Shown here one piece after another: positions 1 to 64,000 of a stretch of DNA of 64,000 nt. Position 1 is the stretch's first letter; every line of letters starts with the position of its first letter. The position numbers and the translations under genes were made by a program. The DNA lies in contig PASN01000010.1 in the NCBI GenBank assembly GCA_002711995.1, positions 256,485-320,484 of the forward strand. The letters run 5' to 3'. The stretch comes from Halobacteriovoraceae bacterium. Lineage in GTDB: Bacteria; Bdellovibrionota; Bacteriovoracia; Bacteriovoracales; Bacteriovoracaceae. The notes under the pieces are model-generated. The model was not told the DNA's origin, searched no databases, and worked only from the letters and a program-made list of their open reading frames with translations.

Positions 1-413
1 AAGACCATTGCCGTACAAGGCGCGGCACCTAGGATAATTGCTCCGGCCAAATACTCCTGGGCAAGTTCAGGATTGATATATGCTCCATAAAGTTTTTCAA
101 AAAACACCCACGCAAAGAAGGCCATTGTAAATGGTTTGATAAGCCAGTTAATAACGAGTGTTAGTCCAAGCCCTTTCGGATTTTTGCCCACATCTTTAAT
201 TGAGCCAAAGTCAACTTGAACCATCATGGGAAAAATCATAAGCCACACAAGAATGGCAACAGGTATATTGACTGATGCAATATTCATATCACTCAAAACC
301 TTAATTGAGTCTCCCAGAAGTTCACCAAGAATTATTCCACTCACAATGCATATTGCAACCCAAGCGCTTAGATACCTTTCAAAAAAACCCATTTGTTCAG
401 ACTCTTTACTCAT
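1..413 (-). CDS. arsB: ACR3-family arsenite efflux permease (partial, C-terminus off window)
   Basis: The first 137 residues of an ACR3-type (BART superfamily) permease, which exports arsenite across the inner membrane. The visible part starts MSKESEQMGFFERYLSAWVA and holds several hydrophobic segments and the loop GAAPCTAMVF, which carries the Cys conserved in ACR3 transporters. The start ATG (413-411) overlaps the stop of arsC by 8 bases, so translation is probably coupled. It is the last visible gene of a merR-type regulator, arsC, acr3 operon. The rest of the gene lies outside the window. ACR3 rather than the ArsB antiporter family is chosen from the PCTAMVF motif. Confidence 0.9.
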   Translation of the reverse strand, partial: MSKESEQMGFFERYLSAWVAICIVSGIILGELLGDSIKVLSDMNIASVNIPVAILVWLMIFPMMVQVDFGSIKDVGKNPKGLGLTLVINWLIKPFTMAFFAWVFFEKLYGAYINPELAQEYLAGAIILGAAPCTAMV

Positions 414-840
414 TTTTCCCACCTAAATAACTTTCAATATTGTTTACCATTTCTTTGATTTCATCTCTGACTCTCCTGTAGACGATCATCTTCTCTTCTT
501 CATCGTCGATATGACTTGTAAGCCTTGGAGGGTCATCAAAACCGGTGTGGATGATTTTGCCACCAGGAAAGAAAGGACAGTTTTCATGAGCATCCGAACA
601 GACGGTAAATACGTAGTCCATTTTTACCTCTGGCAGCTCGTCAGTTGTGTTCGATTCATGCCCACTAATATCCACACCGACCTCCCCCATTGCTTTAATT
701 GCAAATGGATTAAGGCCATGTTTTTTGGTGCCGGCAGAATAAAAGTTGAACTTGTCAGACTTGAGGTGCTTTCCCCAGCCCTCCGCCATTTGAGAGCGAC
801 ATGAATTGCCTGTGCATAAAAACAAAATGTTCTGTTTCAT
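406..840 (-). CDS. arsC: Thioredoxin-coupled arsenate reductase
   Basis: Cytoplasmic reductase that turns arsenate into arsenite for export by the ACR3 pump encoded next. The protein has the low-molecular-weight phosphatase loop CTGNSCRS (Cys9 to Ser16) and the redox pair Cys81 and Cys88 in CSDAHENCP. This is the same layout as the S. aureus plasmid pI258 enzyme, which uses Cys10, Cys82 and Cys89 and is recycled by thioredoxin. Length 144 aa is normal. It starts 4 bases inside the end of the MerR-type gene (ATGA overlap) and overlaps acr3 by 8 bases, so the three genes form a tight operon. Confidence 0.95.
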   Translation of the reverse strand: MKQNILFLCTGNSCRSQMAEGWGKHLKSDKFNFYSAGTKKHGLNPFAIKAMGEVGVDISGHESNTTDELPEVKMDYVFTVCSDAHENCPFFPGGKIIHTGFDDPPRLTSHIDDEEEKMIVYRRVRDEIKEMVNNIESYLGGKNE

Positions 841-1250
841 CTAGATTCTCCTTCTATAAAACAGTCTAAAATTGGACAATCGCTGAGCGGCTGGTTTAGA
901 TCGACACAACAATTTGCAAGTCCCTCAAGGGACTTCTTCATCTTTTTTAGATCTTTTATCTTCGTATCTATTTCTTTAATTTTTTCTTCAGTCTTTGAAA
1001 GAACATCACCGCACTTGGCCTTGTTCCTAATTTTCAACTCAAGCAACTCCTTCACTTCACTAAGAGTGAAGCCAAGTTCTTGAGACCTTTTTACAAAGCG
1101 AATCCGATCAATATACTCAGCAGGATAATGCCTGAATGAACCGTTCTTTTTTGGTTGTTCCAATATTCCCTTTCTCTCATAGAAACGAATGGTTTCCACA
1201 TTCACACCTGAAGACTGGGCCAGCTTTCCAATAGTTAATGATGTATTCAT
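837..1250 (-). CDS. MerR-family metalloregulator heading the arsenic operon
   Basis: A 137-aa MerR-type transcription factor: N-terminal winged helix (LTIGKLAQSSGVNVETIRFY), long dimerisation helix, and a C-terminal metal site. Its cysteines are Cys80, Cys114, Cys115, Cys125 and Cys130. MerR of Tn501 binds mercury with Cys82, Cys117 and Cys126, so the arrangement is mercury-like with one-residue shifts and an extra Cys. The ATG at 1250 is chosen because the longer reading frame (GTG at 1265) would run through the -10 box. There is no Shine-Dalgarno, and the predicted transcript starts at or beside the ATG. No merA or merT is near. The inducer (As, Hg or other thiophilic ion) is unknown. Confidence 0.88.
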   Translation of the reverse strand: MNTSLTIGKLAQSSGVNVETIRFYERKGILEQPKKNGSFRHYPAEYIDRIRFVKRSQELGFTLSEVKELLELKIRNKAKCGDVLSKTEEKIKEIDTKIKDLKKMKKSLEGLANCCVDLNQPLSDCPILDCFIEGESR

Positions 1251-1256
1251 GAGATC

Positions 1257-1288
1257 AGTATACACCCCGTACCATAGTACGGAGTCAA
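1257..1288 (-). promoter_or_regulatory. mer-type operator/promoter of the arsenic operon
   Basis: On the minus strand: TTGACT (1288-1283), a 20-base spacer, then TATACT (1262-1257). The spacer contains the dyad CCGTAC-N4-GTACGG (1267-1282). These arms are identical to the Tn501 mer operator half-sites, and the over-long 19-20 bp spacer is the hallmark of promoters that MerR proteins activate by untwisting DNA. The -10 box ends 6 bases before the regulator ATG. Confidence 0.85.
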
Positions 1289-1472
1289 TTTTTTTGTCTA
1301 CAAATCTTCACTGTATTTAAAACGGCCAAGTTCCGAAGGGATTTTAGGTGTCAGGATCTCACCAGTGTCAAATAAATTTGCAAATGTAGGTCTCCATGTA
1401 CCTGAATTTACAAATGTATTAATGGTATCTTAATTGCAAAAACCTTTGATAGAGATTGTACAAGGAGTCACA

Positions 1473-2807
1473 ATGAAACCGAACAAAAGCCTCTTATTCT
1501 TAATTCCTTTAGTTACATTTGCCATAGGCTGTGGAAAGAAAAATGGTGGTGGAAAAGGGGCAACTTCCCTAGATGATATAGATACTGCTTTAAACACTCC
1601 AGCAGTGGTTGCAGAGGAGCCCGACTTTAGCCAAGGTTTCGATAGCTTTGATTTTGATGGAAAGTCCACATTGGCAAGCTTTGGTCTCTTTGGTCGTTCA
1701 GACAAACAAGAATACATCAATGATGGAAAAATAAAGTTCGATCTGCTTTGGTCTAAAAGAACAAGAAACTTTATAGCTGACCAACTTGGAAGAGATAGAT
1801 CAGAAATGAATCACAACCTAACAAATCAGCTCTGTGAACCTAGGTTGGAAATCCATAAAGACAATGAAAGTAAAGTTGCAGAGCTGGACTCTGCTCTCTC
1901 GCACTGCGGAATTGATGGCGATGTGCCTGCGCAAGTCCAAATGAGAAGTTTCATTCCAACTACAATCGGACATAAATACACTCTAAGCTTTAAGTATAAA
2001 ATGAAGAGCTTTGAAGATATGGACAACAAGTCCTACAGACATCTACTAGTTCGCTTTGGCAAATTCAAACAAAAATATGATCCGGCCTTTGACGAATACA
2101 TCAAGGTGGATGTTGAGATTGTGGCAACAAGCAAACACACCAAACTTGCATTTGCTGACAACGGAAAAGCAGATGGGCATGGAGTTTTTTTAGACGACAT
2201 ACAAGTTAAGGACCTTGGCGAGGTTGAGCACTATGGTGCGTGTTTAAACAACTTCAAACTTAACTCAAAAGGCTTTAAAAAGTGTGTAAATGGAGAGATC
2301 GCTTCAGATGTCGCATGTTCATTCGATAATCCTGCAGATGCGGTTGTTCGTTACAAAGAGGGCAAAAATGTTAGCTCAAGGAGAGCGAATGTGGACAACA
2401 TGTTCACGGTTGAAGACCCTAAGAGAGGTAAAATAAACTTCTTATCCCTAGGTCTTGGCGGGCACGTGAGAGTAAAATGTGGAATAGAAAAGACACCTGC
2501 TCTATTTGATGTCTATGAAAAGACATTGAGCTTTGGCGAAGTGTCCTGGGGCAACGTAAGCATGAGTAACTACCCTGAAGTTGCCGTTGTTAAGATTAAA
2601 CTGCAAAACTGTGTGGATGAATCTTTAAATAGAACTATAAAACTTGCAAACGTTGGCACCGCCGAGTTTTTTGAATATAGCTTTACTCAAGACGAGGAAG
2701 GACGCTCCTTTGAGGGTTGTAAAATGAGCAACCTCACAATAAAGGACATTACTCCAAGCGGTCCAAGCTATGACGGCTTTGATGTGAATTCATTTGAGTT
2801 TTATTAA
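1473..2807 (+). CDS. Secreted lipoprotein with possible carbohydrate-binding-like module
   Basis: A 444-aa predicted lipoprotein. The ATG at 1473 is preceded by AAGGAG (1462-1467). The N-terminus is a short positive stretch, a hydrophobic core and a lipobox ending FAIGC (Cys about residue 20), followed by a Gly/Lys-rich linker. Around residues 160-230 a segment (HKYTLSFKYKM ... GVFLDDIQVKDLG) resembles the jelly-roll ligand-binding modules of secreted proteins. Many Cys in the second half suggest disulphides. It stands alone between the arsenic operon and a convergent lipoprotein gene. Function unknown; the fold suggestion is weak. Confidence 0.72.
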   Translation: MKPNKSLLFLIPLVTFAIGCGKKNGGGKGATSLDDIDTALNTPAVVAEEPDFSQGFDSFDFDGKSTLASFGLFGRSDKQEYINDGKIKFDLLWSKRTRNFIADQLGRDRSEMNHNLTNQLCEPRLEIHKDNESKVAELDSALSHCGIDGDVPAQVQMRSFIPTTIGHKYTLSFKYKMKSFEDMDNKSYRHLLVRFGKFKQKYDPAFDEYIKVDVEIVATSKHTKLAFADNGKADGHGVFLDDIQVKDLGEVEHYGACLNNFKLNSKGFKKCVNGEIASDVACSFDNPADAVVRYKEGKNVSSRRANVDNMFTVEDPKRGKINFLSLGLGGHVRVKCGIEKTPALFDVYEKTLSFGEVSWGNVSMSNYPEVAVVKIKLQNCVDESLNRTIKLANVGTAEFFEYSFTQDEEGRSFEGCKMSNLTIKDITPSGPSYDGFDVNSFEFY

Positions 2808-2834
2808 ATTTTGAATAGATAGTTATCCTTGAGT

Positions 2835-2865
2835 CAGGTCTTAATCCTATTGAGATTAAGGCCTG
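2835..2865. terminator. Hairpin between convergent genes
   Basis: Inverted repeat CAGGTCTTAATC / GATTAAGGCCTG around a 7-base loop, 11 of 12 positions paired as Watson-Crick. It lies between the stop of the plus-strand lipoprotein (2807) and the end of the minus-strand gene, whose stop codon (2856-2858) sits inside the right arm. There is no clear U-tract on either side, so a termination role for both genes is inferred. Confidence 0.5.
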
Positions 2866-4526
2866 TAAACACACCTAAACCCAACCTCAGAGTTACTCCA
2901 ACTAGTCGTTTGGTTTATCTGTATGCTAAAGGCGCCAGAATTTACTGTACCTGTATAAGAGCCGCCTCTTCTAATTACGCCTCCTGTTGAATAAGTATTT
3001 ACCGCCATTCTCCCTAGACCCTTATCTGAATTATAACCACTAACTCCAGCGGGGTTTTCAGGGCGAAATGTGTCATTGCTAATACCACTACAGGTCTTCC
3101 AATACACCTCAGTCCAAGCACCATCACAATTAGCAGGAGCCTCATCGTAGCTGCCCCCGGCAGTCCAATCCGTTAATTCAGCCACATTTCCGGCAAAGTC
3201 CCAGATTACACTTCCATTCAAAAGCCTTGACCTTGCTTTCAAGTTTCTACTTGTGCCGTATTCAGGATTGGCACCATCATATCCACAGGCGTCATTGAGA
3301 CCGTTGTTTCCTCTTCTAAGGCAGCCATTTCCAACAACACCACTTGTCCAGTTCTGAGGATTTGATTCAATATTTAAAGCGATGGTCATCCATTCATAAT
3401 TTGAAATTAGATCATAACCAGTTCCAAGAGAGGTGCACTCACTTTTTGCATTGTTGGCGCTAATAGACCTCCATGGTGACGTTTCTGGTTGAGAAGTTGG
3501 GACTCCACCAACATTTTTGGCCTCGTATTGCATCACGCAGAAACTATCCACTCCCAAGGATGAATTTGATGTCACTGGAACAAATCCAGAAGGGCACGTG
3601 ACAGCACTTAAATTTATCTCTGTATTCCCAGAACTATGGGAGCCATCGCTTACACTCACAGTTGCGGTGCAGCTTGAGTTTGCCGATGTGGGAATTGTTC
3701 CAGTCAACTCTCCAGTTGATGAATTGATTGAGAAATATCCTCACGGATCATTTGTCAGGCTCCATGTGAATGAGCCTGAGTCTGGATCATTTGCCGTTAG
3801 AGAACAACTATAGCTATCCCCCATAAAGTATTCTTTACAGCTTTGAGATATTGAAGGAGCGTCGTTTACAGCTGCAATGTTTAAAGTGGCAGTTGAAGTG
3901 TTGGATGACTGGCCATTTGTTTTAACAAGGTAGTCAAAGCTTGCGCTGCCGTTGTAGTTGGCATCTCCTGTAACCCCCACAGAACATTCTCCACCAGAGC
4001 ATGAACAGGGAGTGGTAACTGAAACATTTGAAAGAGTGCTTACCTCGCATGCGGTGGCGTCCTTATCATCGGTATAGCCAAGTTCAATAATGGACTCAAC
4101 GTCTTCATTAAAAGTTGACGCAGTAAAGCCAGCAGTTACAGGTGGACTCGAGCTCGCGACACTGACGTTTACAACTTTTTCAAGAGTTGAAGTTTTAATT
4201 GTAATAGTTGCTGTGCCAAGATTTTGCAGATCCAACACACCTTTTTTGCCTCCAGACTCAATGGTTAAGTCTCCTACAGAGCCATCTAAATTCCACGTTA
4301 CGGCCACATTGCTGGGAGCCCCTCCATTTATTGTTATAAGAGGAAGAAGCTCTATTTCTTGTCCTATCTCACAATCTATATTTTCCACAATCGCAGTTTG
4401 ACTTACCTCACCTTGAGCAAGATAGAGTTTTTTAAAGAGAGCGCCTTCTCCAGAAACGCTACCTCCTCCACCGCTGCAGCTTGCAAAAAATATTAAAACA
4501 ACAAAAAATTTGAGGGACCTAATCAT
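2856..4526 (-). pseudogene. SUMF1-like-fold lipoprotein interrupted by an in-frame TGA
   Basis: One reading frame of 556 codons broken only by a TGA at 3743-3741 (codon 262). The N-terminal part (4526-3744) has a lipoprotein signal ending FFASCSGGG, then Ig/cadherin-like repeats (VNDAPSIS, SFTWSLTNDP). Directly after the TGA, in the same frame, comes GYFSINSSTGELTGTIPTS, which finishes the cadherin-like repeat, then a SUMF1/formylglycine-generating-enzyme-like domain (WDFAGNVAELTD, IRRGGSY, VGFRCV at the end). The domain is probably structural here. The second half has only a TTG at 3707 as a possible restart, with no signal peptide. Called a pseudogene from a nonsense mutation; readthrough or a sequencing error cannot be excluded. 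Confidence 0.8.
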
Positions 4527-4640
4527 AATAAAATCTTAACACAATATCTAAAATTAGAGCTTTAAGAGGAAAAATCATTCAATTTCAATTAAGAAAACTT
4601 TGAAGAGACGGAAACTTGCAAAGAAAATTTGGCAGATTTG

Positions 4641-4666
4641 TTCGACCTCCAAAAAAGGAGGTCGAA
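4641..4666 (-). terminator. Strong hairpin after the peroxidase gene
   Basis: Perfect 10-bp stem TTCGACCTCC / GGAGGTCGAA with a 6-base A (plus) or U (minus) loop. It begins 9 bases past the peroxidase stop on the minus strand. No U-tract follows, so it may be a 3'-end stabiliser or Rho-linked stop rather than a classical intrinsic terminator. Confidence 0.6.
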
Positions 4667-4674
4667 ACAAGGTT

Positions 4675-5223
4675 TTAGGATTTAACTAGCTCTTGGACTT
4701 TGCCAACTATTTTATCGTCCTGGGGAGAAACATCTGGGAAGAATCGTTCAACAATGTTGCCATTTTCATCTAGGAGAAACTTCTCGAAGTTCCAGTGAAT
4801 ATCTTTCTTGTCACCGGTGATTAGGCCTTTATCAGTAAGAAGCTTTTCAAAGTCTCCGCTTTCATTTCTCACGGCCTCTTCCCTTCCTTCGGTTAATGCT
4901 TGATAAAGAGGGTGTTGATTCTCGCCTTTAACAACAATCTTCTGAAGGATAGGAAACTCAACCCCAAAGTTTAATTTGCAAAAGCTTTGAATTTCATCGG
5001 TGGATCCTGGTTCTTGTTCGAGAAACTCATTTGCGGGAAAGCCTAGAATCTCAAGTCCTTGCTCTTTGTACTCTTTGTAAAGAGCTTGAAGGGCCTCATA
5101 TTGAGGTGTAAGGCCACACTTAGAGGCGGTGTTTACAATTAGATATGCCTTTGCAGGGAAGTCCTTCAAGGTTTTGCTCTCTCCTTGGGCATTCTTAAAT
5201 GGTATTTCTTTAATAGTGCTCAT
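4675..5223 (-). CDS. Glutathione-peroxidase-family (BtuE-like) thiol peroxidase
   Basis: A 182-aa thioredoxin-fold peroxidase of the GPx family, predicted to reduce peroxides in the cytoplasm (no signal peptide). The peroxidatic Cys36 is in NTASKCGLTPQYE, and the Trp-Asn of the catalytic tetrad is in HWNFEKFL. Cys82 in FCKLNFGVEFPI may serve as resolving Cys. The usual FPCNQF loop reads FPANEF here: the loop Cys is Ala and the tetrad Gln is Glu. The following LEQEPGS matches E. coli BtuE. It lies 5 bases after an alcohol dehydrogenase gene and is probably cotranscribed with it. Bacterial members usually take electrons from thioredoxin. Confidence 0.88.
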   Translation of the reverse strand: MSTIKEIPFKNAQGESKTLKDFPAKAYLIVNTASKCGLTPQYEALQALYKEYKEQGLEILGFPANEFLEQEPGSTDEIQSFCKLNFGVEFPILQKIVVKGENQHPLYQALTEGREEAVRNESGDFEKLLTDKGLITGDKKDIHWNFEKFLLDENGNIVERFFPDVSPQDDKIVGKVQELVKS

Positions 5224-5228
5224 TTTTT

Positions 5229-6284
5229 CTACTCCTTGTCTTTGTCTATAGATTCCATATTTATAACAAAGCGATACTTAACATCGCCTTTTTTCATTCT
5301 TTCAAATGCTGTATTGATCTCTTGCATGTCAATCATTTCGCAGTCTGGATAGATATCGTGTTTAGCACAGAAGTCGAGAACCTCTTGAGTTGCTTCAATT
5401 CCACCAATCACGCTTGCAGCGACCCTTTTTCTTCCCCCAAGAAGAAGCCCTGAGTGAAAGCTTGGGATATTGTCGATTGCTCCAACAATGATTAGCGTTC
5501 CATCAATGTCCAATGTTTGAATATATGGACTAAGATCATGAGCAACTGGTACTGTGTCGATTATAACGTCTAATGAATTTGCGGCCTTCTGCATTTGCTG
5601 TTCATCTTTGGAAATAACCACATGATTTGCTCCTAGTTTTTTTGCCTCCAAGGCCTTGTCTTTACTCGTTGTGAAAAGCGTGACTTCAGCACCCATAGCG
5701 GCCGCTAGTTTTACGGCCATATGTCCTAAGCCTCCAAGGCCAACAACTCCAACTCGATCTCCTTTCTCAACCCCCCATTCTTTCAGTGGTGAATAAGTCG
5801 TTACACCTGCGCATAGAATAGGAGCAACTTTTGAAAGTTCCATTTTTTCAGGGACTCTTAAAACAAATTCTTCCCTTACAACTATATTGTCAGAGTATCC
5901 GCCATAGGTTATCTCACCATCCACTCTATCTTTACTGTTATAGGTTTGGGTGGATCCCTCTTCACAGAATTGCTCTTCGTTGGACTTACAAGGAGAACAG
6001 TTCTGACAGCTATCAACCATGCAGCCCACGGCCACGAGATCTCCTTCCTTGTACTTATTAACTTTAGGGCCTACATTGGTGACCACCCCTACGATTTCGT
6101 GTCCTGGGACTAAAGGATAATTAGATCCATGCCAGTCGTTCTTGGCCTGATGCAGATCCGAGTGGCAAACTCCGCAGTATTTGATGTCTATGGCGACATC
6201 ATTGGCCCGAAGCTCTCTCCTGTTAAAGCTAAATGGTTTTAGCGGTGACTCCTTGTCAAAGGCTGCGTATCCAATTGTATTCAT
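5229..6284 (-). CDS. Zinc-dependent NADP(H) alcohol dehydrogenase / aldehyde reductase (YahK/AdhC type)
   Basis: A 351-aa medium-chain dehydrogenase. Catalytic zinc ligands are in YCGVCHSDLH and PGHEIVGVV; the structural zinc site is the four-Cys lobe CQNCSPCKSNEEQFC. The nucleotide-binding Rossmann motif is GVVGLGGLGHMAVKLA. The pattern fits the cinnamyl-alcohol-dehydrogenase-like branch (E. coli YahK), which reduces a wide range of aldehydes with NADPH. It heads a two-gene unit with the GPx-like peroxidase, suggesting detoxification of reactive aldehydes and peroxides. Its own promoter is visible upstream. Confidence 0.92.
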   Translation of the reverse strand: MNTIGYAAFDKESPLKPFSFNRRELRANDVAIDIKYCGVCHSDLHQAKNDWHGSNYPLVPGHEIVGVVTNVGPKVNKYKEGDLVAVGCMVDSCQNCSPCKSNEEQFCEEGSTQTYNSKDRVDGEITYGGYSDNIVVREEFVLRVPEKMELSKVAPILCAGVTTYSPLKEWGVEKGDRVGVVGLGGLGHMAVKLAAAMGAEVTLFTTSKDKALEAKKLGANHVVISKDEQQMQKAANSLDVIIDTVPVAHDLSPYIQTLDIDGTLIIVGAIDNIPSFHSGLLLGGRKRVAASVIGGIEATQEVLDFCAKHDIYPDCEMIDMQEINTAFERMKKGDVKYRFVINMESIDKDKE

Positions 6285-6314
6285 TAATCCTCCATTTTAC
6301 CTTGTACACAAACT

Positions 6315-6343
6315 AATCTAACAAAACAAAGTCACAGCATCAA
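6315..6343 (-). promoter_or_regulatory. Promoter of the alcohol dehydrogenase-peroxidase unit
   Basis: Minus strand TTGATG (6343-6338), a 17-base spacer, and TAGATT (6320-6315), about 30 bases before the dehydrogenase ATG. A 12-bp palindrome TTTGCACGCAAA (6347-6358) sits directly upstream of the -35 box, where an activator could bind. Confidence 0.5.
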
Positions 6344-6425
6344 TAGTTTGCACGCAAATTAAACTGAAATCTTATGAATATTAAATACTTGAAGCCATTC
6401 TATGGTTGTGAAAAAGGATATTTTT

Positions 6426-6446
6426 CACCTCCGGGAGCCGGAGGTG
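6426..6446 (-). terminator. Hairpin downstream of cvfB
   Basis: Perfect 9-bp GC-rich stem CACCTCCGG / CCGGAGGTG with a 3-base loop, 35 bases after the stop of the minus-strand gene. It is followed on that strand by A residues rather than U, so it is an unusual terminator or a 3'-end processing hairpin. Confidence 0.5.
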
Positions 6447-6481
6447 TTAATTGACTTTTGAGATAGAAAAAGAATGGGCCT

Positions 6482-7333
6482 TTAAGCTTTTTCAGGGCCT
6501 GCAAGCTCAATGCTATCCTTGTTGATAACGATCTTTCTATCTTTATAGAGCATTCCGACCGCGGCCTTGAACGTCTTTTTACTCATGGCGAACATCTCAT
6601 AGATATCTTCAGGAGAGCTTTTATCAGTAAGTGGAATCTTGCCACCGTGTTTTTTAATCTCAAGCAGAACCTTGTCTTTTGATTCAAAAAGGTTTCTGGC
6701 ACCTTGAGGCTGAAGCGCCACATCCACCAACCCATCTTGGCGAATCTTTTTCACATAGCCGCGATAGCGTTTATCCAGCTCAATCTGTTGGAACACTTCA
6801 CTCTTGTAAAGCATTCCAAGATACTTTTTATTGATAATTGTTCTGTATCCTAAATCGCTATGTTGAACTGGAACAATGTCCACTTTTGAATTCTCTTCAA
6901 TATCAAAATCGGTAGCTTCAAGGTGTTTACCTAGTTTAGTCGTTCCATAAATTCGATTCGTGCCTTCTTCAAGGCATATTTTTACAAGCGCCCAGTCATC
7001 GACTCTAAGTTTTACTTTTTGTTCATTTCCAGGAACTAGAAGATCTTTCTCCATTCCCCAGTCTAGGAAAGCTCCAAACTCAGGTGCTTCCACAACCTGA
7101 AGACACGCATACTCCCCTACCTGGGCCTTGGGAATAGCTCCACTTGCAAGAAGTCTTTCAGTGTTAGTGTCTAGGTATACGAACACTTCAAGCTTTTCTC
7201 CAATCTTGAGCTCTTTTGGAGCGTGTCGTAGCGGAAGAAAGACTTGCTCTTCCGATGCCTCTGGCCTTAGCGAGTAGCCGTCGGTTCCTTTGGAGTTAAC
7301 TATTAATTTATTTACTTTGCCTATTTGAAGCAT
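6482..7333 (-). CDS. cvfB: CvfB/YitL-family S1-like RNA-binding protein
   Basis: A 283-aa cytoplasmic protein. The N-terminus (MLQIGKVNKLIV) and middle parts (FGAFLDWGMEKDLLVPGNEQ; RYRGYVKKIRQDGLVDVAL) are repeated S1/OB-like domains. The C-terminus (SSPEDIYEMFAMSKKTFKAA) is a winged helix. This order is typical of CvfB, an RNA-binding protein known in Staphylococcus to affect virulence gene expression and widespread in bacteria. Length is normal. It is monocistronic with its own 3' hairpin. The molecular role in this organism is not known. Confidence 0.9.
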   Translation of the reverse strand: MLQIGKVNKLIVNSKGTDGYSLRPEASEEQVFLPLRHAPKELKIGEKLEVFVYLDTNTERLLASGAIPKAQVGEYACLQVVEAPEFGAFLDWGMEKDLLVPGNEQKVKLRVDDWALVKICLEEGTNRIYGTTKLGKHLEATDFDIEENSKVDIVPVQHSDLGYRTIINKKYLGMLYKSEVFQQIELDKRYRGYVKKIRQDGLVDVALQPQGARNLFESKDKVLLEIKKHGGKIPLTDKSSPEDIYEMFAMSKKTFKAAVGMLYKDRKIVINKDSIELAGPEKA

Positions 7334-7424
7334 GCATATCCTTGAAAGTTGTAATTATAAAGTGGTTGTAACCTCTAGAGTCCGTTGTGCCCATTGATAT
7401 CTGTAAGGATTACTCATTATTTGG

Positions 7425-7967
7425 TTACATTGCGATTTTAAAGCTAACCAAGGCCCCTGGGACAAAGGTGTAGATAGCATCTTTTGCGTCAACTGTCCCA
7501 TGCCCTTTGGAGTCGTAAACCTCTTTAGCTATGCCGGCCAAAAGAGCGGCCCCAGATCCAGTTAGAGCGCAGATCAACCTGTTATCTTTGCCTCCAAGAA
7601 CTTTCTCGCATATCTTCACGGCACCAGCAGATATTAAAGCGCCAATAATAGCATGCTTTTGCTTGTCTTTATCCGCTTGAAGCAATGTGTGCGCGATAGT
7701 GGTGGCGAGAGATATATCCACGGCCCTTTGAAATAACGAGTTATCCAATATGGATTTCTTTGGCGTGCCACAAGAGTACTGGTGAGCGTCCATCCCTGCA
7801 TACTCTGAAAGCTCGCCTCGGGTGACTTTAATGGACCCAATCTCAACTATTTCTTCTTCGAAGCTTTTTGTGTCTTCATAAGATACTTTTTTGGCCTTAA
7901 ACCGGTACTCATCTCCAAAGGCGTTTAAAGATAAGAGGAGTGCAATCAAATTTATAAAGGTTTTCAT
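7425..7967 (-). CDS. Secreted YfiM/DUF2279-like protein
   Basis: A 180-aa protein with signal peptide MKTFINLIALLLSLNAFGDE; the ATG at 7967 is preferred over the upstream in-frame start, which would put charged residues and two Cys before the signal core. The C-terminal half (DKDKQKHAIIGALISAGA ... AALLAGIAKEVYDSKGHGT) matches the pattern of YfiM-like envelope proteins: a DKxxH segment, small-residue membrane-like helices and AGxxKExxDS. Function of that family is unknown. There is no obvious operon partner; the phytochrome gene upstream ends 80 bases away. Confidence 0.6.
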   Translation of the reverse strand: MKTFINLIALLLSLNAFGDEYRFKAKKVSYEDTKSFEEEIVEIGSIKVTRGELSEYAGMDAHQYSCGTPKKSILDNSLFQRAVDISLATTIAHTLLQADKDKQKHAIIGALISAGAVKICEKVLGGKDNRLICALTGSGAALLAGIAKEVYDSKGHGTVDAKDAIYTFVPGALVSFKIAM

Positions 7968-8047
7968 ACACTTAAAAGAGCACAAAAGGTGCCATTAATT
8001 GATTAGAAAATCGGCTATTTAAGGAACTAAAAGTGTCGATAGTTTAA

Positions 8048-10294
8048 TCAGGTGTATTCGTGATGAACGGGAAGCAGAACCTCAAACTCACTTCCTTGCC
8101 CAGGCCCGGGACTTCTAGCTAGAACTTTGCCACCATACATCTCAACAATTCCTCTAACTAGGGAAAGTCCTATTCCAAGACCCCCTCTCACATGGTCACC
8201 GGCTGGATCCACCTGGGTAAAAACGGTGAATATGCTATCGAGTTTATCTTTAGGAATTCCGATGCCATTATCTTTAATTTTAATTGAGACATGATCATTC
8301 ACTTCCTCAGCGCTTAATAGAATCTCTCCTCCGGGATTAGTATACTTTGCCGCATTATGAAGCAGGTTTGAAAAAACTTGCGTAAGGCGAACTTTGTCTC
8401 CACGGAAAGTCAGTTCCTGTTCCGGCAGTTTTATGGTTAGCTTATGGTTTTTTTCAAGAACAAGCTCTCTCACAGTCTCCTCAGAAAAGTGAACAATATC
8501 ATTAAGAGAAACAATTTCATTTCTTAGAGATATCTGACCTCTCGCAACCCTTGCAATATCTAAAAGATCTTCAACCATTCTTTTCAACTGGCCTAATTGC
8601 CTATGAATGGACTGGTGGATTTTTTCTCTTTTGTGTTTGTCTTTTTCAATTTGAAGCAGCTCAACCCCAGAGGCAATCGGTGAGAGGGGGTTCTTTAATT
8701 CATGCGCTACTTGGGCAAGGAATTGATTTTTTGACTGATCAAGCTTTATAAGTCCATCAAGCTCTTCACGCATTTTTCGTTGAACCTCAACAGAGTATGC
8801 TAGGAAGACAGTTTGGAAGTGCTCCGCCATCTCTAGATCCAACCGACTCCACTTTTTACACTTCCCTCTGTTTATTTTCTTTTGCACGGTAAAGTGCTTC
8901 CTTGGCTGCAGCCTCTCTTTCTTCGAAGCATCAGGGTCTGTCTCCGAATCAAGACAAACCCACTTCTCAAGAACATCTCTCTCCTTTCTAAACCACGCAA
9001 TAAAGTCACTTCTGCCTTTGGCCAAGGGAATGTGCAGAATTCCAGAAATAATCTCACCATTCTCATTGCAAATTTGCATTTCAGAAGCATCATTTTTAAC
9101 AAGGGGATCACCGCTGCTAAATTCATTCAGGATATTTTCAGGCCTAGGGCAGGTACCTAAGGAGACGGTCTCAGAGGTTGAGTAGTACATAAATCCATCA
9201 GCGTCCATAATTTCCAGAACTTCTTTCTCCCGATGTCTAAACACTTCTCCCAAGCTCTTATTATTTAAAATCTGTTCTAGTACATAATGGATTGCGTTGT
9301 CAGCCTTTACTCGTTTTTCCCGTCTAATCACTTCCTGATTGGCATAAAGATGCCAACTGAAAAGCTGGGAGAGGTTCTCACACTCCACCCTTAATCGTTG
9401 GCAAAGATATAGGGGTTCTCTGTTGTGGCAAGTGATCATTCCCCACAACCTGCCTTTGGCAATCAGAGAAATTGAGAAGGTGGCCTTGACTCCAAGATTT
9501 TTAATATACTGTCTATGAATTGGAGACATGCTCCTAATGGAAGAGTGTGTTAAATCTAATGGCCCTCTTCCACTTTCATCTATAGCGGGCAGAAGCTTTG
9601 AGCCTTTAGCGTCAATATTTGGGTCCATTCTAACCCAGTTCTTTCTATAGAGCTCTCTTGCTTGTTCAGGAATGTCCCCGGCCGGATAATGGATGTTCAG
9701 AAACGATTCCATCCCTTCGACCTTGGACTCAGAAATGACTTTCCCACACCCATCCATCGTAAACTTATAGACAAATACACGGTCGTAGTGAGTGATTTGC
9801 CTAACGGTCTCTGCTACTTCTTGGGTAAGCTCTTTCATCGATTTCGAGCCACTCCATACATCTAACACTCGATGTTCATAGTCCTTAATGTAATGCTTGG
9901 CCCTATAATTGGGTTCACTGTTAAATCCTGGCTCAAGTTCGAGCACAAAATATTCATTGCTTCGATACACCACCACGTCATAGTCGCAGGATCCACTCGC
10001 ATGCACTTCTTCTTTAAACCTCAATTCTACAGGCAAACGTTTGCTTGCACTTTCCACTCTTTCAAAGGAGCATTTGAGCAAGGCTTCACTTTGACTGTCT
10101 AAAAGATTAAAAAGATCCAATTCCAAAGGGTTTTTATCTTTTAAAATCTCCAGAAAGTTCTCGCTGTAGATTTTTATACGAAAATCTTCAGTTCCAATCG
10201 CAACTAAATAACCAAAACTTTGTACTTGCTCTGGGATGTGAATAGGCTCATCTTCACAGTTTTCAAAGTTTAGTTTTTCAAAGTCCAAACTCAT
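8048..10294 (-). CDS. bphP: Bacteriophytochrome sensor histidine kinase
   Basis: A 748-aa red/far-red light sensor. N-terminal PAS with biliverdin-binding Cys13 (NCEDEPIHIPEQVQSFG). The GAF domain (about 150-320) has YPAGDIPEQAR (canonical PASDIP) and the chromophore His in SMSPIHRQYIKNLGV. The PHY domain (about 330-510) has tongue motif PRKHF, where PRxSF is usual. The kinase core follows: HELKNPLSPIASGVELL phosphoacceptor helix, then an ATPase domain with DNGIGI and GLGIGLSLV. Its ATG overlaps the heme oxygenase stop by 4 bases (ATGA), so pigment and apoprotein are coupled. No response regulator is adjacent; a free receiver protein is encoded at 40128-40475. Confidence 0.95.
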   Translation of the reverse strand: MSLDFEKLNFENCEDEPIHIPEQVQSFGYLVAIGTEDFRIKIYSENFLEILKDKNPLELDLFNLLDSQSEALLKCSFERVESASKRLPVELRFKEEVHASGSCDYDVVVYRSNEYFVLELEPGFNSEPNYRAKHYIKDYEHRVLDVWSGSKSMKELTQEVAETVRQITHYDRVFVYKFTMDGCGKVISESKVEGMESFLNIHYPAGDIPEQARELYRKNWVRMDPNIDAKGSKLLPAIDESGRGPLDLTHSSIRSMSPIHRQYIKNLGVKATFSISLIAKGRLWGMITCHNREPLYLCQRLRVECENLSQLFSWHLYANQEVIRREKRVKADNAIHYVLEQILNNKSLGEVFRHREKEVLEIMDADGFMYYSTSETVSLGTCPRPENILNEFSSGDPLVKNDASEMQICNENGEIISGILHIPLAKGRSDFIAWFRKERDVLEKWVCLDSETDPDASKKERLQPRKHFTVQKKINRGKCKKWSRLDLEMAEHFQTVFLAYSVEVQRKMREELDGLIKLDQSKNQFLAQVAHELKNPLSPIASGVELLQIEKDKHKREKIHQSIHRQLGQLKRMVEDLLDIARVARGQISLRNEIVSLNDIVHFSEETVRELVLEKNHKLTIKLPEQELTFRGDKVRLTQVFSNLLHNAAKYTNPGGEILLSAEEVNDHVSIKIKDNGIGIPKDKLDSIFTVFTQVDPAGDHVRGGLGIGLSLVRGIVEMYGGKVLARSPGPGQGSEFEVLLPVHHEYT

Positions 10295-10803
10295 GTTGAG
10301 TTCTCCAGCGTTCCATAGAGGTCTTTAAAAACTTTAAGTCCTGAATTCAATATCTCGCTCTCGCGAAAAGGGTCAACGTTATTTAATGTTGAAATCATTT
10401 GCGGCCATAATAAGGCGCCATCTTCGGAGAGGATATTTAAATGCTCTTTTGGAAGCTCTTTATTTTTAAGCCTGGACCTTATAACTCTAGCTCCATGGGA
10501 GGAGCCTATGAGAGTGTAGAAAAGCGCCTCCTCCTCATAAATGTTTTGCTTACTGGTTGGTGGTAGGTTTAAGTTTAGCTTTCTACAATCCGTCAAAAGA
10601 GCGAAACGGTAATCCGTCAAGAATGAGTGAAACTTTGAGGGCAGTTTTTGTGTCTTGGGAGTCGCCGCACTCCAGAACGAGTACATTAAGTTGAGGGCGA
10701 TTTCATACTCGAGACCATTTGAATATGATCGCATCAAGTGGTGCCCTTCAAGTTGAAGGTGAGCATCTTTTGTAACTTCCCTAATTCTAAACCTAAAATT
10801 CAT
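10291..10803 (-). CDS. bphO: Heme oxygenase supplying biliverdin to the phytochrome
   Basis: A 170-aa heme oxygenase fold. The proximal-ligand helix reads RIREVTKDAHLQLEGH (heme His15), and the distal helix region is YTLIGSSHGARVI, matching the E/S-x-x-G-G/A-R-V-I pattern of bacterial enzymes. It opens heme to biliverdin, the chromophore of the phytochrome encoded just downstream with a 4-base overlap. This bphO-bphP pair is a known arrangement. Start ATG at 10803 has no Shine-Dalgarno; an in-frame later start would lose the heme-ligand helix. Confidence 0.88.
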   Translation of the reverse strand: MNFRFRIREVTKDAHLQLEGHHLMRSYSNGLEYEIALNLMYSFWSAATPKTQKLPSKFHSFLTDYRFALLTDCRKLNLNLPPTSKQNIYEEEALFYTLIGSSHGARVIRSRLKNKELPKEHLNILSEDGALLWPQMISTLNNVDPFRESEILNSGLKVFKDLYGTLENST

Positions 10804-10809
10804 TCATAA

Positions 10810-10838
10810 AGGTTAAATTGGGGGCATTAAATCCTCAA
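10810..10838 (-). promoter_or_regulatory. Possible promoter of bphO-bphP
   Basis: Minus strand TTGAGG (10838-10833), a 17-base spacer, and TAACCT (10815-10810). The -10 match is weak (3 of 6). It ends 6 bases before the bphO ATG, so the transcript would be leaderless, in agreement with the missing Shine-Dalgarno. Confidence 0.35.
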
Positions 10839-10890
10839 TTGGATAGATGCGAGACAATTGTTAAACGTTTTATTTCAAGCAATATATAGG

Positions 10891-11313
10891 TTAATTTTGA
10901 GTTTCACCCAACATCTCATCAACGGAAACTTTATTAAGATTTATGAAGTTCCCTAGAAAGAAAAGGTAAAGGACATAGGCCATTTGAAGGCCTGCTAGCT
11001 CCCACTTCTGCAGGATACACACACCGCTAATGAGCATCAACATATTAAAGTTAAGAATAAGTATGGAAAGTCGCGTTTTGAATCCAACTAACAACATGAT
11101 TCCAAAAATAAGCTCTATCGGAGAAATTAGATGGGCACCGGCCTTTACAAACAGCTCAGGGATAAAAGTATTGTCGAACATGCCACTCATCTTGGAGATG
11201 AACCCAGAATAGTCTCCAAAGAGTCTTCCTGCTCCATGTATCAACATGTTCACACCCATAACGGCCCTAAAAAGTGCATAATTTTTTTGTTCAAAAGTGA
11301 TCGATTTCATCAT
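10891..11313 (-). CDS. DoxX-like inner-membrane protein
   Basis: A 140-aa protein with four predicted membrane helices: ALFRAVMGVNMLIHG, a segment around PELFVKAGAHLISPIELIFG, then GIMLLVGFKTRLSILIL and LAGLQMAYVLYLFFLGNF. The spacing and the early R-x-x-x-G-x-x-x-x-x-H-G pattern fit the DoxX/DoxD-like superfamily, whose members are poorly characterised. The start overlaps the stop of the upstream lipase-like gene (ATGATG at 11313), so the two are coupled. Either of the two consecutive ATGs could be used. Confidence 0.65.
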   Translation of the reverse strand: MMKSITFEQKNYALFRAVMGVNMLIHGAGRLFGDYSGFISKMSGMFDNTFIPELFVKAGAHLISPIELIFGIMLLVGFKTRLSILILNFNMLMLISGVCILQKWELAGLQMAYVLYLFFLGNFINLNKVSVDEMLGETQN

Positions 11314-12074
11314 TCTCCCAATAGATTCATTATCAAATTTCTATCCATCCTATCTGGCAAAGTGAAGTGAGTAAGACCTTTACCTTGAAGGTCGTAGTTT
11401 TTAACATTTACAAATTCATTGAACATGCCAGACTTGACACAAATAGGATCAGAGTAATAAGTCCTGCAAACAATTGAGTCGTCCTTTCCAATTGTGAAGG
11501 TTACAAAGTCAACATCTCTGTGAAGGCCAGGCATGTTTCTCATGGAATAGTAGTAATTGGCAGTCCAATCATTGATTTTTAAATAGCCCGGGTAAAACCC
11601 GAAGACAAAAGGATCCCTTTTGGATTGGCCGTAGCACGTTGGAGAAAACTTATTATATGGGCCAAACGCCTTGCATGACTGGAGCCCTCTAACTGCGCCG
11701 GCAAGCGCAATAAACTTATCGACCCTGTTCCATAGCTTGTAATATTCAAAAGTGGCCAGAGTAAGACTGACCCCAAATGAGTGGGCCACAATGATTAGTT
11801 TTTCAGGGCGTGCCTCATCAAACGCTTTTTTTATTTTCTTATACAGCCTTGGTGAGTGATAGTTCTTGTAAGGCTCTTCCACTTCAGCCTCAGTCAGGTA
11901 GTTGGCATAGTGCACATTATCTTTGCCAAACCTTTTCTCCACGTCAGCTGCAAGAGAATCTTGCGCCTCATGCCAAAAACTTGCGTCAACTCCATTGCCA
12001 TGAACAAAGACAACTTCTTTGGAAAAAGAACTAAGTGAAAAAACGCAGATAAGAGCAATGTGTAAAGCATTCAT
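11310..12074 (-). CDS. Secreted alpha/beta-hydrolase, lipase-like
   Basis: A 254-aa exported hydrolase. Signal peptide MNALHIALICVFSLSSFSKE; then the oxyanion strand VVFVHGNGVDASFW and the nucleophile elbow VAHSFGVS (Ser). The catalytic Asp is plausibly in GKDDSIVC and the His in LTHFTLP near the C-terminus. Four Cys in the C-terminal half may form periplasmic disulphides. ATG at 12074 is preferred to the TTG two codons upstream because AAGGA lies at good distance. It is the first gene of a pair with a DoxX-like protein. Substrate unknown; triacylglycerol lipase or PGAP1-like esterase are possible. Confidence 0.75.
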   Translation of the reverse strand: MNALHIALICVFSLSSFSKEVVFVHGNGVDASFWHEAQDSLAADVEKRFGKDNVHYANYLTEAEVEEPYKNYHSPRLYKKIKKAFDEARPEKLIIVAHSFGVSLTLATFEYYKLWNRVDKFIALAGAVRGLQSCKAFGPYNKFSPTCYGQSKRDPFVFGFYPGYLKINDWTANYYYSMRNMPGLHRDVDFVTFTIGKDDSIVCRTYYSDPICVKSGMFNEFVNVKNYDLQGKGLTHFTLPDRMDRNLIMNLLGE

Positions 12075-12128
12075 TGGCAATTCCTTTTTATAAAATTAAA
12101 CCAATGAATAAATTGTAAGTCAAAAACC

Positions 12129-13712
12129 CTAAAGCTTTGCTCGAAGAGACCTAGACGCAGTGGATTCAACTGTAGATTCTAGGCCTGATCTTGGAATATA
12201 TCGACCACATGCAAAAAGGTTGTCTTGATCAAATGCGTCTTTAAGAGTTCTCATAATGGAAACATAGTCATCGTCTAACGCTGACAAATAACTCTCCATA
12301 GAGTTAGTTCCCAGCCTATAAGGATAAAAACCTTTTCTCTTTCCTGTTTCTAGTAGCGCGTTGAAATACTCGTGCGCCTTCTTTTGGTCAATAACGTCAT
12401 CGCGGTTAAAAAGAATAGGCACAGTGCTGTCAAAACAAAGATCATCAATCGTAGTGAGCGTAATCAATGGAGTGATTTTAAATTTATTGGAAACCTCTTT
12501 AACCATGTCCACATATTCACGAACATTTTGGGCATTCATCTCAACTAGCGGAGCATACCAGATTAGGCCACAGTTATCCTTATTTGGATCCAAAGTGGGA
12601 GCATCTGAATTGGCCGAAAGATTCTTCCAATAAGCAAGCTTCAAAGCGGTGTTTTGAGGCACGCCATTTAGGATATTGAAAAGACCCTCTAAGCTTTTTG
12701 CTGTCTTTTGCAAGTCTTGCCCAAAAGTTCCAGGGAGGATGTTTGCCACTTTTTTGATTAGGCCGATCTTTTTCTGTCCAAGGAAAACCTTCTTTCCTTT
12801 TATTGGTTTGAGCTCTTTCTTAATAATCTTTTTGGCCGCCTTAACTACACTCTTTTCCCCGTATAGCGCGCCTACCATTGTCCACGGGGCTATGAGATGC
12901 TTCTTGGCCTTAAGCCTGATAAACTCTTCAGATAGAGGATTTCTGTTTTTAACGTCTTCCTCTGGGTAATCCGCAAGCATGCTAATTACCCTTTCAGTAT
13001 TCATTAGATTTACACCGCCAACAGTGGACTTTAGTTTTCTTTTAAATGTTTTAACAAGCTCGACTGCTGCTTCGAGCTCTTGCTCCTTTACATCTATAAA
13101 GAACAATTCAAGATGCTCGCTCTTAGGCGCTAGCCTTATGGTCATCTCAGTAACAACGCCTAGATTCGACTGAGTGAAAACACCATCCATATAAGGACCA
13201 ATTCCATTTCTAAAAAGCTTTCCAAGCCTTCTAAGTCCTATTGAGTAAAGTGGAGATTGATACAGTTTTCCATCAGGAAGAATCGCCCTAAGAGATTGAA
13301 CCGCTTGAAAGTGGTCAGTGATTGGAGTAATCCCATACCCTCTCTCAATAGCATTGCCTATCACTGAACAGTTAGGGCCACCTCCGTGAACAGGTGTAAT
13401 CCAATCGGCGCCTTCATTTTCAAGATACCTATGGAGTTGTCCATAAGTAACACCAGGCTCAATAGTAATAAGCCCATCTTTTTTATCAAAATGAATGATC
13501 CTATTCATTTGGGACAAATTAACATGGTGCTCCACTTCTCCATGGGAGTGGTCACAACCGTATCCCCAGTTGTTGCCGGTACTGACAACCGAGTAAGGCT
13601 GCTTCGCATCTTGAAAGGCGCTGAGAAGAGCTTTGACCTCCTCATAAGTTCTAGGGTGGTGGATGTTTGAGAATGTTTGTCTTTGTCCGAGGGTGTTTTG
13701 TTTTATTTCCAT
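12129..13712 (-). CDS. FAD-dependent oxidase/dehydrogenase of the VAO (4-cresol dehydrogenase) family
   Basis: About 527 aa. The FAD-binding PP-loop is YSVVSTGNNWGYGC, followed by IHFDKKDGLITIEPGVTYGQL and GGGPNCSVIGNAIERGYG, which carry the pyrophosphate-binding and conserved Gly/Asn features of the vanillyl-alcohol-oxidase family. The C-terminal substrate domain ends in DNLFACGRYIPR, the usual C-terminal signature D-P-x-x-x-(L/F)-x-x-G-R-Y. Relatives oxidise phenolic side chains or other alcohols. ATG at 13712 is chosen because upstream in-frame sequence does not look like protein and overlaps the divergent gene. A TATAAT lies one base upstream of the ATG, so the true transcription start is uncertain. 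Confidence 0.85.
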   Translation of the reverse strand: MEIKQNTLGQRQTFSNIHHPRTYEEVKALLSAFQDAKQPYSVVSTGNNWGYGCDHSHGEVEHHVNLSQMNRIIHFDKKDGLITIEPGVTYGQLHRYLENEGADWITPVHGGGPNCSVIGNAIERGYGITPITDHFQAVQSLRAILPDGKLYQSPLYSIGLRRLGKLFRNGIGPYMDGVFTQSNLGVVTEMTIRLAPKSEHLELFFIDVKEQELEAAVELVKTFKRKLKSTVGGVNLMNTERVISMLADYPEEDVKNRNPLSEEFIRLKAKKHLIAPWTMVGALYGEKSVVKAAKKIIKKELKPIKGKKVFLGQKKIGLIKKVANILPGTFGQDLQKTAKSLEGLFNILNGVPQNTALKLAYWKNLSANSDAPTLDPNKDNCGLIWYAPLVEMNAQNVREYVDMVKEVSNKFKITPLITLTTIDDLCFDSTVPILFNRDDVIDQKKAHEYFNALLETGKRKGFYPYRLGTNSMESYLSALDDDYVSIMRTLKDAFDQDNLFACGRYIPRSGLESTVESTASRSLRAKL

Positions 13713-13800
13713 AATTATAATTTTACGAGTCTCCCGGGTTGGTGTATACAGGTGGCATTCGGTTTGGTTCGCTAAGCTATTTTTGATAGAGGTAAGATAA

Positions 13801-14502
13801 ATGAAGCTATGTTTAATATTTCTTTTAATCACCTTAACGCTGCCGGCCATGGCCAGAGAATCAGCAGGCGTTGGAAATGGTGGCGGAACTGTGATCTGCC
13901 CAAAAAGCACCACTCTTTTGGATTACTACGAAGGTCAATTCAATCACGGCTACACTTATAAAAAAATATCGAAACTAACTAGAAGGCAGAGGCATGACTT
14001 ATTCTTTGATAGAGTTGCGCTCTACGATAGCTATTTTTCAAAATTTTTAAAAAGACTTAAGGTCTTTTTCGACAAAAAGCATGTGGAGCTTGAGGGTGTA
14101 AGCTTTGTAATTCCGGATGACTTTAAAAATATCTTTTATCAAAAAGATTGCAAGCTCTCAGTGTCTGTTGTTCAGAGAAGGCCTAACCTAAGTTTTGAGA
14201 AGGTCTTTTTTATTAATAAGCGACTTTGGAATCAAATAGATGATGTTACCAAAGATGGACTCATTTTTCATGAGATTCTCTATATGGTTGCGATTAATTT
14301 AGAGGCGGAAAATTCAAGAGAAGTTCGCCAAGGTCTTGCCTATTTAATGTCTGATCAATTTGATGAAAGTGATAGAAGTGCGATCCGCGAAAAGTTTTAT
14401 TCAAAAGTAACCGCTGGTGGCTTTTTTTCACGTTTTCAAGCTTTCCTTCCAATAATTTGTCCAAGGGTAATGAAGTATGGTTTTAATTGCAGCGATATTT
14501 AG
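13801..14502 (+). CDS. Secreted HEIxY-type protein, paralogue 1
   Basis: A 233-aa secreted protein with signal peptide MKLCLIFLLITLTLPAMARE, followed by GVGNGGGTVICP, a mature N-terminus common in secreted proteins of Bdellovibrionota. The segment LWNQIDDVTKDGLIFHEILYMVA holds HEILY, half of a zinc-protease-like HExxH with the second His replaced by Tyr; catalysis is unproven. It matches the middle of the next gene product (LWxxxDxxTKxG), so the two are tandem paralogues. Its end overlaps the next gene by 26 bases, and a regulator follows. Role unknown. Confidence 0.7.
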   Translation: MKLCLIFLLITLTLPAMARESAGVGNGGGTVICPKSTTLLDYYEGQFNHGYTYKKISKLTRRQRHDLFFDRVALYDSYFSKFLKRLKVFFDKKHVELEGVSFVIPDDFKNIFYQKDCKLSVSVVQRRPNLSFEKVFFINKRLWNQIDDVTKDGLIFHEILYMVAINLEAENSREVRQGLAYLMSDQFDESDRSAIREKFYSKVTAGGFFSRFQAFLPIICPRVMKYGFNCSDI

Positions 14503-15568
14503 TCTATTCACCACAACGCTTGCTTTGGCCCAGACTGAAGAAGTCTTTTCGGTGCATGTTTACGAGTGCGAAGATAAGATTGAGCTTTTAGACTATAAAG
14601 AGAACTACGACATTAATCCCGAATTCAACTACAACCTCGGTGGCGGCAGTGTTGACGAAAAGATTGAGCTCTTAATCAAAAGGATGCAAAGCTTTGAGCC
14701 ACTAAGAGCAAAAATGTACAAAAGCTGGCATCAGGAGCTTAAGTCTAAGACCAGACGTTTAAGCGGGATGGATCTTGGCAGGCCGGATGACAACTTCTCC
14801 TTTGTAAACTGGGATGGTTGCAAAATAAGAGTGCTGGCAAAAGGAACAGATCCAAGCAATGAAGGCAAAACCCTTTTTATCGATCAAAATCTTTGGTCAA
14901 AGTTGGACAATAAAACAAAAGCGGGCGCGTACTTCAATATCTTTTTAAATATTGAGCATATAGTGTTTAACCTTCAAGAGACAACAATGAACTCTAGATA
15001 CTTAAATGCTCTTATGGCGTCCAATCAACACAGCAGCCTTTCTCACCTGGAGAAGCTACAACTTTACGACTTGCTGGAATACACAACCGTAGCTTCTTAT
15101 GGTCTGGGCTTTAAGCTTGAAACGTTTTTCAACGGAAGAGACTTCAATATGCACTATGATGAGCATGGTGCCTTGAGGGCCGGAATCTACCAAACTCCAA
15201 AAACTTTTTTAAATTGGACCAACGTGGATCTAATGCCTAAATTTATCAATGCTAAGAATTTTAAACTGGGCCACTACTATGGAACCTTTGAGCTAGGAGA
15301 AGATAATACTTTTGAAATCGAGGCCACTCTGCCTCAACAGAAAAACTGTCTAGGTAAATTCGATCTTTCAAATGTCAATTATGTTAAGTTAGAAGTGGAG
15401 CTTTCTGAGTTAGGCAAACTCATATCTAAAGTCCATGGCCGATTTAAGATTGGAAATAAGGTTTTTGGAACGATTGAGGCCAGTGACAACAGCTTTATTG
15501 CCACAACTCAACTCCGCCACAAGAATGATATTGATAGGGCCGAAGAAGTGAGGGTATGCCATGAATGA
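14477..15568 (+). CDS. Secreted paralogue 2, HEIxY motif lost
   Basis: A 363-aa secreted protein with signal peptide MVLIAAIFSLFTTTLALAQ. The region LFIDQNLWSKLDNKTKAGAY followed by a helix and NSRYLNALMASNQ aligns with the HEIxY region of paralogue 1, but the HEILY motif is absent (FNIFLNIEH). About 170 extra C-terminal residues follow, rich in beta-strand patterns. It starts 26 bases inside the previous gene and ends 8 bases inside the regulator gene, so all three are one operon. Function unknown. Confidence 0.68.
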   Translation: MVLIAAIFSLFTTTLALAQTEEVFSVHVYECEDKIELLDYKENYDINPEFNYNLGGGSVDEKIELLIKRMQSFEPLRAKMYKSWHQELKSKTRRLSGMDLGRPDDNFSFVNWDGCKIRVLAKGTDPSNEGKTLFIDQNLWSKLDNKTKAGAYFNIFLNIEHIVFNLQETTMNSRYLNALMASNQHSSLSHLEKLQLYDLLEYTTVASYGLGFKLETFFNGRDFNMHYDEHGALRAGIYQTPKTFLNWTNVDLMPKFINAKNFKLGHYYGTFELGEDNTFEIEATLPQQKNCLGKFDLSNVNYVKLEVELSELGKLISKVHGRFKIGNKVFGTIEASDNSFIATTQLRHKNDIDRAEEVRVCHE

Positions 15569-16388
15569 CAATGTAAGCGTATTCTCCTACAAGGATTATG
15601 TAACTTTTTTGGATGATCTTCTTTCAAGTAAAAGAAAGTCTGACCTCACCTACTCTCAAATTACTTTTGCAAATGAACTGGGCATAAGTCCTCCTAGGCT
15701 CTCTCAAATTCTTAAAGGAAAAGAAGGAATCTCTGTCAAAAGGGCAAAGGAGATAACCCCTTCACTGGATCTTTCTGAAAAAGAAAGTGAGTACTTCTAC
15801 CACTTGGTCACCTCAAGAACTTCCCGATCGCCAAAACAAAGAGAGGAATCTCTTAGATACATCGAGGAAAATCAAAGACAATACGTTCCAGCATCCCTGC
15901 CTATGAGTAAAATTGGACTGATCGACTTGGAGGGTTGGGACGTCATATGGAACCTTTTTGAAATCAACGCTGACTTTAGCGACCTTAAAAAGATCTCATT
16001 CATAACTAAGCTTTCAGTCTCAGAGATTGAAGCGGTCCTCACAAAGATGGAAGAGATAGGCCTTATTGAAATTAATGACGGAACCGTGAAAAGACTGAGC
16101 ACAAGAATAAAATTTGGAAACTCACTGCCAAGTGAAAGCATTAGAAATTACCACCAAAGAAAACTTCAAGATGCGATAAAGGCCTTGGACACTCAAGACA
16201 AGTCAACTAGAAAGAATGAAACTCTTACCTTCACAATGAAGAAATCAGACTTTGAAAAACTAAGCCTTAAAATCGAAAACTTCATCGACAACTTTTTAAA
16301 TGACACAGAAGAAACTGATCACGATGAAATATCAACAATCACAATTGCGATGCATTCCAGATTGGAGGAAGCGAAGAAGCTCCACTGA
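15561..16388 (+). CDS. TIGR02147/DUF4423-family transcriptional regulator
   Basis: A 275-aa cytoplasmic protein. The N-terminus (FSYKDYVTFLDDLLSSKR, then ITFANELGISPPRLSQILKGKEGISVKRAKEI) is an HTH of the TIGR02147 type, a family frequent in Fibrobacter and Bdellovibrionota. The middle (FITKLSVSEIEAVLTKMEEIGLIEINDG) is a second winged-helix-like module, and the C-terminus is helical. It overlaps the secreted paralogue gene by 8 bases. In this family the regulator is often encoded next to secreted proteins it may control; here that is inference from position. Confidence 0.78.
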   Translation: MNDNVSVFSYKDYVTFLDDLLSSKRKSDLTYSQITFANELGISPPRLSQILKGKEGISVKRAKEITPSLDLSEKESEYFYHLVTSRTSRSPKQREESLRYIEENQRQYVPASLPMSKIGLIDLEGWDVIWNLFEINADFSDLKKISFITKLSVSEIEAVLTKMEEIGLIEINDGTVKRLSTRIKFGNSLPSESIRNYHQRKLQDAIKALDTQDKSTRKNETLTFTMKKSDFEKLSLKIENFIDNFLNDTEETDHDEISTITIAMHSRLEEAKKLH

Positions 16389-16457
16389 TCAACCATTGCA
16401 AGGCCCTTTTCTAAGCACCTAAGTTGTTCATTCCACATAATTAATCCAAACTTCCCT

Positions 16458-16474
16458 AAACTGGGAGGCAGTTT
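16458..16474 (+). promoter_or_regulatory. Hairpin presenting the Shine-Dalgarno of the channel gene
   Basis: Perfect 6-bp stem AAACTG / CAGTTT whose whole 5-base loop is GGAGG, the Shine-Dalgarno. The right arm ends on the first two bases of the TTG start codon (16473). This decides the TTG start and suggests translation control by RNA structure. Confidence 0.5.
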
Positions 16475-17459
16475 GAGCTATTTTTTAATTTTCCTGGGAA
16501 TTTTTCTTCTCTTCATAGTTGTAATGGATTCCTTTACAACTATCTTTAGTCCTAGAGGAGCTGGAAAGGTAACAAGTTTTTGGGGGCACTTTTATTGGTC
16601 TCTTCTTTTGAAGATTCATTACAAAAGACCCATTCATAGAGTCTTAGAAGTGTTTGGACCACTATTTACAATACTTACTGTGATCTGCTGGTACTCTTTG
16701 ATTTACCTAGGGTGGTTTTTAGTATTTGCATCTAATGAAGATTCAGTAATTATTAATACCACCAAGGCCAATACTACACTATCAGAAAAATTTTATTTTC
16801 TAGGTGCAACAATGGCGACCACAGGTTACGGGGATACTGTCCCTTCCGCCCTGCCTTGGACAGCTCTGGGAAACTTTTCAGCTACAGGAACCACGCTTCT
16901 ATTAACCATTTCATTATCCTATGTTTTACCCGTACTACAGGCGGCGCAAAAACGTAGAGTGCTTGGGCAAACAGTGTTCGCTCAAGGAAGCAATGTTTTA
17001 GAGTTTTACGATTCAGCAACAAGGTCCGATGGAGACTTCGACCAAATAATCTTGAATATTGCAAAACTGTTGCAAGTCCACTCCGACAATCACAAAATTT
17101 ATCCGGTCCTACATTTCTTCCACAATTCAAACAAAGACAATTCAAGTTCAATAGCTGTCTTAATGGTCACTGACGCTCTATTTATTTCTCAATTCAGAAA
17201 GGAAGGTCTTTCTCTATCAAAAACAACGATCAATTCTCTCAACAATGCGGTAAAAACCTATATTCAGCACAAGTTCAACACAGAGGATCATAAGACTGAC
17301 TTTGAAGAGGATTTAATTAAATTCAAGTGCATCTTAGATAAATTGAAATATCAAGCTTCTCCACAAGAACTCAAAGCGAGATTAAGGAAATATAGAGAAG
17401 TTAGAGTGCCCCTACTTTCTATTTGCTATAATGATGGCTGGGGCCAGGAAGATCAGTGA
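16473..17459 (+). CDS. Two-helix potassium channel-like protein
   Basis: A 328-aa inner-membrane protein. Hydrophobic helices at residues 1-20 and about 60-90, a pore helix and the selectivity filter TTGYGDTVPSA (about 115), then the inner helix TALGNFSATGTTLLLTISLSYVL. The filter is that of potassium channels (KcsA-like pfam Ion_trans_2). About 170 cytoplasmic residues follow that show no TrkA-N nucleotide-binding motif, so the gate ligand is unknown. The start is TTG at 16473, supported by GGAGG in a hairpin loop. It lies convergent to the ArsR-type gene. Confidence 0.85.
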   Translation: MSYFLIFLGIFLLFIVVMDSFTTIFSPRGAGKVTSFWGHFYWSLLLKIHYKRPIHRVLEVFGPLFTILTVICWYSLIYLGWFLVFASNEDSVIINTTKANTTLSEKFYFLGATMATTGYGDTVPSALPWTALGNFSATGTTLLLTISLSYVLPVLQAAQKRRVLGQTVFAQGSNVLEFYDSATRSDGDFDQIILNIAKLLQVHSDNHKIYPVLHFFHNSNKDNSSSIAVLMVTDALFISQFRKEGLSLSKTTINSLNNAVKTYIQHKFNTEDHKTDFEEDLIKFKCILDKLKYQASPQELKARLRKYREVRVPLLSICYNDGWGQEDQ

Positions 17460-17465
17460 GACAAA

Positions 17466-17756
17466 TCAAAAGAGTTTAAGAAATGATTCCAAACGTCTTT
17501 TAAGTATAGTTGATGATACCGTGTAAAGCACGTCGTTTTTATGTTTGGTTGAACTAAGAATATTTGCGTCTTTTAAGGCCTTAAGATGTCTGCTCACCAC
17601 AGAGAAGTCCACCTCGCAGAGTTTAGCAAGTTCACTGATGTTGTGTTTATGGCAACTGTTTTCACACGTTGCAATATGTTCAAGCATGGTAAGTCGAATT
17701 GGATTTGAAAGAGTCTTAAAAATTAAGGCCAATTCTTCTTTTTCATTTTTCTTCAT
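17466..17756 (-). CDS. ArsR/SmtB-family regulator divergent to the metal-uptake operon
   Basis: A 96-aa winged-helix protein. LIFKTLSNPIRLTMLEHIA is the typical ArsR helix 1-2, ELAKLCEVDFSVVSRHLKALKDANIL the HTH, and NDVLYTV the wing. It has a candidate metal site in CENSCHKH (alpha3-type position) and one more Cys in the recognition helix region (KLCEVD). It reads divergently from a zinc-type uptake operon and shares a 66-base intergenic region holding a large palindrome. Family members usually repress efflux genes; control of uptake here is inference from position. Confidence 0.85.
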   Translation of the reverse strand: MKKNEKEELALIFKTLSNPIRLTMLEHIATCENSCHKHNISELAKLCEVDFSVVSRHLKALKDANILSSTKHKNDVLYTVSSTILKRRLESFLKLF

Positions 17757-17789
17757 AAAAACTCTTTACATAATAGAACACCATAAGGC

Positions 17790-17819
17790 AATCTACTTGC
17801 AAAATTATGCAAATAGATT
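17790..17819. promoter_or_regulatory. Palindromic operator between arsR-type gene and metal-uptake operon
   Basis: Imperfect inverted repeat AATCTAcTTGCAaaa / ttaTGCAAaTAGATT, with 11 of the first 12 arm positions symmetric (AATCTA-N-TTGCA on each side). It ends at the Shine-Dalgarno GAGG (17820-17823) of the barrel gene, so a bound dimer would block transcription or initiation on the plus strand and lie in the promoter area of the regulator. Confidence 0.7.
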
Positions 17820-17828
17820 GAGGTGTAT

Positions 17829-18938
17829 GTGAAGTCTGTATCTGTAATTCTACTTTTAGCTTTCGCCATTGGAAATGCCAATGCGCAAAACAACCGACAA
17901 CTAATTAACTGGTTTGCCGGAGCTGACATCGTTGGCACCGCAAATTCTGAGAGTGAGCTGCCATCCGATGCGATGGTTAGAGAGTTTGAACTCTCCGCAA
18001 ACGCTCATATTGACCATATTTGGGAAGGCACTCTTACCCTATCCAAGCATAGAGAGCCAGGCCAAGAGGATGATCCACCTGCCGAAGTGCATGAGGCGTT
18101 TGTATTCTCAAACAGCATCGTTGAACAGGGACATCTTAAGCTTGGAAAGTTCTTTCTTGGAGTTGGAAGACTTAATCGTTTTCACAGACATGACTGGGCA
18201 TTTACAAACGCTCCCTACTACCATGAACAATTCTTTGGCACCGAGGGTGTAAAAGACACAGGTGTTGAGTATAGTAAATTGCTTTCAACTGAAAGGTATA
18301 TAAACCTAACACTTGGATTAACAAACGGTAGAGAATTTGTTCACTCTCATGACCACGAGCACGAAGAGGAAACCAGTGAACACGGTGCGGCCCATGTTCC
18401 AACCCACTACGCCAGACTTTCTTCTTTTAAAGAGTTTAGCACGACCGAAGGTCTTGAGTACGGGCTTAACTATATAGGCAGAACAGACTCTGAAGGAATC
18501 AAGTACAGCTATGCCGGCGTTGATTTTGTTTATAAAAACAGGGTGAGACGATTTGTGGACACCCTGGCCCAATTTGAATTATGGCAAAGAAGCACTACCC
18601 ACGACAGCGAGAATCATAAGGATCTTGGAGCATACCTTTACCTTGAGAAGGGCATGAACCAGAATCACTCCTTTGGTTTTAGACTGGACTATTTCAAACC
18701 AGACTCCGAGGAACATGATGAGGAAGAGTCTCATGATCACGAGCACGGCCTTGAAGTTGAAAACGAGCTGTATACTGCCGGTTTTAGCTACATTTACACA
18801 AACAGCGAGTTTTTAAAAACACGATTTACAGTTTCAAGATCTGAGGGTTTTGTTGTAGAAGAAGAGGAAGTGGGCAATACCAAGGCCAGTCTGCAGTTGG
18901 TATTTAGCATTGGAGCGCACCCTGCTCACTTGTACTAG
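17829..18938 (+). CDS. His-rich outer-membrane barrel of the metal-uptake operon
   Basis: About 369 aa. GTG at 17829 is preferred (signal MKSVSVILLLAFAIGNANAQ, GAGG five bases upstream); a GTG two codons earlier is also possible. The mature chain is amphipathic beta-rich and ends with an aromatic residue (HPAHLY), as for a porin-like barrel. Two acidic His clusters, HSHDHEHEEETSEHGAAH and HDEEESHDHEHGLE, lie in likely extracellular loops and would attract Zn, Ni or Co ions. It is the first gene of an operon with ZnuA/C/B-like genes, so it is a candidate outer-membrane metal entry channel. No TonB box or plug domain is seen. Confidence 0.78.
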   Translation: MKSVSVILLLAFAIGNANAQNNRQLINWFAGADIVGTANSESELPSDAMVREFELSANAHIDHIWEGTLTLSKHREPGQEDDPPAEVHEAFVFSNSIVEQGHLKLGKFFLGVGRLNRFHRHDWAFTNAPYYHEQFFGTEGVKDTGVEYSKLLSTERYINLTLGLTNGREFVHSHDHEHEEETSEHGAAHVPTHYARLSSFKEFSTTEGLEYGLNYIGRTDSEGIKYSYAGVDFVYKNRVRRFVDTLAQFELWQRSTTHDSENHKDLGAYLYLEKGMNQNHSFGFRLDYFKPDSEEHDEEESHDHEHGLEVENELYTAGFSYIYTNSEFLKTRFTVSRSEGFVVEEEEVGNTKASLQLVFSIGAHPAHLY

Positions 18939-18941
18939 ATT

Positions 18942-19829
18942 ATGAATAAACTTTTTTTGCTTTTTATTTCTTTTAACGCATTTGCCGCAATAGAGGTTGT
19001 CACCACCCTTCCGGAGTTTAAATGGGTGGTTGATCAAATTGGAAAGGAACACGTAAGTGTCAAAAGCTTACTAAGTGGGAACGAAGACCCTCACTATATT
19101 GACGCAGTTCCTTCATTCATTGTGAAGTCTAGCAAAGCGGACCTACTAGTAAAAAATGGTATGCAATTAGAGACTGGCTGGGTTCCCAAAGTCATCCAAA
19201 TGGCGGGGAACTCTAAAATAAAAGAAGGAAATGCGGGGCACTGCGACGCTTCCGCCGATGTGGATAAGGCAAACCCAATCAAGAACTTTAATCGTTCCAT
19301 GGGTGATGTCCATCCTGCGGGCAATCCTCACTACTCCCTATCCGTTGTCCAAATGAAAAATGTGGCCAACACAATTTTCAAGTGTCTTTCTAAGGTCAGT
19401 CCTAAAAAGAAGAGTGAGTTCAAGGCCAACTTGAATAAAACCATTTCCAAACTAAACAAACTGCACAAAGAACTTAAAGAGAAAGCGAAGGGCCTTAAAG
19501 GTAAGACTTTCATGACTTATCACCTGGAGTTTGTTTATTTCTTTAAGGATTTTGGCCTGAATGGCGTTGGAACTTTGGAAAAGGTGCCAGGGGTCCTTCC
19601 CTCTGCTGCCCAGCTTTTAGAGAAATCAAAATTGGCAAAGAAAGAAAACGTGGATCTAATTCTTGCGAGCACCACCAATCCAAGAAAGTATCTTGAAAAG
19701 TTTAAGGAGATCACTGGCGTTCCTTACACTCAGCTTAATTTACATATGAGTGACAAGTACGACGACTATATAGACTACCAAAAGTCCCTACTCGAAGAGA
19801 TTGTAAATAGTGTTAATCAAAGCAAGTAA
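18942..19829 (+). CDS. znuA: Zinc/manganese-type ABC substrate-binding protein
   Basis: A 295-aa periplasmic protein of cluster A-I (ZnuA/TroA type). Signal peptide MNKLFLLFISFNAFAAIE; metal-ligand candidates are the His in NEDPHYID, the His in GNPHYSL and the His in TYHLEFVYFF, with the fourth ligand probably an Asp near the C-terminus. The backbone helix region KKSEFKANLNKTISKLNKL is also typical. No His-rich loop, which is common in zinc-specific members, so the metal could be Zn or Mn. It starts 3 bases after the His-rich barrel gene and overlaps the ATPase gene by 20 bases. Confidence 0.88.
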   Translation: MNKLFLLFISFNAFAAIEVVTTLPEFKWVVDQIGKEHVSVKSLLSGNEDPHYIDAVPSFIVKSSKADLLVKNGMQLETGWVPKVIQMAGNSKIKEGNAGHCDASADVDKANPIKNFNRSMGDVHPAGNPHYSLSVVQMKNVANTIFKCLSKVSPKKKSEFKANLNKTISKLNKLHKELKEKAKGLKGKTFMTYHLEFVYFFKDFGLNGVGTLEKVPGVLPSAAQLLEKSKLAKKENVDLILASTTNPRKYLEKFKEITGVPYTQLNLHMSDKYDDYIDYQKSLLEEIVNSVNQSK

Positions 19830-20349
19830 CTCCGAACTTAGCACTTCCACCGGAAAAATCCTTCTTAAGGACATTTCTTTTGAAATATCCCACGGTGAGC
19901 TTATTCACGTCGTAGGGCCTAATGGGATTGGCAAATCCAGTTTATTCAAAGCGATCTTTAACCTTGATGGCCTAAAAATCTCCAATCTAGAAAGAGCAAA
20001 GTTTGAACACTTCTTTCTTCCACAAATGGAGAATAAGGAATTTTTACTGCCTCTTAGACTTGGTGAGCTCTCCACTGGAGTTGGCCTTGTACCGACTAAA
20101 AAGAAGCAGCTGGAGTGGAATAAGGCCAGTGGAGGTGAGCGCAAAAAAGCGCTAATCGATAGAGCGCTCTCTCACGACTGTGACCTTTACGTTTTGGATG
20201 AGCCGTTTAATCACTTGGACAAGAACTCTATAGAGAAAGTAAATTTAAAGATCGAAGAGTTAATTCAGGCCAATAAAACTGTAATTTTAATTAGCCACAA
20301 TCCACCAGAAATAGAGCACAGAATAATGGATGTAGCAAAATGGAGTTAA
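19810..20349 (+). CDS. znuC: ABC transporter ATPase for zinc-type metal uptake
   Basis: A 179-aa ATPase, shorter than the usual 230-250. Walker A GPNGIGKSS, Q-loop FLPQ, signature ASGGERKKALIDRAL (canonical LSGGQ), Walker B LYVLDEP, and switch His in LISHN. All functional motifs are present; the missing part is the C-terminal tail and some of the helical region. GTG start at 19810 lies within the end of the binding-protein gene (20-base overlap), and the gene ends 10 bases inside the permease gene. It powers metal import with the adjacent permease. Confidence 0.87.
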   Translation: MLIKASNSELSTSTGKILLKDISFEISHGELIHVVGPNGIGKSSLFKAIFNLDGLKISNLERAKFEHFFLPQMENKEFLLPLRLGELSTGVGLVPTKKKQLEWNKASGGERKKALIDRALSHDCDLYVLDEPFNHLDKNSIEKVNLKIEELIQANKTVILISHNPPEIEHRIMDVAKWS

Positions 20350-21182
20350 TTGGATTTTACCTTCTAAACATTGTTGTAGGGGCCATACTATCGGTGATTC
20401 TCGGCCTTTATGGGGCACATGTCGTTGCAAGAAATAAAACAATAGAAACAATTCTTCTGGGGCAGTCCATTCAGGTGGGAATCTTACTTGGGGTTATACT
20501 AGGAAAGTTGTTGCACATTGGTCACAATGACCACGGATTACATTTAGAGATCATAGTCAGCATTCTATTTACGTGTTTGCTGTACGGAGGATATGAGTGG
20601 GTCACAAAATCTAAAAAGCACGCAAAGACACCAATCCTAGTTTCCTTTTACACCTTTCTTGTGTCTTTAAGCTACCTGATTGTTGCCATTAGTCCACAAA
20701 TTGAGTCCCACATGGTTAAGGCCTTCTTAGGTGATATTGTCACGGCCTCCAGGTTGGAGCTTTATGTAATTATGGCCTTGTCTCTAATTTTTGCTGTTTA
20801 CTTTATTGTGAAGCAAGATAGGATAAAGCTTCAAAGTTTTGACCTCTCCTCTTTTGGACATTTGGTTAGCTCCACAGGCAGAGCGGACTATGTCTTTTTT
20901 AACCTCATAGTTCTTTCCCTTATGATTTACAGCATTCACGTTCTAGGGATAGTGTTCACACTTTCTATGATGATCTTTCCAATAACCATTTCACAATTTA
21001 CAAAGCTCACTTTAAATAAGCTGTATTTGTTCATAGCTTTATTTGCACCTAGCTCAGTTGTTTTGGGGTTTGTTATGAACATCCAGTTCGAAGGACTTCC
21101 CACATCTTCACTCATGGTAATGAGCTATCTTGGTTTTGGGATTGTTTTAATTTTAATTCAAAAAATGATAGCTAAAGCTTAG
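20340..21182 (+). CDS. znuB: ABC transporter permease for zinc-type metal uptake
   Basis: A 280-aa integral membrane protein of the ABC-3 family (ZnuB/TroC). About eight hydrophobic helices; typical stretches are GAILSVILGLYGAHVVARNKTIETILLGQS near the N-terminus and YVIMALSLIFAVYFIV, HVLGIVFTLSMMIFPI later. A His-bearing loop (HIGHNDHGLHLE) at about residue 60 may handle the metal. Last gene of the arsR-divergent operon. Its stop overlaps the end of pldA by 4 bases on the opposite strand. Confidence 0.88.
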   Translation: MELIGFYLLNIVVGAILSVILGLYGAHVVARNKTIETILLGQSIQVGILLGVILGKLLHIGHNDHGLHLEIIVSILFTCLLYGGYEWVTKSKKHAKTPILVSFYTFLVSLSYLIVAISPQIESHMVKAFLGDIVTASRLELYVIMALSLIFAVYFIVKQDRIKLQSFDLSSFGHLVSSTGRADYVFFNLIVLSLMIYSIHVLGIVFTLSMMIFPITISQFTKLTLNKLYLFIALFAPSSVVLGFVMNIQFEGLPTSSLMVMSYLGFGIVLILIQKMIAKA

Positions 21183-22069
21183 TTCCCTAAAAGCTCTTTT
21201 GATGAGGCGGAAACTATATCTGTAAGGCTTATGCCAAAACCAATTCTTTCTGTCTTGTGATTATAATCTATAAGGTTTAGCCCGTAGCCATATCCAAGCT
21301 TGATATAGTATCTAAGTCCTTCCTGCCAAGGATAGCTATAGGAAAGCTCAATTCCTTGTTTTTCAGTGCCTGGCACGATTCGAGTTCCAAATCTCGCTTT
21401 AGAAAAAAGTCGATCAAACTTAAGCTCCCCATATCCCATGTATTTTGTAATATCTGGGTTGTCATCTCGATCTGACTCTTCAGGAACTCTACTCCAAACA
21501 GTGGCCCTCATAAAGATTTCCCCATAAAGGGCGGCAAAGCGAAAAAACCATCGGTTCCAGCTTCGAGAAAGCTCTTGAGTCTGCCCATTCGATTGATGAA
21601 CAAACCCAACATCGTAGGCCACCACTTTGCCACCAAGGACTTCCCATGTATTTTCAAGCATTCTTCTAGCGAAAATCTCAGGTGAGTAGTTGCTCTCTCT
21701 AAATGGCCTTGACCACTCTTCATTATAGAGCTGCCACCAAGCTTCATGAGTGTATCCCAGGAAGAGGTTAAACTCGGTTCCAAATAGCCGTCTCCCGGTA
21801 AGAGTCATAAAGCTTATCTGAAACTCTGCTTCGCTATGAAGGTAGTAGTCTCCCCTACCTCTAGTATTTTCGTTGTACAATACGTTGTAGACGTCTTCAT
21901 TAGGGTTTGAATTATAGCTAATTGGCAAAAGGTATGAGCCTTTGTGAGGCAGTAAAACGTAGGGTTTGTTGAGAATGGAATTATACTCTTTTCTCACAAG
22001 ATCAAAATTTGTGTCTGGAAACGCCTTAAGAACTACAACTAAATGAAAAAGCAAACAAATTTTTAGCAC
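21179..22069 (-). CDS. pldA: Outer-membrane phospholipase A (OMPLA)
   Basis: A 296-aa outer-membrane barrel. Signal peptide MLKICLLFHLVVVLKAFPD. The catalytic region GFVHQSNGQ followed by SRSWNRWFF contains the His and Ser of the OMPLA active site and the supporting Asn (His142, Ser144, Asn156 in E. coli). The upstream substrate-side motif SRPFRESNYSPE is also conserved. The enzyme hydrolyses phospholipids that reach the outer leaflet and works as a calcium-dependent dimer. In a predatory bacterium a role in prey membrane attack is possible but unproven. It is convergent with znuB, overlapping by 4 bases. Confidence 0.92.
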   Translation of the reverse strand: MLKICLLFHLVVVLKAFPDTNFDLVRKEYNSILNKPYVLLPHKGSYLLPISYNSNPNEDVYNVLYNENTRGRGDYYLHSEAEFQISFMTLTGRRLFGTEFNLFLGYTHEAWWQLYNEEWSRPFRESNYSPEIFARRMLENTWEVLGGKVVAYDVGFVHQSNGQTQELSRSWNRWFFRFAALYGEIFMRATVWSRVPEESDRDDNPDITKYMGYGELKFDRLFSKARFGTRIVPGTEKQGIELSYSYPWQEGLRYYIKLGYGYGLNLIDYNHKTERIGFGISLTDIVSASSKELLGN

Positions 22070-22124
22070 GCCATACCTTTGATTTTTTTAAAAGCTTATG
22101 ACAATGAAGGTTGATTGTCAGCTT

Positions 22125-22592
22125 CTACCTTTTAATCATTTTCGTGGTAATCTTATCAAAGGCGTTTGTGAACTTGGCCTTGTCCTTTGGGCCTAGTGGT
22201 GGAGGTCCTCCCACCATCTCTCCGCCATCCATTAATTCTTGCTTGAAATCACGCATGGAAAGTCTTTCACCGATATTTTCTTCAGTGTAAAGCTCCCCTC
22301 TCGGATTTATAGCAACTGCGCCCTTCTCTAGGACTAAAGCGGCAAGAGGGACATCCGCAGTTACAACAAGATCTTCTTTCTGGACGTTTTCCACAATATA
22401 GAAGTCGGCCACATCAGCTCCCTTCTCAACTTGTACAAGATTTATGTTAGGAGCTTGAGGAATGTTCATGTAACTGTTTGCGACGAGTGTGACCGATGCT
22501 TTCAAACGAAAAGAGGCCTTAAAAATAACTTCTTTGACCATTTTAGGACAGGCATCAGCGTCGATCCATATTCTAAGTTTTAGCTCTTCCAT
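22125..22592 (-). CDS. yaiI: YaiI/YqxD family (DUF188) protein
   Basis: A 155-aa cytoplasmic protein with the family signature RIWIDADACPKMVKEVIFKAS at the N-terminus, then VVTADVPLAALVLEKGAVAINPRG and the C-terminal GGPPPLGPKDKAKFTNAFD. The IDADACP and TADVPLA Asp residues resemble a PIN-type nuclease centre. Biochemical function is not established. It starts just after the terminator hairpin of the next gene upstream, so it is likely a separate unit. Confidence 0.9.
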   Translation of the reverse strand: MEELKLRIWIDADACPKMVKEVIFKASFRLKASVTLVANSYMNIPQAPNINLVQVEKGADVADFYIVENVQKEDLVVTADVPLAALVLEKGAVAINPRGELYTEENIGERLSMRDFKQELMDGGEMVGGPPPLGPKDKAKFTNAFDKITTKMIKR

Positions 22593-22609
22593 TTTTCACC
22601 TGTTTAAAA

Positions 22610-22634
22610 ACCAAAGGGGCCGGGCCCCTTTGGT
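22610..22634 (-). terminator. Rho-independent terminator of the metal-related operon
   Basis: Very strong hairpin ACCAAAGGGGC / GCCCCTTTGGT, 11 bp with a 3-base loop, 7 bases after the stop of the DUF3147-like gene. On the minus strand it is followed by TTTTT. This is the clearest intrinsic terminator in the window. Confidence 0.9.
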
Positions 22635-22641
22635 GTTTAAG

Positions 22642-22980
22642 TTACAATATTTTCATAATATGAGTGTGGATAAAATATCCAACACCCAATAAAGCAATTC
22701 CTACCGTGTAGCAAGTCCAAAAGCCAAAATTTAGTTTCTCCGCCAATAGAAATGGAACAAAAAACAACAATGACACTGGGATTGCAACAAAAACGCTTTT
22801 TGCGTAATCAACAGATTGTTTAGCGTCCCCCCACTCCATGTGAGAGAATGCCAGAGCTAAAAGAGTTGTAATAGGCAGTGCTGTGATGAACCCAGCGAGT
22901 CCAGTTTTCTTGCCTGACAGCCATGAAACAAAGCTAATCAGAACTGCGGCAACAATAGTTTTTCCGATGGCCAAATACAT
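22642..22980 (-). CDS. DUF3147-like four-helix membrane protein
   Basis: A 112-aa inner-membrane protein with four hydrophobic helices (TIVAAVLISFVSWLSG; LAGFITALPITTLLALAF; SVFVAIPVSLLFFVPFLLA; YTVGIALLGVGYFIH). The GKKTGLAGFITALPITTLLAL segment fits the DUF3147 pattern. Function unknown. The gene starts 2 bases after the small His-rich protein gene, so it belongs to the HupE operon, and it is followed by a strong terminator. Confidence 0.7.
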   Translation of the reverse strand: MYLAIGKTIVAAVLISFVSWLSGKKTGLAGFITALPITTLLALAFSHMEWGDAKQSVDYAKSVFVAIPVSLLFFVPFLLAEKLNFGFWTCYTVGIALLGVGYFIHTHIMKIL

Positions 22981-22982
22981 TA

Positions 22983-23330
22983 CTACTTCCCTGTAAAGTT
23001 AGCAGCAATAAACTCACCAGAAGGTGTTAGGAAGATAAAAAGCTTTTTGCCTTTAACTCCTTTTTCATTGATGAAAGTCACTAACCACTCTTTCTTCTTT
23101 CCAAAGGTTTTCTTTTCAGAAGCATCATGTTTCGCGTTTTTCCATGAAGTGTCTATCTTTTTGGACTCTATAAGTCGCTCAATCTGCTTCTTTCCTATTT
23201 CTACAGTCCTTTGTTTTGAAACGGCCACTATGGAGTGAGAGTGCCCATGTCCATGGGAGTGTCCATGTCCCGGGCCTGCAAAAGTTGCAAAGGAAATCAA
23301 AGCAGTGACGATTACTAATATTTTTTTCAT
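22983..23330 (-). CDS. Small His-rich periplasmic protein (DUF6488-like)
   Basis: A 115-aa exported protein: signal peptide MKKILVIVTALISFATFAG, then a His/Gly cluster GHGHSHGHGHSHS that should bind Zn, Ni, Co or Cu, followed by a small alpha/beta domain (VEIGKKQIERLIESKKIDTSW ... EWLVTFINEKGVKGKKLFIFL). Small proteins of this build are often encoded beside HupE/UreJ-like transporters, as here (12 bases after hupE). Likely role: metal binding or delivery in the periplasm, by inference. Confidence 0.7.
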   Translation of the reverse strand: MKKILVIVTALISFATFAGPGHGHSHGHGHSHSIVAVSKQRTVEIGKKQIERLIESKKIDTSWKNAKHDASEKKTFGKKKEWLVTFINEKGVKGKKLFIFLTPSGEFIAANFTGK

Positions 23331-23342
23331 TTTAAATTCTCC

Positions 23343-24119
23343 TTATAAATTATCATGCTGGTACTGTTCAGTTTTTTTGTTTTCCATGTCTAAATGGTGA
23401 TGAATATGGTTGTCTTCGCCAAAGCCAAACTCATCAGGGTTTGATGTGTGAAGATACCCATGAAGCTGCATTAACAGCAACATAAATCCTGCAACCATTA
23501 TGGCCCCGTTAAACACTCTGGATAACCGCTGAAACATATGATGTTTTCTTAGCTGGGTAATGATCAACAGCATAATTGCCAAAGCAAATATTTGACCAAA
23601 CTCCACCCCAACGTTAAAGGATATAATCCTCACCAACATCTCTGAGCCTTTTTCTCCCAACGGCAACTGCTGGAGTCTTGTTGAGAGGCCAAAGCCATGA
23701 ATAAGACCAAAAATAAAGACCATCCACAAGAGGTTTGGAGACCTTTTCAGTCCAAAGTATTCTTGAAAACCTTCGTTGTTGTCAAAACCTTTATAGATAA
23801 CAGATACGGCAATCACAGCGTCAACCAACCAATAGTTAGCGCTAATCCCAATAAATGTGGCAAGGATCAAGGTGATACTATGTCCAAGTGTAAATACACT
23901 AATAAACTTAAAAATATCCTTGAATCCTCTCAAAAAGAATATGACCCCAAACAAGAATAATAAATGGTCGTAGCCGGTAACCATGTGTTCAGCTCCAAGC
24001 CAAACATAATTTAAATAACCACCGCTTATCATTGCGTTCTTTGCTTCTTCACTAATACCGTGTGCGAATAAATTTAACGACATGAAAAATGCGGTCAGCC
24101 CTAACTGGACTTTAAACAT
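23343..24119 (-). CDS. HupE/UreJ-family metal transporter-like protein
   Basis: A 258-aa inner-membrane protein with signal-like start and the family hallmark YVWLGAEHMVTGYDHLLFLFGVIFF, whose His and Asp form the presumed metal path, then FTLGHSITLILATF and FIFGLIHGFGLSTRL (two more His-containing helices). The C-terminal tail HIHHHLDMENKKTEQYQHDN is His-rich. Family members move Ni or Co and, in zinc-limited bacteria, probably Zn. GGAGGGATT precedes the ATG. The gene is in a four-gene run with two His-rich secreted proteins and a DUF3147-like protein, close to the ZnuABC-like operon. Confidence 0.85.
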   Translation of the reverse strand: MFKVQLGLTAFFMSLNLFAHGISEEAKNAMISGGYLNYVWLGAEHMVTGYDHLLFLFGVIFFLRGFKDIFKFISVFTLGHSITLILATFIGISANYWLVDAVIAVSVIYKGFDNNEGFQEYFGLKRSPNLLWMVFIFGLIHGFGLSTRLQQLPLGEKGSEMLVRIISFNVGVEFGQIFALAIMLLIITQLRKHHMFQRLSRVFNGAIMVAGFMLLLMQLHGYLHTSNPDEFGFGEDNHIHHHLDMENKKTEQYQHDNL

Positions 24120-24163
24120 AATCCCTCCAATATTTTAAATTTGATTTTTTTTGAGAAGAAACT

Positions 24164-24535
24164 TTAAGATATGGGAGGCCTGAAAGGTTTGTCTGGAGAT
24201 GGTTTTGAAAAAAAGCTCTTTTCTCCAAAGCAGGTCTTAGTCGTAAGGAATCCGAGATTGGGCTCATTAAAGCTTGTGAAGCTTAAATGAATCTCATATT
24301 TTGGAGTTTTATTATGTTCATGATGATGTTCATGCTCTTCACCATCATCACTGTGTTTGTGAGAGTGAGTGTGAAAAACAATGTCAATGTTGTCATGGTG
24401 GGGTTGATTTACTTGAGCGAATTTATCTAAATGTTCTTGCAGCTCCTTCCAACTATCGCTTACTGGCCAAACGGCACTGCTCTGCAGGCAAACACATAGA
24501 AAAATGGAGAAAAGAATTGGCAAACATTTTCGCAT
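24164..24535 (-). CDS. His-rich secreted hypothetical protein
   Basis: A 123-aa protein with signal peptide MRKCLPILFSIFLCVCLQSS and a His cluster FHTHSHKHSDDGEEHEHHHEHN around residues 55-75, probably a metal-binding loop. The C-terminus is Pro-rich (SKPSPDKPFRPP). It lies 44 bases upstream of hupE on the same strand and is probably the first gene of that operon. Not recognised as a named family; similar small periplasmic His-rich proteins sit next to metal efflux or uptake genes. Confidence 0.6.
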   Translation of the reverse strand: MRKCLPILFSIFLCVCLQSSAVWPVSDSWKELQEHLDKFAQVNQPHHDNIDIVFHTHSHKHSDDGEEHEHHHEHNKTPKYEIHLSFTSFNEPNLGFLTTKTCFGEKSFFSKPSPDKPFRPPIS

Positions 24536-24592
24536 AGATAGATGTTACTGTGCCCAAAAATAAAACGCAAATCAAATACAAACTTCTGTTTT

Positions 24593-24850
24593 CTATTGAA
24601 AATCTTTAAGCTTTTTAATGACTTCTTTGCCAGGCATCCCAAAAGTGCAACCTCTGTTAAAAGCTCTTCCTCCGTAGACAAGTTTTTCATTAGCAAAAAT
24701 GGATGGAGAAGAATAGTTGTTCCAATCGTGTCCTTTTGGCAAGTTGTCTTGATCTACAATCTCAAAAGGGATGTCCTCTTTCTGCAGCAGCTTAAAGACT
24801 TGTTCCGCGTTCGGGCATCCATTGAAATATAGGACCTTTATAGTTGGCAT
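24593..24850 (-). CDS. Small thioredoxin-fold protein, single-Cys active site
   Basis: An 85-aa glutaredoxin/thioredoxin-like protein. It starts with the strand KVLYFNGCPNAEQVFKLLQ, where the active site reads CPNA, keeping only the first Cys of CxxC. The cis-Pro loop is YSSPSIFANEKLVYGG. A second Cys is in FNRGCTFGMPGKEV. Small proteins of this type occur near mercury and other metal-resistance genes. AGGAGG lies 5 bases before the ATG. It is transcribed toward the His-rich/HupE genes with 57 bases between. Confidence 0.7.
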   Translation of the reverse strand: MPTIKVLYFNGCPNAEQVFKLLQKEDIPFEIVDQDNLPKGHDWNNYSSPSIFANEKLVYGGRAFNRGCTFGMPGKEVIKKLKDFQ

Positions 24851-25041
24851 ACGACCTCCTAGATAAGTTTAAAACCCAAAAAGTGCTTAGGCCAATTAAA
24901 ACAGGCTCGGCTCCAACTTGCCACTTTTTGTGGCTCTTTAAACTATGGCCTATGGACCTAACCCCCTATAATGACATCTACTTTGGTTTTCACCCTTCTT
25001 TGCCACAAACTAAACATCAGTTCACTTCCAAGGAGGAAGAC

Positions 25042-25836
25042 ATGAAGAAGCTAACACTAACTTTAATGACAACTATTACTTTTATCTCTCAAGCATGGGC
25101 GCAACCAAGTTTTGACAACCTAACCAAAGAAGACTTGGACAATATATCTAAAGAGTTTTCGGCCAACTTTGTGCATAAAAGCGGCTCAGGAGCAGCTCCA
25201 CTTGGAGACATTTTTGGCTTTGAGGTGGGGATCTTAGTGGCGGCCACTCAGACACCTGAGATTTCAAAGATATCAGAAAGAGAGGGCGGCGACGCTATAG
25301 ACAGCCTTTATAATGCAGGTATTGCGGGTGCTATATCCATACCTTTTGGGCTAACCGCCGAAGCATTAATTCTTCCAGAGCAAACAATTAGTGGAATGAG
25401 TATAAGCAATCAGTCCTTGGCCTTGAAATGGACATTTTCGAAAACATTTGGCATTCCAATTGTAGACCTGGCCGCAAAGGCACACATGTCCAGCACAAAG
25501 ATTGATTACTCAGACACAGTTGATGGTGTTGATACTAATGTTGAGCTAGAAAACTCAACAAGTGGATTTACAATACTCGCAAGCAAAAACTTCTTTCTTA
25601 TTGAACCATTCATTGGCCTTGGCCAGGTGACTAGAGATACATCCCTATCAGCGACAGGAAGTGCCGTTCTTTTTAATGCGGACTACTCATCAAGCTCCAA
25701 AGAAAGTGTGTCTGGCAGCAGTGGCCAATTCATTGCTGGGGCACAATTAAACTTAGGCCTGATTGGCATTGCAGGCCAATACGAGAATGTATTTGATACA
25801 AGTGTGATCAGTGTGAGGTTAACTTTTGGATTCTAG
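25042..25836 (+). CDS. Outer-membrane beta-barrel protein, hypothetical
   Basis: A 264-aa exported protein with signal peptide MKKLTLTLMTTITFISQAWAQ and alternating hydrophobic beta-strand patterns, ending SVISVRLTFGF with a C-terminal Phe as required for barrel assembly. ATG 25042 is chosen because of AAGGAGG (25030-25036); a longer in-frame reading to 24844 has no support. The mid part (ASKNFFLIEPFIGLGQV; QLNLGLIGIAGQYE) resembles DUF6588-like barrels. Single gene; a TATAAT at 24976-24981 is a possible -10 box. Function unknown. Confidence 0.72.
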   Translation: MKKLTLTLMTTITFISQAWAQPSFDNLTKEDLDNISKEFSANFVHKSGSGAAPLGDIFGFEVGILVAATQTPEISKISEREGGDAIDSLYNAGIAGAISIPFGLTAEALILPEQTISGMSISNQSLALKWTFSKTFGIPIVDLAAKAHMSSTKIDYSDTVDGVDTNVELENSTSGFTILASKNFFLIEPFIGLGQVTRDTSLSATGSAVLFNADYSSSSKESVSGSSGQFIAGAQLNLGLIGIAGQYENVFDTSVISVRLTFGF

Positions 25837-26007
25837 CACCTAAACTGTGGGCCAGGACTAGACCCTCACCAATAATTCCCAACTTTAGTGCTATTAACCT
25901 CTTAATATGTTGGATAGTTATCCAAATTAACCTATGATTGTTCGATGCATATTTCATCAACGACAACAAAGCGCAGCACGTTCATGGGCAACTAGGGAAT
26001 AAAAACA

Positions 26008-26511
26008 ATGAAGTTAAAAAAAAAATTCTCGCCAAGCAATATCCTGTTTTTGATTATATTGTCCATTGCGATCTACACTCAAATCCCAGCAATAACCAAC
26101 AACATAAACCAAGAAGGTATTGAATTGCCAGGCCTAAGCTTGGAGTTGGCAGTTGAAGAAGGCAGTGTTCAGTTTCCGCCAAAGTCTAAGGCCATAGCAT
26201 TCTTCTGGTCTACAAGTTGTCCACCTTGCAAGCTTGAAATGGCGAGATATAAAGAGTCTATAAATAACGGAAAGATTCCTGAGGAGAGCTTCTTCGCCAT
26301 AAATCCTTATGAGTCAAAAGAAACAATAGAAAAGTTTCTAAAAAAGAACCCTCACCCATTTGTATTTATAAAAGATAAAAAGCTCGCAAACTTCTTAAAC
26401 GTTCAAGCAACACCCACGACAGTCTTAATAGAAAATAGGAAAGTCCACACTATGAAGACAGGGCTTAGTGTTATAGGTATATGGAGTGCGGAATCTTTTT
26501 TTAAAGATTAA
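26008..26511 (+). CDS. Membrane-anchored TlpA/ResA-like thioredoxin
   Basis: A 167-aa protein with a single N-terminal anchor (NILFLIILSIAIYTQIP) and a periplasmic thioredoxin fold. The active site is AFFWSTSCPPCKLEMARYK (CPPC) and the cis-Pro loop is NVQATPTTVLIENRKV. TlpA-type proteins act as periplasmic thiol reductases, for example in cytochrome c or copper-site maturation. It is monocistronic and convergent with a hypothetical gene (4-base overlap of stops). The electron donor could be the CcdA protein encoded at 47478-48203, but this is inference. Confidence 0.85.
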   Translation: MKLKKKFSPSNILFLIILSIAIYTQIPAITNNINQEGIELPGLSLELAVEEGSVQFPPKSKAIAFFWSTSCPPCKLEMARYKESINNGKIPEESFFAINPYESKETIEKFLKKNPHPFVFIKDKKLANFLNVQATPTTVLIENRKVHTMKTGLSVIGIWSAESFFKD

Positions 26512-27008
26512 TCAATACGATATCTAATTATGAAAGATGTATTAATCTGTATATTACCCTTTCTATAAAGGATCAGCTTCTCACGCATAAGAGACTTTAA
26601 AGTGCGAGAAAATTCCCCATCAGAGAGTTCATACTGAGGGTATTCTTTCCAAAGCCTTTTTAGTTCTTCAAGAAACTCTTTTTCTCTTTTTCTGAAACGA
26701 CCAAGTTTTCTTAGTTGAAACAAAAGAAAGCATTCGCTTTCATCAACTTCAAATTGCAACCCTTCCAATATGGTTAAGAGCAGGTCAGTCCCCAATACTT
26801 GGGCCTTATCTTTGCCTTTGTTCTTGGAAAAAGTATCCAGTCCTTCAAGCAGAGGTCCAAACTTAAATGATATTGTTTCAATAAATGGCTTGGGGTCGCT
26901 TGAGGGGATAACTGCTGTAGTTATACTCTTTTTTAATAGGGTTTCAAATTTATCAATTGCTGTGAGGTCAACTTTCTCAATTATCGAACTAAAAACTTCT
27001 TCTAACAT
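26508..27008 (-). CDS. Hypothetical cytoplasmic protein
   Basis: A 166-aa soluble protein, no signal peptide or membrane helix. The first half is helical; the second (FRKREKEFLEELKRLWKEY ... EFSRTLKSLMREKLILYRKGNIQIN) reads like a winged-helix domain, with a helix-turn-helix followed by a beta-hairpin. It could be a DNA-binding protein, but no family is recognised. Stop overlaps the stop of the thioredoxin gene on the other strand by 4 bases. Confidence 0.55.
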   Translation of the reverse strand: MLEEVFSSIIEKVDLTAIDKFETLLKKSITTAVIPSSDPKPFIETISFKFGPLLEGLDTFSKNKGKDKAQVLGTDLLLTILEGLQFEVDESECFLLFQLRKLGRFRKREKEFLEELKRLWKEYPQYELSDGEFSRTLKSLMREKLILYRKGNIQINTSFIIRYRID

Positions 27009-27162
27009 TTGTTTCCTTTAAGTGATTGCACACCAAGAAATAGCATAATCAGGCCGCTTTGTATCGTCTTTAATCTTCTTTCGCTACTCTAGGACAGAGT
27101 CAATTTATTTAAAAACACGACATAATGACGCCACGCAAGTGCAGTGCTAGTCGATTTTAGAA

Positions 27163-28005
27163 TCAGTAGTTCTCGCAAATGCCTAACTGACATTCATTTT
27201 GCTTTAAAACACCAGACTTTATTTCAATCTCTTCCTTAAGAAGCTCTAGGGAAAACTCAAATGCTTCTCTTTCATCAGACTCCAAGTCATTTAGCAATTG
27301 TTGCTCCAAATTTTCTAGGTCTTGATTCAACTCGGTTAATTCGTCCCTTCTGCTTTCAAATTCTTTGTGGGCATTATCATTGTTTATATCAAAAAATCTT
27401 GAGATTGATTGCCCAACACTTGCCAAAATTATTCCCCCAAAGTGGAACTGATTAGCAAAGGCAAATTCGCTGATTCGCAAACCTAAGGTTTTGGTCTTTT
27501 GATTCCTTGATTTTTGCCACCCTTTCTTTAAATTTTTAAAGAAGCTTCCTTTTAGGGTCCCGGCCCTTGAAGCGGCACGCTTCACAGCACCGTAAACCAA
27601 TTTAACTAAACTAAGCTCGGCAGCGTAGGAAGAGAACTTTCCTGATATGTCCAGGGAGAGCAAAGTAAAAAAGAATAGGTCCTTATCGAACTTGCTATCT
27701 CCGTAACATTTATCCAATGCCAGATAGTATCCTTGAGAATCAATCATTGCCTGAAAAGATGAGCTAACCTTAAACTCTGGGAGCTCTCCCTCTATTAGAT
27801 TAACAAAGATTGATGCCTCATATGCGGAGTCAAGCCACACAGTAGACTTTTTGGAGGAGGACTCAGCTAGATCCCCTTCGCACATTTTAAGCGTTTTAAC
27901 GAAGATTTCTTGATCGAACTTTACCAGTAAGTCATACCTATCCTGAATATTGGCCATAAGACCTCCAGAAAAGACTAGAATGAAAATAGCAAAGTATGCC
28001 TTCAT
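27163..28005 (-). CDS. Secreted hypothetical protein with C-terminal coiled coil
   Basis: About 280 aa. ATG at 28005 gives signal peptide MKAYFAIFILVFSGGLMAN; the upstream in-frame starts add a polar stretch. Residues 200-260 (EFESRRDELTELNQDLENLEQQLLNDLES) form a clear coiled coil. A Lys/Arg-rich region (GSFFKNLKKGWQKSRNQKTK) precedes a short hydrophobic helix. The C-terminus NECQLGICENY has two Cys. Next gene upstream is another secreted hypothetical on the same strand, with a strong hairpin between them. Function unknown. Confidence 0.6.
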   Translation of the reverse strand: MKAYFAIFILVFSGGLMANIQDRYDLLVKFDQEIFVKTLKMCEGDLAESSSKKSTVWLDSAYEASIFVNLIEGELPEFKVSSSFQAMIDSQGYYLALDKCYGDSKFDKDLFFFTLLSLDISGKFSSYAAELSLVKLVYGAVKRAASRAGTLKGSFFKNLKKGWQKSRNQKTKTLGLRISEFAFANQFHFGGIILASVGQSISRFFDINNDNAHKEFESRRDELTELNQDLENLEQQLLNDLESDEREAFEFSLELLKEEIEIKSGVLKQNECQLGICENY

Positions 28006-28025
28006 AGTATGATGTTCCCCATCGG

Positions 28026-28054
28026 GCATGACTGCGTACAACACGCAGTCATGC
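28026..28054 (-). terminator. Perfect hairpin between two secreted-protein genes
   Basis: Perfect 12-bp stem GCATGACTGCGT / ACGCAGTCATGC with a 5-base loop, 7 bases after the stop of the upstream minus-strand gene (28062) and 21 bases before the ATG of the next. No U-tract. It could stop, attenuate or stabilise transcript ends between the genes. Confidence 0.6.
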
Positions 28055-28061
28055 TAGTGTT

Positions 28062-28664
28062 TTAAGATTTTAGTTCTGGTCTAAGATTATATAGCTCAAC
28101 TGCTTCTTTAAGCTTTTCCGCGTACTGAATTCCAGACGGACCGGCAGAGTCAAGCACACCCTCAGTATTGTCGATTATATAGCTCTTAAGAAGGTACTCC
28201 TCCATTAATTGAACATCTTCTCCTGAAAGTTTATCATTATCTATAAGGAAGTCTAAGATTGCACCAGAGCTACCTCCGAGAACTAGTCCTAAAATCAGGC
28301 CTGAGCCAGCACCGCTTGTCGCGGCGGTAACCATTTTGGTTGACCCAACTCCTGCTCCGACAAGTCCCCCAAAGCCTCCTAAGAAATACTTAAAATTGCC
28401 CTCGTTCTCTTTCTCATCCTCAACAACTTTATCAATAACTTCTTGTTCCATTTTAAGGCCGGCAATATAGTCGCATTCATTTGAATTTGGATTTTCACAT
28501 AGTTTTATATGTCTTTTGTTTCCTACCTTAATAATCTTAATTGAGCTTTGGTCATCAAATTTTAGAGTAAAAAGTTTCGGTGCACCCGCAAATGCAGAAC
28601 CGATAGTTGCTGATGCTGTTAAAAGAATTGCCATGCTCTTTCTCAGACATAAAAGATTTTTCAT
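28062..28664 (-). CDS. Secreted hypothetical with Gly-rich membrane-like hairpin
   Basis: A 200-aa exported protein with signal peptide KSMAILLTASATIGSAFAG. Two Gly/Ala-rich hydrophobic stretches (GNFKYFLGGFGGLVGAGVG and GAGSGLILGLVLGGSSGAIL) resemble Gly-zipper helices that insert in membranes. A Cys pair (LCENPNSNEC) may be disulphide-bonded. Start supported by AAGGAG before the ATG. It lies upstream of the coiled-coil secreted protein gene and may share its transcript. No family recognised. Confidence 0.6.
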   Translation of the reverse strand: MKNLLCLRKSMAILLTASATIGSAFAGAPKLFTLKFDDQSSIKIIKVGNKRHIKLCENPNSNECDYIAGLKMEQEVIDKVVEDEKENEGNFKYFLGGFGGLVGAGVGSTKMVTAATSGAGSGLILGLVLGGSSGAILDFLIDNDKLSGEDVQLMEEYLLKSYIIDNTEGVLDSAGPSGIQYAEKLKEAVELYNLRPELKS

Positions 28665-28787
28665 TATTTCTCCTTTTTCTTTTTAGTCTAATAGGTATGG
28701 AGAATGAAGTGTTCATGCTGAAAAAGTTTATATACCCTGTCACATTTTTTGACACTAAAGGAACTAATTAATTTCGGTAACTTAAGG

Positions 28788-28808
28788 CCGCTAGTGGTAT
28801 CCTAGCGG
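28788..28808. terminator. Hairpin downstream of fghA
   Basis: Perfect 7-bp stem CCGCTAG / CTAGCGG, 7-base loop, 8 bases past the fghA stop on the minus strand. A short T-rich run (ATTTTTATT) follows on the plus strand instead, so it looks better as a plus-strand terminator, although no plus-strand gene is seen before it. Confidence 0.45.
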
Positions 28809-28815
28809 CAGATTT

Positions 28816-29643
28816 TTATTCTAGATGTGATAAATGAAACTCGATGTGACCTTTTAAAAAGGTTGAGATGAAATAATAGCTATGATCGTAACCTTCTCTA
28901 TAATTTATATCCGCTACGCCCTCACCACAGACCTCCTCAAATTTTTGAGTTAGCAATTCCTTTTCCAAGAATTCGTCGGCCGTTCCTTGATCAATCAGAA
29001 TCTTGCTCTTTGCCTTTTTGCCAGATTTGGTTAATTCTATTGCGTCATACTCTTTCCATTTGGTTTCATCATCACCAAGGTAGCCCTTAAAGGCCTTTTG
29101 CCCCCATGGGCAATTTACGGGGTTTACTATAGGTGAGAATGCCGAAACTGACTCAAACTTATCACTATCCCTTATTCCACAGACAAGCGCCCCATGCCCT
29201 CCCATGGAATGTCCAAAGATTGATATTTTTTTAATGCCAAAGTCCTCTCTCAAGAGTTTTACAATATCTTTCACTACATAGTCATACATCTGGTAGCTAC
29301 TTTCATAATTCTCGGTTCTAGCATTAAGGTAAAAACTAGCACCGCTGCCAAAATCGTAACTGTCATCCTCTCCAGGAATGTTTTGTCCTCGGGGAGATGT
29401 ATCTGGGCAAATGACCATAGTGTTTGTTCCGGCCAGGTGCGCTTGCACCCCGGCCTTGGTAATAAAGTTTTCTTCGTTGCAAGTAAGTCCTGACAGCCAG
29501 ATAACAGCACTTTCAACTTCCTCGATGTTTTTTGGAAGAAAGGCGGAAAAATTCATTTTCGTTTTTGTGGACTCTGAATGATGCTCACAAAAAATAGTCT
29601 CTCCACCAAAGCTTTTATGTTTTTTCAATACTGTGTAAGACAT
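28816..29643 (-). CDS. fghA: S-formylglutathione hydrolase
   Basis: A 275-aa esterase-D-family alpha/beta hydrolase. Nucleophile Ser is in ISIFGHSMGGHGAL; catalytic Asp in DQGTADEFL; catalytic His in REGYDHSYYFI. The N-terminal LSGLTCNEENFITKAG segment is a family hallmark with the oxyanion region. It hydrolyses S-formylglutathione to formate and glutathione, the second step of formaldehyde detoxification, directly after the product of the adjacent adhC (2-base gap). Cytoplasmic. Divergent LysR gene probably controls both. Confidence 0.95.
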   Translation of the reverse strand: MSYTVLKKHKSFGGETIFCEHHSESTKTKMNFSAFLPKNIEEVESAVIWLSGLTCNEENFITKAGVQAHLAGTNTMVICPDTSPRGQNIPGEDDSYDFGSGASFYLNARTENYESSYQMYDYVVKDIVKLLREDFGIKKISIFGHSMGGHGALVCGIRDSDKFESVSAFSPIVNPVNCPWGQKAFKGYLGDDETKWKEYDAIELTKSGKKAKSKILIDQGTADEFLEKELLTQKFEEVCGEGVADINYREGYDHSYYFISTFLKGHIEFHLSHLE

Positions 29644-29645
29644 AT

Positions 29646-30803
<1,158 letters not shown>

Positions 30804-30809
30804 TTACCT

Positions 30810-30838
30810 ATCATAGTTCATTGACAATCCTCACTCAA
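30810..30838 (-). promoter_or_regulatory. Promoter of adhC-fghA
   Basis: Minus strand TTGAGT (30838-30833), a 17-base spacer, TATGAT (30815-30810), 31 bases from -10 to ATG. The region is shared with the divergent LysR gene, as usual for LysR-controlled operons. A plus-strand TTGACA (30821-30826) with a weak -10 overlaps it. Confidence 0.6.
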
Positions 30839-30857
30839 GTTGACAGATTGTTTACAC

Positions 30858-31745
30858 ATGGAAACAGTTAAAAACTTACAAACAATACTGGCGTTTGTGC
30901 AAGTGGCAGGCCTAAAGAGTTTCTCGGCAGCGGCAAAAGAGCTCGGTGTGTCTAAAGCATATGTAAGCAAACAGGTTCAAAAGTTGGAGGATGAGCTTGG
31001 ACAGCGCTTGCTTAATCGCTCAACAAGAATGGTTGAGCTAACCCATGCTGGTGGAAAATTTTACGAGGCATGCTCTGCAAGTTTATACAACATTTCAAAG
31101 GCACAGGAGGAGATTCTTCAAAATGCAGACTCTCCTCACGGCAAGCTTAAAATTAGTTTGGCCGGAGCTTTTGGAGAGGACTACATTTCCCCATTCTTAG
31201 GATCGTTTATTAAAAAGTATCCACGAATCCAAGTAGAGCTACATTTTGAAGAAAAACTTGTAGACTTGGTAAAAGAGTCTTACGACATTGCTATCAGGGT
31301 AGGCCCTCTTAAAGACTCTTCGCTGATTGCTAAAAAGATAGCCATTAGAAAAGAGTATATTTGTGCAACACCTTCTTATCTCAACCTTCATGGCATACCA
31401 AAGATCCCAGAAGACTTAAAAGCGCACAATTGCATAACTCCAAAGGACAATTGGAATTTATTCTTAAATGAGAAGCTTGCGCCCTTTAGAGTGAATTCAA
31501 ATTTTAAAAGCAACAACGGTCGTTCAATGATGAAGGCAACATTAGCTGATTTAGGTATTTGCATGCTGCCGGGAGTTTACGTTAGACCTTATATAGAAAG
31601 TGGGCAACTTGTCTCTCTTCTTGAATCGTTCACTCCAAAAGAAGTGCCCATTTGGGCACTTACACCTAGTAGAAAGAATATGCCCTTAAGTGTTAAAGCA
31701 TTCTTGGAGGAAGTGGCGTCTCAGTTTGATGCCAAAACCTTCTAA
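30858..31745 (+). CDS. LysR-family regulator divergent to formaldehyde genes
   Basis: About 295 aa. Start ATG 30858 chosen because the earlier TTG (30840) is part of a promoter-like TTGACAG and lies upstream of the HTH by too much. HTH: FVQVAGLKSFSAAAKELGVSKAYVSKQVQKLEDELGQRLL. The effector domain starts around LKISLAGAFGEDYISPFLGSF and shows the substrate-binding fold of the family (IRVGPLKDSSLIAKKI). It reads away from adhC-fghA across a 78-base gap, which suggests that it activates them with formaldehyde or a derivative as signal. No Shine-Dalgarno is seen. Confidence 0.85.
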   Translation: METVKNLQTILAFVQVAGLKSFSAAAKELGVSKAYVSKQVQKLEDELGQRLLNRSTRMVELTHAGGKFYEACSASLYNISKAQEEILQNADSPHGKLKISLAGAFGEDYISPFLGSFIKKYPRIQVELHFEEKLVDLVKESYDIAIRVGPLKDSSLIAKKIAIRKEYICATPSYLNLHGIPKIPEDLKAHNCITPKDNWNLFLNEKLAPFRVNSNFKSNNGRSMMKATLADLGICMLPGVYVRPYIESGQLVSLLESFTPKEVPIWALTPSRKNMPLSVKAFLEEVASQFDAKTF

Positions 31746-33416
31746 TTAAGCGGCCCAATCTTCAAAGCGGTCTTCTTCTTCGTCAATTTGGGCATTGGTT
31801 GTGGACTGTTTTTGCTCTGGAGTTTTTTCAACAACTCTTTGAGGCTTTAGACCAACAATGGCCTCGAGAGCTTTAATATTTTCAGCAATCATATCGACCA
31901 TACTTTTTAGTTTAACAGACGATACTTCAACCTCTTTTGAGCTTTGATTAGCGACTGAGATAGTTGAGCTAATTTCTTGCATTGCTAAGTTGATTTCATT
32001 AACACCCGATTGCTGCTCCCTTGAGGCCTCTGCAACTTCTTGAGAGGAGGACTGCACGATTCTAAATTTTTCAGAAATTTCTTCGAATGCTTCCTGAGCT
32101 TTTTCAGATATTTGAACACTTTGATTGATTTGATTCTTATTCTCACCAAGAGATTTTTGCAGGCCTTCTTGTGAGCTTTCCACCAATTTATTAACCTGTG
32201 TCAGAGAGTCTTCAAGCAGGTCTGTGATTTCTTTGGCCGATCTGCCGCTAACTTTTGCCAAGTTTCCAATTTCTTCAGCAACAACAGAAAATCCTTTTCC
32301 ATGAGCACCCGCTCTTGCGGCTTCAACAGATGCGTTAAAGGAAAGAAGCTTTGTTTGAAAAACGATATCATTGATGACATTGGTTTTATTTTTGATTTCA
32401 ACAAAAACAGCGATTATCTTTTCAAGATCTTTATTGTTTTTTTCAACACTACCGGCCAGTTTGTCCGAAGCCTGATCAACCCTTTGTATCATGTCTCGCA
32501 ACTCCTCGACAGTACGAATCCCCTTTTGGATAACTTGGTTGCTCTCATTCACAAGCACTGTTGAATTTTCAGCGTGTTTTGCGTTGCCTTCAACCATTTT
32601 GCTAATTTCATGCAACGAAGAAGACGTTTCTGTCACACTGGATGCCTGCTCTCTTGAAGCACTTGCTAAAGAAGTTGCTCTCTCTCTAAGATCCCCTGAC
32701 ATCTTCGTAAGATCAAGGTTTCCATTGCCAAGGGCCTTAGCTATAGTTGTAAGTTTATTAGAAACACTCCTAGTTAATAGAAAGGCGGCAAACAATGCGA
32801 CAAGAACGCCAATTAATAAAAATGACACCATGAAAGTTTCTGCATTTTTAAAACTTGATTTACCAGATAAGAACTCGCGTTCACCCAACTCTCCAACTGT
32901 GTCTTGAAGCTTATCTAGCTTATCTCTTGCAGCTTCAAAGGCTGCTGACAGGTTAAAGCTTTCAAGTGCGGCTTCCTCAAGGTTGTTAGTAGCCGCGAAC
33001 TTGCCCTGCTCATTAAGACCTAATTTGCTATTGGAAAGTGTTTTCCAAATTTCAAATTTTTCAACGAACTCTGCGCTTAGTTTTTTCTCGCCTTCAGAGC
33101 TACCCAATTTCTGATATGCATTAAAGCGGTCAATCACCTGTTGGCGGTTTTCAAAATATTCCGCGGCCAATTCTTTTCGTTTATCACTTGAGAGCCCAGA
33201 TAATAAGAGTGACCTTTCAGCGACCAAGGCCTGCTGAAAATCTCTATCTGCTTGAGAAAGCAGTTCCACAGTAGGCAAGCGAGTTTTAAAGACTGATCGC
33301 AGGTTTTCTTGGACATTAACAAGTGAGCTGTGCCCTATAAGACCAATAGAAACTTTTATGCTTAACAAAAAGAAGGCAAATAAAAGTACTTGCGTTTTAA
33401 TGGTCATTTTTTTCAC
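31746..33416 (-). CDS. Methyl-accepting chemotaxis protein with periplasmic four-helix-like sensor
   Basis: A 556-aa receptor. TM1 at residues 7-28 (VLLFAFFLLSIKVSIG), periplasmic helical sensor (about 30-190), TM2 at about 193-215 (FMVSFLLIGVLVALFAAFLL), HAMP-like linker, then the signalling coiled coil with hairpin tip NDIVFQTKLLSFNASVEAARAGAHGKGF. C-terminal acidic tail DEEEDRFEDWAA may tether CheR/CheB methylation enzymes. GTG start with GGAGA 5 bases upstream. No other che gene nearby, so the ligand and pathway partners are unknown. Confidence 0.93.
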   Translation of the reverse strand: MKKMTIKTQVLLFAFFLLSIKVSIGLIGHSSLVNVQENLRSVFKTRLPTVELLSQADRDFQQALVAERSLLLSGLSSDKRKELAAEYFENRQQVIDRFNAYQKLGSSEGEKKLSAEFVEKFEIWKTLSNSKLGLNEQGKFAATNNLEEAALESFNLSAAFEAARDKLDKLQDTVGELGEREFLSGKSSFKNAETFMVSFLLIGVLVALFAAFLLTRSVSNKLTTIAKALGNGNLDLTKMSGDLRERATSLASASREQASSVTETSSSLHEISKMVEGNAKHAENSTVLVNESNQVIQKGIRTVEELRDMIQRVDQASDKLAGSVEKNNKDLEKIIAVFVEIKNKTNVINDIVFQTKLLSFNASVEAARAGAHGKGFSVVAEEIGNLAKVSGRSAKEITDLLEDSLTQVNKLVESSQEGLQKSLGENKNQINQSVQISEKAQEAFEEISEKFRIVQSSSQEVAEASREQQSGVNEINLAMQEISSTISVANQSSKEVEVSSVKLKSMVDMIAENIKALEAIVGLKPQRVVEKTPEQKQSTTNAQIDEEEDRFEDWAA

Positions 33417-33579
33417 GGTTTTCTCCTAAAATTAAATAAAACTAATGGTAGCTAATATTCCGATTCGGCAATTTATTTTTAAAAATTAAAGGAAAATTAA
33501 CACGGACCCTAATCTAAATGAATGGCAACATTTTCCACGCATTAAAATATCCTAACAATACTTCAAGTTTCTATTTTAA

Positions 33580-33608
33580 TTGACGTAACAAGCTACCTAA
33601 GAATACGT
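33580..33608 (+). promoter_or_regulatory. Promoter of the alginate-export-like porin gene
   Basis: TTGACG (33580-33585), a 17-base spacer, ATACGT (33603-33608; weak -10, neighbouring TACGTA possible). A good Shine-Dalgarno AAAGGGAG follows shortly before the ATG at 33626. Confidence 0.45.
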
Positions 33609-33625
33609 ACTAAAAGGGAGCTTTT

Positions 33626-34828
33626 ATGAAAAAAATAAGCATATGCTTGGCACTGATCACTGCTACAGGAGCACAGGCACAGATGAAACTTGACTATTCC
33701 GGGCAGTTTAGAGTTCGTCATGAAAACTATGACATCTACCAAGGTAGATCCAACAAGAAAGACTTCACTACAATGAGGGCGAGACTTGACTTGGATATAA
33801 AACTCCCAGAGGGACGAAGATTTCATATCTCACCTCAGGCCGTAAAAAGTTTTGGTGAATATGTTGCTGAAATTGAAGACGATGGTAGCCCAGACTTCAA
33901 TAGAACAAGTGGTGACAAATACGACGGGCCCCTTGAGTTCTATGAAGCTTATGCCTACATTCCTTTAGGAGAAAATAGCTTGAAAATTGGGCGCCAGGCA
34001 CTTAGCTACGGTGGCAAGATCATTTTGGGAAATAGAAATTGGACTCCATCCGGCCAGGCATTTGACGCTGCCAAGTTCTCGACAAAAATTGGAGCGGGAG
34101 AACTAGACCTCGTATATTCAAAAGTAGCAAATGACGACAATAAAATTGTCAATGACGACGCAACCCTTTCCTTTTTATATTACAAACTAAAAATGGGAGA
34201 ATCCCAAAAGCTGGATACTTATATTATTTCAAATAACGTTTCCAACGACAATGTTAACGGAGCTGGTGAGGAGAATGCGGACTCAACCTCATATGGTTTT
34301 CGTTATCAATTTAAAGGAGATGTTGGGAAGTTCACAACTGAAAATATTTACCAAGACTTTAGCAACTCTGAAAACAGCGCTTATAATTTAAACTTTGAAT
34401 ACTCCCACAACCTTGGAAACTTTACTCCTTTTGCTAGCTATGCAGTGGCCACTGAAGACTATGATCAGCTTTATGCCAATAGACACAAATACAATGGCTA
34501 TATTGATATTGTAGGCAGAAAAAATTTGGAAACAATTTCAGCGGGCCTCAAGTACAAGTTCAATGACAAAACGGCCCTAAAAGCCGAATATTTTGATTTC
34601 AAAAGAGTCGATAAAGACACCGCCGCCTTTAACCAAGCAACAAGCAAAACACTAACCGGTGATTTGGGTGAGCTGAACTTAGGACAAGAATTAGATATTG
34701 TTTTGGCCTACAAACCGACTTCCATGGAGCGAGTCCAATTGGCCTACACAATGTTCAAACATGGAGATTACTTTGAGGAAAGCGAAACTAGCAAGTTTGC
34801 TTACCTAGAATACCTTCTAAAATTCTAA
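33626..34828 (+). CDS. Outer-membrane porin-like barrel (alginate-export domain type)
   Basis: A 400-aa exported protein: signal peptide MKKISICLALITATGAQAQ, then repeated amphipathic strands and C-terminal Phe (YLEYLLKF). The segments GQFRVRHENYDIYQGRSNKKDFTTMRARLD (cut here in two ideas: an RVRHE strand and an FTTMRARLDLD strand), LKIGRQALSYGGKIILGNRNW and FDAAKFSTK follow the pattern of Alginate_exp-type porins, where an Arg-rich pore takes anionic sugars or other small molecules. Monocistronic with a downstream hairpin. Substrate unknown. Confidence 0.78.
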   Translation: MKKISICLALITATGAQAQMKLDYSGQFRVRHENYDIYQGRSNKKDFTTMRARLDLDIKLPEGRRFHISPQAVKSFGEYVAEIEDDGSPDFNRTSGDKYDGPLEFYEAYAYIPLGENSLKIGRQALSYGGKIILGNRNWTPSGQAFDAAKFSTKIGAGELDLVYSKVANDDNKIVNDDATLSFLYYKLKMGESQKLDTYIISNNVSNDNVNGAGEENADSTSYGFRYQFKGDVGKFTTENIYQDFSNSENSAYNLNFEYSHNLGNFTPFASYAVATEDYDQLYANRHKYNGYIDIVGRKNLETISAGLKYKFNDKTALKAEYFDFKRVDKDTAAFNQATSKTLTGDLGELNLGQELDIVLAYKPTSMERVQLAYTMFKHGDYFEESETSKFAYLEYLLKF

Positions 34829-34838
34829 ACAACCTTTA

Positions 34839-34865
34839 GGGCGCGCAAAATAAAATTGCGTGCCC
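34839..34865 (+). terminator. Hairpin downstream of the porin gene
   Basis: 10-bp stem GGGCGCGCAA / TTGCGTGCCC (one G-T wobble) with a 7-base A-rich loop, 10 bases after the porin stop. It is followed by CTCTCTATAC, so the U-tract is poor. Confidence 0.65.
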
Positions 34866-34959
34866 TCTCTATACAAACGCAATACACTAAATTAATGGTC
34901 TTCGTCTTGCATCAAATTAGTAAGTTTATTAACTAACATTGTGATTCAAGGAGGATGAC

Positions 34960-35889
34960 ATGATTGAACGAGAACAATTCTCACTTGCCCGAGTTTCTTG
35001 GGGCGCCATTATAGCAGGAGCGATCCTCGCCCTGGCAATACAGTTTATGCTTGGACTTTTGGGTGCCGGCATTGGACTTGTTAGCGCTAATCCAGAAGAA
35101 GGAATGAACTTTAATGCTCTTGGCTGGGGTACTATAATATGGATGGCCTTAACCTTTTTTGCAGCTTTGTTTATTGGAGGTTTTGTAGCATCAAGGCTTT
35201 CATCAAATATCCAAAACTTCGCAGGCACACTCAACTCACTGGTGGTTTGGGCATTGGTGGTAGGACTTAACTTTGCGATTGCAGGGAGCGGGTTTTCTAA
35301 AGTGGCCACTTCGCTAAACAACACAGTCGGTCTTATTACAAGCAAGGTAAACGTTAACGCTCCTATTCAAGAGATAACGAATATTGACTTCCAAAGAATG
35401 GAGCAAGAAATCACCCAACTTTTAGAAGAAACTGACAATGAAGAGCTAAAGTCGCTAGTTAAACAAGAATATCAAGATATCAAAAACGCTGCTCAAAGCG
35501 CTGCTACGGACATTCTCTCACGACCAGGAAACTTTCAACAGATTGTGGATCAATTCATCAGTAAAGCGGAGCAAAGTCTTCAGCAGATAAATCAAGAGGT
35601 TGATAGAGAGGATATCGCACAGGCCTTGTCTGAAAAAACAGATATGTCCCAACAAGAGGCAATGGCCGCGACTGACCGTTGGAAAAATAGAATTGAGACA
35701 TGGAGCCAAAACTTTCAAACACAGCTACAGGAAGCTAAACAAGGAGCATTAAAGCAAGCACAACAAGCAACTGACACTGCGGGTAGCGTAGCGCTTTACG
35801 CATTCTTCACACTGCTTCTTGGACTAATTGCCACAGCCTTTGGCGGAAGGCTTGGAACAGTCAGAGCAAAACGAGAATATAGAAAGTAA
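34960..35889 (+). CDS. Multi-helix membrane protein with long helical insert
   Basis: A 309-aa inner-membrane protein. Four hydrophobic helices: WGAIIAGAILALAIQFMLGLLG, TIIWMALTFFAALFIGGFVAS, SLVVWALVVGLNFAIAGSGF, and a C-terminal one (ALYAFFTLLLGLIATAFGGRLG). Between helix 3 and 4 lies a soluble Gln/Glu-rich helical stretch of about 160 residues (QNFQTQLQEAKQGALKQAQQ). The N-terminal SLARVSWGAIIAGA matches a widespread but uncharacterised membrane-protein family sometimes labelled PhnA-like. CAAGGAGGA precedes the ATG. Role unknown; stress-response membrane scaffold is only a guess. Confidence 0.65.
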   Translation: MIEREQFSLARVSWGAIIAGAILALAIQFMLGLLGAGIGLVSANPEEGMNFNALGWGTIIWMALTFFAALFIGGFVASRLSSNIQNFAGTLNSLVVWALVVGLNFAIAGSGFSKVATSLNNTVGLITSKVNVNAPIQEITNIDFQRMEQEITQLLEETDNEELKSLVKQEYQDIKNAAQSAATDILSRPGNFQQIVDQFISKAEQSLQQINQEVDREDIAQALSEKTDMSQQEAMAATDRWKNRIETWSQNFQTQLQEAKQGALKQAQQATDTAGSVALYAFFTLLLGLIATAFGGRLGTVRAKREYRK

Positions 35890-35915
35890 TAATTAAGAGG
35901 GTCTGATATGGCCCT

Positions 35916-36323
35916 CTATCTTAAAAGGGTGAACAATCCATGAGAGTCATCCTCCCAGTCGATAAAAACTTTTCCATTTTGTAGGATCGTCAAGATGTGC
36001 CTATCATTGGAGTAGCATACAGAATCTTCCCATCCACACTTAAATTTTGTGTACAAGGTGCCATCAGCGCCATAGTACTCAATCAATCTTTGGCCTTGGT
36101 CTCTTCCAACTATGATTTTTCTTGTGCCCTCATCTACCTTGTTAAATCCCTTCGAGTATTGGTATACACCAGTTGAGAAGTGGTCATACCTTGGCAGTTT
36201 TCTCATCTGACGAGAAAGTTCTTCCCCCACACAAATTGAAGGAAAGCTTGCACTCTTGCACCATGAGAAGTCCTGGGCAGAAGCGGTGAATCCAAAGAAT
36301 AAAAAAGAAAGCAATAAAGACTT
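35916..36323 (-). CDS. Small secreted hypothetical protein
   Basis: About 135 aa. ATG at 36323 gives signal peptide MKSLLLSFLFFGFTASAQ with AGGT a few bases upstream; an in-frame ATG seven codons earlier is less likely. Mature part has four Cys (FSWCKSASFPSIC; FKCGWEDSVCYS) that may pair, and beta-strand patterns such as GRKIIVGRDQ-like and LTILQNGKVFIDW. No family recognised. It lies convergent to the multi-helix membrane protein gene. Confidence 0.6.
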   Translation of the reverse strand, partial: KSLLLSFLFFGFTASAQDFSWCKSASFPSICVGEELSRQMRKLPRYDHFSTGVYQYSKGFNKVDEGTRKIIVGRDQGQRLIEYYGADGTLYTKFKCGWEDSVCYSNDRHILTILQNGKVFIDWEDDSHGLFTLLR

Positions 36324-36499
36324 CATAGAACCTACCTTTGTCATAATAATCTTTTTCTTTTTATGATGATTTTTTAGGTTTGGTAAGAAGTGCGTTTTGC
36401 TACCGGGATGTAAGGAAAAAGTCCAACTCCCCCCTAATACAAGTATTTAAGAAAGTAAGTGGATTAATTGTAAGATTTGTTTAGGATTTTATATAGTAA

Positions 36500-36523
36500 G
36501 GAGGCCAATAATTCCTGGCCTCC
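36500..36523 (-). terminator. Hairpin after the small Lys-rich gene
   Basis: Perfect 8-bp stem GGAGGCCA / TGGCCTCC with an 8-base loop, 9 bases after the stop of the 66-aa gene on the minus strand. Followed by TTACTATATAAAA, with no U-tract. Confidence 0.55.
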
Positions 36524-36532
36524 AAACCAATA

Positions 36533-36733
36533 TTACATAAGATTTAAATCAATCGGCTGAGGGCCTGCGACTATGCCGGCCAGATCAGGGTCTTCACCCG
36601 CCTCGCCTTTCTCTAATTTAGCCTCGGCCTTTTCCGTTTTCTTTATTTCCTTGAGGGCGAGTTTATCGCGTTTTTTTTCGCGCTTAGCTTTTTCCCTCTG
36701 CATTTTTTCGAAAGTTGACTTAGGTCTTCCCAT
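36533..36733 (-). CDS. Small Lys/Glu-rich protein next to RRM protein
   Basis: A 66-aa very basic and acidic helical protein: MGRPKSTFEKMQREKAKREKKRD at the start (shown here only as a composition clue: GRPKSTFEK then KREKKRDK), a charged coiled-coil-like centre and a C-terminal hydrophobic tail AGIVAGPQPIDLNLM. It starts 14 bases after the RRM gene stop and probably shares its transcript. Such short charged proteins often accompany RNA-binding proteins in this group, suggesting an RNA or ribosome link, which is inference. Confidence 0.65.
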   Translation of the reverse strand: MGRPKSTFEKMQREKAKREKKRDKLALKEIKKTEKAEAKLEKGEAGEDPDLAGIVAGPQPIDLNLM

Positions 36734-36747
36734 AAGCGAGCTCCGTA

Positions 36748-37029
36748 TTAGTAACGGAAGTTTCCTCTATCGCTTCTAGGAGCTTGAGGTTTTGCCAAGT
36801 TAACTTTCATAGCTCTTCCTTCAAGTTCAGTACCGTCAAGAGAAGAGATTGCGTCTTGAGCTTCGCCCTCTGTGGACATTTCAACAAAACCAAAGCCTTT
36901 GCTTCTATTTGTGTCTCTATCAATGATTACTTTTGCTGATGAAACAGTTCCGTATTGAGAGAATTGAATGTTTAGACTTTCTTCAGTGATTGAAAATGGC
37001 AAGTTGCCGACATAAAGTTTGTTTTCCAT
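36748..37029 (-). CDS. Single-RRM RNA-binding protein
   Basis: A 93-aa protein with one RNA-recognition motif: RNP2 LYVGNLPF and RNP1 KGFGFVEM, then a short Arg/Gly tail ending RGNFRY. ATG 37029 is chosen because GGAGG lies 5 bases before it; the longer reading frame to 37056 has no such signal. Bacterial RRM proteins of this type (Rbp-like) are cold- or stress-induced in cyanobacteria. The about 200-base upstream region, without genes, would give a long 5' leader and contains AACGT-N6-ACGTT (37060-37075), which may be an operator or a leader hairpin. Confidence 0.92.
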   Translation of the reverse strand: MENKLYVGNLPFSITEESLNIQFSQYGTVSSAKVIIDRDTNRSKGFGFVEMSTEGEAQDAISSLDGTELEGRAMKVNLAKPQAPRSDRGNFRY

Positions 37030-37233
37030 AGTGACCTCCAAGGTGCATGGATACAACGTAACGTCTCATGACGTTTCGTCTGTGTTAAATACATGAAATT
37101 TATTGGAAGTGTATGGACCAAAAAAAGACAAGTGCAGACCCCTTGTGGGTCTTAGTTGTTACCACTCTAACCTGTAAGCGAGTTAATAACAACTAGTATT
37201 TTGTTCGACAGCAATTAAAATGCTTAATCTCAA

Positions 37234-37446
37234 TTAAAACATAACCATATGGATCAAAGTTCTTACCTTATCCTCAAACAATACTTCCACTTTATTGCCA
37301 AAGCTGTCTTGGATGTAGCCTACGCCAAACTTCTTGTGATCGATGTACTCGCCAACATAAAAGCTATTAGAAGTCTTATAGGTTTTAGCTTCGTCTTTCT
37401 GGGCCGCAACGATTTCTGTCCATGATTTTTTCTTAATTCTTTTCAT
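37234..37446 (-). CDS. Small Tudor/CarD-like domain protein
   Basis: A 70-aa protein. The core FYVGEYIDHKKFGVGYIQD followed by KVEVLFEDKVRTLIHMV is a small SH3/Tudor-like beta barrel as found in CarD N-terminal and similar domains: pattern G-x-x-(V/I)-x-H-x-x-(F/Y)-G-x-G and K-x-x-V-x-F-x-x-x-x-R-x-L-(I/V)-H. The N-terminus is basic (KRIKKKSW). Likely binds nucleic acid or a nucleic-acid enzyme. Stands alone upstream of the RRM gene, on the same strand. Confidence 0.65.
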   Translation of the reverse strand: MKRIKKKSWTEIVAAQKDEAKTYKTSNSFYVGEYIDHKKFGVGYIQDSFGNKVEVLFEDKVRTLIHMVMF

Positions 37447-37569
37447 GAAAAATTCCTTTGTAAGAGTGAATGTCGGATTTATTCGTTATAGAGATGGGAT
37501 GGCCTTGATAAGCCTCTAAAAACAAATCTAATTTAATTGTACACTACTTGAAGCTCTTACACAAATAGT

Positions 37570-39074
37570 TCACTTTCCCCACGGATAAACACCAATACCG
37601 TTGTCATCGTCATTAATCTGAACGCTAGCGCTATTGTCTATCAAAACACCCCTAACTTGAGTTGATAGATCCACAGTAAAAGCTTTTGTCCCAGATGCAA
37701 CAGCATCGTCTACAATTGGGATGGTAATTGTCTTTGTGGTCTCTCCAGGTGCAAAGGTTAAGGTGCCAGAGCTTGTGGTGTAATGGCCAGGTGCTGTTGC
37801 CGTTCCATCTGAAGTGGCATAATCAACCGTAACTTCCAAAGTGCTGCTTTGATCTAGAGATACCGAAACATCCACTGACCATCAGGCTCATTGACTGTGG
37901 CATCAGCAATACTTATTTCAGGGATGTATGAATTGACCTTAGGGTTGTTATTCAAATTGTTTATTTTATAAATATTTATGACACCTTTATAGGTTCCAAC
38001 AATTACCAATTCACCCTCTAGGCTTGCCTGAATGCCATAACTTTCAACGTCTCCCATTTCCACAAGTTCTTGTTTGTAAACCATTTCAGGGTTTGAGATA
38101 TCGGTCACATCGTATACTTCTAAGCGGTGCCCACCGGTTACTGCAAAAAAGTAATCTTTTCCATAATGAGTCACACTTGTGGCGGCTCTAAAAACTTCCC
38201 CATCAGTTAGCTCTCTTTTACTCACGACAGGAGTTGGTGAGGATGAGTCGACAAAGGTGACACTATGACCTAAGAAGGCGTGTTTAAGTCCATCACTCGA
38301 ACTTACAGAAGACCAAACATTATTGTTAACTCCTGTTGCGTTAGGAATAGCTCCACCGGCAACAGTTGAAGTAGACCCATCAGCTAGTTCGGTAATATTG
38401 ATGTCTTCGTCGGAAGAGCTAGTTCTTTGAGTGAGCACCAATCCCTCATCTGGTATAAAAATACTAGAGTTGTTGCCGAGCATGGATGTATACTTTGCTT
38501 GTTGTGCAAAGTTATTGGTGGCCTCCGTCAAAGTAAGGTGCATCCACCCCTTGGTCACACTGAAATAAACCTCAGTTGTGGTACCATTTGTAACCGCATT
38601 TTGAATTCTTGCATAAAGTCCATCTGCACTAGAGCTGTAGCTTGCCACAATTCCATCCCAGCTGGTAGGATCCTCCGGCGTTGCTCCTAAGTTGTACCGA
38701 ACAATCTCCATTGCAGATCTACCTGTCACTAGAAGTTTTGAGTTATTGTCATAAAGTTTTATACTGCGGCAGTTACCAAACTCTTGGGTTCTTGAAGAAG
38801 TGCTTGTAACTTCACCCACAACCTTAACATTATCTAAATCATCAAAAGATAGAATATGGAGACATTGATTGTTGTCGTCTGTCGAACCTGTGTAAATTAA
38901 CTTTCTTCCCCAATCAACCTGAAGGCTAACAAAAAGCCTAGTGGAGTCTTAAAAACTCCCAACAAGCTCTAAGTCCTCTTTCTCACTGTTAGCGTTTGTG
39001 AGGGACTCCAGCTCGCCTTTGAGCCCGCATGATGAAAGAATAAATAAAAGAATTAGTGTTGTTGCTTTCCTCAT
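37570..39074 (-). pseudogene. Decayed Calx-beta lipoprotein gene
   Basis: Reading from ATG 39074: lipoprotein signal MRKATTLILLFILSSCGLKG, then frame stops at an in-frame TAA about 42 codons in (after LELVGSF). The same frame resumes (DSTRLFVSLQVDWG, later NNKVNSYIPEISIADATVNEPDG) as a beta-propeller-like secreted domain to about 37870. There a one-base deletion in GATGGTCAGTGGAT shifts the frame; the next frame (37875-37570) completes a Calx-beta domain (VDYATSDGTATAPGHYTTSSG, then TITIPIVDDAVASG). Two independent lesions mean a true pseudogene. A translated fragment is possible but would lack the export signal. Confidence 0.85.
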
Positions 39075-39289
39075 ATGGAAATCATAACGGCATAATGACG
39101 CCAAAATATTAACCATCCAATTTCTCTGTAATTTAAGAGCCTTAGCCTATCCGACAAGAAACATCCTTTCTGTAAAAGTTAGGCATAGTGCCCATATAGG
39201 TGGGCAAAACAAAGAATTGATTAACTTTTAGCAGTGCTTTTAAAACACGAACTAAAGTTTTATAAATTTTTCAGAAATGACCACTGGCC

Positions 39290-39751
39290 CTATTCGTCAG
39301 AAGCTACGGACCTAAGTGGTTTGCACCAGTCGACTTTCTTTTTTGTGCCGCCATCGTAAGCGTAGGCAAATCCGCTCTTTAAAAGGAGCTCGCTAAGAGA
39401 GGTGCCATCAACCACTACATCCGCTACTATTCGAAAATATTTTCCTCTACGGACTTTTGAGAGATCAATTCTTTTAGCGTTTTTGAGAAGTTTGGATACG
39501 ATATCCTTTGCCCGCTTACCTTTAGATTTTTCGCATTTATTTTTGGTTCGAATCTCAGGAGTATCCACTCCTGCTACCCTGACATTAACTTTTTTTCCAA
39601 TAAGAGGATGAAGGTTTGGAATATTAAAAGTTACGGTGTCTGCGTCATAGTTGCGTAAATATTTAACACATCTGAAGTTTTCAGCGTCATGTGCGCACTC
39701 TTTCGCATACAGAGAAGAACTAAGAAAACTAAATAGCACAAGAATCAACAT
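39290..39751 (-). CDS. Secreted thermonuclease-like (SNase) nuclease
   Basis: About 153 aa. ATG 39751 gives signal peptide MLILVLFSFLSSSLYAKE; an upstream TTG at 39805 would overlap the HTH gene. SNase fold with NYDADTVTF (metal Asp), VRVAGVDTPEI (Arg, Asp and Glu of the active site) and RGKYFRIVADVVVDG (Tyr and Arg). This is the full catalytic set of staphylococcal nuclease-like enzymes. It would cut DNA or RNA outside the cytoplasm, in a predator perhaps for feeding on prey nucleic acid. Four Cys may form disulphides. Confidence 0.88.
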   Translation of the reverse strand: MLILVLFSFLSSSLYAKECAHDAENFRCVKYLRNYDADTVTFNIPNLHPLIGKKVNVRVAGVDTPEIRTKNKCEKSKGKRAKDIVSKLLKNAKRIDLSKVRRGKYFRIVADVVVDGTSLSELLLKSGFAYAYDGGTKKKVDWCKPLRSVASDE

Positions 39752-39782
39752 GGATTCTTTTCGGCATAGAAAAACTACCTCT

Positions 39783-40046
39783 TTAGTTTTCAATTCCTTT
39801 AACAAGAGAGGAAAGGGTCATGCCTAGATTATTAGCAAGCTTTTTCAGCGTGGACACCCTAGGATCAACTTTACCATTAAGAATGTTATTTAAATTGGCC
39901 CTAGAAATATCATCGCCACATTCCTGAATCCAAAAATCGTACTCGGAGCAGTAGCCTTTATCATAGATATGAGATTTAAGATGAGATGCCAGTTTTTTTT
40001 GCCAATGATGGTCGTGTTTTTTTTGTTTGTTTCCCAAAATATCCAT
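39783..40046 (-). CDS. Small XRE-like helix-turn-helix protein
   Basis: An 87-aa protein. The HTH is ISRANLNNILNGKVDPRVSTLKKLANNLGMTLSSLVKG, the Cro/C1-type pattern with N-x-x-x-G-x-x-x-P-x-x-x-x-L-x-x-(I/L)-A. The N-terminus is His/Lys-rich (NKQKKHDHHWQKKL). Its end is 32 bases upstream of the nuclease start; the two may be cotranscribed, so it could regulate the nuclease. This is inference from position. Confidence 0.75.
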   Translation of the reverse strand: MDILGNKQKKHDHHWQKKLASHLKSHIYDKGYCSEYDFWIQECGDDISRANLNNILNGKVDPRVSTLKKLANNLGMTLSSLVKGIEN

Positions 40047-40127
40047 CCTTGTTTCTCAAGTTGTCTATTAAAGTGTACGAATATGTAAGCAAGGATGCGT
40101 CCAATTTATTAGACATAGGCTGAAGCG

Positions 40128-40475
40128 ATGAAAATATTGTTAGTTGATGATGACCCGTCAGTCACCGTGCTGCTTAAAGAGTTTTTAAGACTTAAACATC
40201 AAGTTCATGAGTGCAAATCAGGTGATGAGGCAATTGCGCTAATAGGCCGTTCAAATATTAAGTTTGATTTAATAATTTGCGATTACAAAATGCCTAACGG
40301 TAATGGAATTGATGTATTAGAATTTATAAATGCGCATTCCTTTGATACACGCTTTATCTTATTCACCTCAAATACCGACCTTGAAGTCCCCGTAACCTAT
40401 GACCGTTTTTTGGGTCTCTACCCCAAGGATGACTTAGACAAACTTTTGAAAGACATCCCCTCTGATTTCTATTAA
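40128..40475 (+). CDS. Single-domain response regulator
   Basis: A 115-aa receiver domain with no output domain. Acidic pocket Asp residues are in LLVDDDPS, phospho-Asp in LIICDYKMP, the switch Thr/Ser in FILFTSN, but the usual Lys (in a KP motif) is not clear (LYPKDDLDK may serve). Such stand-alone receivers act as phosphotransfer intermediates or protein-contact switches. It is upstream of a hybrid kinase on the same strand (92 bases) and may be its partner or that of the phytochrome kinase. Confidence 0.85.
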   Translation: MKILLVDDDPSVTVLLKEFLRLKHQVHECKSGDEAIALIGRSNIKFDLIICDYKMPNGNGIDVLEFINAHSFDTRFILFTSNTDLEVPVTYDRFLGLYPKDDLDKLLKDIPSDFY

Positions 40476-40533
40476 TTTTTTAGTAAAGATAGGTACGAGA
40501 AGATTCAAACCTAGAAGTATTCCTAATTATAAT

Positions 40534-40558
40534 TTTTGGGTGGTATAATAACCCAAAA
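40534..40558 (+). promoter_or_regulatory. Inverted repeat with -10 box in loop and Shine-Dalgarno in arm
   Basis: TTTTGGGT / ACCCAAAA arms (8 bp) around GGTATAATA. TATAAT (40544-40549) in the loop may be a -10 box, and the right arm runs into the AAAAGG Shine-Dalgarno of the kinase gene. Read-through RNA from the receiver gene would fold and hide the ribosome site; RNA started at the -10 would not. Confidence 0.45.
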
Positions 40559-40567
40559 GGATTGCTA

Positions 40568-42163
40568 TTGAATTTAACCGCTTATGAATTGACCCGAATT
40601 TTAAACAAGCTACCTGGGTTGTATCTAATTTTACGTCCAGACCATCCGAAGTTCACTATAGTTGAAGTGACAGATGCTTATGCCAAGCAAACAATGACAA
40701 ATAGAAATGAAATAATAGGAAAAGGCCTGTTTGAGGTGTTTCCTGACAACCCAAATGACTTGGAAGCATCTGGGGAGTCCAACCTCTTCGCATCCCTTAT
40801 GAGGGCCATAGAGCACAAGATTCCAGACGTTATGGCAATTCAAAAATATGATATTCAAAAGCCCAATGGAGGTGAATTTGAGGATCGATACTGGACGCCA
40901 AAAAACACACCTGTTCTAGATGAAACTGGTAACGTTTTATTTTTAATACACCAAGTGGAGGATGTAACAGACTGGATTAAGCTTCGAAAAAGCGGAGAAG
41001 AAATGGATGCAAAACTTATTGAGCACAGCAAGGAGCTCGGGAAAGCACATGCAGAGCTTAAAGAAGCTAACCGCAGAAAGGACATATTTTTGGCTACACT
41101 TGCTCACGAGCTTAGAAACCCACTAGCCCCTATCAGATCAGGCGTTGAGCTTTTAAAGATGGACATTGATCAAGAAGAGGTCATTCCAACGATGGAGCGC
41201 CAGATTAACCATCTCACTCACCTCATAGATGATCTAACTGACTCATCCCGAATCAGCAGAGGAAAGTTAAAGCTAAGGCCAGAAGAAGTTGAGCTGTCTT
41301 CCAACCTTAAAAAAATTTTCCAAGCCATAAAACAAACGCCTTCAGTTGAACATAATCTAGCTTTGGAGTTGCCCTCTTCACCTATTTATTTAAAAGTAGA
41401 TCCCACTCGGTTTTCTCAAGTTGTCACAAATTTGATCAATAACTCAATGAAATTCACGCCCAAAGGTGGAAAGATAAAGGTAATCGCCCATGTTAAAGAT
41501 GAGAAGGCTGTGGTCACTGTAAAGGACGAGGGCATTGGAGTTGAAAAAGACCATCTTGCATCCATATTTGAAATGTTTGTACAAGCTGACCGTCCAGGAC
41601 AACAACAAGGCCTGGGTTTAGGCCTTGCCATCGCAAGGATGCTAATTGAAATGCATGGCGGAAAGATTTTTGCAAAAAGCGAAGGCAAGGGAAAAGGACT
41701 TGAAGTTATAATTGAGTTGCCCACCATTCAGCCAAGCGCCAGGCCTGCCGAAGATAAAACACTAACTGAAAGCATCGATCATTCAGGTATCAAAATCTTA
41801 GTTGTGGATGACAATAAAGATGCTGCCATAATGTTATCAAAAAAGCTCCAGGCAAAAGGCTACAAGGTTGAAGTTGCAAATGATGGTGAGCAAGGGGTAA
41901 AAACAGCAAAAGAAGTTAGCCCAGATATAATCCTCATGGATTTGGGAATGCCAAAAATGGATGGGCATGAAGCTGCTAAACAAATTCTTTCAACTTCATG
42001 GGGCAGAGACATTCCAATTATTGCCCTGTCTGGATGGGGTCAGGAAACAGACAGGGATCAAACTGCGCAGATAGGTTTTAAGGCACACTTAGTGAAGCCT
42101 GTAGCAATTGAAAAACTTCAAAACCAAATCAACAGGGAGCTTCGCGATGAGGGTGGCCTATAA
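40568..42163 (+). CDS. PAS-containing hybrid histidine kinase
   Basis: About 531 aa. N-terminal PAS (LILRPDHPKFTIVEVTDAYA ... IIGKGLFEVFPDNP), coiled coil, HisKA with phospho-His in LATLAHELRNPLAPIRSGVELL, ATPase domain (NNSMKFTPKGG, VKDEGIGV, GLGLGLAIARM) and C-terminal receiver (LVVDDNKDAA, phospho-Asp in ILMDLGMPKMDG, LVKPV). No membrane helix, so a cytoplasmic sensor. TTG at 40568 is favoured by AAAAGG 6 bases upstream; TTG at 40562 is also possible. HisKA region closely resembles the phytochrome kinase (HEL-K/R-NPL-S/A-PI-x-SGVELL). Ends overlapping the convergent reductase gene by 6 bases. Confidence 0.92.
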   Translation: MNLTAYELTRILNKLPGLYLILRPDHPKFTIVEVTDAYAKQTMTNRNEIIGKGLFEVFPDNPNDLEASGESNLFASLMRAIEHKIPDVMAIQKYDIQKPNGGEFEDRYWTPKNTPVLDETGNVLFLIHQVEDVTDWIKLRKSGEEMDAKLIEHSKELGKAHAELKEANRRKDIFLATLAHELRNPLAPIRSGVELLKMDIDQEEVIPTMERQINHLTHLIDDLTDSSRISRGKLKLRPEEVELSSNLKKIFQAIKQTPSVEHNLALELPSSPIYLKVDPTRFSQVVTNLINNSMKFTPKGGKIKVIAHVKDEKAVVTVKDEGIGVEKDHLASIFEMFVQADRPGQQQGLGLGLAIARMLIEMHGGKIFAKSEGKGKGLEVIIELPTIQPSARPAEDKTLTESIDHSGIKILVVDDNKDAAIMLSKKLQAKGYKVEVANDGEQGVKTAKEVSPDIILMDLGMPKMDGHEAAKQILSTSWGRDIPIIALSGWGQETDRDQTAQIGFKAHLVKPVAIEKLQNQINRELRDEGGL

Positions 42164-42667
42164 TCTAATCCCCTCAATCAAAAGGTCTCCAACCCCTTCC
42201 AAGTCCGCACTGTTCAAGCCTTCTTTAAACGTTGCTCTAACCTGACGGCCAATGACGTTTAGGCCAATATATGAAAGCTGAGTTCTAAGAGATACTAGTG
42301 CTTGAACACCTCCACTTCCACTAAAGCTTGCAATACCTGCTGGCTTTGCGTTAAATGTGCTTCTCCAATCTTGATCACCGCTTCTACTAATCCATGCGAT
42401 AAAATTAGTGACTACTGGCGGAACTCCTCCATTGTATTCAGGAACGACAAAAACAAAGCCCTTTGCGTTGTCCATGAGTTCTTTATATTGAAGTACTGCT
42501 TTAGGAATCCCTCTTACCTCTTCTGTGGGTGTATATAACGGCAAGTTTAAAGAAACCAAGTCTAAGACAGTACTCTTAACCGACTTGGCCGTGAAATGCT
42601 TTTCAAACTCATTAGCTAGCTCGAGGTTTTTATTATTGCTTCCAGCAAGTATTACTACGTCAGACAT
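42158..42667 (-). CDS. NADPH-dependent FMN reductase-like flavoprotein
   Basis: A 169-aa flavodoxin-like protein. N-terminal phosphate loop ILAGSNNKNLELANEFEKH (family: GS-x-R-x-x-S), flavin-binding loop FVVPEYNGGVPPVVTNFIAW and GIASFSGSGGVQALVSLR. The PEYNGGxPxxxKN-type motif marks NADPH-dependent FMN/azo/quinone reductases. Cytoplasmic. Role probably reduction of quinones or supply of reduced flavin. Convergent with the hybrid kinase gene. Confidence 0.87.
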   Translation of the reverse strand: MSDVVILAGSNNKNLELANEFEKHFTAKSVKSTVLDLVSLNLPLYTPTEEVRGIPKAVLQYKELMDNAKGFVFVVPEYNGGVPPVVTNFIAWISRSGDQDWRSTFNAKPAGIASFSGSGGVQALVSLRTQLSYIGLNVIGRQVRATFKEGLNSADLEGVGDLLIEGIRL

Positions 42668-42873
42668 TGTTTTCCTCCAAATCTATCTTTACATCAACTA
42701 TAAGGCACTTCTTTATAAATTAATATTTCATTGTTCTTATAGCAACTATAATTTAATTTTATAATTCACCAAATTCTATAAATTGCCACAGATCTGAAGT
42801 GTGTCCAACAGGCCTTAAGGGCAAAACCTACGTCATTGCCTATACTTGGTCCCCATCTAGCAAAAAGGACATG

Positions 42874-45462
42874 ATGATTAAGCTCAAAGACTTAAGTGAC
42901 ATTTCCTGGCATACAATTAGCCCAACTGAGGCCTGTGGCAAGCTCGACTGCGAGATTGAAAAAGGACTATCTGAAGAGGAAGTAAATCGCCGCCTAGATG
43001 AGTTTGGAAGAAATGAGCTCAAAGAAAAACCACCGAGACCAGCTTGGAAAAAGTTTTTGGATCAGTTTAAAAGCTTATTGGTTGGAGTACTCCTTGGAGC
43101 CGCAGTGCTTGCAAACGCAATAGGCGACATCAAAGATGCCATCGTCATACTCGTGGTCACGATCTTTAACGCCACCCTAGGATTTTACCAAGAGCATAGA
43201 GCGGAGCAAACCCTTGCAGCTTTAAAAAATATGCTCGCCAACGAAGCAAGTGTTAAAAGACATGGCAATGTCCAAAATATTGAGGCTCCATTATTAGTCC
43301 CAGGTGATATTGTCCTGCTGGAAGCGGGAGATAAGATTCCTGCGGATGGGCGTTTGTTTGAAGCGCATAACCTTGAAATCGCTGAGGCGGCCCTCACGGG
43401 TGAATCCCTGCCAGTTGGAAAGAAAATCTCACGATTGGAAGAAGATAGTTTGCCCCTTGGAGATAGGTCAAATATGGCCTTCATGAACACCGTAGTCACC
43501 AAGGGACGAGCCGAGATGATTGTCACCAACACAGGACAAAGAACAGAGATGGGCAAAATAGCGGGAATGATCTCAGAAGCTCCAGAGAGTTCCACTCCTC
43601 TACAAAAACAGTTGGATACATTAGGAAAAAAGCTTGCCGCGCTAGCAGGATTTGTGGTCTTAGTTATTTTCGCTATCGATTTCTTTAGAGGTGAGCCATT
43701 GGCGCAAGCAGCAATGAAAGCGGTGGCACTTGCCGTTGCGGCCGTTCCTGAAGGCCTTCCCGCAGTGGTGACTGTCACCCTTGCCTTGGGCATGTGGAGA
43801 ATGGCAAAAAACAAGGCAATTGTGAAAAAGCTCTCTTCCGTTGAAACACTGGGCTCTACTACAGTGATCTGCTCCGACAAAACAGGGACACTCACAATGA
43901 ATAAAATGAGTGTACAAGAGGCCTACTTTAATGGGGAAGTAGTTTCTTTTGAAGCAATAAAAAATAAAGACTACACCGAACATCTTCGTCCCATGGTGCT
44001 CTCAAGTGAGGCTTCTCTACGCCACGGAAGTGTAGTTGGAGATCCAACAGAGGCCGCCCTCTTAGGACTTGCATTGGAAGGAGGTCTAGACCCAGAGACA
44101 GAAAGAGAGAGATACCCTCGCCTAGCAGAAATCCCATTTGACTCTGAACATAAATTTATGGCGACGTTTCATCACCACAAAGACTCAGTTCTCATGTTCA
44201 TAAAAGGGGCCCCTGATGTTCTCTTAGACCACTCAAAGGACCACAAGCACAAAGAAATTGAAAATAAAAATATTGAGTTTGCAAAGAAAGGTCTCAGAGT
44301 TTTGGCGGTTGCAAAGAGAGTTATACCTTCCAGCGAGTTTGAACCCCATGGCGATCTATGGAGATGGGTTGGAGACTGGGAATTTTTAGGCATGGCAGGA
44401 ATTATAGACCCTCCAAGACCAGAAGCTCTTGAGGCCATCACAGACTGCAAGATGGCAGGGATTCAAGTCAAGATGATCACAGGTGATCACAAAATCACGG
44501 CCTCCACAATTGCAAAAAAACTAGGTCTTGAGGGCGATGTTGTTCTTGGGAAAGAAATTGATCACATGAACGAGGAAGAGCTGGGCAAGAGTGCAAAGCA
44601 TATCGCAGTGTTTGCCAGAGTCAGTCCCGAGCATAAAGTAAAAATAGTGAAAGCTCTTAAGTCGCAGGGCAATGTTACGGCCATGACCGGAGATGGAGTG
44701 AATGATGCTCCTGCCTTAAAAAGCGCAGACATTGGTGTTGCTATGGGAATCACAGGCACAGCGGTAACCAAAGAGGCGGCAAAGCTAATACTAACCGATG
44801 ACAACTTTGCCACAATCGTAATAGCGGTAAAAGAAGGAAGGGTCATCTATGACAATATTGTAAAGTTTGTGCGCTTTCAGCTCTCAACAAATATTGGAGC
44901 AATACTTACTGTGCTTGGAGCGACACTGGCAGGTATTCCAGCTCCCTTTACCGCCATACAACTTCTATGGATAAATATAATAATGGATGGACCGCCAGCG
45001 ATGAGTTTAGGAGTGGAAAAAGCAAGAGATGGCCTTATGAGTGATCCTCCTCGCTCTGAAGGAGCGCAGATTCTATCCCTTGAAAGAATCACAGTCTTAA
45101 TCTTCTATGGAGTGGTTATGATGGTTGGCACCCTTTATGTGTTTAATCACGGCCTGAAAAATCACAATGAAAAATACGCCGTAACGATGGCATTCTCAAC
45201 CTTTGTCTTCTTTCAGTTTTTTAATGTCTTTAACGCCAGAGTTGAAAGGACAACGGCATTTAACCATCAGTTTTTTCACAACTTAAAACTTTGGGCCTCC
45301 CTACTCCTGGTGATTGCATTGCAGTTTCTAACAGTGTACTGGACGCCGGCTCAAGAGCTTTTTAATACTACTGAGATAGATTTTTATGATTGGCCTTTAA
45401 TAATCGGCATAGCTTCCAGTGTTTTACTACTGGAGGAGATTAGAAAGTTAGTTAGATCTTAA
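42874..45462 (+). CDS. P2-type cation-transporting ATPase (calcium-pump-like)
   Basis: About 862 aa. N-terminal cation-ATPase domain (GLSEEEVNRRLDEFGRNEL), phosphatase motif AALTGESLPV, TM4 motif VPEGLPAVVTVTLA, phosphorylation site CSDKTGTLT, hinge MTGDGVNDAPALKSADIG, TM5-6 region FQLSTNIGAILTVLGAT and WINIIMDGPPAMSLG. The PEGLP and N-x-x-x-D patterns match calcium/manganese P2A pumps such as PacL and SERCA. ATG at 42874 chosen among two consecutive ATGs from AAAAGGA; longer in-frame reading to 42799 has no signal. Monocistronic. Confidence 0.92.
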   Translation: MIKLKDLSDISWHTISPTEACGKLDCEIEKGLSEEEVNRRLDEFGRNELKEKPPRPAWKKFLDQFKSLLVGVLLGAAVLANAIGDIKDAIVILVVTIFNATLGFYQEHRAEQTLAALKNMLANEASVKRHGNVQNIEAPLLVPGDIVLLEAGDKIPADGRLFEAHNLEIAEAALTGESLPVGKKISRLEEDSLPLGDRSNMAFMNTVVTKGRAEMIVTNTGQRTEMGKIAGMISEAPESSTPLQKQLDTLGKKLAALAGFVVLVIFAIDFFRGEPLAQAAMKAVALAVAAVPEGLPAVVTVTLALGMWRMAKNKAIVKKLSSVETLGSTTVICSDKTGTLTMNKMSVQEAYFNGEVVSFEAIKNKDYTEHLRPMVLSSEASLRHGSVVGDPTEAALLGLALEGGLDPETERERYPRLAEIPFDSEHKFMATFHHHKDSVLMFIKGAPDVLLDHSKDHKHKEIENKNIEFAKKGLRVLAVAKRVIPSSEFEPHGDLWRWVGDWEFLGMAGIIDPPRPEALEAITDCKMAGIQVKMITGDHKITASTIAKKLGLEGDVVLGKEIDHMNEEELGKSAKHIAVFARVSPEHKVKIVKALKSQGNVTAMTGDGVNDAPALKSADIGVAMGITGTAVTKEAAKLILTDDNFATIVIAVKEGRVIYDNIVKFVRFQLSTNIGAILTVLGATLAGIPAPFTAIQLLWINIIMDGPPAMSLGVEKARDGLMSDPPRSEGAQILSLERITVLIFYGVVMMVGTLYVFNHGLKNHNEKYAVTMAFSTFVFFQFFNVFNARVERTTAFNHQFFHNLKLWASLLLVIALQFLTVYWTPAQELFNTTEIDFYDWPLIIGIASSVLLLEEIRKLVRS

Positions 45463-45595
45463 GGATTGGCAGAGAAGGCAAGGCATCCATCATCCATCAG
45501 TATCGACATTTCACATTTCATCCTCACCCTATGCTTCGAATCGCTTATATCTCTCTAGGGAATCTATTAAGTGTTCAGGGTAATAAAAAAATAGT

Positions 45596-45624
45596 TTGCA
45601 CACAAATATTCATATAGATATCAT
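45596..45624 (+). promoter_or_regulatory. Promoter of the small barrel gene
   Basis: TTGCAC (45596-45601), a 17-base spacer, TATCAT (45619-45624), followed by the Shine-Dalgarno AGGAGG and the ATG at 45643, giving a short leader. Confidence 0.6.
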
Positions 45625-45642
45625 AGAGTTTCAGGAGGTATT

Positions 45643-46389
45643 ATGAACAGGTCCATTAAATTCTTACTCTTAACTTTAATTGCTCCTTTAACATTGAGCG
45701 CTCAAGATAAATTCCAAATTAGTGTTGAAGCAGGACAGGTATGGCAGCTGCGCAATGATCTTCAAATTCCTAATGATGATGCTGGCACAAGGATTGAACT
45801 GGACGAGATCGACCAAGGCCCTGAAGGTTTTTATAGGTTAGAAGGATACTACCGCCCTGCTAAGAATTATGGATTTCGAGTTTTATACGCTCCCCTAACC
45901 CTTAAACTTTCAAACACACCAGACTCCTCAGTAAACTTTAATGATCGAACCTTCTCAGCGGGAAGCGAGATTGATTATGAGTTTAAATTTAACTCCTACA
46001 GACTGACATGGTTTTACGCATTTTGGGGTCATGGTGATGAGCAATTTAATCTAGGATTCACTGGTAAAATCAGGGATGCTGACACGAAACTTTCTCAAGG
46101 AAGCACATCGACAAATTATGACAATGTTGGATTTGTTCCGCTCCTGTACTTGGAGTACTTAAAACCTTTATCAGACAAATGGTCTTTCCACTTTAGCTTT
46201 GATGGACTCGCCGGAGGGCCAGGCAGGGCATTTGATTTTGCTTTCAAACTGAGAAGAGACTTTGACAAATACGGAGCACTTGGCGCAGGACTTAGAACTT
46301 TGGAAGGCGGAGCTGACAATGATAAAGTTTACAGTTTTGCATTTTTTCAGTACGCCTTATTAGAGTGGAGCATAGGTTTTGGTGGTTAA
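45643..46389 (+). CDS. Outer-membrane beta-barrel protein, hypothetical
   Basis: A 248-aa exported protein: signal peptide MNRSIKFLLLTLIAPLTLSAQ, then a small barrel with strands such as GFRVLYAPLTLKLS, LTWFYAFWG, FVPLLYLEYLKPLSDKW and FSFHF-like aromatic girdles. The C-terminus (LLEWSIGFGG) is not the standard terminal Phe. Good AGGAGG Shine-Dalgarno. No substrate known. Convergent with the thioredoxin-peroxiredoxin gene, with a hairpin between them. Confidence 0.7.
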   Translation: MNRSIKFLLLTLIAPLTLSAQDKFQISVEAGQVWQLRNDLQIPNDDAGTRIELDEIDQGPEGFYRLEGYYRPAKNYGFRVLYAPLTLKLSNTPDSSVNFNDRTFSAGSEIDYEFKFNSYRLTWFYAFWGHGDEQFNLGFTGKIRDADTKLSQGSTSTNYDNVGFVPLLYLEYLKPLSDKWSFHFSFDGLAGGPGRAFDFAFKLRRDFDKYGALGAGLRTLEGGADNDKVYSFAFFQYALLEWSIGFGG

Positions 46390-46424
46390 AGATCGAGCAT
46401 AATTTTAGGGTACATGAAAACATT

Positions 46425-46456
46425 TCGGAGACCCACAAGAACAAAGGATCTCCGAG
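46425..46456. terminator. Hairpin between convergent genes
   Basis: Arms TCGGAGACC / GGATCTCCGA pair with one bulge around a loop of about 12 bases. It lies between the barrel gene stop (46389) and the stop of the thioredoxin-peroxiredoxin gene (46467), so it could end both transcripts. No U-tract. Confidence 0.45.
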
Positions 46457-46466
46457 ATTAAAGGGA

Positions 46467-47462
46467 TTATTTTAAGCTGTTTAAAGCTTCTACAATATCT
46501 TTGGGTTCCGCTCTTTGAACGTAGTCGACATTTAAGAAGGAGTATACGATTTCTCCGTTCTTATCTATTACATAGGTTGCAGGAACAGGCAGTTCCCACG
46601 AGTCGTTGCCTTGATTCTTTTCAAGATCTAGACCAAACTTTAAGTAAACATTTTTAAGTTCTTCGCTAAGTTTAAATACAAGCCCGTACTTTCTTGCAAC
46701 TTTATTAAGGTTATCGCTTAAAATTTCGTACTCGATTTTATTTTTATCGACTGTGGTGCTTCCTGAGTCAGATGATTCAGGTGAAACGGCAATAAGTTGC
46801 CCACCGGCGGCCTTAAATTCTCCAAGGTGGTCTTGATACGCTTTAAGTTGAATATTGCAGTATGGACACCAACCGCCTCTATAGAAAGTTAAGATCACAG
46901 GGCCATCTTTAAGTTTTTCAGACAACTTAACGTTTTCACCATTAATATTTGGCAGCGTAAAGTCTACGAACTTGTCCCCTTTGGATTTTGCCTTTGCTAT
47001 CATTCCAGACTTTTCAAGTTCTTCCGTTGCCTGTTCCATTGTCATTCTTGCGCTGTCTGGAATATTTGAGCCAGCTCTTCTACCGTCAAGTTCGGCCTGT
47101 AATGAATTTCCTAGTTTTTTTTCGATAAAGCCCACTATTTTCTCCTTTTTTGTGATTCCGAAAACTCTGCCCGTCTCTTTTTCATTTATAAATGATAAGA
47201 GCATGGACTGTTGAAAAATTTTGTTTTTCTTTAAAAATTCTTTGTCGTTGTCGAAGTCCACTTCCAGCAACTTGTAAGATTTCTTATCAAGCGAGGAAAT
47301 AATCTTCTTTTGAGTTTTACAGGATGGACACCAATCAGCGTGAACATGAACTAAAACTCGCTCATTTTTTTGTAAAAACTTTTCGATTTTTTTAGTTGAG
47401 TCCTCTTTTGCGTAAAGAATGCAACTAAACAAGAAGGTGGTGATAAAAAGATGCAACTTCAT
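46467..47462 (-). CDS. Exported thioredoxin-peroxiredoxin fusion
   Basis: A 331-aa exported protein with two redox domains. Signal peptide MKLHLFITTFLFSCILYAKE. Domain 1 (about 20-115) is a thioredoxin fold with ADWCPSCKTQKK. A linker is followed by domain 2 (about 160-331), an AhpC/TSA PRX-like2 domain with FYRGGWCPYCNIQL and VPATYVIDKNG. It is encoded 16 bases after a CcdA-like transmembrane electron carrier, and both seem controlled by a TetR. The likely role is reduction of peroxides in the periplasm with electrons passed from CcdA to the thioredoxin domain. The fusion is unusual. Confidence 0.87.
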   Translation of the reverse strand: MKLHLFITTFLFSCILYAKEDSTKKIEKFLQKNERVLVHVHADWCPSCKTQKKIISSLDKKSYKLLEVDFDNDKEFLKKNKIFQQSMLLSFINEKETGRVFGITKKEKIVGFIEKKLGNSLQAELDGRRAGSNIPDSARMTMEQATEELEKSGMIAKAKSKGDKFVDFTLPNINGENVKLSEKLKDGPVILTFYRGGWCPYCNIQLKAYQDHLGEFKAAGGQLIAVSPESSDSGSTTVDKNKIEYEILSDNLNKVARKYGLVFKLSEELKNVYLKFGLDLEKNQGNDSWELPVPATYVIDKNGEIVYSFLNVDYVQRAEPKDIVEALNSLK

Positions 47463-47477
47463 TAATAACTCCTTAGG

Positions 47478-48203
47478 TTAAATTGAAAGGGATAAATTGG
47501 TTATAAACTCAGGCAAAATGCTTAATATAAATGCCTCTAGGTCTTTATCTAGTCCAGTTAGGATCAGTACAGACATGATTGCGCAAAACAGCCCCATGCT
47601 TATCTTGATGCCTTTGGAGTTTTCCAAACTCTTTCTTTGAACTTTGGCCACGAACTTTTGGGCACCATATGAAAAAAGAAGTATTGGAAGAATGGATCCA
47701 ATTGAAAAGACGGCGAGAAGAACCATAGAAGACTTTACTTCTGGCGTGTTTATAATAATTCCTATTATTATCGCCAGTGTAGGGCCACTGCATGGCGCCC
47801 AGACAGGTCCAAGGAAAAGACCATTTACGAACTCCATATATAAAGACCCATCCTTCCCACTGCTTTTATTCAAACCTTGTATTTTATTGTTGATTGGAGA
47901 CAGCGCCAGCGAAAGCTTGTCGATCAGCTTTGGAAATAAAAAAAACATCGAGGCAATTAGAAGAAATACTCCAGAAAGGATTTTTAACTTGTCTGGTGTG
48001 AGTCCTATAAGTTGACCAGAAGTTGCCACCACGTAGGTTGTAATGGAAAAGCTTAGAGAAACTCCTATGGCCAACAACACTGGTCCCCATTTTGATCTTT
48101 GCAGGGAAGAGCGCACAACAAAAGGCACCATTGGCAGTATGCACGGGGAAAATATGGTTAAAATCCCGGCCGCAAATGAACTAAATATTAAACTAATTGA
48201 CAC
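47478..48203 (-). CDS. ccdA: CcdA/DsbD-like transmembrane thiol electron carrier
   Basis: A 241-aa inner-membrane protein with six predicted helices. The two conserved Cys-Pro motifs are TIFSPCILPMVPF (helix 1) and GPVWAPCSGPTLAI (helix 4), which take electrons from cytoplasmic thioredoxin and pass them to periplasmic partners. GTG start at 48203 is supported by a purine-rich GGGAGGGAAG upstream. It is followed by the thioredoxin-peroxiredoxin fusion. A TetR-type palindrome lies 16 bases before the start codon. Confidence 0.9.
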   Translation of the reverse strand: MSISLIFSSFAAGILTIFSPCILPMVPFVVRSSLQRSKWGPVLLAIGVSLSFSITTYVVATSGQLIGLTPDKLKILSGVFLLIASMFFLFPKLIDKLSLALSPINNKIQGLNKSSGKDGSLYMEFVNGLFLGPVWAPCSGPTLAIIIGIIINTPEVKSSMVLLAVFSIGSILPILLFSYGAQKFVAKVQRKSLENSKGIKISMGLFCAIMSVLILTGLDKDLEAFILSILPEFITNLSLSI

Positions 48204-48218
48204 CTTCCCTCCCCTTTC

Positions 48219-48234
48219 TTGACCTATCGGTCAA
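48219..48234. promoter_or_regulatory. TetR operator copy 1 (before ccdA)
   Basis: Perfect palindrome TTGACC-TATC-GGTCAA between the TetR gene stop and the ccdA start. Its arms are identical to those of the copy in front of the TetR gene itself (48839-48854), so one repressor should control both. Confidence 0.85.
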
Positions 48235-48252
48235 ATAGCACGCAAAAAAAAT

Positions 48253-48819
48253 TTAAATCATTAAATCAAAATCTCTCAATGCGTTATTCGCAATTTGTTT
48301 TAAGAACTTTCGATCTTTTCTGAACTTTGAAATCTCCCTGATGGAAAAAGCTGCTGAAATTAAGTTTGTTTTAACTTTATCAACTTCAAGAGAAGAATTC
48401 TCTTCAGCAATGGCCTTTGCCACATTGGCCAAGTTTAACTCGGTCGCTGCGAACATATCGCTGGCCTTTTCTCCGAGTGCGTTTTTACCCATAAACTCAA
48501 GACATGAATTCATGATAAGACAACCTTTAGTAAAATCCTTTTTTACGCCTTCATCAACCAAGCGCTTGAAGAACTTAACAAGATATTCTTTGGGATCCCC
48601 TTTTTTATAAAAAAGACCTCTGGAGTATACGCTATACTTTTCCAAACAGAGCATGAACAACTTTTCTTTGGATCCGAAAGTGTTATATAGGCTTCCTTTA
48701 AGAAGACCGGTGGCATCCATAAGATCACGCATGCTCGTGTTCTCATAGCCTTTGTTCCAAAAGACCTCCATGGCCTTGCCTATAATTTCATCTCTATCAA
48801 AGTCGGGGGTTCTGCTCAT
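48253..48819 (-). CDS. TetR-family repressor of the ccdA-peroxiredoxin unit
   Basis: A 188-aa regulator. N-terminal HTH: KAMEVFWNKGYENTSMRDLMDATGLLKGSLYNTFGSKEKLF, typical of the AcrR/NemR-like subgroup; C-terminal ligand domain with Cys in TKGCLIMNSCLEF, which might sense thiol-reactive compounds as NemR does. That sensing role is inference. No Shine-Dalgarno before the ATG; the -10 box ends 6 bases upstream, suggesting a leaderless transcript. Two identical-arm palindromes flank the gene. Confidence 0.88.
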   Translation of the reverse strand: MSRTPDFDRDEIIGKAMEVFWNKGYENTSMRDLMDATGLLKGSLYNTFGSKEKLFMLCLEKYSVYSRGLFYKKGDPKEYLVKFFKRLVDEGVKKDFTKGCLIMNSCLEFMGKNALGEKASDMFAATELNLANVAKAIAEENSSLEVDKVKTNLISAAFSIREISKFRKDRKFLKQIANNALRDFDLMI

Positions 48820-48825
48820 GGTATT

Positions 48826-48854
48826 ATTCTAAGCTTACTTGACCGATTGGTCAA
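48826..48854 (-). promoter_or_regulatory. TetR promoter with operator copy 2
   Basis: Minus strand TTGACC (48854-48849), a 17-base spacer, TAGAAT (48831-48826). The palindrome TTGACC-GATT-GGTCAA (48839-48854) covers the -35 box, giving direct autorepression. The -10 ends 6 bases before the ATG (48819). Confidence 0.8.
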
Positions 48855-48995
48855 CGGCTATAATTCAACATAGACGTCTATTCCATAGATTTTGACCACT
48901 TACATTTCTCACTGCCCTAATAACATAGGGCATATATTGTCAATCACAGGATAAGAAGTCTTTACTTAGAATTTCTAAGAAAATAAACTCTCTAC

Positions 48996-49442
48996 ATGAA
49001 CAAGAAAAAGACAATTTCATTAGTTGCTCATGACAATAGAAAAAAAGATTTAATAGATTGGTGCTTAACACACAAAAAGATTCTTTCGAAGCACCAATTA
49101 TGTGCAACAGGTACAACAGGGCGACTCTTAGAGGAAAAGCTTGGTGTAAAAATAAAAAGGTATCTGAGCGGACCAATTGGCGGTGACTTTCAACTCGGAA
49201 GTTCAATTGTTGAGGGCGATATTGATATGCTTATTTTCTTTTGGGATCCCTTAGAGTCTATGGCACACGATCCAGATATAAAGGCACTTTTAAGAATCGC
49301 GACTCTCTATAATGTGCCAATGGCCTGTAACCAAAGCAGTGCTGACTATTTTATAAACTCATCTCTAATGAATGGTAACTACCAAAGAAAGTTGTCCGTC
49401 TTAAAGAGTTACAAACAAAACAGATCAACGTTTAATCCTTAA
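48996..49442 (+). CDS. mgsA: Methylglyoxal synthase
   Basis: A 148-aa enzyme that converts dihydroxyacetone phosphate to methylglyoxal in the cytoplasm. Family motifs: LVAHDNRKKDLIDW (phosphate contact), CATGTTGRLLE, RYLSGPIGGDFQLGSSI (catalytic Asp after GG), FFWDPLESMAHDPDIKALLR and VPMACNQSSADYFI. Length matches E. coli MgsA. It stands alone; regulation by phosphate is known in the family. Its product is a toxic aldehyde, which fits the aldehyde-detoxification genes elsewhere in the window. Confidence 0.95.
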   Translation: MNKKKTISLVAHDNRKKDLIDWCLTHKKILSKHQLCATGTTGRLLEEKLGVKIKRYLSGPIGGDFQLGSSIVEGDIDMLIFFWDPLESMAHDPDIKALLRIATLYNVPMACNQSSADYFINSSLMNGNYQRKLSVLKSYKQNRSTFNP

Positions 49443-49519
49443 AAGCAAACACTGGAAATATAAATCAGAGTATAACAAGTACGCCCGCCAATAAAGACTA
49501 CAGGCGTACAAGTGATAGT

Positions 49520-52500
49520 TTAAAGCGTCGTTTGAACCTCTTTAACATTAGAAATTTCCTCATTATACTCGTTCTCTTGAGGACTTCTTCTCTTAAAAAG
49601 ACCAATCGCTTTTTCAAGATAATTATAAACAAGTGGAATAAGTACAAATGTGAAGAACATCGAGGCCACCATTCCGCCAACGACAACCGCACCCATTGAC
49701 GCCTTCACCCCATCATTATCAAAAAGTTGAGGCAGTGTACCGGCGATAACGGCAAGGGAGGTCATGGCGATAGGCCTAAACTTCTCTTCCACGGCCGCCC
49801 ACAGTGAGTCCTGTATACCCTTTCCGTTCTGCTTATGCACCATAGTCTGATCCAACAATAGAATTGCGTTGTTAACGGCCAACCCAACCAACATTACAAA
49901 TGCCATCATCGATCCAATATTAATAGTGAACTCCATAAAGAATAGAAAATAGAACACACCAACAAAAGAGGTGAATACAGCACTTACAATCGTAAATGGG
50001 TGAATAAAAGAGTTTAGGATTGCCACCAATAACATGTAAGTTAAGATAACCGCCATTAAAAACGCTGTGGCAATTTCTTGGCCAGTTTCCTCCATGCTCT
50101 CCGCTCTACCAGTAAATGCAAAGTCATATCCTTGTTCAAATTCGATTTCTTCGTTGAACTTTTCTGCCAAAAAGGTTTGAACTTCGTTTGCGGAACTCTT
50201 TGATAGGTAACCTGCAAGCTGGATAATTCTTCTTTTATCTCTTCTTTTCAGTGGCGGAAGAGCTTTTTGAACCTTCAGGTCACCCAATCTAGATATTGGT
50301 AGAAGTCCACCTTTGGTGTCGATATAAAGCGAGGATATGTCATCGATATTCCTTTTAAACTCATCAGCTACGGTAACGTTAATGTCATACTCTTCACCAA
50401 GCTCTCTAAATACCGCCACGTCGTCTCCAGTGACAGCAGTTCTTATAAGAGGTCCAACCTGTGAGTTGGAGACGCCAAACATCTGAAGAGCATTTGTGTC
50501 TGGAACAAAAACAATTTCATCCTTAGGGTCTTTGTGAGTTGACGTGATTGATCTAAAAAAGCCAGAGTCCTTCATAATGGTCTCCATCTCTTTAGATAGC
50601 TCGACCATTTTATCGTATTCGATCCCTCGCACATCAATTGTGATATCGGCTTCACCAGAAGCACCACCACCGGCCCCTCTGGCCATTGTGATTTTAGCAT
50701 CGGGGATTTTTGCAAATTGTGGAGTCAATAGGTTAATAATGTCGACATCACTTCTATTTCTTTTTTCCAAGTCTTCAAGGTTTACAATAACCCTTGCGTT
50801 CTCATAGCCATCTTCACCAACAATGGACAAGAAGCTTGAAACCTCAGGCACCTTATCAACATAATTTTCAATCTGTTCAACGGCCTTGGATGTTTCACTC
50901 AGGGCGGAACCTTGTGGCATTTCAACCGTCACTCGTATGATATCTTCATCGGATGCAGAAAAGAACTCTCCACCTATATAAGGCATAATTAAGGCAGGAG
51001 ACGCAACAATCAAAAAGATTACAATCAAGCTAGTCTTTGGGATTTTAAATAGAAGTTTGAAGATTTTTTGATACTCCTTTAATAGAAAGTTTAGTGATGC
51101 ATCAACTGGGCCTACAATAAGCCTTTGTAAAAGTTTTCTAACAGGACCATCATTTTTATGTTCTTTATGCTCCACCATTTTACGACTAAGAAGTGCTCCA
51201 CACATCATTGGAGTTAAAGTGAAAGACCCAATAACCGAAAAGATAGTGGCAAACACAACCGTTAGGCCGAATTGATTCATAAACTGGCCAACCATTCCTC
51301 CCATAAATGCAATTGGAGTAAACACAACAAGGTTTGTGCCAGCTGATGCCAGTACGGCCAATGCTACATCTTTTGTTCCTTGAATTGCGGCTTCCTGGGA
51401 CTCAAGACCCTGTTCCAGCTTGCTCACTACAGACTCAATAATAACAATTGCGTTTGCGATTAAAGTACCTAAAGCAGTACCCACGGCTAAAAGAGTCATC
51501 ATATTGATACTAAACTTGGCGAAGTCCATGAGAAGGAAACTAGATATAATTGAAGTTGGGATAACAACCGCGGCAATGAATGTTACTCTAAAGTTTCCAA
51601 GAAACATGAATAGAATCACGACCGTTAATACAACCCCTATGGCAATATTATTTAAGGTGTTATTGGTATTTGCGATGATTCTTTCAGTGGAATCAGATGC
51701 CACTTCTAGTTTTGTACCTTCAGGCAAAGTGTTTGCTATTTCTTTGATTTCATTACGCGCTCTTGCAGCGATTGAAATGGCATCCCCATCCGAAAGCTTA
51801 TTAATGGCAAGTGTGACAGCTTTTGTACCATTCCACCTTGACTCAGTCTCAACATCTTCAGCGCCATCAACGACTGTTGCCACATCGCTAAGTTTAATGC
51901 GAATCCCCTCTTGAGTAACAATAGGCATGTCTCTAATATCTTTAACAGTTTGAAACTCACCTTGGAACCTAACTGTGACTTCATTTTTACCTTGAGTGAT
52001 GGAACCACCAGGTACATTTAGGTTTCGTTTTTTAATAGCACTGGAGATATCTGTTAAAGTGACAAAGTATCTCTGCATAAGGTTTCTATTTAGATTGATG
52101 TTGATTTGACGCTCAAGTCCACCTGAGATCTCTACAGACGCAACACCTGGCACAGTGGACAATAGAGGTTTAACATCTTTGTCTGCCATCTGATATAGCT
52201 CTCTTGCATCCAGCTTATCTGAAGAAAGAGTTAGGTAAAATATTGGTGTTACAAGCGGATCAAATTTGGAAATAATAGGTCTTTCGGCAGCATCAGGCAG
52301 CTCATTCAAGATGGCCTCCACCTTATCCTTTACCTCGATCGCTTTATTATTAACGTCTGCTTTAATCTCGAATTCAATCATTAGAAGACCAAAGCTCTCA
52401 TAAGCATTTCCATTGATCTTTTTTATGTCAGAAATCTCTGCTACCGCATCTTCCACTTTTTTCAAAAGCTGAGTTTCAACTTCGATTGGAGTCGCTCCAG

Positions 52501-52648
52501 GATAAGGCATGTTAATACTAACGATTGGGTACTCAATACGTGGAGTCGCTTCAATAATTAGGTTTTTGTATGAAAATAATCCTAAGACGACAAATATCAG
52601 AATAAATACGATAGTCATCGCCGGACGTTTTACGAATGTTTCAATCAT
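49520..52648 (-). CDS. RND-superfamily permease lacking the usual proton-relay residues
   Basis: A 1042-aa inner-membrane protein of the AcrB/HAE1 type with full length and two periplasmic porter halves (IEATPRIEYPIVSINMPYPG at the start). In AcrB TM4 has LLVDDAIVVVENV (Asp407, Asp408) and TM10 has GLSAKNAILI (Lys940). Here the same positions read TLIANAIVIIESV and GLAVNNAILLLD, so both Asp and the Lys are replaced. The TM11 Thr (MTSLAV) is kept. Normal RND proton coupling is not possible with this set; another acidic residue or another energy source must be used. Operon: TetR, TolC, adaptor, permease, each overlapping by 4 bases. Confidence 0.9.
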   Translation of the reverse strand: MIETFVKRPAMTIVFILIFVVLGLFSYKNLIIEATPRIEYPIVSINMPYPGATPIEVETQLLKKVEDAVAEISDIKKINGNAYESFGLLMIEFEIKADVNNKAIEVKDKVEAILNELPDAAERPIISKFDPLVTPIFYLTLSSDKLDARELYQMADKDVKPLLSTVPGVASVEISGGLERQININLNRNLMQRYFVTLTDISSAIKKRNLNVPGGSITQGKNEVTVRFQGEFQTVKDIRDMPIVTQEGIRIKLSDVATVVDGAEDVETESRWNGTKAVTLAINKLSDGDAISIAARARNEIKEIANTLPEGTKLEVASDSTERIIANTNNTLNNIAIGVVLTVVILFMFLGNFRVTFIAAVVIPTSIISSFLLMDFAKFSINMMTLLAVGTALGTLIANAIVIIESVVSKLEQGLESQEAAIQGTKDVALAVLASAGTNLVVFTPIAFMGGMVGQFMNQFGLTVVFATIFSVIGSFTLTPMMCGALLSRKMVEHKEHKNDGPVRKLLQRLIVGPVDASLNFLLKEYQKIFKLLFKIPKTSLIVIFLIVASPALIMPYIGGEFFSASDEDIIRVTVEMPQGSALSETSKAVEQIENYVDKVPEVSSFLSIVGEDGYENARVIVNLEDLEKRNRSDVDIINLLTPQFAKIPDAKITMARGAGGGASGEADITIDVRGIEYDKMVELSKEMETIMKDSGFFRSITSTHKDPKDEIVFVPDTNALQMFGVSNSQVGPLIRTAVTGDDVAVFRELGEEYDINVTVADEFKRNIDDISSLYIDTKGGLLPISRLGDLKVQKALPPLKRRDKRRIIQLAGYLSKSSANEVQTFLAEKFNEEIEFEQGYDFAFTGRAESMEETGQEIATAFLMAVILTYMLLVAILNSFIHPFTIVSAVFTSFVGVFYFLFFMEFTINIGSMMAFVMLVGLAVNNAILLLDQTMVHKQNGKGIQDSLWAAVEEKFRPIAMTSLAVIAGTLPQLFDNDGVKASMGAVVVGGMVASMFFTFVLIPLVYNYLEKAIGLFKRRSPQENEYNEEISNVKEVQTTL

Positions 52649-53313
52649 TTCTGCTCTCCTGTTACAATTCTTGCCACGTCACCTTTATTTAGGGAGCTAG
52701 CACCCCTTACTATTAACTTCTCACCAATTGAAAGACCTTCCACAATCTCAACATACAATTGTGACTCCTCACCTTTTTTTATAAAGCGTTTAACTGCTTT
52801 GCCATCATCGGTAAGAACCCATACAAAACTCTTTTTATCTATTTGCTTGATGGATGTTGAAGGAATCATAACAATATTCTTTAAGGTCTTAGTGTTGATA
52901 TCAACAACAACGTTTTTGGCCATTTCAGCCTTGGATGCTGAGCTGCGCTTGACTAAAACCTTGTAGAGACCAGTGTTGGTGTCTGGGCGACTGCTTTTAT
53001 ACACGACCTTCCCTTCTTCAACTCCACGATCAGTGAATACTCTTGCCTCTTGAAAGGCAATAATCTTTTGCCACTGAATCTTGGAGACCATCAGTTCAAC
53101 CTCTTCTTGATTGCCTTGACCAGTCACTCTTTCAAAAAATTTAAGATCATCGGTTTTAACTTGAAACGTCTCCACAGGTTTTCCAAATTTTTTGTGTTCA
53201 TTGGCTATAGAAATAGTGGGAGCGTTTCTTTTTTCCTTAATCACTCCAATTTTCCAATTCACCGATGCCGCGATTAACACGACAAGCCCTATATAAAAGA
53301 TAGCTCTAATCAT
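52645..53313 (-). CDS. Reduced periplasmic adaptor (MFP) lacking lipoyl and hairpin domains
   Basis: A 222-aa protein with an N-terminal anchor (MIRAIFYIGLVVLIAASVNW) and only the beta-barrel part (EGKVVYKSSRPDTNTGLYKVLVK) and membrane-proximal part (MIPSTSIKQIDKKSFVWVLTDDGKAVKRF; EGLSIGEKLIVRGASSLNKGD) of RND adaptors. Normal adaptors have 350-400 aa with a split lipoyl domain and a coiled-coil hairpin that touches TolC; neither is seen here. It overlaps the TolC-like gene and the permease gene by 4 bases each, so it is a real operon member, not a fragment. Confidence 0.85.
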   Translation of the reverse strand: MIRAIFYIGLVVLIAASVNWKIGVIKEKRNAPTISIANEHKKFGKPVETFQVKTDDLKFFERVTGQGNQEEVELMVSKIQWQKIIAFQEARVFTDRGVEEGKVVYKSSRPDTNTGLYKVLVKRSSASKAEMAKNVVVDINTKTLKNIVMIPSTSIKQIDKKSFVWVLTDDGKAVKRFIKKGEESQLYVEIVEGLSIGEKLIVRGASSLNKGDVARIVTGEQK

Positions 53314-54629
53314 TTTGCCACCACTCCTTTAGTAAATCTCTTTATGGATGCTCTGTTTTGATAAATTTGAAACAAAGCGGTTTGTTGTTGAATTCGCGCA
53401 TTGGTTAGTGAGCTTTCTGCGGTGTTAAGATCATTTCTAGTTGCCCCACCTGTTTCAAAGCGAGTCCTAGTTAGTTCATAACCTCTTTTTGCGAGACCAA
53501 CAGCTTTTTTGGCGGCCGCAAATTTTTGGATGTTCGCCTTATATTCTTCGATAGCTGATGCCAACTCAACCTCAAGAATTTCTTTCTGCTTCTTTAGTTC
53601 TATTTTTGCCTTCACTGCGTCTAGTGCCGCTTGTTGATGACGCGCTTTAACTGCGCCCCCCTCAAAAATAGGAATATTCAAGCTCAAACCAATCGCTGAA
53701 GATGTAAACATTCGCTCATCCTCTGGTTGGAAAGTATCTCCAGTTCCTCCGTGGTTTAACTGCCCAAAGGCCGAGATCGTCGGATAGTGTTCGGCCTTGG
53801 CAAGCATGGTCTGCTTTTGAGCTATTTGCGCCGCCAACTCAATAGATTTTAAAGAAGGGTTCTCATATGCCTCATCTAAAAGTTTGCTCTTATCTAGAAC
53901 CGGAAAGAGTGTGGACATGCTTGTGGTCAATCGAGGTTGTGATTCTATTGGCATTTCGGTAAGTAGGTTTAGCTGAAGAAATGCAAGCCTTAGGTTTTTT
54001 TGCGCATCTGAAACGATTGGGGCCCTACTTGCAATATCGGCCGCCATTCTTATGTTGTCGAAACGGGGCACACGTCCACCTTGAAATCTTTTCTGAAGGG
54101 CCTCAAGATTTTTCTTAGCATTTCCGTGGGAGTCTTTTGCAATCTGAAGAACTTCCTGCGCAGACAATGCGTTAAAGTAAGCAACTTCAACAGCGAACCT
54201 TATTTCTCTCTCCACCGCTTCCTTAGCAGACTGCCTTGCATCTTGTGAGATTTTGGCCAGGTCAAGAGCGTGACTTACTCTGCCAAAGCTATAGATAACT
54301 TGATTTAGTTGAAGACTGGACAGCATTTCCCAGTCTTCCTTAATGCGAGCACTTGTATCGCCAATTTGTATTACAGGGGATTTTGTGTGCCTTATAGATT
54401 GGAAGTTAGCAGAGATCTGCGGCAACACACTCGCCCATGCTTCCTTGATTTGTGCCTGTGCTCTTTGTACCTCGATGGCAGCCTGCTGCACATTTTCACT
54501 TCGCTTTAAGGCTAATTTTGTTGCCTCCTCCAAGCTTAGCCTTTCCTGCCCGTACGCACCGGGGCCAGCGACCCAAGCGCAGATGAGCGCCATCATTAGC
54601 CAGATATTTCTCATTCTTATACTCCTCAT
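53310..54629 (-). CDS. TolC-like outer-membrane efflux protein
   Basis: A 439-aa protein with signal peptide (IWLMMALICAWVAGPGAYGQ). Two repeats of long helices and short strands typical of TolC: LSLEEATKLALKRSENVQQA at the start and SLKSIELAAQIAQKQTMLAKAEHYPTISAFGQ in the second half, with GLSLNIPIFEGGAVKARHQQA and RYETGGATRND-like ends (ARTRFETGGATRNDL). It forms a trimeric export tunnel. Encoded between the TetR gene and the reduced adaptor gene, with 4-base overlaps on both sides. Confidence 0.92.
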   Translation of the reverse strand: MRSIRMRNIWLMMALICAWVAGPGAYGQERLSLEEATKLALKRSENVQQAAIEVQRAQAQIKEAWASVLPQISANFQSIRHTKSPVIQIGDTSARIKEDWEMLSSLQLNQVIYSFGRVSHALDLAKISQDARQSAKEAVEREIRFAVEVAYFNALSAQEVLQIAKDSHGNAKKNLEALQKRFQGGRVPRFDNIRMAADIASRAPIVSDAQKNLRLAFLQLNLLTEMPIESQPRLTTSMSTLFPVLDKSKLLDEAYENPSLKSIELAAQIAQKQTMLAKAEHYPTISAFGQLNHGGTGDTFQPEDERMFTSSAIGLSLNIPIFEGGAVKARHQQAALDAVKAKIELKKQKEILEVELASAIEEYKANIQKFAAAKKAVGLAKRGYELTRTRFETGGATRNDLNTAESSLTNARIQQQTALFQIYQNRASIKRFTKGVVAK

Positions 54630-55240
54630 TTGACACTTATTCCGTTTATAAAAGTTTCCGTTATGTGTTTTAAATATTCTTCTCTAAAGTTCTCATTGTC
54701 TTTGATTGAACACCCAAACAGTGTTTCTCGATTTGAATCATGGCAGACGGCCTGAAAAAAACTCGACATAAATAATGAAGCGGTAATGAATGGGTTAAGA
54801 TCTTCCCTTACGATTCCTTGTTCTTTTGCTGAATTAAAAAATGCAACAAGCTTCTTAAATAGTTGCACGAAAGATTTACCTATAATTGAAGGTTCTTTTT
54901 TGTCATCTCTTTGAAGCTCCTTAAAAACCAACCTTACAAGCTCTTGTCTTTCCGTATAAATTCCAAAGATATGTTCTGTGAATTTGGATAGCTTTTTTTC
55001 AAAGTCGATTAAGTCTGAAGAAGGGGCAAGAATCTTCTCAACCAAGGAGAGAGTCTCTAGCCCAAAGTCCTCTATGCAGGCCTGGTAAAGCCCTTCTTTG
55101 CCGGAGAAATAGTAGCTAATGGCTGAAATGTTTACTCCAGCACTGTTTGCAATCTCTCTAATCGATGCGCCATCAAGCCCTTTTTCTAAAAATAGCTTCT
55201 GAGCGTGTTTAATCAGCTTATGCTTTGGTGTGCTATCCAT
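54626..55240 (-). CDS. TetR-family regulator heading the RND operon
   Basis: A 204-aa regulator. HTH: HAQKLFLEKGLDGASIREIANSAGVNISAISYYFSGKEGLYQACI, the CerR/AcrR-like HTH with ISYYF. C-terminal helices bind the ligand (KELQRDDKKEPSI). ATG at 55240 is chosen; a TTG at 55249 is also in frame. It is the first gene of the operon and overlaps the TolC gene by 4 bases, so autoregulation would set pump expression. Two palindromes stand upstream, shared with the divergent TetR gene. Confidence 0.87.
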   Translation of the reverse strand: MDSTPKHKLIKHAQKLFLEKGLDGASIREIANSAGVNISAISYYFSGKEGLYQACIEDFGLETLSLVEKILAPSSDLIDFEKKLSKFTEHIFGIYTERQELVRLVFKELQRDDKKEPSIIGKSFVQLFKKLVAFFNSAKEQGIVREDLNPFITASLFMSSFFQAVCHDSNRETLFGCSIKDNENFREEYLKHITETFINGISVK

Positions 55241-55262
55241 AGTAATCAAACGTCCGATTCAA

Positions 55263-55310
55263 GTAAACGACATCGTTTACATCACACACAAAGTAAACCA
55301 TATCGTTTAC
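55263..55310. promoter_or_regulatory. Two GTAAAC palindromes between divergent tetR genes
   Basis: Copy 1 (55263-55280) GTAAACGA-CA-TCGTTTAC is perfect; copy 2 (55293-55310) GTAAACCA-TA-TCGTTTAC differs at one arm position. Centres are 30 bp apart, nearly three DNA turns, so two repressor dimers could sit on one face. They occupy the promoter region of the RND operon and lie 58 bases before the second TetR gene. Confidence 0.88.
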
Positions 55311-55367
55311 CACTTCAAGAAAATAATGCTATAATTAGTTAAGTTAAAAGATTACAAGAGGTTAGAG

Positions 55368-55964
55368 ATGTCTTCAGAGATAAAACAATTAAGTAAGAAA
55401 GAGGAAATTATCTCTGCAAGTATTGAAATCTTCGTGAATGAAGGTTTTGACCGCCCAACAATGGACTCTATAGCATCCCGGGCCAAAGTTTCTAAACGGA
55501 CCCTTTATAAGTATTTTTCCAACAAGCATGCCCTACTGGACGAGATTATCTTCCGGCTTGTCGATGAAAAGCATAGTAGCTTAAACTTCAAGTACAGTAA
55601 GGATGAAGATATTCTTCTTCAAATCCAAAACATTATCAAGCATAAGACTGATCACCTGCTTTGTCCCAGCAACTTAAAGCTTGCTAAGATCATTCTATCC
55701 GAGGCCCTAAAGGGTGAAGGGTTTTTAAAGGATATGTTAGAAGAAGTGCTAAGGACCGAAAGGGTAACCTTGGAATGGATTAAACAGGCCCAAGAGGATC
55801 AAAAGCTGTTAAAAGAAGAGCCACTAGTGATACTGGACTTTCTCAACGAACTAGTAAACGGAATTATATTTTTCCCAATTCTTTTCGGTAAAAAAGACCA
55901 AGTAACTAAAAAAGAAATTGAAGATGTATCTCGAATGTTTCTGTTCCTCAAGGGTGTTAATTAA
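55368..55964 (+). CDS. Second, divergent TetR-family regulator
   Basis: A 198-aa regulator. HTH: ASIEIFVNEGFDRPTMDSIASRAKVSKRTLYKYFSNKHALLDEI, with a C-terminal domain of the AefR-like type (LKLAKIILSEALKGEGFL; NGIIFFPILFGKK). Divergent from the RND operon and sharing the region with the two GTAAAC palindromes. Either or both TetR proteins may bind these. A good Shine-Dalgarno (AAGAGGTTAGAG) precedes the ATG. No gene follows that it obviously controls. Confidence 0.85.
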   Translation: MSSEIKQLSKKEEIISASIEIFVNEGFDRPTMDSIASRAKVSKRTLYKYFSNKHALLDEIIFRLVDEKHSSLNFKYSKDEDILLQIQNIIKHKTDHLLCPSNLKLAKIILSEALKGEGFLKDMLEEVLRTERVTLEWIKQAQEDQKLLKEEPLVILDFLNELVNGIIFFPILFGKKDQVTKKEIEDVSRMFLFLKGVN

Positions 55965-56014
55965 ACCATGCTCATATAAACGAGCTCGCTAGAGCCCAAG
56001 CTTTTCAAACGATA

Positions 56015-57493
56015 CTAAGATTTCTTTCGTTGAGTTTTGCCACCTTTTTTAAAAGTGCCTCTAGATTTATTGGCCCTACCCTTTGCGGCCCGACGATTCC
56101 TTCCCGCTCGCTCCCTTTGCTTGGCCTTGGGCTTTCCACAATCGTCCATAACTGACTCGATATCAGCAAGGTTGTTGTATCTACGTATTTCCTTGTTAAA
56201 CTTCCATACGAACATGAGCTTTAATAGTTCTTCTTTGGAAAGATCATCAAAGTGGCCTTGCATAAGTTCAAAAGATTCATCAAGCTTAAACTCATCACCT
56301 TTTGCCTTTATGGCGTCAACAATAAACGCTGCCCCATCCAACTCTTTGGCCACAAGATTCTTTTTAAGTTTGGATACACTTGGAAGTTGTTCTTTAACGA
56401 TCCTTTTATTTATATGCTTCTCAATTCCTCTTATAAGGTAAGCAGACTTAGGACTAGTAATGGTATAGGCCTTGCCCTTTGTTCCTGCTCTTCCGGTTCG
56501 TCCAATCCGATGAACATAGGACTCATTATCCCTAGGGATTCCATAATTAAAAACATGTGTCAGGTTATCAACGTCAATTCCTCTGGCGGCAACATCTGTG
56601 CAAACAAGAAGATTGACCTTTCTCTTTTTGAAGTTGTTCATGGCATGGTCTCTTTCCACCTGCCCCATATCGCCATTTAACACTTCCGCTTCATGTCCCC
56701 TGTTTTTTAGATCATCGGCCACCATCTTCGTCTCAAGTTTTGTTTTACAGAAGACAATACCGTACATGTCATCCGCATCATCTATTAGACGAGCGATCGC
56801 TTCCTTAAAGTGCTTTTCACGCACAACAAAGTACTTTTGCTCAATGTCGTCATTGCTCAAAGACTTCTTTTCAATCTTGACCATCTCAGGCCTGTTGAAC
56901 GAATCTTTAATAAGTTTCACAATTTGTTTAGGCATAGTGGCCGAAAACATCATCAGCTGACGTTGTGGTCTAAAGCTCGACAGAATAACTTGCACATCTT
57001 CAAAAAAGCCCATGTTTAACATTTCATCGGCTTCATCCAGTATGCAATACTTGGCCTGATCAAGCTTTAGAATGCCTTTTTCAATCATATCTATCACTCG
57101 CCCCGGCGTTCCTACTACAATTTGAGGCCTGTCGCTTTTTAGAGCTCTTATTTGAGACTCGTACCCTGTCCCGCCATAGATACAAGTGCTTTTAACAGAG
57201 GTATACTTCCCAAACTTTTCGATCTCTTTTTCAATTTGATTGGCGAGCTCTCTCGTTGGCGCCAAGATTAGCGCCTGAACAGAATTGTTTTTAAAATCCA
57301 TCCTTGAAAGAAGAGGAATGGCAAATGCCCCAGTCTTTCCTGTTCCAGTTTGAGCTTGACCCACAAAGTCTTTTTTAGAGTCTAAAAGTACAGGTATGGC
57401 CCTGGCCTGGATTTCAGTTGGTTTTTCGAATCCCATCTCGCCTAGAGATTTAAGAATATTTTTGTCTAAACTTAGTTCTTTAAATGTTTTCAT
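56015..57493 (-). CDS. DEAD-box RNA helicase
   Basis: A 492-aa helicase. Q motif FEKPTEIQARAIPVLL, motif I AQTGTGKTGAFA, Ia PTRELANQI, GG, Ib TPGRVIDM, II LDEADEML, III FSATMP, IV FCKTK, V VNLLVCTDVAARGIDV, VI YVHRIGRTGRAG. After the core come about 90 residues of uncharacterised sequence and a strongly basic Arg/Lys/Gly tail (RGTFKKGGKTQRKKS) that should bind RNA. Similar to RhlE/CsdA/DbpA-type proteins for ribosome assembly or cold-stress RNA unfolding. Monocistronic, with an upstream AT-rich region. Confidence 0.93.
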   Translation of the reverse strand: MKTFKELSLDKNILKSLGEMGFEKPTEIQARAIPVLLDSKKDFVGQAQTGTGKTGAFAIPLLSRMDFKNNSVQALILAPTRELANQIEKEIEKFGKYTSVKSTCIYGGTGYESQIRALKSDRPQIVVGTPGRVIDMIEKGILKLDQAKYCILDEADEMLNMGFFEDVQVILSSFRPQRQLMMFSATMPKQIVKLIKDSFNRPEMVKIEKKSLSNDDIEQKYFVVREKHFKEAIARLIDDADDMYGIVFCKTKLETKMVADDLKNRGHEAEVLNGDMGQVERDHAMNNFKKRKVNLLVCTDVAARGIDVDNLTHVFNYGIPRDNESYVHRIGRTGRAGTKGKAYTITSPKSAYLIRGIEKHINKRIVKEQLPSVSKLKKNLVAKELDGAAFIVDAIKAKGDEFKLDESFELMQGHFDDLSKEELLKLMFVWKFNKEIRRYNNLADIESVMDDCGKPKAKQRERAGRNRRAAKGRANKSRGTFKKGGKTQRKKS

Positions 57494-57642
57494 CTTATCC
57501 GTTTGTTAAATTTTTTAACTACTTATCACACATTCATCAAATTAAAATAAAGATTAGCTCCGTCAATTACGGATTATGTGAATCCACAGGTGCAGGAACA
57601 TAGTAAAAACAGACCTTTGTACCGTAAATTGATTTTTTAAAG

Positions 57643-58251
57643 TTAGCTTTCTTTATTGAGCGCAGGCAGCTTTATACCGTACTTAATGGCGCTGTACCTG
57701 GTTATGAAGGCCACAATAATGGATGCGGCGGCACTATAGATCCACTCTAGTCCCATGCTTGTCAGAAGAATAAACAACAATGAAGAGAGTGCTGCAACTG
57801 TGGCATATAGCTCTTTCTGATAAAGAATGGACTCCTCACCACTGAAGGCAGATCTTAAAATACCTCCCAATACAGCGCTTATAGTCCCCATAATCAGAGA
57901 TGTCTCATTATTAAATCCCAAAAGAAGTGTTTTCTGGGTTCCCACAACAACAAAGAAGCCAAGTCCCAAAGTATCTAAAAACAACAAAACTGATTTTTGC
58001 TTTTCATAAAAATTAAGCATGAAGAATGTCGAAATTGTCCCCAAAAGAATGATGTATATGTAAATTGGATTTAATGTCCAGAAAACAGACTCCGAAATGA
58101 TAAGGTCCCTAACGGTTCCCCCGCCAACGGCCGTTAAAAAGGCCAAAAACAACATCCCAAAAAAGTCGAATTTTGAATTGCCTGCTATGGAAGCGCCGGT
58201 AACAGCAAAGACAAAAGTTCCCAAGTAATCTATAAATTCGAAAAGGCCCAT
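57643..58251 (-). CDS. TRIC-family (UPF0126, YicG-like) membrane protein
   Basis: A 202-aa inner-membrane protein with seven predicted helices. Two repeats carry GGGTVRDLI and LGGILRSAFSGE, matching the GG-x-x-R-D motif of prokaryotic TRIC channels (trimeric monovalent cation channels). The family is abbreviated YadS/YicG in E. coli, role partly in glycine or cation transport. Second repeat has R-S in place of R-D. No operon partner; 370 bases upstream hold a gene remnant. Confidence 0.85.
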   Translation of the reverse strand: MGLFEFIDYLGTFVFAVTGASIAGNSKFDFFGMLFLAFLTAVGGGTVRDLIISESVFWTLNPIYIYIILLGTISTFFMLNFYEKQKSVLLFLDTLGLGFFVVVGTQKTLLLGFNNETSLIMGTISAVLGGILRSAFSGEESILYQKELYATVAALSSLLFILLTSMGLEWIYSAAASIIVAFITRYSAIKYGIKLPALNKES

Positions 58252-58377
58252 ATGCCCCCCTGGATGGATCTCAGTTTACATCAATAATTTAACACCTCAT
58301 GAACGGTTGTAAACAAAAAGCGACTTTATAACGAGAATTTTATGCTGCGCTTTTAGTGAAAGTTGTATGAATCTGGT

Positions 58378-58622
58378 CTATATATTTAGGTTTTTCAATA
58401 TAAGGCCTTTAAGCATCTCTGGATCACTCCCAGGACCAATAGTTAAAAGCTTTGGTCCTGTGATTGGAGTTCCATTGAAGCTTCTGATGAACACTTCTCA
58501 ACTGGGTGTTCTTTCAAAGTGTGAATAATGCTCAAAGATGTCTGCATTATGATGAAAAAAATTTAGCATTGGATGATTGTTTACTGCAGTAAGCAAGGCC
58601 AATTCATCAAAGCGAATTCGAA
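58378..58622 (-). pseudogene. Possible gene remnant with an in-frame TGA
   Basis: The 370-base gap 58252-58622 has no intact gene. On the minus strand a reading frame runs from within the end of the peroxiredoxin gene: GEPLVRIRFDELALLTAV, FFHHNADIFEHYSHFERTPS, then TGA (58500-58498), then EVFIRSFNGTPITGPKLLTI and a stop at 58378-58380. It reads like protein (strand and helix pattern, low rare-residue use) but has no start codon and no family recognised. It may be the decayed end of a deleted gene. The stretch 58252-58377 shows nothing. Confidence is low. Confidence 0.35.
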
Positions 58623-59183
58623 CTAAAGGTTCTCCAGTATTTCTGTGTTTTTAGTTCTTTCTTTATAATTTAAATGAACATCAGCGTATTTGATCTTGCC
58701 TGATTTAACGATGAATACAGCTGGGTGGGCCACAATATGATGCTTTTCTCCAGAGTCGCCTTCCACATCGATTGAGTAAGAGTTCTTATATTTTTTAACG
58801 AGCTTCTCATCAAGCTTGTTGGCAATTTCAAACTTCTTTAACAACTCCGCTTTAGGATCGCTAACAATATGAAAGCCTAAATCAAATTTTCTTTTCATTT
58901 TCTTTGCGACTGCAGACCTATCCACACTTATACCTATGACTGCTTGTTTGGTCTTAAGCTTTGGAACAACTTCACTTTGAATGGATTTTAACTGGGTCAT
59001 GCAGTAAGGACACCAGGAGCCTCTGTAAAATACAAGCACATACTCTTTATTGCTTAAGGTAAGGTCAATCTCCTTCCCCTCTGTAGTAACTATTTTTTCA
59101 ACAGGAACCTTTTCACCAACTTTAACGCCTTCAGCAGCAAAGACCGTACTTAGAAACAGAGCTAAGACTATTGCGAGTTTCAT
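58623..59183 (-). CDS. Exported peroxiredoxin-like protein (AhpC/TSA, CPYC type)
   Basis: A 186-aa exported protein: signal peptide MKLAIVLALFLSTVFAAEG, then a PRX-like domain with VLVFYRGSWCPYCMTQLKSIQ and IGISVDRSAVAKKM, HPAVFIVKSGKIKYADV. The same WCPYC site is found in the thioredoxin-peroxiredoxin fusion at 46467-47462, so the window has two periplasmic peroxiredoxins of this type. Electron donor not adjacent; the CcdA chain could serve. 12 bases downstream of the PhnA-like gene, same strand. Confidence 0.85.
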   Translation of the reverse strand: MKLAIVLALFLSTVFAAEGVKVGEKVPVEKIVTTEGKEIDLTLSNKEYVLVFYRGSWCPYCMTQLKSIQSEVVPKLKTKQAVIGISVDRSAVAKKMKRKFDLGFHIVSDPKAELLKKFEIANKLDEKLVKKYKNSYSIDVEGDSGEKHHIVAHPAVFIVKSGKIKYADVHLNYKERTKNTEILENL

Positions 59184-59195
59184 TTCTTCTCCTAA

Positions 59196-59540
59196 TTACG
59201 CTTTTTTAACAACAGAACACTTAAGATACATTGACCCATGCCCGTCGACCTTGCAAGAGATGTCATGCCCGTTAACAGGGCTGTCCAGAAGTTTAATATT
59301 TTTTACTTTGGTTCCTGCCTTGATGGTGCTTTTTCCGGCCTTAAGATCTTTGACGGTGGTGACCGCATCTCCGTCTTGAAGAGTGTTACCATTTACATCT
59401 TTAAAGGTGGGCTCCATCTCCTCTTCTGAGTTTGCCTCAAGCGACCACTCGTGAAAGCATTCTGGGCACACCCATAGAGCTCCATCAGGATAACCATAAG
59501 GTGAATTACATTTTGGGCATTGTTGTGTTTCATCTGTCAT
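59196..59540 (-). CDS. PhnA/YjdM-family zinc-ribbon protein
   Basis: About 114 aa. Zinc ribbon QQCPKCNSPYGYPDGALWVCPECFHEW (two CxxC pairs) and C-terminal SH3-like domain (TFKDVNGNTLQDGDAVTTVKDL ... KVDGHGSMYLKCSVVKKA). ATG at 59540 is chosen since the upstream in-frame region is not conserved-looking. Despite the name, the family is not required for phosphonate breakdown; function unclear. Followed by the exported peroxiredoxin gene 12 bases on. Confidence 0.87.
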   Translation of the reverse strand: MTDETQQCPKCNSPYGYPDGALWVCPECFHEWSLEANSEEEMEPTFKDVNGNTLQDGDAVTTVKDLKAGKSTIKAGTKVKNIKLLDSPVNGHDISCKVDGHGSMYLKCSVVKKA

Positions 59541-59811
59541 GTACTTGATAGTAACTATAGGGTGAGTCATTGTCATCAAATACAACGATTGAAAGTTAAG
59601 AAAGTCCTAATAACTCATGATCCAGATCAACCTTGTAACTATTCAAAATTACTCAAAATCCCCTAAAACCACCAACAATCTAAGGCATTAAGAGAAATTA
59701 AGTTTTTGATCCCTAAATCCTTTTCCGCCCCTAACTAGTTTAAATTATAAGCTAAATATATAAACAAATAAGCCGATGCATTAAGAGAATATAATAAGAA
59801 AATGTTAATAT

Positions 59812-60774
59812 ATGAAAAAGAAAGTAATAAGCATTTCAACATTTTTGGCCTGTTCACTAACCTTCGCGGATGTTTACGTGGTTAGGCCAGGCGACACGGC
59901 GAGCGATATTCTCTTTAGAAATGTCGAGGGCCGAATTTATGGCAGAGACGGCAATCTATCAAAGCTTCTGAAGCATAACCCCAATATTGTGGATCCCGAC
60001 AATATAGTTGTTGGTGAAACTCTTAGGTTCCCTAAAGAGTTCACTCTTCTATCAGAAAAAGTGAAGCCTGAACAACAATCACCCTTAAAAGTGAAAGAGA
60101 AAACGAATAAAAAGGCGCAACCCCAATCCGCCCCCCAATCTCTATTCTTTGGTCTTGAACTTGGCTCAATGAGTTTGAGCGCAACAGAGTCAGCCACAGG
60201 AGAAAATGAGGTTGCCACATCAGACTTGGCCTATGGCGCCACTTTTAAATGGGTTCATAATTGGAGTGAAAAATACAACTTCTTCCTAAACGGGTCTATT
60301 TCAAAATACAAGTTTCAAGTATCAGAGGGTAAAAGCCTTGAAGAAGAAAACCTAACCAAGGCCTATGCAGGCGTAGGTCTTAACCATAAGTACAGCAATA
60401 AGAGCAAATTTGAAGTAGAAGCGGGACTCAGTGAGGCCCTACTCCTTACTTCCAATAGTACTACGGAAATTGAAGTTGAAAAATTTGTAGTACCTAAACT
60501 TACAGTTTCCGGAACACATACTATCGCTAGATTCACCAGTGGCTATGGACTTAATGCCTCTTGGGGAGCTGGGGCGTTTTTACCATCGTCTCAACCTAGC
60601 TATGATACTGAGCTTACTTCATTCTGGAAGTTTGGAGCGAGTTCATTTTATGAACAAAATGGGAAACGATTCAGCGTTTCATTATCTTATGGACAAGAAT
60701 CTATTGAGACAGACAACATTGAACAGACGAATAAAGAAATCGCGATCAGTGCAAGAACGGGAGTTGAGTTTTGA
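59812..60774 (+). CDS. LysM-domain outer-membrane barrel
   Basis: A 320-aa exported protein: signal MKKKVISISTFLACSLTFAD, a peptidoglycan-binding LysM (VYVVRPGDTASDILFRN ... LLKHNPNIVDPDNIVVGETLRFP), a Lys/Gln/Pro linker, then about 190 residues of beta-barrel strands ending in Phe (ISARTGVEF). It may anchor the outer membrane to the wall. Its stop TGA overlaps the TTG start of the next lipoprotein (TTGA, 60771-60774), so they are coupled. Promoter region is AT-rich (TATATAAAC upstream). Confidence 0.85.
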   Translation: MKKKVISISTFLACSLTFADVYVVRPGDTASDILFRNVEGRIYGRDGNLSKLLKHNPNIVDPDNIVVGETLRFPKEFTLLSEKVKPEQQSPLKVKEKTNKKAQPQSAPQSLFFGLELGSMSLSATESATGENEVATSDLAYGATFKWVHNWSEKYNFFLNGSISKYKFQVSEGKSLEEENLTKAYAGVGLNHKYSNKSKFEVEAGLSEALLLTSNSTTEIEVEKFVVPKLTVSGTHTIARFTSGYGLNASWGAGAFLPSSQPSYDTELTSFWKFGASSFYEQNGKRFSVSLSYGQESIETDNIEQTNKEIAISARTGVEF

Positions 60775-63700
60775 AAACGAGCCTTAAACTACTCACATTC
60801 TCTTTGATGTTACTAAGTGTCACAAGTTGTTTGGATGAACTTCCAGAGCTTGCAAATCTTGACTACTGTCCAGGACAGAGACAGGAAGATGGCTCTTGTC
60901 CAGAGGCGGATACAGACGAAAGCAACCTTTCAAGTTCTGTAAGTTGGGACTTTTCAAACTCATCTGACTACACATTCGATTCAGACTTCATTGAAATAAG
61001 CGGCAACAAGGCACAAATTAAGAGTGTCGACACTCAGTTCTCTGGCACTGATTTTAACAACGGCACCCACCTAGGAAGCGATGTTTTAAACAATAAACTA
61101 ACCCTTTTGACCTCTCCTAGTTTGGATCAAACTCACATAAATAATATTCTTCCGTCTAAAACTTCTTCCCTCATTGGCTATTGGAGATTTGATGGAAACT
61201 TAAACGACACATCCTCGCTGGGCAACAACGGAACACTAAACGGCAACACTGCCCTTGACACTTCTCAAACAAAAATTGGATCAGGCTCCGTTCTTATAAA
61301 TGGCGCTGCAGGCGACTCAGTCTCATTTGGCGACATTCAAGAAATTGACAATGCCACGGCCTTCACTGGTTGCGTCTGGGTTTATCATAAAAGCATTTCA
61401 AACGATGATTACATCTTTTCAAAAAGCCAAAGCTCTGGAGCTGGGAACCAAAGGTTTCTATTCTTGAGAGACGACGTTGGTGGACATACAGGAAGAACCG
61501 ACACTTACACAATTTATTTGAGAGATGATAGTTCAGAGGCAAGAATAGAGGGTGCTTCCAATATTGCGGTACAAAACCAATGGACACATGTTTGCATCTC
61601 ATTTCGGGCCAACAGCTCCACAGGTTTGCGGCTTTATGTAAATGGAGTTGAAGACGCCAATAGTCCGGACTCAACTTTTGGGATTAACAATCTTGATGCC
61701 GGAACAAGACCATTTCTTATTGGTGACACCTATACTCAGGGCTCTGCACTCAATGGATATTATGATGAGTTGGCCATTTTCAATGCGCAGCTAAGTTCAG
61801 ATGAAATAAGAAGCATTTACGAGGCCCAGCATGGAAACTTTTCAGAACTTGCCTCCTCATGGACACCTAAGTATGACAGTATCGTAGGATATTGGAAAAT
61901 GAATGGCTCATGGGCCGACTCTTCACCTTCCGCCTCACATGGATCACCAAATGGAGCAGTGTCCTTTAGCTCAACCAATATGGTTGGCACAGGATCTGGC
62001 CAGTTTAATGGTTCCTCGGGATTTTTATCTACTGGAGTCTACCCTGTGGTTGGTTCAACCCCTAGAACTGTTACTGCTTGGATCAAAACTTCGGATGATG
62101 GGCTTAAAAAGACAATTGTGGACTGGGGCCCATCCAATGTTGGCGAGAGGTTCAATTTTCAAGTTAGAGGTAATGTCATAAGAGTTGAATCGCAAGGAAA
62201 CGGCGAAAATGGAACGATGCTTATTGCGGATCAAGCTTGGCACTTTGTGGCCGTAAGCTGCACTGGCGCAAACATTAATACTTGCAAACTATATGTCGAC
62301 GGAAAACTTGATAAAGAAGTCTCCACGTCAAATCCTATAAATACAGGAAACACTGCGGATCCATTAAGAATTGGAGCGGCCACTTCCTACTCTGCTTATT
62401 TTGTAGGCAAGCTAGATGAGGTCGCTATTTGGCAGACGGCGCTGACGGAGTCAGAAATCAAGGCCATATATGAAAAACAGAAACAAAAGCAAGTCTCATC
62501 TTACGACTCCCCTGTTATAGACTTGGGAAGTAGTCAAAGCATTACAAATCTAACACCGACAACTGATCTTCCATTCTTAAAAGAGATTGGACTCACAAGC
62601 GAGAGCTCTTCTGACTACTCTTCACTAACCGCAGACCTTTCTACCAATTTATTTGCCGCGTGGGAGTTAAACGAATCCACAGGCAATCCAGTAGAGTCCG
62701 TCTCGTCTAGTGCCTCTGCGATAGTTGGAGGAGTTGCTCAAGGCAATTCAGGTATTCTTGCAGGCTCATATTCTTTTGATGGCACAACTGGATACATCAA
62801 TGCTGGCACTCTTGGAAATCTTGGAAATGACATTATTAATGGTTTTACCACATGTGCTTGGGTTAGAACCGGAAGTTCAGTTAAACAAAGTGTAATTGGC
62901 AACTATGATGGCACAACACCAGATTCATCCACTTTTCAACTTCAGATAAACAGAGGTCTATCGAATGCAAATTTAAAAGGTGCGGTTTTTGCCTATGTAC
63001 GTGATGCTGGTGGTGGATCTTACCAAACTCTTACAGGAGTGGTAAACGCTGACACAGGAATCAGTGACGGTAAGTGGCATCACCTATGTGCCAACTATAA
63101 TGTTCCCGCTCAGCAGATCAATATATATATCGACGCTGTACCTCAATCCGTGACTTATGAAAATCAAGGAAGCCTTGGTGCCACAGCGCCGTTTGACAGA
63201 GATATCTTCATTGGAGCAAATAACGCTCAGGGTTCTCCAAACAACTTCTTTAGAGGTAGTTTGGACTCTGTAAATATTTGGACCACCAACCTCAGTGCGA
63301 GTGAAGTCCTAGAGCACTATCGTCGAGGAGCAAACAGAGTAAAGTATCAAATAAGAACTTGCTCAGACTCAAGCTGTTCAGGAAGTCCAGAGTGGAAAGG
63401 CCCAGGTGGTGATTCATCGACTTTCTTTTCTGAGCTCTATAACAGAAGCAGTGCTTCGCTAGATTCTATTTTCTCGACTTGTTATGTTTCTTCTCAGGAT
63501 GTTTGTGACCATTCAGAGTTCTCCATTTTTGGATCCAAAGAGACAGGTCCGCTGGACCTCCTTCTCTCAGACTTTCCAGTCTTTGATGAGTCGCCTCTTC
63601 AATCCAGATATTTTCAGTACCGTGTGATTATGGAGGCACAGAAGAACCAATCATGTTCAGGTGAAGCGTGTGTACCTAGCTTGAATTCATTGAACTTCTC

Positions 63701-64000
63701 ACCCAGTGTTTACCATACCGGCGGCCATAGTATAACAGGCACAACAGCAGTTACCATTGATGGCGAGATAGAAAGCTTCAGCGAAACTGTTAGCTCGGGC
63801 TGTACTGTGAAATACCAATTTTCAAAAGATGGCACTAATTTCTCTTATTACAATTCTGGTTGGACGGCCGCCACCGACAGCTCTTCAGAAGCAAACACCG
63901 CATCAGAAATAAGCTCAGTGTTAAAAGATTTTATCTCCACAGGTTCTTTGTACTTTAGGGCCTATCTTGTATCTGATGGTTCCCAGGCATGTGAGCTTGA
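60771..64000 (+). CDS. Giant LamG-domain lipoprotein (partial, C-terminus off window)
   Basis: An open frame of over 1,070 codons reaching the window end. TTG at 60771 gives signal peptide with lipobox (MKTSLKLLTFSLMLLSVTSC); ATG 12 codons later would cut the signal. Three LamG/concanavalin-like jelly-roll domains are seen: starts at SSLIGYWRFDGNLNDTSSLG, SIVGYWKMNGSWADSSPS and NLFAAWELNESTGN, each ending with a DE(L/V)AIF/W-type strand and SxxEIxxIYE helix (the third: DSVNIWTTNLSASEVLEHY). Then Cys-rich and beta-rich repeats. A surface adhesin or sugar-binding lipoprotein is the likely role; in a predator, prey contact is possible. Confidence 0.87.
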   Translation, partial: MKTSLKLLTFSLMLLSVTSCLDELPELANLDYCPGQRQEDGSCPEADTDESNLSSSVSWDFSNSSDYTFDSDFIEISGNKAQIKSVDTQFSGTDFNNGTHLGSDVLNNKLTLLTSPSLDQTHINNILPSKTSSLIGYWRFDGNLNDTSSLGNNGTLNGNTALDTSQTKIGSGSVLINGAAGDSVSFGDIQEIDNATAFTGCVWVYHKSISNDDYIFSKSQSSGAGNQRFLFLRDDVGGHTGRTDTYTIYLRDDSSEARIEGASNIAVQNQWTHVCISFRANSSTGLRLYVNGVEDANSPDSTFGINNLDAGTRPFLIGDTYTQGSALNGYYDELAIFNAQLSSDEIRSIYEAQHGNFSELASSWTPKYDSIVGYWKMNGSWADSSPSASHGSPNGAVSFSSTNMVGTGSGQFNGSSGFLSTGVYPVVGSTPRTVTAWIKTSDDGLKKTIVDWGPSNVGERFNFQVRGNVIRVESQGNGENGTMLIADQAWHFVAVSCTGANINTCKLYVDGKLDKEVSTSNPINTGNTADPLRIGAATSYSAYFVGKLDEVAIWQTALTESEIKAIYEKQKQKQVSSYDSPVIDLGSSQSITNLTPTTDLPFLKEIGLTSESSSDYSSLTADLSTNLFAAWELNESTGNPVESVSSSASAIVGGVAQGNSGILAGSYSFDGTTGYINAGTLGNLGNDIINGFTTCAWVRTGSSVKQSVIGNYDGTTPDSSTFQLQINRGLSNANLKGAVFAYVRDAGGGSYQTLTGVVNADTGISDGKWHHLCANYNVPAQQINIYIDAVPQSVTYENQGSLGATAPFDRDIFIGANNAQGSPNNFFRGSLDSVNIWTTNLSASEVLEHYRRGANRVKYQIRTCSDSSCSGSPEWKGPGGDSSTFFSELYNRSSASLDSIFSTCYVSSQDVCDHSEFSIFGSKETGPLDLLLSDFPVFDESPLQSRYFQYRVIMEAQKNQSCSGEACVPSLNSLNFSPSVYHTGGHSITGTTAVTIDGEIESFSETVSSGCTVKYQFSKDGTNFSYYNSGWTAATDSSSEANTASEISSVLKDFISTGSLYFRAYLVSDGSQACEL

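Follow-up and report, generated by a model that had tools for sequence, protein, structure and literature searches.

Gene content of the locus

Three genes lie in tandem on the minus strand of the window, by which we mean the whole 64,000-nucleotide stretch of DNA analysed here: tetR, ccdA and a gene for an exported fusion of a thioredoxin (Trx) domain with an AhpC/TSA domain. The open reading frames are as described in the earlier note on this DNA, and their Pfam domains agree. The genes are separated by 49 nt (tetR/ccdA) and 15 nt (ccdA/fusion). The features are listed below, where PrxL stands for the peroxiredoxin-like domain.

48253-48819, minus strand: tetR, 188 aa, a TetR-family repressor nearest to CifR (Pfam TetR_N 3.5e-13)
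47478-48203, minus strand: ccdA, 241 aa, GTG start, a CcdA/DsbD-beta-type membrane thiol carrier
46467-47462, minus strand: gene for the Trx + AhpC/TSA-domain fusion, 331 aa
47406-47462, minus strand: signal peptide of the fusion, aa 1-19, read by eye, with a putative cleavage site
47115-47405, minus strand: Trx domain of the fusion, aa 20-116; WCPSC with Cys45 and Cys48, codons 47319-47330
46467-47114, minus strand: helical linker and PrxL domain, aa 117-331; YRGGWCPYC with Cys199 and Cys202, codons 46857-46868
48219-48234: operator 1, TTGACCTATCGGTCAA, between tetR and ccdA, 15 nt ahead of the ccdA start
48839-48854: operator 2, TTGACCGATTGGTCAA, 19 nt ahead of the tetR start; its minus-strand arm is a -35 hexamer
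48826-48854, minus strand: tetR promoter, TTGACC (48854-48849), a 17-nt spacer and TAGAAT (48831-48826)

Divergent from tetR, and sharing the region with operator 2, is a methylglyoxal synthase gene (48996-49442, plus strand). It was considered as a member of the regulon and rejected, as it is absent beside the trio in the five other loci described below. The window also holds an RND efflux operon (49520-55964) for an AcrB-type pump, a probable adaptor and an outer membrane channel; one tetR gene adjoins that for the channel, and next to it lies another tetR in divergent orientation.

Conservation and transfer of the trio

A search for the same trio elsewhere had been proposed before, and we made it in 59 related genomes, in 369 genomes of the phylum and by a scan of a named collection. 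The order tetR-ccdA-fusion is found in five further genomes (G004, G082, G094, G100 and G288), making it syntenic in six Bdellovibrionota genomes with that of the window. The G082 locus is the same contig as in Halobacteriovoraceae SAT179, and the G094 locus the same as in Bacteriovoracaceae UBA3083. The flanking genes differ among all six loci; therefore the limits of the unit are the three genes and the two operators.

In two of the loci other genes follow the fusion. Directly after it in G094 come two genes (L158, 3778-4612), one of the DoxX/DoxD family and another for a small membrane protein, which are perhaps extra members of the unit there, and in G082 a gene with a CoA-binding domain and one for SelO (protein adenylyltransferase) follow closely on the same strand (L157, 5759-7621).

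The similarity of the trio between genomes does not follow that of their other genes. G288 belongs to another family than the window genome; the two share 61% identity in RpoB and 42% in ProS, whose gene is adjacent to the trio, while CcdA is 68%, TetR 67% and the PrxL domain 77% identical. Conversely, G004 and G094 are of one genus with 98% identity in RpoB, yet identity between them is only about 50% for CcdA and TetR and 65% for the fusions. These values show that the trio is transferred horizontally as one block. We considered contamination of G288 as the cause and rejected it: ProS, about 200 bp away, is nearest to that of G209 (59%) and not to that of the window genome (42%). Since G209 is also the nearest genome for RpoB (76%), the contig with the trio looks native to G288.

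Eight fusions were found in all, by searches that include the collection scan (best 80 of 574 relatives); rarer ones may exist outside Bdellovibrionota. In an unconstrained tree the six from the trio loci group together with support of 97/91, and the other two, L054 and L161, are placed elsewhere; a single origin of all eight is not rejected by the AU test (p 0.365). No relative was found on viral contigs. The plasmid search gave single-domain PrxL only, and no place covering 80% of the query. Phrases for a Trx-peroxiredoxin fusion had no match in the literature searched.

Operators, promoter and repressor

A perfect TTGACC-N4-GGTCAA palindrome had been reported ahead of both tetR and ccdA, and a pattern search of the window finds these two sites as its sole exact matches. 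The 3.7-Mb genome has one further copy, which was left uncounted as an operator as it sits within a coding sequence of no relation to the trio. A control search of the same genome with the pattern reversed gave zero matches. Both operators are found at equivalent places in all six syntenic loci. Nine of the twelve sites are perfect and three have one mismatch, retaining TTGACC-N5-GTCAA. This recurrence excludes a chance origin of the palindromes. With operators kept in 6/6 loci, varying flanks and block transfer, the earlier view of the locus as one self-contained regulated unit holds.

The tetR promoter scores highest in the region, with 10/12 positions matched. The TTGACC arm of the tetR operator is usable as a minus-strand -35 hexamer in each of the six loci. 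Comparable -10 elements in the other five loci read TAAACT, TAAAAT, TAAGAT, TAAAGT and TATGAT, at spacers of 16-17 nt (19 nt in G004). Operator 2 overlaps the -35 of tetR itself, and autorepression is therefore very likely. Further, the ATG starts 6 nt past the -10 in the window and 5-6 nt past it in the other loci, so near that the tetR mRNA is predicted to be leaderless or nearly so. At the ccdA operator the promoter scan of the region found no convincing promoter; this site may be a road-block or act on a weak local promoter.

The nearest solved relative of the repressor is CifR, both by sequence (phmmer 2.9e-13) and by predicted fold, where it takes Foldseek ranks 1-3. Cys100 of the repressor (codon 48520-48522) aligns with CifR Cys107, the residue mutated to Ser in structure 6nsm, and is invariant across 14 aligned TetRs. 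Cys100 is a candidate for thiol sensing; the G-C-L motif around it is common in that TetR branch and may possibly be no sensor. Given CifR as relative and the conserved Cys100, an electrophile, one of the inducers named before, is a reasonable guess.

The membrane carrier

The trio carrier is a short polytopic protein matching DsbD_TM (3.1e-11) and DsbD_2 (2.6e-10), with one Pro-Cys motif close to helix 1 and one in the latter half of the chain, the arrangement of CcdA/DsbD beta-domain carriers. Its catalytic cysteines are Cys21 (SPCILP) and Cys138 (APCSGP). Both motifs, kept also in the G004 homologue, align with the CcdA structure 5vkv (8.9e-10), in line with its earlier description as CcdA-like.

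The carrier of the trio is not a ScsB. A ScsB is a large carrier with a periplasmic N-terminal and a C-terminal Trx domain in one chain, whereas the trio protein is a CcdA of 241 aa with the transmembrane domain only. All six trio genomes do encode a second, longer DsbD-type protein; in the window genome this separate DsbD/ScsB-like protein has 714 aa and combines DsbD_N and DsbD_TM with a Trx-like domain. Therefore the trio is an additional, probably inducible route, and CcdA need not be the sole donor of electrons.

The exported fusion protein

Export of the fusion had also been claimed, and a signal peptide can be read by eye at the N-terminus of all eight fusions found. In the window it is MKLHLFITTFLFSCILYAKE, and the AlphaFold model has a hydrophobic helix at aa 3-14. 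This model is confident (pLDDT 92.5) and has two domains, as does the Pfam search: Thioredoxin (1.4e-10, aa 24-115) and AhpC-TSA (1.1e-35, aa 162-307). The fold matches cover residues 156-331 alone, so the Trx domain is placed by sequence rather than by fold.

The C-terminal domain has a peroxiredoxin fold, with Bcp4 (Z 21.6) and AhpE (Z 21.2) as best VIA-align matches, and Cys202 aligns with the peroxidatic cysteine of 2cx3, 2ywn and 5epf. However, the catalytic PxxxT/SxxC motif and active-site Arg of peroxiredoxins are replaced in sequence alignments: the Pro by Arg195, the Thr/Ser by Cys199 and the Arg by Pro294. The domain instead carries YRGxWCPYC with a downstream DYxxR, and it is about 41-50% identical to NCBI "peroxiredoxin-like family protein" members from many phyla, a group that we take to be CDD PRX_like2. 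Judged by these motifs, it is of the WCPYC "peroxiredoxin-like" type, and only peroxiredoxin-like. In 101 sequences Tyr194, Arg195, Gly196, Trp198-Cys202, Tyr314 and Arg317 are invariant, although for WCPYC this is in part a product of the search, as some of the loci were retrieved with the pattern GWCPYCN. Tyr314 and Arg317 may partly substitute for the lost residues.

Of the claim of a peroxide-reducing peroxiredoxin, the fold and the position of the peroxidatic cysteine stand, and the catalytic Pro, Thr and Arg do not. With these replaced, peroxidase activity is possibly slow or absent; peroxide is a putative substrate, and its reduction by the fusion is plausible.

The window has a second exported peroxiredoxin-like protein (58623-59183, minus strand), a standalone one of 186 aa with FYRGSWCPYC, whose gene is flanked by a YjdM/PhnA-domain gene and a Gly_transporter gene.

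Related loci

Most members of the PrxL family are single-domain and cytoplasmic. As read by eye, standalone PrxL proteins of the window's relatives mostly have a signal peptide or lipoprotein signal, and those of other phyla are mostly without. In Brumimicrobium (L129, 3161-4636) PrxL follows an N-terminal part in the same chain that resembles a lipoprotein and weakly matches LolA, which is another envelope version.

In six Bdellovibrionota genomes (L163-L168) ccdA adjoins a gene for an exported, unfused Trx, and in two cyanobacteria a Trx gene comes next after that for PrxL. L054 (the L162 locus, 25-4241) has, in order, an ECF sigma factor, an NrsF anti-sigma factor, CcdA, a Trx-PrxL-MsrB triple fusion (MsrB part SelR 1.2e-44) and DUF1223. 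Systems of the NrsF type answer to HOCl in Brucella (PMC8315932) and to H2O2 in Bradyrhizobium; the Bradyrhizobium regulon includes a CcdA-like protein, a periplasmic Trx and MetSO reductases, one predicted to be periplasmic (PMC3420878). The strongest argument that the core deals with oxidants in the envelope is its occurrence under two regulators, of which one is of an oxidant-sensing type and comes with an attached repair enzyme. Unfused CcdA-Trx pairs, PrxL-Trx neighbours and Trx-PrxL-MsrB under ECF sigma/NrsF make a path from cytoplasmic Trx via CcdA and the Trx domain to the C-terminal domain likely.

Further, 13 fetched loci, mostly from Gammaproteobacteria, have a divergent TetR immediately upstream of a standalone PrxL. 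In 11 of the 13 (L074, L078, L080, L084, L091, L115, L117, L122, L124, L127 and L128) the intergenic region holds a TTGAAT-N4-ATTCAA-like palindrome whose arms differ by no more than one base; six are perfect. The TTGACC-N4-GGTCAA of the window resembles this operator type, with the inner bases changed. Divergent TetR-PrxL is possibly a general regulatory pair; we know of no description of it, within a limited literature search.

Proposed mechanism

Taken together, we regard the trio as, on balance, a probable case of an autorepressed, horizontally mobile envelope oxidant-defence cassette with a CcdA-fed exported Trx-PrxL fusion. Gene order, operators and their conservation, promoter overlap, domains, predicted fold, cysteine positions and block transfer were computed; DNA binding, inducer, electron direction and substrate are inferred.

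At rest, TetR would sit on both palindromes, shutting its own -35 and entry to ccdA. An oxidant or electrophile would modify TetR, most likely at Cys100, and make it leave the DNA. CcdA would then draw electrons from cytoplasmic thioredoxin, move them across the inner membrane via Cys21/Cys138 and hand them to the exported Trx domain at Cys45/Cys48. The Trx domain would reduce the Cys199/Cys202 pair of the tethered PrxL domain. Cys202 would in turn reduce an oxidant or an oxidised thiol, most likely a hydroperoxide and possibly a sulfenic acid or reactive chlorine or thiocyanate species, and Cys199 would resolve it as a CxxC disulfide.

A narrower form of this explanation, the one given in the earlier note, takes the domain for a true peroxiredoxin of the atypical 2-Cys kind that acts specifically on H2O2 or organic peroxides; it is tentative, if a serious candidate. 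It draws on the retained fold and cysteine position, and a periplasmic peroxidase, PprX, is known (PMC9144841); however, the three defining active-site residues are absent, H2O2 readily crosses membranes and few periplasmic peroxidases are known (PMC9144841).

The same regulated CcdA route might instead feed a protein disulfide or sulfenate reductase, similar to TlpA, ResA or DsbG and acting on envelope proteins rather than scavenging small oxidants. We find this rather unlikely. The CxxC in place of TxxC and the lost Pro, Thr and Arg agree with it, ResA/DsbE are among the matches in the profile search and in Foldseek, and more than one target could in that case be served by the Trx domain. 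However, the fold is nearest to peroxiredoxins (Bcp4 and AhpE, Z about 21) and not to ResA, a fusion to Trx is more natural for a Trx-consuming peroxidase, and the MsrB attached in L054 points to oxidant damage.

A wider proposal, also doubtful, makes the WCPYC domain a reductase of envelope oxidants (e.g. HOSCN, HOCl-derived chloramines or protein sulfenates) and not a peroxidase, and the widespread TetR-PrxL pair with its TTGA-N8-TCAA operator a general, undescribed thiol-stress switch, which Trx fusion and CcdA capture would have made into a mobile periplasmic module.

Least probable, and in our view a long way from likely, is that TetR governs an electrophile or epoxide response in which the redox genes shield envelope thiols from alkylation and by-products: CifR as nearest solved relative, the Cys100-Cys107 match and the upstream region shared with methylglyoxal synthase would suit it, but that gene does not neighbour the trio in any of the five further loci and the unit is without epoxide hydrolase, NemA or GloA.

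Comparison with known systems

By analogy, the nearest working counterparts of the trio are systems of CcdA, an external Trx and Msr rather than Caulobacter ScsB/PprX. In Streptococcus pneumoniae (CcdA1/Etrx1/MsrAB2 and CcdA2/Etrx2) CcdA passes electrons of cytoplasmic Trx to an exported Trx that supplies an oxidant-repair enzyme, and all are encoded in one operon (PMC3914529). The pneumococcal chain ends in MsrAB and its Trx is a separate lipoprotein, whereas in the trio Trx is fused to PrxL under TetR control. The EcfF/OsrA regulon of Bradyrhizobium has an H2O2-inducible pair of CcdA-like Bll1027 and periplasmic Trx Bll1026, proposed to serve an envelope oxidant-repair enzyme; Blr7043 is a MetSO reductase (PMC3420878). 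Its sigma/NrsF control type is shared by L054. It differs from the trio in having an ECF sigma factor, separate genes and Msr in place of TetR, a fusion and PrxL.

Neisseria PilB is not known to be encoded together with its carrier, and ScsB is a larger multi-domain carrier. PilB (Trx-MsrA-MsrB) resembles the trio fusion as an exported Trx fused to its client oxidant-repair domains; the client is Msr, with no PrxL (PMC6210582). In Caulobacter a membrane thiol carrier likewise feeds a cell-envelope peroxidase, PprX, reported to reduce H2O2 and cumene hydroperoxide (Cho et al. 2012, as cited in PMC9144841); the ScsB/PprX partners are unfused, whereas Trx and PrxL of the trio are in one chain. 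From most of the PrxL group, single-domain and cytoplasmic, the trio protein differs by its export and its Trx fusion.

Implications

The trio combines known parts in a new way and is a variation on the known systems of CcdA, external thioredoxin and oxidant repair. As an autorepressed cassette it appears to send electrons across the inner membrane to a single exported protein of two domains, which probably neutralises oxidants. The carriers of the trio are Bacteriovorax-like; many members of this group are predators, and their envelope may be exposed to oxidants derived from prey and from oxygen. If this reading is true, it describes a small, inducible set of three genes that carries the carrier, the shuttle and the enzyme of an envelope oxidant defence from genome to genome as one block, with their own repressor and operators. 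Two proteins would then suffice to address both how an oxidising compartment gets dedicated reducing power and what the very widespread WCPYC peroxiredoxin-like family reduces.
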